Shown here piece after piece: positions 1 to 32,498 of a DNA stretch of 32,498 nt (the first letter of the stretch is position 1; the number at the start of each line of letters is the position of its first letter). Source of the DNA: Planctomycetota bacterium (GTDB lineage: Bacteria > Planctomycetota > Planctomycetia > Gemmatales > Gemmataceae). The position numbers were made by a program, and so were the translations under genes. A model generated the notes under the pieces. The model made no database searches, had not been told where the DNA came from, and saw only the letters and a program-made list of their open reading frames with translations. The DNA lies in NCBI GenBank assembly GCA_016873095.1, contig VGYC01000074.1:1-32498 (forward strand), read 5' to 3'.

Positions 1-217
1 CTTTGCGACTTTCCCGGCTTTCTGCCTCGGTCGGACGACGGCCCGAACCCGTCCAGGCAATCCTGCGTTTTCCGCACGAGTGTTGCGGAGCCGGGGTTGT
101 CTGGGCCGAGTGGGTCGGCTTCTTGCGCCGCCTGTAATCTCCTCCTATCAACCCCCTGCGTTCGCCGTTTCACCACGAACAGTCACGCCCAAGCTGCGTG
201 ACAAGGGGGCTATCCTC

Positions 218-2257
218 GTGACCATCACCCTCGAATCCCCACTCGCTGCCTATCTTCGGGCCTCCAGCTATATCCAGGAGGATAGCCACGAGCGGCAGCA
301 GGCGATCATCAACAAGTTCCTCCTCGACAATAAGCTCTCGATCCCGTCCGGGAACTGGTTCTCCGACTTCCGGCCCAGGGACGGGGCTGCCTTCGCCAAG
401 GACTTCCAGGTGCTTCTGCAAAAAGTCCAGCGTGGCCTCGTGAAAACTGTACTCGTCTCGAACCTCGACCGCTGGGGGACTCAGGACGTGGACGAGTTCT
501 TCGAGTTCCGCAACATTTTGCTGAAGAACGGCTGCAAGCTCTGGTCGGTCGAGGACGGCGACCTGACCAGCAAGAAGATGGGGGACACCATCACCATCAT
601 CGTCAAGGCCGAGCAGATGAAGGAGTATGTCCGTCGCTCGGCGAAGAACATCGCCAGCGGCAAGGAGCGGCTGGCGCAGGCAGGCCACTGGACGGGCGGC
701 AAATGCTCCCCCTTCGGGTACGACCGGCTGTGCGTGGATGCCAAAGGGAAGGCACTCTGGCTGCTCCACTACGAAACGCCGAACCGCAAGATCGAGTTCG
801 CCGTGTTCTCGGACGGCACGCCAGACTTCTCTCGCCCGCCGAAGGTTTGGGAGGGGAAGCGCCAGCGCCCGCCGAAGAACAAGACCGACCGGATCAGGCT
901 CGTCCCGACTCTGACCCGCTACGGCGACTACGCCTGCAAGGACAAGGACCGGGTGGAGATGGTCCGTTTGCTCTACAAGTGGCTCCTTACGAAGCCCTGG
1001 AGCATTCGGCGAATCGCACGGGAGTTGACCGACCTCGGCTACCGGACCTATGGCAAGGGGGTCATCCCGCAGGCCGTCATCAACATCGTGGAGAACGAGA
1101 AGTATCGTGGCGACATGAGCTACAACAAGAAGCAGCGGGCGAAGCTGGCGATGTCGGTCAAGAACGTCGTCAGCGAGGTCGAAAAGCCGGTCAGGACTGC
1201 CAGGGGGACCGTGAAGAGCATCAAGCGGCCCCAGGAGCAGTGGGACATCGCCGAAGGCTCGCATGAGGGGCTGGTGGACGAGAAGACGTGGACGCTGGCG
1301 AACGAACAACTGCAAAAGCTCAAGACCAAGAAGACCCGGCGACCGAGGAGCAACGCCTACTACCTTCGCCCGCTTCTGATCTGCGGTCATTGCCAGAAGC
1401 CAATGCAGGCCCGGATGGAACACAGCGGCGACCCGAAAAAAGTGCGGACACGATACCCGGTCTACTACTGCCCCGGCTGGGTCGATGAACTCAAGCAGAG
1501 GCCAAAGGTCGTCCACAGCATCAAGCACAGCATGGTCGAGGAGTTTATCTTCAGGCGGCTCGGCGAGATGAGCGTCGAGGTCGAGGCGGCGACCGAACTC
1601 CAGGACATCGCCGATCTTCAGGCCCGGTACGAGCAGAGTGAAGTGGACTTCAAGGAGTTCTTCCAGAAGGGCCTTCGGGAGTATCTGGCCGAGGTCAAGC
1701 AGTTCGCTGAGTGGGCGGGGTGTCCCGACGACAAGGTACTTGGCGAGATTGCCACCGTCGCCCGTCACCCCGATTGGGACTTTACCAAGAAGGGCGACCC
1801 CGATTTCGAGGTTCTGAAGGCCCACCTTCGGGAGATCGACGCTCAGAAGGTTCGGATCGCCAAAATGCGGCTCGCCTCCATTGACGAGGAACACCGGGCG
1901 GCTGTCGAATATGCCATGCGGTCCAACCTGGACGAGCAGACTCGCCGGGTCGCCGATGAAGTGGTCAACCGCTACGCTGAGGAGCGGAAGCTGGTTCTCG
2001 AAGAAACCAAGCCCTTCCTGGACCGATACCAGGAGCGGGCGGCGGAGCTTTTGGCCTTCAAGACTCGGCTCCAAACCCTGCTTCGGACGGTGCGGGAGGC
2101 GGACGTGGACGCCAGGGCGATGAAGTTGATGGAGGTCTTGCGGTGCGTAACGCTGTTTTTTCAGCCGAAACGCAAATGGACCGAAACGAAGCTAGACGAG
2201 GATCAGTCAGGACTTACGTTCAACCACAGTTTCGAGACGAACGGTGGCACGTCCTGA
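218..2257 (+). CDS. Large serine recombinase (resolvase/invertase family)
   Basis: This is a site-specific DNA recombinase of the large serine type, which cuts and rejoins DNA through a serine-DNA bond. Read from GTG 218 it has 679 residues. The N-terminal resolvase domain starts with YLRASS, whose Ser16 is the likely nucleophile, and has the later LDRWG motif (about residues 85-90). A 'Recombinase' domain follows (about residues 170-340, FGYDR to NEKYRGD), then a zinc-ribbon segment (about 405-450) and a charged, probably coiled-coil tail. GTG 218 is preferred over the ATG at 80 because AAGGGGG lies 8-9 bases upstream and the conserved fold begins just after it. The ribbon has its first pair (CGHC) but only one Cys in its second half (YYCPGW). 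No cargo or att site could be defined; the left end of the window cuts the context. Confidence 0.9.
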   Translation: MTITLESPLAAYLRASSYIQEDSHERQQAIINKFLLDNKLSIPSGNWFSDFRPRDGAAFAKDFQVLLQKVQRGLVKTVLVSNLDRWGTQDVDEFFEFRNILLKNGCKLWSVEDGDLTSKKMGDTITIIVKAEQMKEYVRRSAKNIASGKERLAQAGHWTGGKCSPFGYDRLCVDAKGKALWLLHYETPNRKIEFAVFSDGTPDFSRPPKVWEGKRQRPPKNKTDRIRLVPTLTRYGDYACKDKDRVEMVRLLYKWLLTKPWSIRRIARELTDLGYRTYGKGVIPQAVINIVENEKYRGDMSYNKKQRAKLAMSVKNVVSEVEKPVRTARGTVKSIKRPQEQWDIAEGSHEGLVDEKTWTLANEQLQKLKTKKTRRPRSNAYYLRPLLICGHCQKPMQARMEHSGDPKKVRTRYPVYYCPGWVDELKQRPKVVHSIKHSMVEEFIFRRLGEMSVEVEAATELQDIADLQARYEQSEVDFKEFFQKGLREYLAEVKQFAEWAGCPDDKVLGEIATVARHPDWDFTKKGDPDFEVLKAHLREIDAQKVRIAKMRLASIDEEHRAAVEYAMRSNLDEQTRRVADEVVNRYAEERKLVLEETKPFLDRYQERAAELLAFKTRLQTLLRTVREADVDARAMKLMEVLRCVTLFFQPKRKWTETKLDEDQSGLTFNHSFETNGGTS

Positions 2258-2391
2258 CGCGCGGCCTGGCCGACGGCGTCAACGGCGGCGGCGGCCAGAT
2301 CGGCAACTGGACCGGCACCCGCGCCAACTGCACGGGAGAGGTCGTCGAGCTTGGCACAAGGCGGTTAGCCTCGACGCTCGGACAATGATCC

Positions 2392-2421
2392 GTCCAGACT
2401 ATTCGTCCAGTATTTGTCCAG
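2392..2421. repeat. Three closely spaced GTCCAG hexamers
   Basis: GTCCAG occurs at 2392-2397, 2405-2410 and 2416-2421, starting 13 and 11 bases apart, in an AT-richer patch 135 bases after the recombinase stop. The spacing, close to a helical turn, would suit a protein-binding site, possibly for the recombinase. That is inference only. Confidence 0.3.
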
Positions 2422-2469
2422 AAACAGACATACACCCCCTCGGCAGATCATACAACGTATGACCTGCAG

Positions 2470-2529
2470 ACAAGCGTGACCGACCGTCGCTTGGCGGTTT
2501 CGCGCACGATATCGCGCTTGAAACGCCTG
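2470..2529. repeat. Interspersed intergenic repeat, copy A
   Basis: This is the first of three copies that share the core CGCTTGGCGGTTTCGCGC. The first 45 bases match copy B (10627-10671) at 42 positions. The right half is an imperfect inverted repeat (TTTCGCGC against GCGCTTGAAA). It lies downstream of the recombinase gene and outside coding sequence. Confidence 0.75.
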
Positions 2530-2611
2530 TCTCTCCTCCGCCGATCCTGTGCGGTTATTCTTGTACACCAGCGCCGCATTTTCGCGTTTTCGCATTTTCG
2601 CTACACCTGGG

Positions 2612-2640
2612 TTGTGCCATTTTCCCGCCCGACTTATAAT
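2612..2640 (+). promoter_or_regulatory. Sigma-70-type promoter of parA, probably leaderless
   Basis: TTGTGC (2612-2617) and a perfect TATAAT (2635-2640) are separated by 17 bases. The ATG of parA begins 8 bases after the -10 box, so transcription would start at or next to the start codon. There is no Shine-Dalgarno sequence. Confidence 0.75.
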
Positions 2641-2647
2641 CGCGGCC

Positions 2648-3511
2648 ATGCGACGGATTGCCATCATCAATCAAAAAGGCGGCGTGGGCAAGACGACGAC
2701 GGCGGTCAACCTGGCTGCCGCGCTGGCGCGGGCCGGGAAACGCGTCTGCGTCCTCGATCTGGACCCCCAGGCCCACGCCACCACCCATCTCGGCCTCGAG
2801 CCGGACGGCAAGTCGCCGTCGATGTACGATGCCCTGACCGACTCCCGGCCATTGCGCGAGGTGCGCCGGCAAGTCGAGGACAACCTCTGGCTGGCCGGCT
2901 CGGACATCAATCTCGCTGCCGCCGAGGTCGAACTGGCCGGTGTCGTCGGCCGGGAGGTCATTCTCCGCGACCTGCTGCAGGCGGATGATGAATCCTTCGA
3001 CTATCTGCTGATGGACTGTGCCCCGTCGCTGGGCGTGCTGACGCTGAACGCGCTCGCCGCCGCCAATGAAGTCTTCATTCCGCTCCAGCCGCATTTCCTC
3101 GCGCTGCACGGGCTGAGCAAGCTGTTCGAGACGACGGCCCTGGTCGCGCGGCGCATCAATCCGGAGCTGAAAGTGACCGGCATCGTGCTGTGCCTGTATG
3201 AATCGAGCACGAAGCTGGCGCAGGAGGTGAATCGCGACTTGCAGGACTATCTGGACCGGAGCCGGGAGAGCGCGTTGCCGTGGGCCAGGGCGCGCGTGTT
3301 CGCCAGCCGGATTCGCCGCAACATCAAGCTGGCCGAGGCGCCGAGCTTCGGCAAATCGATCTTTGCCTACGCGCCCTCCTGCAACGGCGCGGAAGATTAC
3401 CAGGCGCTGGCCCAGGAAGTGATGGGCAGCGTCGAGGTCTTCGCCGCCCGCGTCGCGGTCGACGACCACGGAACGGTACACGTCGTGAATGAAGCGGCAG
3501 CGACCGTATAG
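2648..3511 (+). CDS. parA: ParA-family ATPase (orphan)
   Basis: This is a ParA/Soj-type P-loop ATPase of 287 residues. Such proteins use ATP-dependent DNA binding to segregate chromosomes or plasmids or to position cargo. The N-terminus carries the deviant Walker A KGGVGKTT (residues 10-17, signature Lys10 and Lys15). The Walker A' region [11 protein letters not shown] and the Walker B-like segment [10 protein letters not shown] follow. ATG 2648 is chosen because the family begins directly with [11 protein letters not shown] and because a promoter occupies the bases upstream. No parB follows; the next gene is ybeY, 115 bases on. A role in chromosome segregation is possible, but without parB a cargo-positioning role is equally open. 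Confidence 0.92.
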
Positions 3512-3546
3512 CGTGCCAGCACACGTCTTCAATGAACGAGAGCATT

Positions 3547-3589
3547 CTGGGTGCCGTGCCCCACGGCCTTGCGTCGGCATGGCACTCAG
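3547..3589. repeat. Imperfect palindromic repeat between parA and ybeY
   Basis: The arms CTGGGTGCCGTGCC and GGCATGGCACTCAG pair at 12 of 14 positions around a short CACGG/GCGT-rich centre, giving a 43-base hairpin. It fills the parA-ybeY gap just before the ybeY promoter and has no T-run, so it is probably a dispersed palindromic repeat rather than a terminator. Confidence 0.55.
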
Positions 3590-3590
3590 G

Positions 3591-3619
3591 TTGTCCGCTG
3601 ACCCGCAAGCGGCTACGTT
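3591..3619 (+). promoter_or_regulatory. Candidate leaderless promoter of ybeY
   Basis: TTGTCC (3591-3596) and TACGTT (3614-3619) are separated by 17 bases, and the ATG of ybeY starts 8 bases after the -10 box. The layout is the same as at parA. The -10 match is modest, and no Shine-Dalgarno sequence precedes the ATG. Confidence 0.45.
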
Positions 3620-3626
3620 TACCGGC

Positions 3627-4067
3627 ATGATTCGCGTCACCATTGCCAGTCCGCAGGAGATCGTTGAACTCGACCGCGGCAAGCTGCGCGACATCGTCCG
3701 CGCCGTTCTGCAGGGCGAGGACATTGCCGACGCCGAGATCAGCCTCGCCTTCGTGGACAACGACACGATCCATCGTCTCAACAAGCGCTACCTCGATCAC
3801 GACGAGCCGACCGACGTGCTCACGTTCCCGCTGGGGCCCTCGGGCGGCGGCAAGAAGCTGAGCGGGGAAATCGTCATCGGCGCGGAAGTCGCCGCGGCCG
3901 AGGCAAGCCAGCGCGGCCACGATGTCCACACCGAGCTGGCGCTCTACGTCATCCACGGCGTCTTGCACCTGTGCGGCTACGTCGATGCCAAGGAGAAGGA
4001 TCGGCACGTCATGCGCTCGAAGGAACGCCATTACCTCAAGTCCCTGGCATTGCCGGACATCGCCTGA
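3627..4067 (+). CDS. ybeY: Endoribonuclease YbeY (rRNA maturation factor)
   Basis: YbeY is a zinc-dependent endoribonuclease that takes part in 16S rRNA 3'-end processing and ribosome quality control in the cytoplasm. The protein has 146 residues, a normal length. It shows the family block DVLTFPL and the metal motif HGVLHLCGY near residues 112-120. In the usual HGxLHLxGYDH form a third His follows; here the sequence is GYVDAKEKD, so the third ligand position is Asp. ATG 3627 is chosen because the family starts with a short beta strand (IRVTIAS) and a longer frame would overlap parA. A hairpin at 4190-4217 probably ends its transcript. Confidence 0.9.
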   Translation: MIRVTIASPQEIVELDRGKLRDIVRAVLQGEDIADAEISLAFVDNDTIHRLNKRYLDHDEPTDVLTFPLGPSGGGKKLSGEIVIGAEVAAAEASQRGHDVHTELALYVIHGVLHLCGYVDAKEKDRHVMRSKERHYLKSLALPDIA

Positions 4068-4189
4068 TCCTCGCGCCCACGCTCTCGGGAACGAGGCACC
4101 TGGAATTCAGAGCTGTCCGAAACGGCGCCGGAACCCCCTGCGTTTTGTGTGATCCAGCGTCTATCCGGGGAGTTTGCACCTGGTCGGGC

Positions 4190-4217
4190 AAGGGGTCTGA
4201 CCGGTCTGACCCCTTTT
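4190..4217 (+). terminator. Probable intrinsic terminator after ybeY
   Basis: AAGGGGTC (4190-4197) pairs exactly with GACCCCTT (4208-4215), and the inner bases GACC/GGTC can extend the stem. TTTT follows at 4214-4217. It lies 122 bases after the ybeY stop. The sequence also resembles widespread GGGGTCTGACCCC-type repeats, so it may be a repeat serving as a terminator. Confidence 0.5.
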
Positions 4218-4355
4218 CGGACAGCCTCTCAGAGCCACAAAGCGCTCTTGACCTGCGTGGCCGGCACAGTATAGTCCCGCCGCGTAAATCTCCTGAAAAG
4301 CGACAGGATGTGGAAGGGGCCAAAGGCGCGGCCTGTTGAGGGGACACGGGCAGTG

Positions 4356-5633
4356 ATGCGATTCTCCGGGCACCGGCAGGCTAGCAACCGACGGCGACAT
4401 TGCCGCCGTCCGGTTTCGCTGTGCCTGCTGTGCCTGCTGGCCGGGATGCTCGCGCTGGCGGCCGGATGCCAGAATGACACGGCCTTCGTCACCAAGCTCA
4501 ATCCCAAGGAATGGTTCAGCAAGCCGCCCGAAGCGCCGCCGGCGGCAGCAGACAGCTTTGTCATGAAGGGGGGCGGCCTGGAAAAGGAGAAGTCCCCCGA
4601 GTCAGGCACGGCCCAGGCCGACCTGGAAGGGGCCAAGACTCTTTACTCCAAGGGCAAGTACTCCGAGGCGGAAAGGATCTTCCACCGCCTCGCTTACAAC
4701 AACAAGAACAGCGCCCATCTCTGCGAGGAGGCGCTGTTCTTCGAGGCGGATTGCCTGTACATGCAGGGCAAGTATCCCAAGGCGGAATCGACCTACAAGA
4801 AGCTGCTCAAGGAGTTTCGCCTGCATGGCCGCTTCCACGACCAGGCCAAGCGCCGGCTCTTCGACATCGCCAACTACTGGCTCGACGACACCCGCGAGAT
4901 CATGAAGGGCTACGAGGCGAAGAAGGAGGGCAAGCGCTGGTTCGTGATGCCGGTGTCCTTCATGAACTTCGACCGCGAGAAACCCCTGTTTGACATCGAG
5001 GGCCGGGCTATCGAGGCGCTGGAAGAAGTGCGTCTGAACGACATCAGCGGACCGCTCGGCGAGAAGGCGCTCTTCTACATCGGCACCGTCAAGTTCTTCC
5101 GCGAGGAGTGGAAGGACGCCGACTATTACTACACGCAGGTCTTCGAGAATTATCCGAACGGCAAGCTGGCCGCCAAGGCGTTGAAGAACTCGATCCTGTG
5201 CAAGCAGTTCATCACGGGGGGCTCGGCCTACGATGGCCGGCCTCTGGTCGAGGCCCGCAAGCTCATCGAGCGGGCCGGCGCCTATCCGGAACTGCGCAAC
5301 GGCGACAGCAAGTTCCTGGAGCATCAGCTCGTCAGCATTGCCCATCAGCAGGCGGACAAGGATTACATGATCGCGGAGTTCTACAAGCGCACGGGGCACC
5401 CAGGTTCGGCGTACTTCTACTACGAACTGGTGCGACGGCGTTATCCGGGGACGGAATACGCCGAGAAAGCCAGCAAGCGCATGGACGAGCTGCGCAGCCG
5501 GCTGGACAAGGAAGGGGCGCAGCCGTCTCGTCCCGGCGCTCCCGTCCCCGCGCGGCCGGATACGCCGCTGCTGGGCCCGGCGCCGCGGCTGTTGCCGTCC
5601 AGCCTTGGCGGCGACGGACGGCCGGGACCGTGA
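4356..5633 (+). CDS. BamD-like tetratricopeptide outer-membrane lipoprotein
   Basis: This is a lipoprotein of about 425 residues with tetratricopeptide repeats, similar in layout to BamD, the outer-membrane beta-barrel assembly lipoprotein. Starting at ATG 4356 it has a basic N-terminus, a hydrophobic stretch (LCLLCLLAGMLALA) and a lipobox ending LAAGC near residue 37. TPR-like helices follow (GAKTLYSKGKYSEAERIFHRL, then YMQGKYPKAESTYKKLLKEF, later KALFYIGTVKFFREEWKDAD). The C-terminus is a Pro-rich tail. A start at ATG 4308 is possible but places a long charged extension before the signal peptide. It is longer than a typical BamD (about 240). The lipoprotein gene lptE follows 57 bases downstream, which fits envelope biogenesis. 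Confidence 0.8.
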   Translation: MRFSGHRQASNRRRHCRRPVSLCLLCLLAGMLALAAGCQNDTAFVTKLNPKEWFSKPPEAPPAAADSFVMKGGGLEKEKSPESGTAQADLEGAKTLYSKGKYSEAERIFHRLAYNNKNSAHLCEEALFFEADCLYMQGKYPKAESTYKKLLKEFRLHGRFHDQAKRRLFDIANYWLDDTREIMKGYEAKKEGKRWFVMPVSFMNFDREKPLFDIEGRAIEALEEVRLNDISGPLGEKALFYIGTVKFFREEWKDADYYYTQVFENYPNGKLAAKALKNSILCKQFITGGSAYDGRPLVEARKLIERAGAYPELRNGDSKFLEHQLVSIAHQQADKDYMIAEFYKRTGHPGSAYFYYELVRRRYPGTEYAEKASKRMDELRSRLDKEGAQPSRPGAPVPARPDTPLLGPAPRLLPSSLGGDGRPGP

Positions 5634-5690
5634 CAGCCTCCCAGTCACGGAAGGGCGCGCGCGAAACGCAAGCAGTCGAGGAGAAGTGTC

Positions 5691-6323
5691 ATGTGCAAGC
5701 GAACTGTCCTCTGCATTGCCCTGGCGGCACTGGTGCCGGGCTGTGGCTGGGACGGGCATTTCGCCTTTCTCGGCTACTCGACACAGCCGAACTACGATCG
5801 CTCGATTCGCACCGTCTACGTTCCCATGTTCGGCAACCAGACTTTTTACCGGGAATGGGAAATGGAGCTGACGCGCGCCGTCATTCGCGAGATCGAGTCC
5901 AAGACCCCGTACAAGGTCGTTTCCAATCCGGAACGCGCCGACACCGAGCTGATCGGCAAGATCGTGAACATCAACAAATCGCTCATCAACGCCAACCAGC
6001 TCAACGAGGTTCGCGAATCGCAGGTTATCATGAATGTGGAGATCATCTGGCGTGATCTACGGCCAGGGCAACAGGGGCAAGTGCTGTCGGCCGAGCGGCA
6101 AGGCGGCGCACGCGCACCGGTCAATCCGCTGGAGCCGCTGGCGCCGTCGCCGCCGACCCTGGTCACGGCCATGGGCAACTTCGTCCCGGAACTCGGCGGC
6201 TCGATCACCAGCGCGCAACAGCTGTGTTGCGATCGTGCGGCCATCCAGATCATCTCCATGATGGAGATCTGGCCCGAGCCGGCCGCCGTTGCCGCAGTCC
6301 CGGCGGTCCCGATCGCGCCCTAG
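5691..6323 (+). CDS. lptE: LptE-family LPS-assembly lipoprotein
   Basis: This is a 210-residue lipoprotein resembling LptE, which supports the LptD channel in placing lipopolysaccharide in the outer leaflet of the outer membrane. The start ATG follows GAGGAGAAG. The signal peptide ends in the lipobox LVPGC near residue 18. The family core is VYVPMFGNQTFYREWEMELT, then predicted strand segments with YKVVSNPERADTELIGKI and VIMNVEIIWRDL. A Pro/Ala-rich tail closes the protein. The assignment rests on the 'lipoprotein, then FGN..F...E..LT.A...EI' pattern, which is weakly conserved across phyla. The gene sits between the BamD-like gene and folP. Confidence 0.75.
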   Translation: MCKRTVLCIALAALVPGCGWDGHFAFLGYSTQPNYDRSIRTVYVPMFGNQTFYREWEMELTRAVIREIESKTPYKVVSNPERADTELIGKIVNINKSLINANQLNEVRESQVIMNVEIIWRDLRPGQQGQVLSAERQGGARAPVNPLEPLAPSPPTLVTAMGNFVPELGGSITSAQQLCCDRAAIQIISMMEIWPEPAAVAAVPAVPIAP

Positions 6324-6347
6324 ATGATTATTTCGGCGGTGGGAGGG

Positions 6348-6368
6348 CGAGGCTCCTGCCGAGCCGTG
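6348..6368. repeat. Short GC-rich dispersed repeat, copy 1
   Basis: The 21-base segment beginning GGCGAGGCTCC and ending GCCGAGCCG recurs at 14582-14602 with two mismatches. Its centre forms a small hairpin (GGCTC/GAGCC). It sits in the 57 bases between lptE and folP. Confidence 0.55.
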
Positions 6369-6380
6369 GAAGGTGGTTTC

Positions 6381-7229
6381 ATGCATGAGTGGCATCTACG
6401 AGACAGGGTCTTGACCATCGGTTGCCGGCCGCTGGTCATGGGCATCGTCAACGTGACGCCGGACAGCTTTTCCGACGGCGGCCGCTACCTGGATCACGCA
6501 GCGGCCATCGCCCACGGCTTGAAGCTGAGCGCCGATGGCGCCGACATCCTGGACATCGGCGGCGAGTCCACGAGGCCAGGCGCCGACGTGGTATCGCCCG
6601 ACGAGGAACTGCGCCGCGTCGTCCCGGTGGTCGAAGCGCTCGTGAAGCAGTCGGCCACGCCGATCTCCGTCGATACCTCCAAGGCGGAGGTGGCCCGTCG
6701 TTGCCTGGAGGCGGGAGCGCTCATCGTCAATGACGTGACCGCGCTGGCAGGAGACCCGGCCATGCTCGCCACGGCCAGAGAGCACCAGGCCGGCGTGGTC
6801 CTCATGCACATGCGCGGCACGCCGCGGAACATGCAGCAGTCGCCGCACTACGACGATGTCATGGCGGACATCACGAGGTTCTTCATGGAGCGGAGCGCGG
6901 CTGTCACGAGGCAAGGGATTGACGCCGCACGGATCGCGCTGGACCCGGGCATCGGCTTCGGCAAGACGGGGCCTCACAACATGGAGATTCTGGCCCGGCT
7001 CAGCGAGTTTCAGCGCCTGGGCCGGCCGGTTTGCCTGGGCGTGTCGCGCAAGGCGTTCATCGGCAAGATTCTCGAACGCCCGCCAGGCGAGCGCCTGCCC
7101 GGCTCGCTGGCTGCCGTGCTCTTTGCCCAGGCGAACAAGGCCGTGCAGATCGTCCGGGCCCACGACGTGCGCGAAACCCGCGACGCCGTGAGCCTGTTCG
7201 CGGCCATCCAGGAGCGTTCGTTATCGTAG
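6381..7229 (+). CDS. folP: Dihydropteroate synthase
   Basis: FolP condenses p-aminobenzoate with dihydropterin pyrophosphate in folate synthesis, in the cytoplasm. The protein has 282 residues with a TIM-barrel pattern. The first signature is MGIVNVTPDSFSDGG near residue 20 and the second is ILDIGGESTRPGA near residue 56. The pterin-site segments ISVDTSKAEVARRCLEAGA and IVNDVTAL follow, then DPGIGFGKT and a SRKAFIG motif. ATG 6381 is chosen because AAGGTGG lies just upstream; the longer frame to 6324 only translates the dispersed repeat. The next gene, across a repeat element, is cdaA; folP next to a diadenylate cyclase gene is a known arrangement in several phyla. Confidence 0.95.
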   Translation: MHEWHLRDRVLTIGCRPLVMGIVNVTPDSFSDGGRYLDHAAAIAHGLKLSADGADILDIGGESTRPGADVVSPDEELRRVVPVVEALVKQSATPISVDTSKAEVARRCLEAGALIVNDVTALAGDPAMLATAREHQAGVVLMHMRGTPRNMQQSPHYDDVMADITRFFMERSAAVTRQGIDAARIALDPGIGFGKTGPHNMEILARLSEFQRLGRPVCLGVSRKAFIGKILERPPGERLPGSLAAVLFAQANKAVQIVRAHDVRETRDAVSLFAAIQERSLS

Positions 7230-7230
7230 T

Positions 7231-7346
7231 TCTCGTTCCCAGGCTCGGACTGGGAACGCACGGCTCGCGAGGCTCTGCCTCGCGGCATGACCAGACGGGA
7301 GGCAGTGCCTCCGAGGCAGCGCGTTCCCAGGAACTGGGAACGAGGA
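7231..7346. repeat. MITE/REP-like palindromic element between folP and cdaA
   Basis: This compact element contains four hairpins: CGTTCCCAG/CTGGGAACG (7234-7258), CGCGAGGC/GCCTCGCG (7266-7284), GGAGGC/GCCTCC (7298-7312) and CGTTCCCAG/CTGGGAACG again (7322-7342). The ends, beginning TCTCGTTCCCAG and ending CTGGGAACGAGGA, are inverted copies of each other. It fills the folP-cdaA gap. Its right end supplies the GGAGGAG in front of the cdaA start. No coding capacity is seen. Confidence 0.75.
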
Positions 7347-7354
7347 GGAGAATC

Positions 7355-8176
7355 TTGGGCGGCAGGCTAGTCCAGGTCTACGAATCGCTGGGACCCAGCG
7401 ACCTGGTGCAGATCATCATCCTGGCGGTGGTGATCTTCGCGGTGCTGCGCGTCTTCGGCCGGACCCTTGGCGCCGGCAACCTGGGGCGCGGGCTGGGTCT
7501 CGTTGTCCTCGGTTTGTTCCTGCTGGTGCAAGTCATCATCGCCGGGCTGGACATGACCGAGCTGTCCACGGTGCTGGACTACTTGCTGAGTGCGTTGCTG
7601 CTGCTGATGCTTGTCGTCTTTCAGCCGGAGTTGCGCCGCGCCCTGATGATGCTGGGGCGCTCGAAGCTATGGCGCTTCTTCTCGCCCACGAACCAGTCGG
7701 TGGCGGACAAGCTGGCCGAGGCCGCCGTGCAGCTTTCACGCGAGCGCGTCGGCGCCTTGCTGGCCATCCAGGGCGAGATGAACCTGGCCCCGTACATCGA
7801 AAGCGGCGAACGCATCGACGCGCGCGTCACCTCCGTGCTGGTGCGGACGATCTTCTTTCCGCGCTCGCCGTTGCATGATGGCGCCGTGGTGGTCGTCAAT
7901 GGCCGAGTGGCGGCTGCAGCCTGTCAGCTGCCGCTGGGCAGCTTCGAGGCAGAGACGAATCTTCCCGCCGGCAGCCACCTGGGCATGCGCCATCGCGCGG
8001 CTCTGGGGCTCAGCGAGGAGACCGATGCCGTGGTGCTGGTCGTGAGTGAGGAAACCGGGCGAATCTCGCTGGTCGTCGGCGGCCGGCTCGAGGCGGTCCC
8101 CAGCGAGAACCTGGAGCGGCGGCTAACCACCGTGCTCAGTTCGCCGACCGCAACGTACTTGAAAAAGGCCGGCTAA
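7355..8176 (+). CDS. cdaA: Diadenylate cyclase CdaA (c-di-AMP synthase)
   Basis: CdaA makes cyclic di-AMP from two ATP molecules at the inner membrane. c-di-AMP governs potassium and osmotic balance and cell-wall homeostasis. From TTG 7355 the protein has 273 residues. Three hydrophobic helices come first (IIILAVVIFAVLRVF, LGLVVLGLFLLVQVII, LLSALLLLMLVVF), then FQPELRRAL and the DAC domain with HDGA (residues 174-177) and RHRAALGLSE (from residue 212). TTG is chosen because AGGAGGAG ends just upstream at a fitting distance and the preceding bases are a palindromic repeat. The downstream gene encodes a YbbR/CdaR-like protein, the usual membrane partner of CdaA. Confidence 0.92.
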   Translation: MGGRLVQVYESLGPSDLVQIIILAVVIFAVLRVFGRTLGAGNLGRGLGLVVLGLFLLVQVIIAGLDMTELSTVLDYLLSALLLLMLVVFQPELRRALMMLGRSKLWRFFSPTNQSVADKLAEAAVQLSRERVGALLAIQGEMNLAPYIESGERIDARVTSVLVRTIFFPRSPLHDGAVVVVNGRVAAAACQLPLGSFEAETNLPAGSHLGMRHRAALGLSEETDAVVLVVSEETGRISLVVGGRLEAVPSENLERRLTTVLSSPTATYLKKAG

Positions 8177-8247
8177 CTTGAGCGTGGTGATCCTGCAACA
8201 ACAGAGCCGCTAGCAAGCAGCTTGGGCAAAGATGGTCGAGGTCAGTC

Positions 8248-9279
8248 ATGCGGATTCCAGGAGCACTGATACCCTACCGTTTCCGGCGCGTGTCGCTGGA
8301 GATTGTGGTGGCGCTGTGTCTGGCGTTTCTCGCCTGGCTGTACACGCGCAGCCGCGATCAGGAGATTCTCGATCAGGTACCGATCCCGGTGCAGATTCAG
8401 CTGGCCACGACGTTCGCCAGCAACTTCGACCTGGAAACGGGCGGCACCGGGCGCGTCGCCGTCTCCTTTGCCGGCCCGCCCTCGCGCATCCGTGAGCTGC
8501 GCCGCAAGTTGCAGCGCGGCCTGGTGCAAGTCTCCCTCAAGATCAATGTGCCCGACGAGTTGCAGAACGAAGCCAGCTTTCGCGACGCCGTGCACGTGGC
8601 GGCCAACGATGTCCCGGTGCCCCCCGGCGTGATGGCCGTGGTTGCCGACGAAAGTGCCGTGATCCCTTACACCGTGCGACGCATCGTGGAACGGCATCTG
8701 CCTGTCCGGCTCGATTACGCCGGCGAGAGCCGCATCACCCAGGTCAAGGTCGATCCGCCCACCGTCGTCGTGCGCGGCCCCAAGGACATCCTCGACCGTC
8801 TCTGGTCGATCAGCACGCAGCCCTATTTCCTGCCTTCGTCGCCGGACGAGGGCGCTGGCAACACGCTCATCCGCGGGCAAACATCGGTCATCTCCGAACT
8901 GGAGGGCCGGCCATTGCAGACCACGCCCAAGACCGTGGCCTTCAGCTTCAAGGTTCGTCCCAGGCAGAAGACCTATGAGCTTACAGGAGTGCCCGTGCAC
9001 TTTCTCTGCCCCTCGAACTTCCCCTGGCGGGCCGGCTTCTCCAGCGATCAGTCGGGAAAGGTCAACCTGCGCGTCCAGGGACCGGCCAGCGAGGAACTAC
9101 CGCCCGTCACCGCCTTCATCGACCTGACCGGCGCGACTTTCAAGCGGGGCAGAAATCTGGAGCCGGTTCGCTTACAATTACCCAGGGAGTTTCAGCTAAC
9201 GCAAGACTCGCCGCCCCTGGTGGGTTTCACCCTGGAAGCCATCGAAGCTGCCGCCGAAGAAACCCGCGCCGAACCGTAG
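8248..9279 (+). CDS. cdaR: YbbR/CdaR-like regulator of diadenylate cyclase
   Basis: This is a 343-residue protein of the YbbR type. It has a short cytoplasmic N-terminus, one membrane helix (LEIVVALCLAFLAWLY, about residues 14-30) and repeated beta-rich YbbR domains outside the membrane. Each domain starts with a pattern like VPVQIQLA or LPVRLDYAG and contains a V.V.GP..I segment (VAVSFAGPPSRI, VVVRGPKDIL, VNLRVQGPASE). In Firmicutes CdaR binds CdaA and modulates c-di-AMP synthesis. The neighbouring cdaA, 71 bases upstream, supports the same role here. It has fewer clear repeats than Bacillus CdaR. Confidence 0.85.
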   Translation: MRIPGALIPYRFRRVSLEIVVALCLAFLAWLYTRSRDQEILDQVPIPVQIQLATTFASNFDLETGGTGRVAVSFAGPPSRIRELRRKLQRGLVQVSLKINVPDELQNEASFRDAVHVAANDVPVPPGVMAVVADESAVIPYTVRRIVERHLPVRLDYAGESRITQVKVDPPTVVVRGPKDILDRLWSISTQPYFLPSSPDEGAGNTLIRGQTSVISELEGRPLQTTPKTVAFSFKVRPRQKTYELTGVPVHFLCPSNFPWRAGFSSDQSGKVNLRVQGPASEELPPVTAFIDLTGATFKRGRNLEPVRLQLPREFQLTQDSPPLVGFTLEAIEAAAEETRAEP

Positions 9280-9280
9280 A

Positions 9281-9336
9281 CGACGCTGCCAGCGTCGCTT
9301 TGCACACCGAAATCCGGCGACGCTGACAGCGTCGCC
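9281..9336. repeat. Pair of GACGCTG(C/A)CAGCGTC palindromes before proA
   Basis: CGACGCTGCCAGCGTCG occupies 9281-9297 and GGCGACGCTGACAGCGTCG with a following CC occupies 9316-9336. Both are near-perfect hairpins with the same core. They fill almost the whole gap between cdaR (stop at 9279) and proA (start 9343). There is no T-run. The proA transcript leader, if any, would contain them. Confidence 0.7.
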
Positions 9337-9342
9337 TACACC

Positions 9343-10599
9343 ATGAACCTCAAAGAGCAATGCGAGGACCTGGCCCGTCGGGCCCGGGCTGCGTCCCGGC
9401 AACTGGCCACTGCCAGGGGCGACTGGCGGAACCGCTGGCTGACCGGGTCGGCCAGCGCTCTGGAGTCGCGCGCCGCCGACATCATCAAGGCCAATTCGCT
9501 GGACCTCGCCGCCGCAGAGCAAGCCAGGCTCGCCCCCGCCATGGTCGATCGCCTGCGCCTTGACGCTGCTCGCATCCGCGCCTGTGCCGACGGACTGCGC
9601 GAGATCGCCGGCCTGCCCGACCCCGTCGGCCGCGTCATTGACAGCAACGTGCGGCCGAACGGCTTGCATGTCCACAAGGTCAGCGTCCCGCTGGGCGTCA
9701 TCTTCTTCATCTACGAGTCGCGGCCGAACGTCACCGTCGATGCCGCCGGCCTGTGCGTGAAGAGTGGTAACGCCATTATCCTCCGCGGCGGCAAGGAAGC
9801 GCTGCACACCAACACCGCCCTGCATGACATCCTCGCCGGTGAACTGACGCGCGCCGGCTTGCCGGCGGACGCCGTGCAACTGGTGACGACCGTCGACCGC
9901 GCTGCCGTCGGCGAGTTGCTGCAGCTCGACAAGTGGATCGACCTGGTGATCCCGCGCGGCGGCGAGAGCCTCATCCGCCGCGTCGCCGAAGAAGCAGCCA
10001 TGCCCGTGCTCAAGCATTATCAAGGAAACTGCCATATCGTCGTCGATCGCGACGCCGATCTCGCCATGGCCGAGCGCATCATCGTCAACGCCAAGTGTCA
10101 GCGACCCGGCGTGTGCAATGCTGCCGAGAGCTTGCTTGTCCATGCCGACATCGCCCGGCAATTCCTGCCGCACATCGCCGACGTCCTCCGCCGAAAGGGC
10201 GTGGAACTACGCGGCTGCCCGGTCACGCGCGAACTTGCGGCCCACGCCGTTGCTGCCACCGAGGCCGATTACGCCGCAGAGTTTCTCGACCTCATCCTGT
10301 CGGTCAAGGTGGTCGCCAATCTCGAAGAGGCCATCGAGCACATCAGCCGCTACGGCTCGGGCCACACCGAGGCGATCATCACCGGCAACCTGGCGTCAGC
10401 ACAACGCTTCACGACGGCCGTGGATTCCTCGGCAGTCATGGTAAACGCCAGCACTCGCTTCAACGATGGCTACGAGTTCGGCCTCGGCGCCGAAATCGGC
10501 ATCAGCACTGACAAGTTCCACGCCCGTGGCCCTTGCGGCCTGCAGGAACTCTGCAGCTACAAGTACATCGTCACCGGCGATGGCCAGGTGCGCGAATGA
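9343..10599 (+). CDS. proA: Gamma-glutamyl phosphate reductase
   Basis: ProA reduces gamma-glutamyl phosphate to glutamate semialdehyde with NADPH, the second step of proline synthesis. The protein has 418 residues, the usual size, with an aldehyde-dehydrogenase-like fold. Signatures include [36 protein letters not shown], the cofactor-site segment [12 protein letters not shown], the catalytic Cys258 in RPGVCNAAE, and the C-terminal block [25 protein letters not shown] (quoted in part from the family pattern). ATG 9343 follows a palindromic repeat and has no strong Shine-Dalgarno sequence. proB is not in the window. It is the last gene of the co-directional run that starts at 4356. Confidence 0.97.
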
Positions 10600-11047
10600 G
10601 GATCATGGCTCGTCGCAACGACTCAAACAAGCGTGACTGAACGTCGCTTGGCGGTTTCGCGCACGACATCGTGCGCGAAGCAGTCAGGCGATTCCCCGCA
10701 CGCTTGAGAGGTCACAAATCGTCGTCGCAATCTGTTTCTTGCAAGTTACTTGCGGCACGCATCCGAAGTTGCCGGAAGTTGCCGGCCAGGTTGTGCGTGT
10801 ATCCCCGTCACGGTTTTCGGACAGCCGACCCTGTCAACCAGAACGCGCGCGTCACTTCAGCCGTGACAAATCGTAACATCCATATTCACAATTGGTTGCA
10901 GCAACTCTTCTGTCCAGAACAGTACCGGTGGCGGGGCGGAAACTCCGCATCGGGGCGTAGCGCGCCGGTCGGCAGGTCCGGTTGTAACGAAGAATTGGGT
11001 TGTACGGGAATCGAATTGGATCTGCGAAAAAACTGGGAAAAACGACC
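10600..11047. other. Gene-free stretch after proA
   Basis: I see no supported gene. The stretch carries interspersed repeat copy B (10627-10679) and a small direct repeat (GAAGTTGCCG twice near 10768-10790). The rest is of mixed composition. An open frame through 10671-11237 exists but shows no start signal or protein-like pattern and runs across the promoter of the next gene. Confidence 0.5.
10627..10679. repeat. Interspersed intergenic repeat, copy B
   Basis: The first 45 bases match copy A (2470-2514) at 42 positions and contain the shared core CGCTTGGCGGTTTCGCGC. Here the right half is a perfect palindrome: 11-base arms TTCGCGCACGA and its complement around a CA loop (10656-10679). It lies 28 bases after the proA stop. 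There is no T-run. Confidence 0.8.
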
Positions 11048-11096
11048 CATCTTTCCCATTTTTACTGTTGACTATTGTTTTAGCTATCTTTACTAT
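11048..11096 (+). promoter_or_regulatory. Promoter and upstream box of first Cys-rich gene
   Basis: TTGACT (11068-11073) and TACTAT (11091-11096) are separated by 17 bases. The 14-base box CATCTTTCCCATTT (11048-11061) lies 6 bases before the -35. The same box, -35, spacing and -10 are found before the second Cys-rich gene. The predicted transcript would have a leader of about 80 bases. Confidence 0.8.
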
Positions 11097-11102
11097 CCAC
11101 CC

Positions 11103-11184
11103 CAGACACAATTTTGGCTCCAGGACCAGAGGTTTCCTGATATTGCATGGGTTGGCTTCCTTTTGAATGGAGGAGGTGTACGAG
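11103..11184 (+). promoter_or_regulatory. Conserved untranslated leader of first Cys-rich gene
   Basis: The leader shares two blocks with that of the second gene: TGGCTCCAGG (11115-11124) and GATATTGCATGGGTTGGC (11139-11156, 16 of 18 bases alike). A strong GGAGGAGGTG Shine-Dalgarno (11169-11178) follows. The retained blocks outside coding sequence suggest an RNA or protein recognition role, which is not proven. Confidence 0.55.
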
Positions 11185-11781
11185 ATGTACAGTGTTGTGT
11201 TGATGTTGGCTGTGAGTGGTGGCGCCGAACTGCCTGAGCGGTGCGGTGGTTGCTGCTCCTGCTCGTGCAGCCGCGGCTGCAACCGTGGTTGCCACGGTTG
11301 TCATGGTTGCAACCGTTGCCATGGTTGCCATGGTTGCCATGGTTGTCATGGTTGCCGTAAGTGCCACCGTTGCCACGGCTGCCATAGCTGCCACGGTTGC
11401 CACGGCTACGTTGGTTGCCACGGCGTTGTCGCCTGCACCGGCTGCCACGGCGGCTGCCACGGCGCCCCCGTTTCTCCGACTCCCGAGAAGATCAAGAAGC
11501 CCGCTACCACGGGCACCGAAGGTCCGGCTACGATCCTGGTCAACCTGCCTGCCGACGCTCGTCTGAGCATCGACGGCAATGTCACGACCTCGACCTCCGA
11601 GCGCCGCACTTTCAACACCCCGGTCCTGCCGGTTGGTGAGCAGTTCCAGTACACGCTGCGGGCCGAGATCCTCCGCGATGGTCGCACCATCGTCGAGACT
11701 CAGCAGGTCAACGTTCGCGGTGGTGAAGAGACCGTCGTCGACTTCAGCTTTGCGACCTCCAGCGTGGCTTCCGCCCGCTAA
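11185..11781 (+). CDS. Cys/His-rich CHG-repeat protein with C-terminal TIGR03000-like domain
   Basis: This 198-residue protein begins MYSVVLMLAVSGG and then has 23 Cys and about 14 His within roughly 75 residues, mostly as CHG units (GCHGCHGCNRCHGCHGC and so on). A linker (PEKIKKPATTGTEGP) leads to a C-terminal domain of about 75 residues: ATILVNLPADARLSIDGN, then YTLRAEILRDGRTIVET and VNVRGGEETVVDF. I recognise this as the planctomycete TIGR03000 domain. Many units also fit CXXCH, the heme-c pattern, but they overlap and no clear export signal is present, so metal binding is more likely than multiheme chemistry. ATG 11185 follows the strong Shine-Dalgarno; ATG 11167 overlaps it. The function of the domain is unknown to me. 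Confidence 0.85.
   Translation: MYSVVLMLAVSGGAELPERCGGCCSCSCSRGCNRGCHGCHGCNRCHGCHGCHGCHGCRKCHRCHGCHSCHGCHGYVGCHGVVACTGCHGGCHGAPVSPTPEKIKKPATTGTEGPATILVNLPADARLSIDGNVTTSTSERRTFNTPVLPVGEQFQYTLRAEILRDGRTIVETQQVNVRGGEETVVDFSFATSSVASAR
11300..11360. repeat. Nine-base tandem coding repeat (GGTTGCCAT type)
   Basis: Within the first Cys-rich gene the 9-base unit GGTTGCCAT (with GGTTGTCAT variants) is repeated in tandem and encodes CHG. Such a repeat can change length in whole codons, so the number of CHG units may vary between strains. Confidence 0.6.
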
Positions 11782-11814
11782 CTCGTAAGGCTCGTAGAGT
11801 TCGAAAGCCCATGT

Positions 11815-11859
11815 CGGGCCTGGCTGATTCCTGGAGGTCAGCCAGGCCCGGCTTTTTTT
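11815..11859 (+). terminator. Intrinsic terminator of first Cys-rich gene
   Basis: CGGGCCTGGCTGA (11815-11827) and its exact complement (11838-11850) form a 13-base-pair stem with a 10-base loop, followed by GC and seven Ts. It separates the first gene from the promoter of the second, so each is its own transcription unit. Confidence 0.9.
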
Positions 11860-11966
11860 GCAGCTGCCTGCCAGTCTCCCCCTGACCTCACTTCTGTTGC
11901 GACGGCCTGCCTTCGATAATCCAGCGTTTTTCGCAGCCGTGCCCGTCATCCGCTCGTTGGCCCTTA

Positions 11967-12014
11967 CATCTTTCCCATTTGCCTGTTGACTCCCTGCTTG
12001 TCTATTTTTACTAT
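11967..12014 (+). promoter_or_regulatory. Promoter and upstream box of second Cys-rich gene
   Basis: CATCTTTCCCATTT (11967-11980), TTGACT (11986-11991) and TACTAT (12009-12014, 17-base spacer) repeat the arrangement at 11048-11096. The rest of the spacer differs, so the boxes look conserved by selection rather than by recent duplication. Confidence 0.8.
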
Positions 12015-12020
12015 CATACC

Positions 12021-12104
12021 CAGAAGGAACTGGCTCCAGGCTGTTGAAGCTTAGTGGATATGGCGTGGGTTGGCACATTTCTGCGATTCAAGGAGGTGCA
12101 TCAG
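12021..12104 (+). promoter_or_regulatory. Conserved untranslated leader of second Cys-rich gene
   Basis: The leader has TGGCTCCAGG (12031-12040) and GATATGGCGTGGGTTGGC (12057-12074), the counterparts of the blocks in the first leader, and an AAGGAGGTG Shine-Dalgarno before the ATG. Length and order of blocks are nearly the same as in the first leader. Confidence 0.55.
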
Positions 12105-12587
12105 ATGTACAGCGTTGTGATGATGATGGCTATGTCTGGGGCAGTTGATCTGCCCGAGCGTAACAGGTGCTGCAGTTGCAATTGCTCCTGCAGTTGCCGG
12201 GGCTGCCGCAAGAGCTGCCGCGGCTGTCGCGGTTGCCATGGCTGCTGCTCTTGCCATGGCTGCACGGGCTGCTGCGGCGGCGTCGTGATCGTGGCTCCGG
12301 CCAAGACCAAGAAGATGACCAGCGGCGAAGCGCCGGCGATCATCCGCGTCTCCCTGCCGGCGAACGCCACGTTGACCGTGGACGGCACGGCCACCAGCTC
12401 TCGCTCCAGCGAACGCGTTCTGGTCTCGCCACCTTTGGCCGAGAACCAGGAATTCGTCTACACCTTGCGCGCCGAGATTATCCGTGAGGACCGCACCGTG
12501 GCCCAGACGCAACGCATCACCGTGCGTGGCGGCCAGGAAACCAGCGTCCCGTTCAATTTCGCAACCAGCGAAGTTGCCGCGCGCTAA
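12105..12587 (+). CDS. Cys-rich protein with C-terminal TIGR03000-like domain (paralog)
   Basis: This 160-residue paralog of the 11185-11781 product starts MYSVVMMMAMSG. Its Cys-rich segment has 16 Cys in about 36 residues, with CSC, CRGC and CHGC units and far fewer His than the paralog (CRGCHGCCSCHGCTGCC). The C-terminal domain is well conserved: IIRVSLPANATLTVDG, YTLRAEIIREDRTVAQT and ITVRGGQETSVPF. ATG 12105 is preferred because AAGGAGGTG lies 6-7 bases upstream. It has its own promoter, leader and terminator. A metal- or thiol-linked structural role is inference; I do not know the function. Confidence 0.85.
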   Translation: MYSVVMMMAMSGAVDLPERNRCCSCNCSCSCRGCRKSCRGCRGCHGCCSCHGCTGCCGGVVIVAPAKTKKMTSGEAPAIIRVSLPANATLTVDGTATSSRSSERVLVSPPLAENQEFVYTLRAEIIREDRTVAQTQRITVRGGQETSVPFNFATSEVAAR

Positions 12588-12896
12588 ACGCTACTTGACG
12601 ACTTCACCCTCGACATCGGCCGCCGCCTGGAGCCGGCGACCGGTCGACCGGGGATGGGCAACCGGGAGGGCCTTCGGGCCCTCCCTTCTTTTTTTGGGAG
12701 TGTCGGGCTCAAAATCCGGATTTCCGTTTTTTTCCCACCTTGCCGGATTTCATGAGCTAGGTTTTGGTTGTCCCAAGTTCGCTCAAACGTTCGAGACATC
12801 ATCGAGCGAAAAAGCTAAACCCGTCGCGAGGCGGGGGCGGAAAACCATGGGCCTCCCACCGGGAGGTCGCCAGGTTGCCGAAAGGATGATCGACTC
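12588..12896. other. Gap between second Cys-rich gene and htrA-like gene
   Basis: The gap holds the terminator at 12664-12695. The remainder has two CCGGATTT words and short T-runs (12727-12733) but no gene or clear promoter that I can support. The htrA-like start is preceded by GAAAGGATG. Confidence 0.45.
12664..12695 (+). terminator. Intrinsic terminator of second Cys-rich gene
   Basis: GGGAGGGCC (12664-12672) and GGCCCTCCC (12677-12685) form a 9-base-pair stem capped by the stable TTCG loop, followed by TTCTTTTTTT. It lies 77 bases after the stop codon. Confidence 0.9.
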
Positions 12897-13976
12897 ATGC
12901 GCAGCTCTCCCGTCCGTTGGGCGTTGGCCGTCGTTGCCATGGCCCTGTCAGTCACCGTTCTAGCCGTCAGCACCGGGGCCGCAACAGAGAAGACAGCAAA
13001 GTCAGGCGCGTTTTCCCGGCGCAATCCCGTCGTCATCGCCGTTCAGAAGACCCGCGACAGCATCGTGTCCATCCGCGTGCCGCGCGCCGGAACGCGCGAC
13101 ATGGTGGGCACCGGCGTCATCGTGGACGAACGCGGCTTCGTGGTCACCAATCGCCACGTCGTCGGCAGGGCCAAGTCCATGAAGGTCCAGCTCTGGGACG
13201 GCACCAGCCTCGAGGCCGAACTTGTCGCCGGCGAGACCGCTCTCGACCTGGCCATTCTCAAGCTCACCTCCAGCAAGAAGTTGCCCGCACTGCATCTGGG
13301 CCCCGTTAGTGACCTGATGATTGGTGAATCCGTCATTGCCATCGGCCATCCGTTCGGTTACACGAACACGGTTTCCACCGGCATCATCAGCGCCCTCGAC
13401 CGTGCCATCACCATGCCCACTGGCGATGCGCTCACGGGACTCATTCAGACCGATGCCAGCATCAACCCGGGCAACTCCGGTGGCCCGCTCTTGAACATCA
13501 ACGGCGAGCTGATCGGCATCAACGTCGCTCTTCGCGAAGGCGCCCAGGGCATCGCCTTCGCCATCAACGCCGACACCGTCAAGAACGTCTTGAGCAAGCA
13601 CCTGAACGCGCAACGTCTGGCCGGCGTCAGCCACGGCCTCAACGTCCACGAGAAAGTTGTCGGTGAGACCGGCGAGCGCCAGCGCGTCGTGGTGGCCGAA
13701 TGCTCCGCCAAGGCCTGCGACAAGCTGTTGGCCGGCGATGAGGTGAAGACCATCGGCGACCGTTCGATCGTCAACGCCTTCGACGTGGAACGGGCGCTGT
13801 GGGACAAGAAGCCGGGGCAGACGGTTGCTCTGCGGATCGTTCGTCAGGGGCAAGAGCTGACGGTACAGCTGACGCTGTTACCAGGCCAGGGGGCCGGACA
13901 GGTGACCGCCATTCAGGGTTCGAACTCCCGTCCCACGGGCGCCGCCTCCGGCGTACCCGTCGGCAATCGACCCTGA
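12897..13976 (+). CDS. HtrA/DegP-like trypsin-type serine protease with PDZ domain
   Basis: This is a secreted serine protease of 359 residues for envelope protein quality control. A signal peptide (ALAVVAMALSVTVLAVSTGA, about residues 9-28) is followed by a trypsin-like domain. The catalytic triad is visible: His87 in TNRHVV, Asp117 in ALDLAIL and Ser194 in NPGNSGGPL. A single PDZ-like domain (about residues 245-335) contains LLAGDEVKTIGDRSIVNAFD. E. coli DegP has two PDZ domains and is longer, so this is nearer to DegS-like or planctomycete-type short HtrA. The gene stands alone between terminators at 12695 and 14066. The tail after residue 335 is Gly/Pro/Ser rich. Confidence 0.93.
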   Translation: MRSSPVRWALAVVAMALSVTVLAVSTGAATEKTAKSGAFSRRNPVVIAVQKTRDSIVSIRVPRAGTRDMVGTGVIVDERGFVVTNRHVVGRAKSMKVQLWDGTSLEAELVAGETALDLAILKLTSSKKLPALHLGPVSDLMIGESVIAIGHPFGYTNTVSTGIISALDRAITMPTGDALTGLIQTDASINPGNSGGPLLNINGELIGINVALREGAQGIAFAINADTVKNVLSKHLNAQRLAGVSHGLNVHEKVVGETGERQRVVVAECSAKACDKLLAGDEVKTIGDRSIVNAFDVERALWDKKPGQTVALRIVRQGQELTVQLTLLPGQGAGQVTAIQGSNSRPTGAASGVPVGNRP

Positions 13977-14001
13977 GGCGGACTTCGAGAAGAGGCGACG
14001 G

Positions 14002-14029
14002 AACCGAGAGAGAGGAACCGAGAGAGAGG
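14002..14029. repeat. Two-copy tandem repeat GGAACCGAGAGAGA
   Basis: A 14-base unit is repeated twice in tandem between the protease stop codon and its terminator hairpin. It is purine-rich and non-coding. No function is apparent. Confidence 0.6.
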
Positions 14030-14042
14030 AACGGAGAAGAAG

Positions 14043-14075
14043 GACCCGCGGCGCAAGTCGCGGGTCTTTCTGTTG
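14043..14075 (+). terminator. Probable intrinsic terminator of htrA-like gene
   Basis: GACCCGCG (14043-14050) pairs exactly with CGCGGGTC (14059-14066) across an 8-base loop, followed by the weak T-tract TTTCTGTT. It lies 66 bases after the protease stop and before the moaE promoter. Confidence 0.65.
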
Positions 14076-14102
14076 CCACGTGCAGAAATGCAACAAGTCC
14101 TG

Positions 14103-14129
14103 TTGCCCTTCGCAAGCAACGCTTAGAAT
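14103..14129 (+). promoter_or_regulatory. Candidate leaderless promoter of moaE
   Basis: TAGAAT (14124-14129) ends 6 bases before the moaE ATG; TTGCCC (14103-14108) is a possible -35 with a short 15-base spacer. No Shine-Dalgarno sequence precedes the ATG. The arrangement matches those at parA and ybeY. Confidence 0.45.
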
Positions 14130-14135
14130 AGCAGC

Positions 14136-14555
14136 ATGATTCGCCTCACTCGCGATACCATCGATTATCATGCTCTCGTGGACAGGGTGCGCTGCAACCA
14201 TTGTGGCGGTGTTTGCGCATTTCTCGGCACCGTGCGCGACCTGACCGACGACAAGGTCACCCTGGCGCTTGATTACGAGGCCTACCCTGCCATGGCCGAA
14301 AAGAAGATGGCAGAGATCGAAGCCGAAACTCGGGCGCGCTGGCCGGTGGGCGAAATGGTTCTGGAGCATCGACTGGGCCATCTGCAAGTGGGGGAGGTGA
14401 GCGTCGCCGTTGCCGTCAGTTGCCCTCACCGCGCCCAGGCCTTCGAGGCCTGTCGCCACGCCATCGACCGCTTGAAGGAACTTGTCCCCATCTGGAAAAA
14501 AGAAAACTGGAGCGATGGCTCAAACGAATGGGTGCATCCGGACAAGCAAGACTAG
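14136..14555 (+). CDS. moaE: Molybdopterin synthase catalytic subunit
   Basis: MoaE is the large subunit of molybdopterin synthase. With the thiocarboxylated MoaD it puts sulfur into cyclic pyranopterin monophosphate during molybdenum-cofactor synthesis. The protein has 139 residues, a typical length. Family segments are GGVCAFLGTVRDLT, LDYEAYPAMAEKKM, HRLGHLQVGEVSVAVAVS, HRAQAFEACRHAID and the active-site block LKELVPIWKKENWSDGSNEWV with its conserved Lys residues. No moaD or other cofactor gene is adjacent. The start is fixed by the family N-terminus and the nearby -10 box. Confidence 0.95.
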   Translation: MIRLTRDTIDYHALVDRVRCNHCGGVCAFLGTVRDLTDDKVTLALDYEAYPAMAEKKMAEIEAETRARWPVGEMVLEHRLGHLQVGEVSVAVAVSCPHRAQAFEACRHAIDRLKELVPIWKKENWSDGSNEWVHPDKQD

Positions 14556-14581
14556 CCGCCGCGTATTTGGGAAGGCGAGGC

Positions 14582-14602
14582 GGCGAGGCTCCCGCCGAGT
14601 CG
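14582..14602. repeat. Short GC-rich dispersed repeat, copy 2
   Basis: This 21-base segment begins GGCGAGGCTCC and ends GCCGAGTCG. It matches the copy at 6348-6368 at 19 of 21 bases. It lies in the moaE to SGNH-hydrolase gap, 27 bases after the moaE stop. Confidence 0.55.
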
Positions 14603-14712
14603 CACAGCCGCGACAACGGCGTGCCTTGCCCTCCCTGCGTTTTGATTTTCCTCGCGCCCTGCCTTTCCAGCCGTCCTTGAGCGCATAGGTTTTTCTCTGC
14701 AGCCGGTTCTCG

Positions 14713-14742
14713 CGAATACTTGCGATACTTGCGAATACTTGC
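14713..14742. repeat. Short tandem repeat of (A/G)ATACTTGCG before SGNH gene
   Basis: ATACTTGC occurs three times in about 30 bases just upstream of the Shine-Dalgarno AGGAGAAG of the next gene. It could be an operator-like array or a simple expansion. No further support is available. Confidence 0.4.
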
Positions 14743-14754
14743 AGGAGAAGCATC

Positions 14755-16026
14755 ATGACGAAGCGCATGCCTTGGCTATGGTTGGCGGCGGTGGTCGTGC
14801 TGTCGGCGGCGACGCCCGCACCGGCCCAGTTCTTCATCAAGGACAAGGACACCGTCGTCATCATGGGGGACAGCATCACCGAGCAGCATCTCTACTCGAA
14901 CTACGTCGAGATGTGGACGGTGAGTCGCTTCCCCAGCTATCATCTGACGTTTCGCAACGTCGGTATCGGCGGCGATCGCTCCACCGGTGGCAACAGCCGC
15001 TTCGCACGTGACGTGCTGGCCTACAAGCCCACGGTGCTCACCATCGACTTCGGCATGAACGACGGCAGCTACCGCGCTTTTGACGACAAGATCTACCAGA
15101 CCTATGTCAAGGGACTGCAAGGCATCGCCGACCAGGCCAGGAAGGCGGGCATCCGCGTGGCCTGGATCACGCCGCAACCGGTCGAACGCAACGAACCCGG
15201 CAAGCAACTCGACGGATATAACCTCACGCTGCAGAAATTCTCTGATGGACCCAGGGAGATTGCAAAAAAGAACGGCGGACTGTTCATCGACCAGTTTCAT
15301 CCCTACCTCGCCGTGATCGAGAAGGCCCGCGCCGGCAACGACAAGATTCGCATTACTGGCGGCGACCCGGTACATCCCGGTCCCCCCGGGCAAGCGCTCA
15401 TGGCGGCGGCCATACTCAAGGGCATGAAGTTCCCGCGCTTCATCTCCGAGGCTGCCATCACGCTGGACGACAAGGGCCTGTTCAAGGGCAGCGTCGAGGA
15501 CAACTGTGTGGTGACCGACATCGACATCAAAAATGGCGTGCGTTTCAAGCGGCTGGACAGGTCGTTGCCTTTCTTCCCGCCGGAGGCGCGCGGCATCCTG
15601 AAATGGGCGCCCGTGCTCGACGACATGAACTACTATGGCCTTCAAGTGAAGGGGCTGAAACCCGGCCGTTACGAGATCAGGTTCGCTGGCAACAGGATCG
15701 CCGAGCATTCCGACAAGGAGCTAGCCGAGGGCGTCAACCTCGCCGACGCCGCCCTGACCGTCGGTCCCGTGGCCGACAAGGTCAAGCAAGTCTGGAAGGC
15801 GGTGCAGGACAAGAATCGCTACTTCCACGATCAGGTCTTCCGCGGCGTCGTGCTCGCCGGCCACAAGAGTCCCATCTTCAAGGACCGCGAACCGGGCGAG
15901 ATCGAATCCGTTCGCCGCGAAGTCTACGCCGAGCGCATGCGCAAGATGCCCGAACTGGACGCTGCCGTGCGCGCCGCTCTAAAGGTCGAGCCATACGTGG
16001 TCGAGATCGTGCCGGCAGGGAAATGA
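14755..16026 (+). CDS. Secreted SGNH/GDSL-family hydrolase
   Basis: This is a secreted esterase- or lipase-like hydrolase of 423 residues. The signal peptide (WLWLAAVVVLSAATPAPAQ) ends near residue 25. The SGNH blocks are visible: IMGDSITE with Ser40, the Gly of NVGIGGDRS, the Asn of GMNDGS, and DPVHPGPPG with Asp204 and His207. About 190 residues follow the catalytic domain and contain KGLKPGRYEIRFAG, suggesting a beta-rich accessory domain. The substrate is probably an acetylated or acylated polysaccharide, but this is inference. AGGAGAAG precedes the ATG. The large PSCyt1 gene starts 39 bases downstream on the same strand, consistent with one operon. Confidence 0.88.
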   Translation: MTKRMPWLWLAAVVVLSAATPAPAQFFIKDKDTVVIMGDSITEQHLYSNYVEMWTVSRFPSYHLTFRNVGIGGDRSTGGNSRFARDVLAYKPTVLTIDFGMNDGSYRAFDDKIYQTYVKGLQGIADQARKAGIRVAWITPQPVERNEPGKQLDGYNLTLQKFSDGPREIAKKNGGLFIDQFHPYLAVIEKARAGNDKIRITGGDPVHPGPPGQALMAAAILKGMKFPRFISEAAITLDDKGLFKGSVEDNCVVTDIDIKNGVRFKRLDRSLPFFPPEARGILKWAPVLDDMNYYGLQVKGLKPGRYEIRFAGNRIAEHSDKELAEGVNLADAALTVGPVADKVKQVWKAVQDKNRYFHDQVFRGVVLAGHKSPIFKDREPGEIESVRREVYAERMRKMPELDAAVRAALKVEPYVVEIVPAGK

Positions 16027-16065
16027 CCCGTGCCCAAGACCAGCCTGTCAGACCCGGGAGACATC

Positions 16066-19000
16066 ATGCCTCGCGCGTTCGTCATTGTTGCCTGCGCCTT
16101 GCTCGCGACCGGCTCGATCCGTGCTCAAGAGATCGAGTTCAATCGCGATATCCGTCCGATACTGTCGGAGAATTGCTTCCAGTGTCATGGGCCTGACAGC
16201 GGACAGCGCAAGGCCGGTCTGCGGCTTGACCAGCGTGACAGCGCCCTGGCCGACAGCGGCGCCGGCACCGCCATCGTTCCCGGCAAGCCGGCACAGAGCC
16301 TGCTCGTCGCGCGCATCAACGAGGCCAGGCCGTCGCGCCGCATGCCGCCGGCCAGGAGCGGCCGAACGCTGACGCCCCAGCAAATCGACCTGCTCACGCG
16401 CTGGGTCGCGCAGGGGGCCGGCTACCAGCGGCACTGGTCGTTCATTCCGCCGAAGCGCTGGGACCTGCCGCGCGTCAAGACCGGTAGCTGGCCAGCCAAC
16501 GGCATCGATCATTTCGTCCTCGAGCGGCTGGAGAAGGAGGGGTTACAGCCATCGCCTCGTGCCGCGCGCGAGACGCTGCTGCGCCGCGTCACCTTCGACC
16601 TGACAGGGCTGCCCCCCACGCCCGGGGAACTGCATGATTTCCTCGCGGACCGGTCCGCCGAGGCCTACGACAAGGTTGTCGATCGCCTGCTCGAGTCGCC
16701 GCGCTTCGGCGAGCGCATGGCCCTGCACTGGCTCGACCTGGCACGCTATGCCGACACCAACGGCTACAACAACGACGAGGAACGCTCCATGTGGCTGTGG
16801 CGCGACTGGGTCATCGACGCGTTCAACGAGAACATGCCCTTCGACCGGTTCCTGACGGAACAGCTCGCCGGCGACCTGCTGCCCGGTGCCACGAACACGC
16901 AGAAGATCGCGACCGCCTTCAATCGCAATCACGTCATCACGACGGAGGGCGGCATCTTCCCCGAGGAGTATCGCGTCGAGTACGTGGCTGATCGCGTGCA
17001 TACCACCGCCACCGTATTTCTTGGCCTGTCCATGCAGTGCGCCCGCTGTCACGACCACAAGTATGACCCGATCTCGATGAAGGACTACTATCGCTTCTTC
17101 GCGTTCTTCAACAATGTCGAGGACAAGACCATCGGCTACAACCAGGGGGCGGCCGCCGCGCCGTTCATCAAGGCGCCGTCGAAGGAGCAGAAGAAGCAGC
17201 TCGCCGCTCTGGAAACGCATCGCCACGAGCTGGCTGCACGTTTGCGCATGCGCGAACAGCAAGCGTCCGCTGACGCCGCTCGGTGGGAACAGGGACTCAG
17301 CTCCGCGGCCATCGCCGGGCTGGCCACGACAGCCGCGCATCACTTCCCGTTTGATGACGGCAAGGGCGACAAGGTCCTTTCGGCGAAGCCGGCCGGCCAC
17401 GTCGGCCAGGTCAACGGCAAGCCCAGGTGGACGCCCGGCAAGATCGGCGGCGCCCTCGAACTCGATGGACAAACGCACGTCGAGGCGGGCAGCATCGCCG
17501 GCTTCGACCGCTCCGATCCTTTTACGCTCGGCCTCTGGGTTTTCCCGATCGCCGATACCGGCGCCCTGCTCAGCAAGATGGACGAGGACAACGCCTACCG
17601 CGGCTACGACCTGCTCCTCGAGCGCGGCAAGATCGTCGTCCACCTGATCCATCACTGGGCCGACAATGCGATCAAGATCATCGGCAAGCAGCCGCTGACC
17701 GTCCAGCAATGGCATCACGTGCTGGTCAGCTACGACGGGTCCGGCAAGGCCGCCGGGCTAACTGTCTACGTGGACGGCAAGCCGAGTCCATTTGACGTTC
17801 ATACCGACAAGCTCTCTGCAACGATTCACACGGCGCAGCCGTTGCGGCTCGGGCTGCGGACACGCTCGTTGCCCTTCCAGGGCAAGCTGGACGATCTGCA
17901 AATATTCCGGCTGGCTTTGTCCCCGGCCGATGCCATGCGCCTGGCCGCGGGCAAGCCAGTTGCCGGCATCGCCGAGTTACTGACGCTGCCGCTGCAAAAG
18001 CGCAGTGCCGAGCAACGCCGCCAGATCAACCTGTACTACCTGGAAAACGTCGATGTTTCTTATCGCAAGCTGCAAGGCGAACTGTCGGCCGTCGCCGGAC
18101 GCGAAGCTGAAGTCAAGAAGGCAATGCCGCTGACGATGGTGATGGCCGAGTTGCCGACGCCGCGGCAGGCGCACATTCTCAAGCGCGGCCAGTACGACCA
18201 GCCGGGCGAGGCGGTCAGCCTCGGCGTGCCCGCCGCGCTGTCGAAGCTGCCGGCCGATGCGCCACGCAATCGCCTCGGCCTCGCGCGCTGGCTGGTCGAT
18301 CCAGCCCATCCGCTGACGGCGCGCGTGGCTGTAAACCGCTGGTGGGAGATGCTCTTCGGCATCGGCATCGTCGAGACGGTGGAGGACTTCGGCGCCCAGG
18401 GCGCCTGGCCCAGCCATCCGGAGCTGCTCGACTGGCTGGCCACCGAGCTGATCCGCAATCGTTGGGACGTGAAGGCGACGATGAAGCTGATCGTCGCCTC
18501 GGCGACCTATCGACAATCGTCGCATGCGACGCGTGCGCTGCACGACCGCGATCCGAAGAATCGTCTGCTGGCCCGCGGTCCGCGCGTGCGCCTCGGCGCC
18601 GAGACGATTCGCGACAATGCCCTGGCCATCAGCGGCCTGCTGCGCGAGAAAGTCGGCGGCCCGAGCGTCAAGCCGTATCAGCCCGAAGGCCTCTGGGAAG
18701 ACGTCTCCGTCGAGCGCCGGGCGATCTACAAAAAGGACAAGGGCGAGGGTCTGTATCGCCGCAGCATGTACACCTACTGGAAGCGCACCTGCCCGCCGCC
18801 GGGGATGACGACCTTCGACGCCCCCGACCGCGAGACTTGCACCATCCGCCGTGCCCGCACCAACACGCCCCTGCAAGCCTTGTTGCTGCTCAACGACACG
18901 ACCTACCTGGAAGCGGCCCGCAAATTCGCCGAGCGCATCCACAAGGAAGGCGGCACGACGCTGGAAAGCCGGCTGCGACACGCCTATCGCCTCGCGCTGT

Positions 19001-19212
19001 CACGTTTGCCGCGCCCGGAGGAAGCCGAGCTGCTGCTGTCGCTCCACGGTGAAGCGCTGGAGAAGTTCCGACGCGACCCGAAAGCCGCGACCAAGCTGCT
19101 CAGCCACGGCGACGCGCCGCGCGACGCCTCCCTGAACGTCGCCGAACTGGCCGCCTGGACAACGGTGGCGAGCACGATCCTGAATCTGGATGAGGCGATC
19201 ACGAAGGAGTAG
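16066..19212 (+). CDS. PSCyt1/DUF1549/LamG/DUF1553 planctomycete cytochrome-c protein
   Basis: This is a large exported protein of about 1048 residues of a type largely confined to Planctomycetes and relatives. In order: a signal peptide ending near RAQ (residue 21); a PSCyt1 cytochrome-c domain with heme motif CFQCH (37-41); DUF1549 (about 150-350, RVTFDLTGLPPTP) with a second CXXCH, CARCH (325-329); a LamG-like concanavalin fold (about 425-630); and DUF1553 (about 700-1030, HILKRGQYDQPGE and NRLGLARWLVDP). ATG 16066 is chosen over GTG 16030 because a Shine-Dalgarno-like GGGAG precedes it and the signal peptide then begins at the N-terminus. The exact reaction is unknown; these proteins are linked to breakdown of complex polysaccharides. 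Confidence 0.93.
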   Translation: MPRAFVIVACALLATGSIRAQEIEFNRDIRPILSENCFQCHGPDSGQRKAGLRLDQRDSALADSGAGTAIVPGKPAQSLLVARINEARPSRRMPPARSGRTLTPQQIDLLTRWVAQGAGYQRHWSFIPPKRWDLPRVKTGSWPANGIDHFVLERLEKEGLQPSPRAARETLLRRVTFDLTGLPPTPGELHDFLADRSAEAYDKVVDRLLESPRFGERMALHWLDLARYADTNGYNNDEERSMWLWRDWVIDAFNENMPFDRFLTEQLAGDLLPGATNTQKIATAFNRNHVITTEGGIFPEEYRVEYVADRVHTTATVFLGLSMQCARCHDHKYDPISMKDYYRFFAFFNNVEDKTIGYNQGAAAAPFIKAPSKEQKKQLAALETHRHELAARLRMREQQASADAARWEQGLSSAAIAGLATTAAHHFPFDDGKGDKVLSAKPAGHVGQVNGKPRWTPGKIGGALELDGQTHVEAGSIAGFDRSDPFTLGLWVFPIADTGALLSKMDEDNAYRGYDLLLERGKIVVHLIHHWADNAIKIIGKQPLTVQQWHHVLVSYDGSGKAAGLTVYVDGKPSPFDVHTDKLSATIHTAQPLRLGLRTRSLPFQGKLDDLQIFRLALSPADAMRLAAGKPVAGIAELLTLPLQKRSAEQRRQINLYYLENVDVSYRKLQGELSAVAGREAEVKKAMPLTMVMAELPTPRQAHILKRGQYDQPGEAVSLGVPAALSKLPADAPRNRLGLARWLVDPAHPLTARVAVNRWWEMLFGIGIVETVEDFGAQGAWPSHPELLDWLATELIRNRWDVKATMKLIVASATYRQSSHATRALHDRDPKNRLLARGPRVRLGAETIRDNALAISGLLREKVGGPSVKPYQPEGLWEDVSVERRAIYKKDKGEGLYRRSMYTYWKRTCPPPGMTTFDAPDRETCTIRRARTNTPLQALLLLNDTTYLEAARKFAERIHKEGGTTLESRLRHAYRLALSRLPRPEEAELLLSLHGEALEKFRRDPKAATKLLSHGDAPRDASLNVAELAAWTTVASTILNLDEAITKE

Positions 19213-19221
19213 ACAGTGTGT

Positions 19222-19992
19222 CTAAGGATCGTTCTCGACTCTGGGTGAGAAGATGATCTTTGTTCGTGGCAGCGCTTGTCGAAGGCGATTGACTCCATCG
19301 CGTGTCACATCTGTGTGGGTGAGATAAAGCTCTCGCAACTTTGCCAGGCCCTTGAGCTGATTCAAGCCCATGTCCGTCACGTTGGTCCCGAAAAGATCAA
19401 GATACCTCAGTTCCTTTAGGCCCTTGAGAGCATTCATACCCGCGTCTGACACTTCCGTGTGGCTGAGGTCCAGCCAGCGCAGCGCGGTCAGCCTGTGAAG
19501 TTGTGCCACACCCGTGTCACCAACTCTGTTGGAATAGAGATTGAGTATTTGCAAGCTGCTGATTCCAGCCAGATGAGCCAGGCCGGCATCAGTGACCTGC
19601 GCTTCGCCAAGCTGCAGTTCGCGTAGTCGGCGAAGTTCTTTGATGTGTCTCAATCCATCATTTCCAATGCTCGCATGAGAGAGATAAAGCCGCTGCAAAT
19701 CCTTCTGGCCTTTCAAATGGATAAGTCCAGCACCAGTCACCTTCGTGGCTCTGACGTCACACTCTTGTAATGCGATTACGCCTTTGAGCAATGCAAGGTC
19801 TGCGTTGGTCGCACCTGTCCCTCTCAGATTCACTTTCGTGAAGCGCCTTTCCAGCTTTAACTCTTCCGTTACCTCGGCACCAAACTTCCTCAAAGCGGCG
19901 ACAGCTCGATCATGTTCGGTTGGTACTTGGGCCGCGGCTCCCGAAAGAGTTGTCAGAACGAAGAAGACAGGCCAAGCCGGACAGGAATTCAT
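19222..19992 (-). CDS. Secreted leucine-rich-repeat protein
   Basis: This is an exported protein of about 256 residues made of leucine-rich repeats. ATG 19992 gives a signal peptide (PAWPVFFVLTTLSGAAAQ). About seven repeats of roughly 24 residues follow with the pattern 'L..L..L.L..T.V.D.GL..L.G' (for example LRWLDLSHTEVSDAGMNALKGL), typical of planctomycete LRR proteins. Starts further upstream (ATG 20028, TTG 20061) cannot be excluded. It converges on the PSCyt1 gene, whose stop is 9 bases away. It reads as less GC-rich than its neighbours, suggesting a different history. A protein-binding role is likely; the partner is unknown. Confidence 0.85.
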   Translation of the reverse strand: MNSCPAWPVFFVLTTLSGAAAQVPTEHDRAVAALRKFGAEVTEELKLERRFTKVNLRGTGATNADLALLKGVIALQECDVRATKVTGAGLIHLKGQKDLQRLYLSHASIGNDGLRHIKELRRLRELQLGEAQVTDAGLAHLAGISSLQILNLYSNRVGDTGVAQLHRLTALRWLDLSHTEVSDAGMNALKGLKELRYLDLFGTNVTDMGLNQLKGLAKLRELYLTHTDVTRDGVNRLRQALPRTKIIFSPRVENDP

Positions 19993-20118
19993 GGGTAATC
20001 TCGTGAGAACAAATGCTGAAAGTAGCATGATCAACCCCGGCAGCACAAGCCAACATCGCAACGAATAATGCCTGGCCTGGATTGGCGGCCGCTGGTATCA
20101 TTCGCGTTGGAGGTGATC

Positions 20119-20361
20119 ATGGCAACTGTTACTAGCTGGATCGAGAAGATTCCAGGAGTTTGCGGTGGCGCTGCGCGCGTGCGCGCGACACGTCACACCG
20201 TGCATGGCCTGGTTGAGTGGAGGAAGCTAGGGCTGTCCGACGCCGGCATACTCGAAGCGCATCCAGACTTGACCCTCGCTGACCTTGAAGCGGCCTGGGA
20301 CTATCATCGAAACCACACCGACGAGATCGAGCGCGCGCTCCAGGAAAACGATGAGGCCTGA
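20119..20361 (+). CDS. DUF433 protein, probable antitoxin
   Basis: This 80-residue protein matches the DUF433 pattern: IEKIPGVCGGAARVRATRHTV followed by EWRKLGLSDAGILEAHPDLTLADLEAAWDY (quoted in parts) and an acidic end (HTDEIERAL). DUF433 proteins have a winged-helix-like fold and are paired with DUF5615 proteins as presumed antitoxins. ATG 20119 follows GGAGGTGATC. The next gene encodes a DUF5615-like protein and begins 5 bases after this stop. The antitoxin role follows from the gene pair, not from a direct experiment. Confidence 0.85.
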   Translation: MATVTSWIEKIPGVCGGAARVRATRHTVHGLVEWRKLGLSDAGILEAHPDLTLADLEAAWDYHRNHTDEIERALQENDEA

Positions 20362-20366
20362 GACCT

Positions 20367-20711
20367 ATGGCGCGCTTGTACGCCGACGAGGACTTCCACC
20401 ATCGTGTTGTCGATGAACTGAGGAATCTCGGGCATGACGTGCTCACGGCGGAAGATGCCGGTCAAGCGCACCAACAGATTTCGGATGAAAAAGTGCTCGC
20501 TCACGCCATCACGGCCGGGCGCATTGTAATCACACACAATCGGCGCGATTTCATTCGATTGCACAAGAAGTCCGCCAACCATCTTGGCATCATTGTGTGC
20601 ACCAGAGATCCGGATGTAATGGCCCTTGCCGAGCGTGTTCATGCGGCGATTGTGAAGACTCCCGATCTGGACGGCAAGCTCGTGCGCATCAATCTCCCAA
20701 GTAAGCCATGA
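20367..20711 (+). CDS. DUF5615 PIN-like protein, probable toxin
   Basis: This 114-residue protein begins ARLYADEDFHHRVVDELRNLGHDV, the DUF5615 start in which the N-terminal Asp-Glu-(Asp/Asn) is part of a PIN-like nuclease centre. Later acidic positions fit the fold: TAEDAG, DEKVLAHAITAGRIVITHNRRDF and GIIVCTRDPD. PIN-domain proteins are metal-dependent RNases, so a toxin role with the DUF433 partner is likely. Its stop overlaps the ATG of the cyclase-family gene (ATGA), which suggests translational coupling. Confidence 0.85.
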   Translation: MARLYADEDFHHRVVDELRNLGHDVLTAEDAGQAHQQISDEKVLAHAITAGRIVITHNRRDFIRLHKKSANHLGIIVCTRDPDVMALAERVHAAIVKTPDLDGKLVRINLPSKP

Positions 20712-21529
20712 CTCCGGCCCGACGATTGAAGCGCCGAAAGGTGATTGTGTTCACGCCTTGGCAAATCATCGACCTCAGCGTGCCGCTCGAGCACATGGCG
20801 GCCAGCGAGCCGTTGCCGGGCAAGATCCACTATGTCCGGCACGATGGCGAGGGGCTCGAGCAGATGCAGCGATTCTTCGGCGTCAAGCCGGCGGACCTGA
20901 TCTATTCTCAAGGACAAGGCTGGGCCATCGAGGAGGTGCAGGCGATCACGCACACCGGGACGCACGTGGATGCGCCTTACCACTACGGGCCGATCTCGGA
21001 AGGCAAGCCGGCCCGGACCATCGACGAGGTCCCGCTGGAATGGTGCCTGGCCCCCGGCGTGGTGCTGGACATGCGGCACAAGGCGGCGGGCGATTTCATC
21101 GAGCCGGCGGACCTCGACGCCGCCTTGACGAAGATCGGCTATCAGCTTCGGCCGCTCGATATTGTGCTCTTGCAGACCGGCGCGGACAGGCGGCTGGACT
21201 CGCCGGAGTACTTCGCCCAGCCGGGTCTGGGTCGCGATGGCGTGCTCTGGCTGGTGGAGCGCGGCGTGCGCGTCATCGGCGTCGATGCCTACACGCTGGA
21301 TCGGCCGTTCGCGAGCATGGTGGCCGACTACCGCCGCACCGGCGACGGCAGGCACATCTGGCCGGCCCACTTCGCCGGCATCACCCGCGAATACTGCCAG
21401 ATCGAAAAGCTCGCCAACCTCGACCGCATCCCCCGGCCGCACGGCTTCATGGTTTCCTGCCTGCCGGTCAAGATCAAGGGCGCCAGCGCCGGCTGGTGCC
21501 GCGCCGTGGCACTGGTGCCGGAAAACTGA
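20708..21529 (+). CDS. Cyclase-family (kynurenine-formamidase-like) metal hydrolase
   Basis: This is a 273-residue member of the 'putative cyclase' family, which includes bacterial arylformamidases. The metal site motif HTGTHVDAPYHY is present near residue 90, and IIDLSVPLEHM marks the family N-terminus. RPLDIVLLQTGADR, GVRVIGVDAYTLDR and a C-terminal SCLPVKIKGASAGWCRAVA complete the pattern. The ATG at 20708 overlaps the stop of the DUF5615 gene; GTG 20747, with AAAGG upstream, is a good alternative that removes an Arg/Lys-rich tail. The substrate cannot be read from the sequence; no other tryptophan-catabolism gene is near. Its stop lies 6 bases from the convergent haloperoxidase-like gene. 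Confidence 0.88.
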   Translation: MTPARRLKRRKVIVFTPWQIIDLSVPLEHMAASEPLPGKIHYVRHDGEGLEQMQRFFGVKPADLIYSQGQGWAIEEVQAITHTGTHVDAPYHYGPISEGKPARTIDEVPLEWCLAPGVVLDMRHKAAGDFIEPADLDAALTKIGYQLRPLDIVLLQTGADRRLDSPEYFAQPGLGRDGVLWLVERGVRVIGVDAYTLDRPFASMVADYRRTGDGRHIWPAHFAGITREYCQIEKLANLDRIPRPHGFMVSCLPVKIKGASAGWCRAVALVPEN

Positions 21530-21535
21530 GCTCGG

Positions 21536-23098
21536 CTACATCCCCGGTTTGGCGGTTCCGTTGAAGTAGCTTCGCAGGACCGGCCAGTTGTGCTCGGCGA
21601 CGCGGCGGCCGAGTTTCAGCCCCTCGATGTTGTCGGTCTGGATGTGGTAACCGCCCATGACGCGCGAGATGCCGGCCATGTCAGCGGTCGCGCTGAACGT
21701 CGGCAGCTTGAGCACCACGTCGCAGCTCAGCTTGGCATCGTGGACGATCTTGCCGTCGATCATCTGCATGATGTGGCAGGCGAAGCCGGGCTCGGTGAGG
21801 GCGCCGGCCTTGCGGCGCTCGACGGCGCCGAAGCGGTCGCTGCCGGTAAAGAGTTCGAGCGTCTTGGCGCAGGCAGCGCTCACCGTGCTATGGCCGGATA
21901 CGTAGCCGGGGAACGGCGGCGTGATGAAGGTCGACGGTGAGTAGGGCAGCCAGTCGTCGCCGCGCGTGGTAATGAAGCCCTTGCCGGGGCCGCCCCAGCC
22001 CATGACCTTCTTGCCGGCGTAGTAATGCCGCACCAGGGTCCATGGCCGCGAGCTATCGAAGACACGCTTCACGTCCCAGGCCGCGATGAAGGCATCGAAG
22101 GCGGCAATCGCCACCGCGAAAAAGATCTTGACGTCCTGGTCGAGGTTGTGCCGGTCGCGCCGCGACACGTCCTGGGCAAAGCGCAGCCAGTGCCCCGATT
22201 GCCCCGTGGACTTCGGGCCGTCGCGCATGAACTCGACAACGGCCTTTTGCTCCGGCGTCAGGCTGCGACTGAACGCCAGCACCTCGTCGGTCTCCTTGCG
22301 GAGTTGCTCCGTGCCCATCTTCGGCGGAGGCGGCGAGCGAAACTGGCTGCTGCTCTTCATGGCGAACGGCTTCACCCGATACCAGTGCGGCGTCAGGAAC
22401 CCCGGCGTGACCTTGCCCCCCTTGCCATCGTCAAACGGAATCGGCTGCCAGCGATCAGGGTCAAGGATCTTGCTGGGCGGATTCATGGGCACGTAGAAGG
22501 TGTAGTCGGCATAAGGCACGCCGTTGCTGCCGACCTCGTCGCCAAGCTGGTTGGCGCCATCGTGACGGCGATACGCGCACACCGCCGCCGCGGCCAGGTT
22601 GCCCACACCCTGCGGCGTGGACGGGTCCTGCGACGTGTCGCTCGGGTCGTGTCCTTGCTTGCGCATCTGCTCGGATAGCCATTTCTCGTCTTCGGGAAAG
22701 ACAAAGAGCATGGCGCGGTAGGTGGCGTAGGCGATGGCCTTGCCCTTGTTGGCGTCGGTCCGCGCCGCCGGCGGCCGGCGCAACTTTCCGCCCAGCCGCG
22801 AGCCGACGGCACTGGTGTCGTAGGCGGCCCAGGCGTCGTACATCGCAGTGACGATGATGGCCAGCATGCGCGAGCCGACCGTCGGCCGCGGGCTGGCCCG
22901 CTCGTGCTCGCGGGCCGTCGCTTCCAGGGCGATATCCAGCCAGACATAGGCGGCGGAGCGCTTGCTCTTCGACGCGCCGGCAGGACTCTTGCTCCGGGCA
23001 TCGCCGCGCGCCTCCGGTTCCTGGCCGCCGATCACGACGGCGATCGTCAGGATGCCCGCGACCAATACCGTCCCCTTGAGACACATGCGCTTGAACAT
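21536..23098 (-). CDS. Vanadium-dependent haloperoxidase-like PAP2-family protein
   Basis: This is an exported enzyme of about 520 residues of the PAP2/vanadium haloperoxidase fold. After a signal peptide (LKGTVLVAGILTIAVVIGG) and a linker, the helical domain shows the family blocks. These are KIFFAVAIAAFDAFIAAWDVK with SSRPWTLVRHYY, FPGYVSGHSTVSAACA (near residue 400) and SRVMGGYHIQTDNIEGLKLGR. The conserved His, Arg and Ser-Gly-His residues that bind vanadate or phosphate are all present. ATG 23098 follows GGAGGCGAAG; the frame extends to 23152 but a longer start would bury the signal peptide. Whether it oxidises halides or acts as a phosphatase cannot be read. It diverges from the large gene at 23337. 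Confidence 0.87.
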   Translation of the reverse strand: MFKRMCLKGTVLVAGILTIAVVIGGQEPEARGDARSKSPAGASKSKRSAAYVWLDIALEATAREHERASPRPTVGSRMLAIIVTAMYDAWAAYDTSAVGSRLGGKLRRPPAARTDANKGKAIAYATYRAMLFVFPEDEKWLSEQMRKQGHDPSDTSQDPSTPQGVGNLAAAAVCAYRRHDGANQLGDEVGSNGVPYADYTFYVPMNPPSKILDPDRWQPIPFDDGKGGKVTPGFLTPHWYRVKPFAMKSSSQFRSPPPPKMGTEQLRKETDEVLAFSRSLTPEQKAVVEFMRDGPKSTGQSGHWLRFAQDVSRRDRHNLDQDVKIFFAVAIAAFDAFIAAWDVKRVFDSSRPWTLVRHYYAGKKVMGWGGPGKGFITTRGDDWLPYSPSTFITPPFPGYVSGHSTVSAACAKTLELFTGSDRFGAVERRKAGALTEPGFACHIMQMIDGKIVHDAKLSCDVVLKLPTFSATADMAGISRVMGGYHIQTDNIEGLKLGRRVAEHNWPVLRSYFNGTAKPGM

Positions 23099-23271
23099 TG
23101 CCTTCGCCTCCGGAACGACGGAAAGGATTGAAGCAATGTCTCCTTTATCCATCCCCGGCGCGGACTTGTCATGCCGACGAAATCACCAATCTGCTGTCAT
23201 AAGAATCCGACACGTAGCCATCGCTGCCAGCGTCCCCAGCGACGGACTCTGGAGAGCCACTCTCCTTCGGA

Positions 23272-23277
23272 TATACT
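23272..23277 (+). promoter_or_regulatory. Candidate -10 box in the divergent intergenic region
   Basis: TATACT lies 59 bases upstream of the start of the large dehydrogenase-like gene. No good -35 is found at the proper distance, so this is only a weak candidate. Confidence 0.25.
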
Positions 23278-23336
23278 GAGAAGGCCCGCGAGGTGGCGCG
23301 AAGTTCCATTCACATGAGCTCGGAGATGTCCCTCCC

Positions 23337-26300
23337 ATGAAAACCTGCGTTCGCTGGCTGCTAATGGTCGCTGTCCTGGGTGGTCTGCCCCTCGCTTATT
23401 CTCAGCTCGATCCCGACAAGGCGCGGAAGACCTTCAAGGTTTCCGATGGCCTGGAGATCGCGCTCTGGGCGGCGGAGCCGTTGTTCGTCAATCCGACCTG
23501 CATGGACATCGACCACAAGGGCCGCGTCTGGGTGTGCGAGTCGGTGAACTATCGCAGCAAGCTGCATCGCCGCCAGCCGACCCGACCGGAGGGGGACCGC
23601 ATCCTGATCCTTGAGGATACGACCGGCAAGGGCAAGGCGGACAAGGCCACGGTCTTCTATCAGTCGCCGGAGCTCTTGTCGCCTCTGGGCATCGCCGTCT
23701 ATCCCGATGCGGATGGTCCCGGCTGCAAGGTCTACGTCTGTCATTCGCCGCACATCTACCTCTTCGAGGACAAGGACGGCGACGGCAAGGCGGACGGCCC
23801 GCCCAAGATCCTGCTCACCGGCTTCGGCGGCCACGACCACGACCACGGCGTGCACGGCATCCTCATCGGTCCGGACAACAAGCTCTATTTCAGCGTCGGC
23901 GACACCGGCGTGCATGGCCTGCAAAGCTCGGACGGTAAGGGCCGCAAGTGGTCGAGCAACGGCACCGATTGCCGGGCCGGCACCGTGTGGCGCTGCGACC
24001 TCGACGGCAAGAACCTGCAACTCCTCGCTCACAACTTCCGCAACGAGTATGAGCCGTGCGTCGATAGCTTCGGCACCGTCTTCGTGTCCGACAACGACGA
24101 CGACGGCAACCAGCAGACGCGCATCTGCTACGTCATGCCCGGCGGCGACTACGGCTACCACCCGCGCGGCCCGGGCCAGACGCACTGGCACGAGGAGAAG
24201 CCGGGCGTTGTGCCCAAGGTCCTTCGCACCCACTTCGGCTCGCCAACGGGCATCTGCTTCTACGAAGGCACGCTGCTGCCCAAGAAGTACCAGGGGCAGC
24301 TTCTGCATACCGATGCCGGCCCGCGGCATCTGCGCTGCTACCATCTCACGCCCGAAGGTGCCGGTTACAGGGCCGACCGCGAGGACATGGTCGAGAGCAG
24401 CGACACGTGGTTTCGGCCATCGGATGTCTGCGTCGCCCCGGACGGCTCGGTGTTCGTCGCCGACTGGTACGATCCAGGCGTCGGCGGACACGCGATGGGG
24501 GATCGGACGCGCGGCCGCATCTATCGAGTGACACCGAAGGATGCTGTCAAGGACCAGGGTAGTGCGAGCGCGAAACGTGAACCGTTGACGGCGGCGCTGG
24601 CGTCGCCGAACCTGGCACGACGTGCGCAGGCAATGGCCGAGTTTGCCAGGCAGGGACTGCCGAAGGCACGCGCGGTCCTGGAAGGAGCGGCGGTGCAGAA
24701 GAATGATCCGGTGCTCCGGGCAAGGGCGCTTTGGCAACTCGGGCGGCTGGGCAACATGCGGCTGACCATCGCCGCCTTCGAGGATCCCGATCCACGATTC
24801 CGCATCCTGTCCATGCGCATCATGAGCGACTTCAAGGGCAGCTCGCCCGCGGAGTACATCGCCGACTGGCAAGCACGCCTGCTCAAGGACCCGTCCCCTG
24901 CCGTTCGCCGCGAAGGGCTGCTGCTTCTGCGCGACGAGGACCCGGCCAAGGCGAAGGACATGATCTACGCCCTGGCCAAGACCTACGACGGCAAGGACCG
25001 CTTCTTTCTGGAAGCCGTCGGCATCGCAGTCGGCCATCACGACCAGAAACGCCGCGACATCATCCTCGCCGATTTCCAGAAGCACTTCCCGGAATGGAAC
25101 GAGAAGGTCGCCGGCCTGGTCTGGGAGCTGCGGCCGCCGGGGATGCTCGGCTTCCTGGAGCAGCGCATCGCCACGGGAAAAGGTACGCCCGCCGAGCGCA
25201 GCCAGCTGATGGAAATCGTTGCCGGACTACCGGATGCCAAGGTCGCGAACGTGTTGCTATCGTCCTTGCAGACGGAGCCAGCTGCCGACGCGCGCGAACG
25301 CATCGTCTTCCATCTCGTGCAGCATCTCCCGGGCAAATGGTCGGCTATCAAACAGAGCGACCTGCTCGATCGAGTCGTCCGGGCGCTGCTGAACAGACCG
25401 GAAGGCAAGCAAGCCGCGGTGCAGATCATTGCAGCGGCCGGCAAGAACGGCTATCTCGCGGACATTGCAGCGCTGGCCGACAGCAACAAGGAGCCGCAAG
25501 AGGTTCGTCTTGCGGCGGTCAAGGCATTAGGAGAGAGTAACGATGTCAAGTCTCACGGCGCGCTGCGACAGCTCATCGGCGACCCCGCCGCGCCAAAGGC
25601 ACTTCGCATCGAGGCGCTGCGTTCGTTGGGCCGCCACAACAACGACGACTGGTCATTGCCTGTCCTCGGCAAACTCTTGAAGTCCAAAGAACCGCTCGAT
25701 CTACGACAGGAGGCACTCGCTGTTTTCGCCGGCAGCAAGCGTGGCAGCACCGCGCTGCTTCGCGGTCACAGCGACAAGGACATTCCAGGCGACCTGGCGG
25801 CAGACGTGGCGCGTATTCTGCGTAACAGCCCGTTTCCTGACATCAAGTCGCAAGCCCAGAAGGTATTCCCGGTCCCGAAGTTCGATCCCAAGAACCTGCC
25901 GAGCATCCCCGCCCTGCTGGCTCGCAAAGGCAGCCTCAACCGCGGCCGCGACCTGATGATTGCTTCGCTGAAGAACGATGTCGCCTGCATGAAGTGTCAC
26001 ACCATCCGTGGCGAGGGCGGGCAGGTGGGGCCGGACCTCTCCGTCATCGGCTCCAAGGCCAGCCGCGAAAACTTGTTGGAATCGATCCTCTATCCCAGCC
26101 GGGCCGTCGCCGATCAATATGTGAACTGGGTCGTCGAGACCAGGAGCGGCAAGTCATACACCGGTCTCATCGTCGAGGACGGACCGGAGCAGATTCTGCT
26201 GCGCGACGTCAACGCCAAGGACCACCGCATCGCCCGCAAGGACATTGAAACCCGGATGAAGAGCCCCGTGTCGCTGATGCCGGAGAATCTGCTCCAGCAC

Positions 26301-26381
26301 ATGCGCGAGGAAGACCTCGCGGACATCGTCGAGTACCTGTACAGCCTGAAGAGCGCGGCACTCGTACCGGCACGGCAATGA
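23337..26381 (+). CDS. PVC-type heme-binding membrane-bound dehydrogenase-like protein
   Basis: This is a large exported protein of 1014 residues. The signal peptide (RWLLMVAVLGGLPLAYSQ) is followed by a beta-propeller-like, glucose/sorbosone-dehydrogenase-like N-terminal region (about 35-420, TIGR02604 type) with WVCESVNYR, GDRILILEDTTGKGKADK and DADGPGCKVYV. HEAT-like helical repeats form the middle (about 430-860). The C-terminal cytochrome-c domain (TIGR02603 type) has CMKCH at residues 884-888, GPDLSVIG and a distal Met in SLMPENLLQHM. These proteins are hallmarks of Planctomycetes and Verrucomicrobia. The propeller probably oxidises a sugar or other alcohol and passes electrons to the heme; the substrate is unknown. 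Confidence 0.93.
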   Translation: MKTCVRWLLMVAVLGGLPLAYSQLDPDKARKTFKVSDGLEIALWAAEPLFVNPTCMDIDHKGRVWVCESVNYRSKLHRRQPTRPEGDRILILEDTTGKGKADKATVFYQSPELLSPLGIAVYPDADGPGCKVYVCHSPHIYLFEDKDGDGKADGPPKILLTGFGGHDHDHGVHGILIGPDNKLYFSVGDTGVHGLQSSDGKGRKWSSNGTDCRAGTVWRCDLDGKNLQLLAHNFRNEYEPCVDSFGTVFVSDNDDDGNQQTRICYVMPGGDYGYHPRGPGQTHWHEEKPGVVPKVLRTHFGSPTGICFYEGTLLPKKYQGQLLHTDAGPRHLRCYHLTPEGAGYRADREDMVESSDTWFRPSDVCVAPDGSVFVADWYDPGVGGHAMGDRTRGRIYRVTPKDAVKDQGSASAKREPLTAALASPNLARRAQAMAEFARQGLPKARAVLEGAAVQKNDPVLRARALWQLGRLGNMRLTIAAFEDPDPRFRILSMRIMSDFKGSSPAEYIADWQARLLKDPSPAVRREGLLLLRDEDPAKAKDMIYALAKTYDGKDRFFLEAVGIAVGHHDQKRRDIILADFQKHFPEWNEKVAGLVWELRPPGMLGFLEQRIATGKGTPAERSQLMEIVAGLPDAKVANVLLSSLQTEPAADARERIVFHLVQHLPGKWSAIKQSDLLDRVVRALLNRPEGKQAAVQIIAAAGKNGYLADIAALADSNKEPQEVRLAAVKALGESNDVKSHGALRQLIGDPAAPKALRIEALRSLGRHNNDDWSLPVLGKLLKSKEPLDLRQEALAVFAGSKRGSTALLRGHSDKDIPGDLAADVARILRNSPFPDIKSQAQKVFPVPKFDPKNLPSIPALLARKGSLNRGRDLMIASLKNDVACMKCHTIRGEGGQVGPDLSVIGSKASRENLLESILYPSRAVADQYVNWVVETRSGKSYTGLIVEDGPEQILLRDVNAKDHRIARKDIETRMKSPVSLMPENLLQHMREEDLADIVEYLYSLKSAALVPARQ

Positions 26382-26406
26382 CAACAATCAACCAGACCTG
26401 CGTGAA

Positions 26407-26465
26407 ACAAGCTCGCTTGGCGGTTTCGCGCTTATGACCGCGCAGGCTGAGCGCGCATTCGCCGG
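26407..26465. repeat. Interspersed intergenic repeat, copy C
   Basis: ACAAGC followed by TCGCTTGGCGGTTTCGCGC matches the core of copies A and B, but lacks the 8-9 bases between ACAAGC and the core. The right half differs and contains GCGCTTATGACCGCGC and a further GCGCGC arm. It lies 25 bases after the stop of the large dehydrogenase-like gene. Confidence 0.7.
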
Positions 26466-26507
26466 GCGAATTGTGTCGCGCTCGCTGGAGGGGAGTTGGA
26501 GGGACCG

Positions 26508-27218
26508 GTGAACACTTACCTTGAAACCTTCGACGACGGTCCCGGCGGCTGGATGCGCGTGGTGGATAACGTGCAACCGGTGGCAGCGCTGCCGGTGCGC
26601 GGCGGCGTGATCTGGTCCTATGGCCCGTGGTGGGTCGATTACAACCACGCGCCGCCGGGGGCCGGCTATCTGCAGCTTCTCATGTGTTTGCCCACCAGGG
26701 GCCCGTTCGGCGAGCACTATCGTGAAATGGCCGGCCAGAATCGCTTCGTCGCTGCCGGGCAACCGCTGGACTTCACCAACGCCCGCTTCACCGTCCGCAT
26801 CAAGGGAGAACTCGAACCGGCGGGTGCCAGGCCGTGCTTGCTGGTGCAGGGGTCGGTGGACGGCATCGTATCCGGCTGGGTATTGACGGGCCAGCCGATC
26901 GCCGTCTCCCAGGACTTCGCAGAGCAGACCCTCCACCTCGTGCCGGATGAAAAGCAATGGCGCTGCCTGGGCGCTCGCCACGACCGCAGCGACATGTACG
27001 GTGTGGTTCCACTGGACAAGATCCTGGCCAGCGTCAACGTCAACATCTTTCTAGTGATGTTCCCCGTGACGCCGCGGCCGATGGGCACGCTCGCCGGCGA
27101 TCCCCATGTCTTGCGCGCGGGCAAGGACTATCCCATCTGGCCCTCGAGCATCGCCCAGGGTTATGTCGCCGTGGACACCATTCGCGTCGAGTTTGCCGGG
27201 AAACGGGAGCCAGCGTGA
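26508..27218 (+). CDS. Uncharacterised beta-sandwich-like protein
   Basis: I do not recognise this 236-residue protein. From GTG 26508 (GGAGGGACC upstream) it starts MNTYLETFDDGPGGWMRV. This opening and WWVDYNHAPPGAGYLQLL resemble the first strands of carbohydrate-binding or LamG-like sandwiches, and NARFTVRIKGEL and VAVDTIRVEF would be later strands. No signal peptide is seen. The stop overlaps the GTG of the next gene (GTGA), so the two are probably co-translated. Function unknown. Confidence 0.7.
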   Translation: MNTYLETFDDGPGGWMRVVDNVQPVAALPVRGGVIWSYGPWWVDYNHAPPGAGYLQLLMCLPTRGPFGEHYREMAGQNRFVAAGQPLDFTNARFTVRIKGELEPAGARPCLLVQGSVDGIVSGWVLTGQPIAVSQDFAEQTLHLVPDEKQWRCLGARHDRSDMYGVVPLDKILASVNVNIFLVMFPVTPRPMGTLAGDPHVLRAGKDYPIWPSSIAQGYVAVDTIRVEFAGKREPA

Positions 27219-27616
27219 ATTCGCAGTGGGACGACTGGTGGGACGGCATCTGGCTGTATTTCTGCATCATGCTGTGCAGTCTGCCGGTGGCGGCGCCGGT
27301 CATCTTCTTTCTTCGCTTTGCCGAGGCCAACCAGGCGCAAGGCATCTCGATCGGCCTGGCAGCAGCCTATGCGCTGATCGTCGGACCGTTGCTGCTCTCA
27401 CGCGTGTTTCGATCCCTGGATGGCGCGCGGCCCAAACCGGCCCCCAGGCCGGAGGCCGACCCGAACGTCATCGAGGAAGCGCAGTACACGACGCGGTGCC
27501 CGCACTGCGGCTGGCGCATCAACCCACTGACTCGCGAAGGCTTGCACTCGCCTGCCGGTGAACCATGGCTGCTCATCTGCGACCATTGCGACGAAACCAT
27601 CCAGCCCGACGTGTGA
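27215..27616 (+). CDS. Small membrane protein with C-terminal zinc ribbon
   Basis: This 133-residue protein starts at GTG 27215, which overlaps the previous stop. A Trp/Asp-rich N-terminus (SQWDDWWDGIWLY) leads into two hydrophobic helices (IMLCSLPVAAPVIFFLRF and GLAAAYALIVGPLLLSRVF). A Pro-rich linker and a cytoplasmic zinc ribbon follow, with CPHCGW near residue 94 and CDHCDE near residue 122. The two CXXC pairs would bind one zinc. The family is unknown to me; the GTGA overlap suggests it works with the 26508 product. Confidence 0.75.
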   Translation: MNSQWDDWWDGIWLYFCIMLCSLPVAAPVIFFLRFAEANQAQGISIGLAAAYALIVGPLLLSRVFRSLDGARPKPAPRPEADPNVIEEAQYTTRCPHCGWRINPLTREGLHSPAGEPWLLICDHCDETIQPDV

Positions 27617-27730
27617 GGCCGCGCCGCTTGCTTCATGATCTTCTCATACTTTTTCTCTACACTTTGAGTATCCAACCTCACCTGGTGTCAGGCGAGGAAC
27701 GTGACCATCTCACCACCCCGAGGAGCAGCC

Positions 27731-28108
27731 ATGTTGCAGAAAGCGTTGTGTGCGGCGGTTGTTGTGGCGCTGGGCGTCAGCCTGGCCACGGCAGAAGAAT
27801 TGCGCGGTTCGATCAAGAAAGTCCAGAAGGGCAAGATCACTGTCGCCATGAAGTTCGACAAGGAGACCAAGAAGTTCACAGAGGAGAAGACCCTCAAGGT
27901 CGCCAAGAACGTCAAGGTTGTGAAGGCCAAGTTCAACAAGGAAACCATGAAAGTCGAGGCGGGCGACGAACTCGAGGGCGGCCTGAAGAACAAGCGCTTC
28001 ACCGAAATCGGCGAACGCGGCATCTTCGCCACCATCGTCACCAACGACGACGGCCTGGTTACCGAGATCCGCATCTTCGAGTTTCGCAAGAAGAAAAGCA
28101 AGGATTGA
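27731..28108 (+). CDS. Small secreted Lys-rich protein, function unknown
   Basis: This 125-residue protein begins with a signal peptide (LQKALCAAVVVALGVSLATA) and continues with a charged beta-rich body (GSIKKVQKGKITVAMKFD, later GGLKNKRFTEIGERGIFATI). ATG 27731 follows GAGGAGCAG at a fitting distance. Its C-terminus is Lys-rich (RKKKSKD). It has its own terminator at 28134-28161. I cannot assign it to a named family; it resembles small exported planctomycete proteins with a single OB- or SH3-like barrel. Confidence 0.75.
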   Translation: MLQKALCAAVVVALGVSLATAEELRGSIKKVQKGKITVAMKFDKETKKFTEEKTLKVAKNVKVVKAKFNKETMKVEAGDELEGGLKNKRFTEIGERGIFATIVTNDDGLVTEIRIFEFRKKKSKD

Positions 28109-28133
28109 CGCGGCACGCCGGCATCATCCTCGA

Positions 28134-28161
28134 AGCCTGTCCCGCCCGGGACGGGCTTTTT
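28134..28161 (+). terminator. Intrinsic terminator of the small secreted gene
   Basis: AGCCTGTCCC (28134-28143) pairs with GGGACGGGCT (28148-28157) through 10 base pairs with one G-U pair, a GCCC loop and a T-run to 28161. It lies 25 bases after the stop codon. Confidence 0.85.
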
Positions 28162-28196
28162 CTTTGGACCCCGCCGTCCAAAGGGACAGTGAATGC

Positions 28197-28219
28197 TCCT
28201 GGGCTCCTGGGCTCCTGGC
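28197..28219. repeat. Three-copy direct repeat CTCCTGGG
   Basis: CTCCTGGG occurs three times in tandem (the last copy ends CTCCTGGC). It precedes the palindrome array. Non-coding; function unknown. Confidence 0.5.
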
Positions 28220-28290
28220 GGTTGTGCGTCTTTTGCTTGGGTGGGACGCGACCACTCAGCCCCGGGGCTTTCCGCGAAGCGGTCCTAGGC

Positions 28291-28493
28291 CCGCGGTTGA
28301 CGGCGGGTAAAGCGGCGACGCGAGAGCCGCGAGGCCCGTTCACGGGCCTTCTCGCTGTTCCGCTTTTAGCGAAGGCTGAAGCCAAACTCCGAAAAGCCCC
28401 GTCAACGGGGCTCGAAACGAGTGCTCCCTCGCTGAACCCGCCGTCAACGGCGGGCCTACTACTGCTACGGCAGAAAGCCCCGTGAACGGAGCT
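28291..28493. repeat. Array of five 18-nt palindromes with GT-NN-AC core
   Basis: Five hairpins share one build: 8-base arms around a 2-base loop, always ending GT before and starting AC after the loop. They lie at 28291-28308, 28332-28349, 28395-28412, 28437-28454 and 28476-28493. Units 2, 3 and 4 pair perfectly; units 1 and 5 have one mismatch. The outer arm sequence changes from unit to unit (CCCGC, AGGCCC, AGCCCC), but pairing is kept by matching changes. Centres are 41, 63, 42 and 39 bases apart. Confidence 0.8.
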
Positions 28494-28705
28494 GAAAGAT
28501 TCCACCCAAGTACCAGCTGCACACCCGCTCCTGGCGCCGGCGGTTTTTCGCTTGCCTTCCGCGAGGGGACGGGTTTAATAAGAGGAAGCAAACTTGAGAT
28601 TCCTCAGATCCTGTCCGTACCGTCCGCACCAGACGTTGGGCGAACGCTTGGCATCGCCGTTGGATTGCTGGATCTTGCTGTTCCTGGTTGCGAGGAGAGG
28701 AAATC

Positions 28706-29330
28706 GTGGCAGAGCTGTGGTATTACACGAGCGAAGGCCAGCCCAGGGATCCGGTGTCGCGCGAGGAACTCAAGCAGCTTGCTGATAGCGGCTCACTCAA
28801 ACCCACCGACCTCGTCTGGACCGAGGGGATGCCCAAGTGGGTTCGGGCCAGTTCGGCCGATGGGATTTTCGGCGAACCAGCAACCTCGGCGGACGTTGCA
28901 CCGGACAGCGGATCGCGCACGCGGCGGCGAACGGCCGCGCGCGATGAAGCTGATGATCGATATGATTATGATGAGCGTCCATCGCGAAGACGTCGAGAGC
29001 GGGAACGCGATCGCTGGGAAGACGACTACGTGGACCAACCAGCGCGGCGTCGCGGCATGGGGACCGGCGCCAAGCTGGGATTGATCCTGGGAGGCGTGTT
29101 TGCCGTCCTGGCTGTTGGCGGCGTGATCCTTTACCTGGCCCTTGGCGGAGGCGCGGCGCAACCGAAGGAATACTCGGTCAGCTTGAATTCGCAACGGTCC
29201 AGCTCCCGTCACATCGAGTTCAAGTCTGGAGCGTCCGCCAATCGTACGTCCGCCCAACGTACGTCCGCCAAACATTCCCGTGCCACGGCCGCCGGCCAGG
29301 CAAGTCATTCCGCGACCGCGTTTCCGCTAG
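28706..29330 (+). pseudogene. GYF_2-domain membrane protein, apparently frameshifted
   Basis: From GTG 28706 (GAGGAGAGG upstream) the product begins with a GYF_2 domain (about residues 2-50: WYYTSEGQPRDPVSREELKQLADSG and TDLVWTEGMPKWV, quoted in parts). A charged Arg/Asp/Glu linker and one membrane helix (LGLILGGVFAVLAVGGVILYLAL, about 128-150) follow. After YSVSLNSQ (near residue 164) the frame turns into a Ser/Arg-rich sequence, whereas the next frame reads a Pro-rich tail with repeated RPP units (ERPPIVRPPNVRPPN) to TAG at 29328-29330. One extra A near 29186-29188 would explain this. The unshifted frame continues to 29611 and overlaps the Rieske gene on the other strand, which is unlikely to be native. 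Confidence 0.6.
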
Positions 29331-29336
29331 CCCAAG

Positions 29337-29555
29337 TTACGCATTTGGGCCTTCCCGCAAGGATCTTGCGGCGTCCATACAGCTGGCTTGCCAGAACCTG
29401 GCGGCAGTTGATGCCGTCATTTGCGTCATGCGCTGACCCTGCGCTTCGATGCCATGTGCCGCGAGTGCTGTCGCAGGGAAGGCTGCGAGATTGTAGGTCA
29501 CAAGAAACTTGGCGCTGTGAATCGTGGCGGCCAGGATGCCATGCGGATCATGCAT
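29337..29555 (-). CDS. Small hypothetical ORF downstream of the Rieske oxygenase gene
   Basis: A 72-residue frame starts at ATG 29555 (TTG 29564 is possible), 15 bases after the stop of the Rieske gene and on the same strand. The sequence (HDPHGILAATIHSAKFLVTY, later TASTAARFWQASCMDAARSL) looks like two amphipathic helices and has ordinary codon use for this genome. GAGGT lies upstream at a long distance. I do not recognise it. It may be the last gene of the Rieske transcript or a chance frame. Confidence 0.4.
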   Translation of the reverse strand: MHDPHGILAATIHSAKFLVTYNLAAFPATALAAHGIEAQGQRMTQMTASTAARFWQASCMDAARSLREGPNA

Positions 29556-29570
29556 CCCAACCAAACTACC

Positions 29571-30782
29571 TCAATGGTTCTGCGCACCAAGTTCCTGCAG
29601 ATACCATGTGACAAATTCGTCCGCCGACCGCTCCGTTGTCGCATAGGGGCCTGGCTGATACCGGCTCGACAGGATGCCGCGCTGATTGTTGTCGCAGATG
29701 GACTTGTCCTGCTCAGCCGTGATGCGCCAGAGCCAGCAGACGTTCTCCGGGTCGTAGTCTTGGCCTTCCACCGCATCCTCGTGGACGAGCCAGGTCAGTT
29801 CCAGTTCGGTTTCGAGGGGTGCAATCGGCGTGAAGCGTGTCAACAGAGCGTGGTCGTTGCTGACGACGTACCATATCAGCGGCAAATGCATGAAGCTGGT
29901 GATGCCGCCGTCGTATTCCTTGTAACTGCCCAGCAGCGGCGCCACCGGCTTGCCGTCCCGACTCTGCGTCAAATAACCGGGGCGAATCGGCAAGCGTCCC
30001 CCCTGGTGCAGCGCACCATTGCTTCTCTCGACGCGCCCTGCCAGATAGCCGCGGCGCCGCGTCTCCTCGATCCACGCAGCTTCGAAGTCGGCTCGTTCCC
30101 TGGCCAGCCGTTCCGAGTTGGCGGCCTGGGCATACGACATCACTGAACAGAACTCCGGATGCGCCGGGGCGCAGTGGTAGCATTCCCAGAAATTCTCGGC
30201 GACGACCTTCCAGTTGGCGCGGATGTTCTCCACGGTCCGCCGGCACACCTTCGTGTGATGCAGGCCGTGTGGTTGCAGGTACATTCTCAGATCAGCGGCT
30301 ACGGCGGAGAAATCGGGCGGCTCGTCCGCAAGGCATACGAAGATCAGCCCCTCGACGACTCGAACGGCAACAGGATGCATACCGAACTCTGTCCGCTCCA
30401 CGCCCTCCGGGAGATGGCGAGCGGCCTTGAGTTTGCCGTCGAGGTCATAGGCCCAGGCATGATAAGGGCACACGAACGAACTCCCGTGACCGTCGGAAGT
30501 CAGGCAGATTCGGGAACCACGGTGGCGACAAACATTGTGAAAGGCTCGAATCTCGCCACTCTCGACGCGCACGAGAATCACGGAATCGTTGGCCAGGTCG
30601 TACGTGCACCATTGGCCCGGCTGCCGGATGCGGCACGAAGGTCCGGCCAGCAGCCAGTGACGGCGGAAGATGCGCTCGAGATCGTGGGCGAAAATCTCAG
30701 GCGCGGTATAGAAGGCTTGCTCAAGCGCGAATCCTGGGCGACGACGGGCAATCCTATCCTGTAGTGTAGGAAGGTGGGTCAT
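29571..30782 (-). CDS. Rieske [2Fe-2S] ring-hydroxylating oxygenase, alpha-type subunit
   Basis: This is a soluble oxygenase subunit of about 403 residues. The Rieske centre has CRHRG and CPYHAW (Cys-X-His and Cys-X2-His pairs) around residues 82-105. The mononuclear iron site appears in WKVVAENFWECYHCAPAHPEF (quoted in part; the two His) with a downstream Asp expected later. GSYKEYDGG and DPENVCWLWRI lie in the catalytic domain. Such enzymes hydroxylate or demethylate aromatic or quaternary-amine substrates and need a reductase, not encoded nearby. ATG 30782 is used; GTG 30803 would add seven residues and neither has a clear Shine-Dalgarno sequence. The overall pattern is nearer to the single-subunit CntA/choline- or carnitine-type than to two-subunit dioxygenases. 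Confidence 0.9.
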   Translation of the reverse strand: MTHLPTLQDRIARRRPGFALEQAFYTAPEIFAHDLERIFRRHWLLAGPSCRIRQPGQWCTYDLANDSVILVRVESGEIRAFHNVCRHRGSRICLTSDGHGSSFVCPYHAWAYDLDGKLKAARHLPEGVERTEFGMHPVAVRVVEGLIFVCLADEPPDFSAVAADLRMYLQPHGLHHTKVCRRTVENIRANWKVVAENFWECYHCAPAHPEFCSVMSYAQAANSERLARERADFEAAWIEETRRRGYLAGRVERSNGALHQGGRLPIRPGYLTQSRDGKPVAPLLGSYKEYDGGITSFMHLPLIWYVVSNDHALLTRFTPIAPLETELELTWLVHEDAVEGQDYDPENVCWLWRITAEQDKSICDNNQRGILSSRYQPGPYATTERSADEFVTWYLQELGAQNH

Positions 30783-30891
30783 TGCATGGTTCTGTAGATT
30801 CACAGATTCACGTTTCGTAGTTTTGCCGATCCCAGGTTACATAGTAATGGGATATGATGACCAATCGACGTCTCCCTGCGATCCGCCGACA

Positions 30892-32358
30892 TCAGTGATA
30901 TTTCCCAGACGGGTTGTCTACAACTTCGAACCTCTGCGTCACTGATCGGCCGGCCGTCAGATCGGTCACTTCCATGGTCCAGACGCCAAGCGGATCGTTG
31001 AGCGCGGGCAAAAGGTCGAAAACATAGTTGCCGTTGCTGGCACAGCCGTATCGACTATACTCCGTCTTCTTGCCACCGGGATTCTTGATGACAACACGCA
31101 AGGGTTGAAGCCCACGAACCGTGTCACGCCGGGCATCGACAAGCCGGATGCGCAATGCATATCGGTGATTCCGCATCATGCGCTTCGGCGCTGCCACCGT
31201 GACCCGCGCGATCTCCGCGGGACCGAGGGCCACGATAGTCCCGCCCAATTCCCCCAATTCGACGGGGACAGTAAGCACCTCGGCGGTTTGCTTCAGATCC
31301 AGGCGTTCTTGCTTTACAAGGTCGTAGGCGACCGGCGTCTCCTTGCCCCGACGAACATGAATGGTCACGGTTTGCGACTCCAGCTTCTCCATGATTCCCT
31401 TGAATGGGCCGGTGCGCTCATCATGGGTCCGCTTGTCATTGAACACTACCAGATAGCGCACGCCATGCTTCTCCAGGACGTTGATGAGCACATCGTGGCG
31501 ATCGCACCACACGTCGGGTTCAACCTTGCCTTTGAGTTCCTTGCGCAGCCGGGCGGCATGGGATTCCATGATTAGCTGATCCTGCCGGGCGGTGACTCCT
31601 TTCACCGCGGTCATCTCCGACTTGCCGGGAATGATGTGGTCGTCCTGGCCGGCGCCGAGGTAGATCTTGCCCGTGGCGATGGCGTTGGCGCTGACCTTCT
31701 GTCGATACGTGAAGTCAAAGTCGAAGCGCATGGCTTCGGAAAGGCTTGGTCCCAGATACTGATCCGCGATCACCATCCCCCCGCGCTTCTGGAACGCCAG
31801 CACTTGCTCGTACACCGTCTTGGTCAGCACGTCGCACTTGGGCAAGACCAAGACATCGTAGGCGTCTAGCCCGTAACGCTCGATGGTCTCGTCGAAGACC
31901 ACGTCGGCGTTGAGATGGGCCATGGCGAGGACCGTATAGAAGTGGTACGGCTGGTAGTTGGGATAGCCCAACAGTCCCGGCGACTTGTTGTAGAGTCGCG
32001 ATGCTTCGGAACTGAGGACGGCGATGCGGCGCGGTGCAACTTCCAGTTGCCGGATCATCGGCCCGTACGGCTCGAACACCTTGGCGGCCAGAGTTCGCAG
32101 CGTTTCCAGCGTTGGCCGGCAGCCGCCGATGTCGTCGGGGAAATTCACCTGGTCGAAGGCATAGTAGCCGAGGATGCGCGGTGCTCGCGACACGTTGATC
32201 CAGGTGGTTTCGATCAAGCGGCCGGGACCCATCATCGCCCAGCCCTTGCAGTGCTTCTCGGTGAACACTTCGCCCGGATAGTTGAGAAGCGTAACGACCT
32301 GCAGCGGTTCTTGCCGGGCCGGCTTGCACACGGCCCGCAGCGTTTCGATGTACAGCAT
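30892..32358 (-). CDS. C-terminal part of a probable glycoside-hydrolase-like protein
   Basis: From ATG 32358 the frame encodes 488 residues. It contains a class-I-glutamine-amidotransferase/trimerisation-like alpha/beta domain (RRIAVLSSEASRLYN, HFYTVLAMAHLNADVVFDETI, DAYDVLVLPKCDVLT, FQKRGGMVIADQY; about residues 110-210). The C-terminal part is beta-rich (YALRIRLVDARRDTV, FDLLPALNDPLGVWTMEVTD). This layout resembles the middle and end of GH42-like beta-galactosidases. There is no signal peptide, no catalytic barrel and no Shine-Dalgarno sequence. The same frame continues upstream past a TGA (32395-32397) into protein-like sequence, so it may be the 3' part of a longer gene. Confidence 0.7.
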   Translation of the reverse strand: MLYIETLRAVCKPARQEPLQVVTLLNYPGEVFTEKHCKGWAMMGPGRLIETTWINVSRAPRILGYYAFDQVNFPDDIGGCRPTLETLRTLAAKVFEPYGPMIRQLEVAPRRIAVLSSEASRLYNKSPGLLGYPNYQPYHFYTVLAMAHLNADVVFDETIERYGLDAYDVLVLPKCDVLTKTVYEQVLAFQKRGGMVIADQYLGPSLSEAMRFDFDFTYRQKVSANAIATGKIYLGAGQDDHIIPGKSEMTAVKGVTARQDQLIMESHAARLRKELKGKVEPDVWCDRHDVLINVLEKHGVRYLVVFNDKRTHDERTGPFKGIMEKLESQTVTIHVRRGKETPVAYDLVKQERLDLKQTAEVLTVPVELGELGGTIVALGPAEIARVTVAAPKRMMRNHRYALRIRLVDARRDTVRGLQPLRVVIKNPGGKKTEYSRYGCASNGNYVFDLLPALNDPLGVWTMEVTDLTAGRSVTQRFEVVDNPSGKYH

Positions 32359-32394
32359 TAGCTTCGGGTCGGGGTTCGTGTCAGGGCGAAATCG

Positions 32395-32498
32395 TCAAAT
32401 TCTCTCCAGCTTGGCTGCGCCGGCCAGCGTTTCTGCGAGAAAATCTGCATTTAGGGCGGCGGCTTTGCGCTTGCGGGCGATGCTGTCTTTGCGCGGAT
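32395..32498 (-). CDS. Partial upstream frame ending in TGA, cut by window edge
   Basis: This is the last 33 codons of a frame that enters from the right edge of the window (KDSIARKRKAAALNADFLAE, then GAAKLERI) and ends in TGA. It is in the same frame as the 30892-32358 CDS, with only 12 codons and the TGA between this frame and ATG 32358. It is either the end of an independent gene or the N-terminal part of the same gene interrupted by a stop. Confidence 0.5.
   Translation of the reverse strand, partial: PRKDSIARKRKAAALNADFLAETLAGAAKLERI

Follow-up and report, generated by a model that had tools for sequence, protein, structure and literature searches.

The locus raises the question of whether two adjacent, cysteine-rich paralogues keep similar control regions under a shared, selected regulation. 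The window, meaning the whole analysed stretch of 32,498 nucleotides of a Planctomycetota bacterium (contig VGYC01000074.1), belongs to a genome of 8.36 Mb (G000). Both proteins start with MYSVV, are rich in cysteine and carry a TIGR03000 domain toward the C-terminal end. The reading favoured here, with a probability of roughly 0.64, is that a dedicated transcriptional operator and a translational leader stand before Cys-rich MYS genes, within which we infer the regulator and the translational role.

The initial annotation described twin TIGR03000 genes with a duplicated box, promoter, leader blocks and strong Shine-Dalgarno sequence, each gene closing in its own intrinsic terminator. All of these elements were located, with stems and T-runs present after both genes, as listed below, where R2 denotes a promoter profile made from 8 sequences, none of them from the window.

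11048..11061, plus strand: box copy 1, CATCTTTCCCATTT, the local version of the CCCARWTT box that the family carries immediately 5' of the -35
11068..11096, plus strand: promoter 1, TTGACT-N17-TACTAT (R2 profile match 11049-11107, E=6e-10)
11115..11124, plus strand: leader 5' block 1, TGGCTCCAGG, family form GRCYCCRGG
11139..11156, plus strand: leader core 1, GATATTGCATGGGTTGGC, GCRTGGGTTGG, pattern GATAT(T/G)GC(A/G)TGGGTTGGC
11171..11176, plus strand: Shine-Dalgarno 1, AGGAGG
11185..11781, plus strand: gene 1, MYSVVLMLAV..., 198 aa, 23 Cys, CHGC-type repeats
11524-11745: TIGR03000 domain of gene 1, 80 bits against a cut-off of 43.1
11813..11859, plus strand: intrinsic terminator 1, 17-bp stem (11813-11852) then T7
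11967..11980, plus strand: box copy 2, CATCTTTCCCATTT
11986..12014, plus strand: promoter 2, TTGACT-N17-TACTAT (R2 profile match 11967-12027, E=1.7e-9)
12031..12040, plus strand: leader 5' block 2, TGGCTCCAGG
12057..12074, plus strand: leader core 2, GATATGGCGTGGGTTGGC, pattern GATAT(T/G)GC(A/G)TGGGTTGGC
12091..12096, plus strand: Shine-Dalgarno 2, AGGAGG
12105..12587, plus strand: gene 2, MYSVVMMMAM..., 160 aa, 16 Cys
12333-12554: TIGR03000 domain of gene 2, 63 bits against a cut-off of 43.1
12664..12695, plus strand: intrinsic terminator 2, 9-bp stem GGGAGGGCC-TTCG-GGCCCTCCC (12664-12685), then a T-run

Three promoter-like sites occur in 2 kb, two of them being these promoters, where shuffles expect 0.4. 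The box to -35 gap is not identical, measuring 6 nt in copy 1 and 5 nt in copy 2. The exact 14-mer box has 2 copies in the whole genome, both in this window, and the window boxes match the family CCCARWTT consensus at 7/8 and 6/8 positions. A regulon defined by the exact box was rejected, the inspected one- and two-mismatch matches sitting at unrelated genes, and the exact box plus promoter was not found in 58 relatives. An inverted repeat, TGGGAAAAACGACCCATCTTTCCCA, at 11034-11058 overlaps box 1 alone and is terminator-like on the minus strand, copy 2 being without it. Elsewhere in the window, a trypsin-like protease with PDZ and then MoaE lie directly 3' of the gene pair (12897-14555), and a large serine recombinase (Resolvase, Recombinase, zinc ribbon) lies close to the left end (80-2257).

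Comparing the two copies bears on how their likeness arose. Promoter 1 aligned with promoter 2 gives a score of 22, where 1000 shuffles reach at most 9, and the two leaders score 17 against -3.5 in shuffles; the scores lie far above the shuffles, so the likeness of promoter and leader is not due to chance. Identity of aligned bases is 76% in the promoter and 69% in the leader; the first 60 coding nucleotides reach 73%, the 80 bp preceding the box 50%, and the TIGR03000 domains of genes 1 and 2 share 50% amino-acid identity. The control region, annotated as undiverged, is thus kept imperfectly. A recent tandem duplication alone, making the control regions alike with no function involved, would agree with the adjacency and same orientation of the genes and with the presence of two leader copies in this genome only. 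It is nonetheless hardly credible: with domains that share only 50% identity, similar to the identity with other genera (about 30-53% over matched stretches for the window paralogues), the two genes did not arise by recent duplication, and they are not sisters in the tree, gene 2 grouping instead with a gene of another genus at a weak node. The promoter and leader are, moreover, kept in other genera, which already contradicts it. Selected shared regulation thus gains support on two counts, since the leader core and the box with promoter precede MYS-type genes in many genera, rather than being absent upstream of homologues, and since very recent duplication fails as an account.

The R2 profile was used to follow the promoter across the family. 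Its matches in G000 are the two window promoters only. Of the 30 best family matches with loci, 28 stand before a MYS gene and the loci of the other 2 are cut off by contig ends; the 35 that follow in rank, with E from about 1e-4 to 0.1, include 26 before a MYS gene. The exceptions with E<0.01 are L263 and L274 (genus g16), where the MYS start was not found, and the remaining misses have E>0.01. Across 199 genomes sampled from the class, all matches fall inside the family. A strict pattern, CCCARWTTNCNNTTGAC-N17-19-TANNAT, gave 28 matches, one each in 28 of 95 family genomes, counts that are not independent events because of shared ancestry, genus-weighted figures being safer. All 28 lie before a MYS gene, one protein being cut by a contig end or the fetched stretch, and the reversed control of the pattern gave 0 matches in the 95 family genomes. 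The strict pattern misses both window promoters, which are looser. The proposed check, whether box and promoter always precede MYSVV-type genes in relatives, thus gave 28/28 before MYS genes for the strict form of the family-wide promoter; the exact 14-mer is local. Judged from these sequences, the exact box is a local form of the family-wide promoter, and the conserved unit is a 9-bp repeat ending against the -35. The window's flanking genes were not found around the orthologues, with two exceptions: L203 has a relative of the trypsin-like protease, and L205 has one of the gene at 16030-19212. The control module is independent of neighbouring genes.

The 28 nt upstream of the -35 have the genus-weighted consensus cAatTTcCccAatTTtCCCAatTTgCct, consisting of three copies of the 9-bp unit (CCCARWTTN). 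The box, scored as at least 7/8 at its fixed place, is present in 56 of 93 MYS promoters, in contrast to 4 of 98 control sites, promoter-like sequences taken from the same loci (Fisher p=1.8e-18), with 0.6% in shuffles and occurrence in 23 of 30 genera. Lag-9 autocorrelation reaches z=16.7 in MYS promoters versus 4.9 in control sites, with sharp peaks at 9 and 18 and far weaker values at lags 8, 10 and 11. Unit matches fall in one phase modulo 9 in 172 of 284 cases, continuing through the spacer and past the -10, whereas the control signal is much weaker. In the window's two promoters alone the 9-bp period is weak (lag-9 z 1.6 and 1.2). A tandem unit pair taken without the promoter is not specific, giving 21 matches (2 in the reversed control) of which 1 precedes a MYS gene. 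At L339 and L344, tandem CCCARWTT pairs precede genes whose proteins have an LEDRANPA/LESRAVPA-type motif close to the N-terminus; genes for other surface proteins may therefore use the unit as well.

These results also bear on a simpler account, in which a strong constitutive promoter drives an abundant structural protein, the box acting as UP-like extended -35 context and the leader core as a translation enhancer, with no dedicated regulator. The near-consensus -35 and -10, the strong Shine-Dalgarno sequences, the separate terminators and the fixed abutment of the box on the -35 all fit such an arrangement. UP elements, however, are A/T tracts, whereas here a CCCA-containing 9-bp repeat keeps one phase and is also found in the spacer and past the -10; together with the rarity of the box at the control sites and the confinement of the strict pattern to MYS genes, this makes the constitutive account rather unlikely, and a dedicated operator is preferred.

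The leader was followed separately. A search of 95 family genomes for TGGGTTGGC-N-AGGAGG-N-ATGTA gave matches in 7, from 4 genera, each time before a MYS gene, with 1 match in the reversed control. The leader profile R1 matches the window at 11112-11187 with E=6.7e-14, a value to be read with the fact that R1 was built partly from that sequence, and it is credible in 13 genomes of 9 genera, with one copy in each of 12 and two in G000. Four R1 matches with E>0.01 were read or listed, that in L190 being real and three being false, and a GTDB scan with the leader added one further genome. The core GGGTTG(G) recurs in 9-12 genera, and an unbiased count of hexamers 14-75 nt before MYS starts ranks TGGGTT first, with occurrence in 14 of 33 genus groups versus 2.4 expected. 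The core lies 35.7 +/- 4.4 nt from the ATG, and the -10 to core distance is 149 +/- 61 nt (39-234 nt). Because the ATG distance is fixed and the promoter distance variable, the core probably acts in the mRNA, that is, at the RNA level. Many family members with the promoter lack the core, and leader-bearing genes are concentrated in one region of the MYS tree (4 changes versus 12.3 shuffled, on few columns and weak nodes).

Folding of the leaders with covariation, which had been proposed as a check, revealed no significant compensatory changes. Nearly all of the 11 leader sequences would allow the 5' block to pair with the core; covariation gave p=0.38 overall and 0.10 for inner pairs, in a test of low power because the sequences are few and the core invariant. 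A conserved hairpin sequestering the Shine-Dalgarno sequence was unsupported across the leader set (combined p=0.40), being strong in copy 1. Other leader blocks were observed in two genera: the MYS leaders of genus g16 (L248, L251, L256-L258) share CGGACACGGAGCCGCGRCCG, with hairpin potential, and those of genus g17 (L242, L244, L247, L255) carry a hairpin-like GCGTGGAGGGGTTCTCCACGC or a variant before GGGTTGTTCC.

The core might instead be read as a translated upstream ORF, [A/G]TG GGT TGG CTN ..., encoding a leader peptide M-G-W-L-x-F and exerting control by coupling or attenuation. Most leaders do open the core with ATG or GTG followed by GGT TGG, and the L187 leader, which is without that start codon, has an upstream in-frame ATG by eye. 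Inspection by eye also shows, however, that neither the reading frame with respect to the main gene nor the stop position is constant, that no conserved Shine-Dalgarno sequence precedes the ORF, and that the residues after GW differ (LPF, HIS, RTF, LTF, TPI), leaving a leader peptide improbable.

The class of genes under this control does not coincide with the domain. TIGR03000 is present in 44 of 44 good-quality family genomes sampled, and 8 sampled MYS proteins behind the strict promoter match no NCBIfam family. The domain is therefore not an obligatory part of these proteins, and the control module does not follow its distribution. The common feature of the controlled genes is an MYS N-terminus with a Cys/Gly-rich body, and not TIGR03000. 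Planctomycete walls contain other Cys-rich proteins, of YTV type (PMC8567305).

Taken together, the window region would carry two tandem copies of a control module dedicated, across the family, to small Cys-rich MYS genes. In its strict form there is one such promoter per genome, G000 having two that are slightly looser. At the DNA layer, a putative sigma-70-type promoter would have its -35 abutting an operator of CCCARWTTN 9-bp direct repeats in phase through the promoter, and a BldC-like regulator oligomerising head to tail on these repeats would set MYS transcription. At the RNA layer, in a subset of genes, a conserved 5'-UTR element, GRCYCCRGG ... GCRTGGGTTGG, whose spacing to the start codon is constant, may tune translation initiation as a site for an RNA-binding protein, a small RNA or a local fold. 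The conservation of the module, its position, its MYS specificity and its 9-bp phasing are what the sequences show. It looks like a real regulatory module, and no description of it turned up in the literature searched, nor anything on TIGR03000, the leader or the promoter. How Gemmata-type bacteria control their genes is little known, and a promoter pattern picking one gene per genome would be a direct handle on the regulator and on the Cys-rich MYS proteins. A bolder proposal, which we offer tentatively and hold at well under even odds, is that in this bacterial family a promoter-spanning array of 9-bp direct repeats, read by a regulator outside the actinobacteria that oligomerises head to tail, and a new mRNA leader jointly set the expression of an undescribed family of Cys-rich proteins.

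Several known systems invite comparison. Like the cis-regulatory 5'-UTR RNAs of Rfam, the MYS leaders have a conserved element near the Shine-Dalgarno sequence of one gene class, but they differ in having no covariation-supported fold; in Rfam 15 no family reached gathering score for the leader, the matches listed being weak and unrelated. The stretch GUGGGUUGGC resembles the T-box sequence, an identity set aside because the copy 1 leader is only about 80 nt long and has no Rfam match. Both window proteins exceed the cut-off of the TIGR03000 (plancto_dom_1) proteins of planctomycetes, whereas several MYS genes with the same promoter are without the domain. MraZ sites are TGGG repeats with a 10-bp period, and TGGG likewise appears on the other strand of the MYS unit, repeated upstream of the promoter; the MYS period is 9 bp and lag 10 is weak, which does not fit MraZ sites.

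In geometry the repeats resemble the operators of Streptomyces BldC, a protein that occupies direct repeats of 9 bp in a head-to-tail arrangement (PMC5859096; also PMC11963761). Its operators have the consensus AATTXXXX(C), with 9 bp per protomer and 2 to 4 or more units across the promoter (PMC5859096). The MYS promoters as a set have the 9-bp direct-repeat period, and their (R)WTTNCCCA is resembled by the smeA-sffA units GATTTCCCC and CATTTGCAC (PMC5859096). The MYS consensus AatTTtCCCAatTTgC would fit the BldC consensus, judged by eye, with the AT-rich 4-mer put on ARWT. The MYS unit differs in abutting the -35. No HTH_BldC match above cut-off was found in G000, the best reaching 40 bits against a cut-off of 77; a BldC-like regulator among the HTH_17 proteins of G000 is possible, since the genome holds 25 HTH_17 matches. 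Possible regulators are two MerR-like HTH_17 proteins (G000:C53, L300; G000:C127, L297), each about 310 aa long and bearing a GGHRKL motif like that of BldC; by eye they resemble B12-binding CarH-type proteins. If true, the 9-bp repeat array would extend a BldC-like geometry to another phylum.
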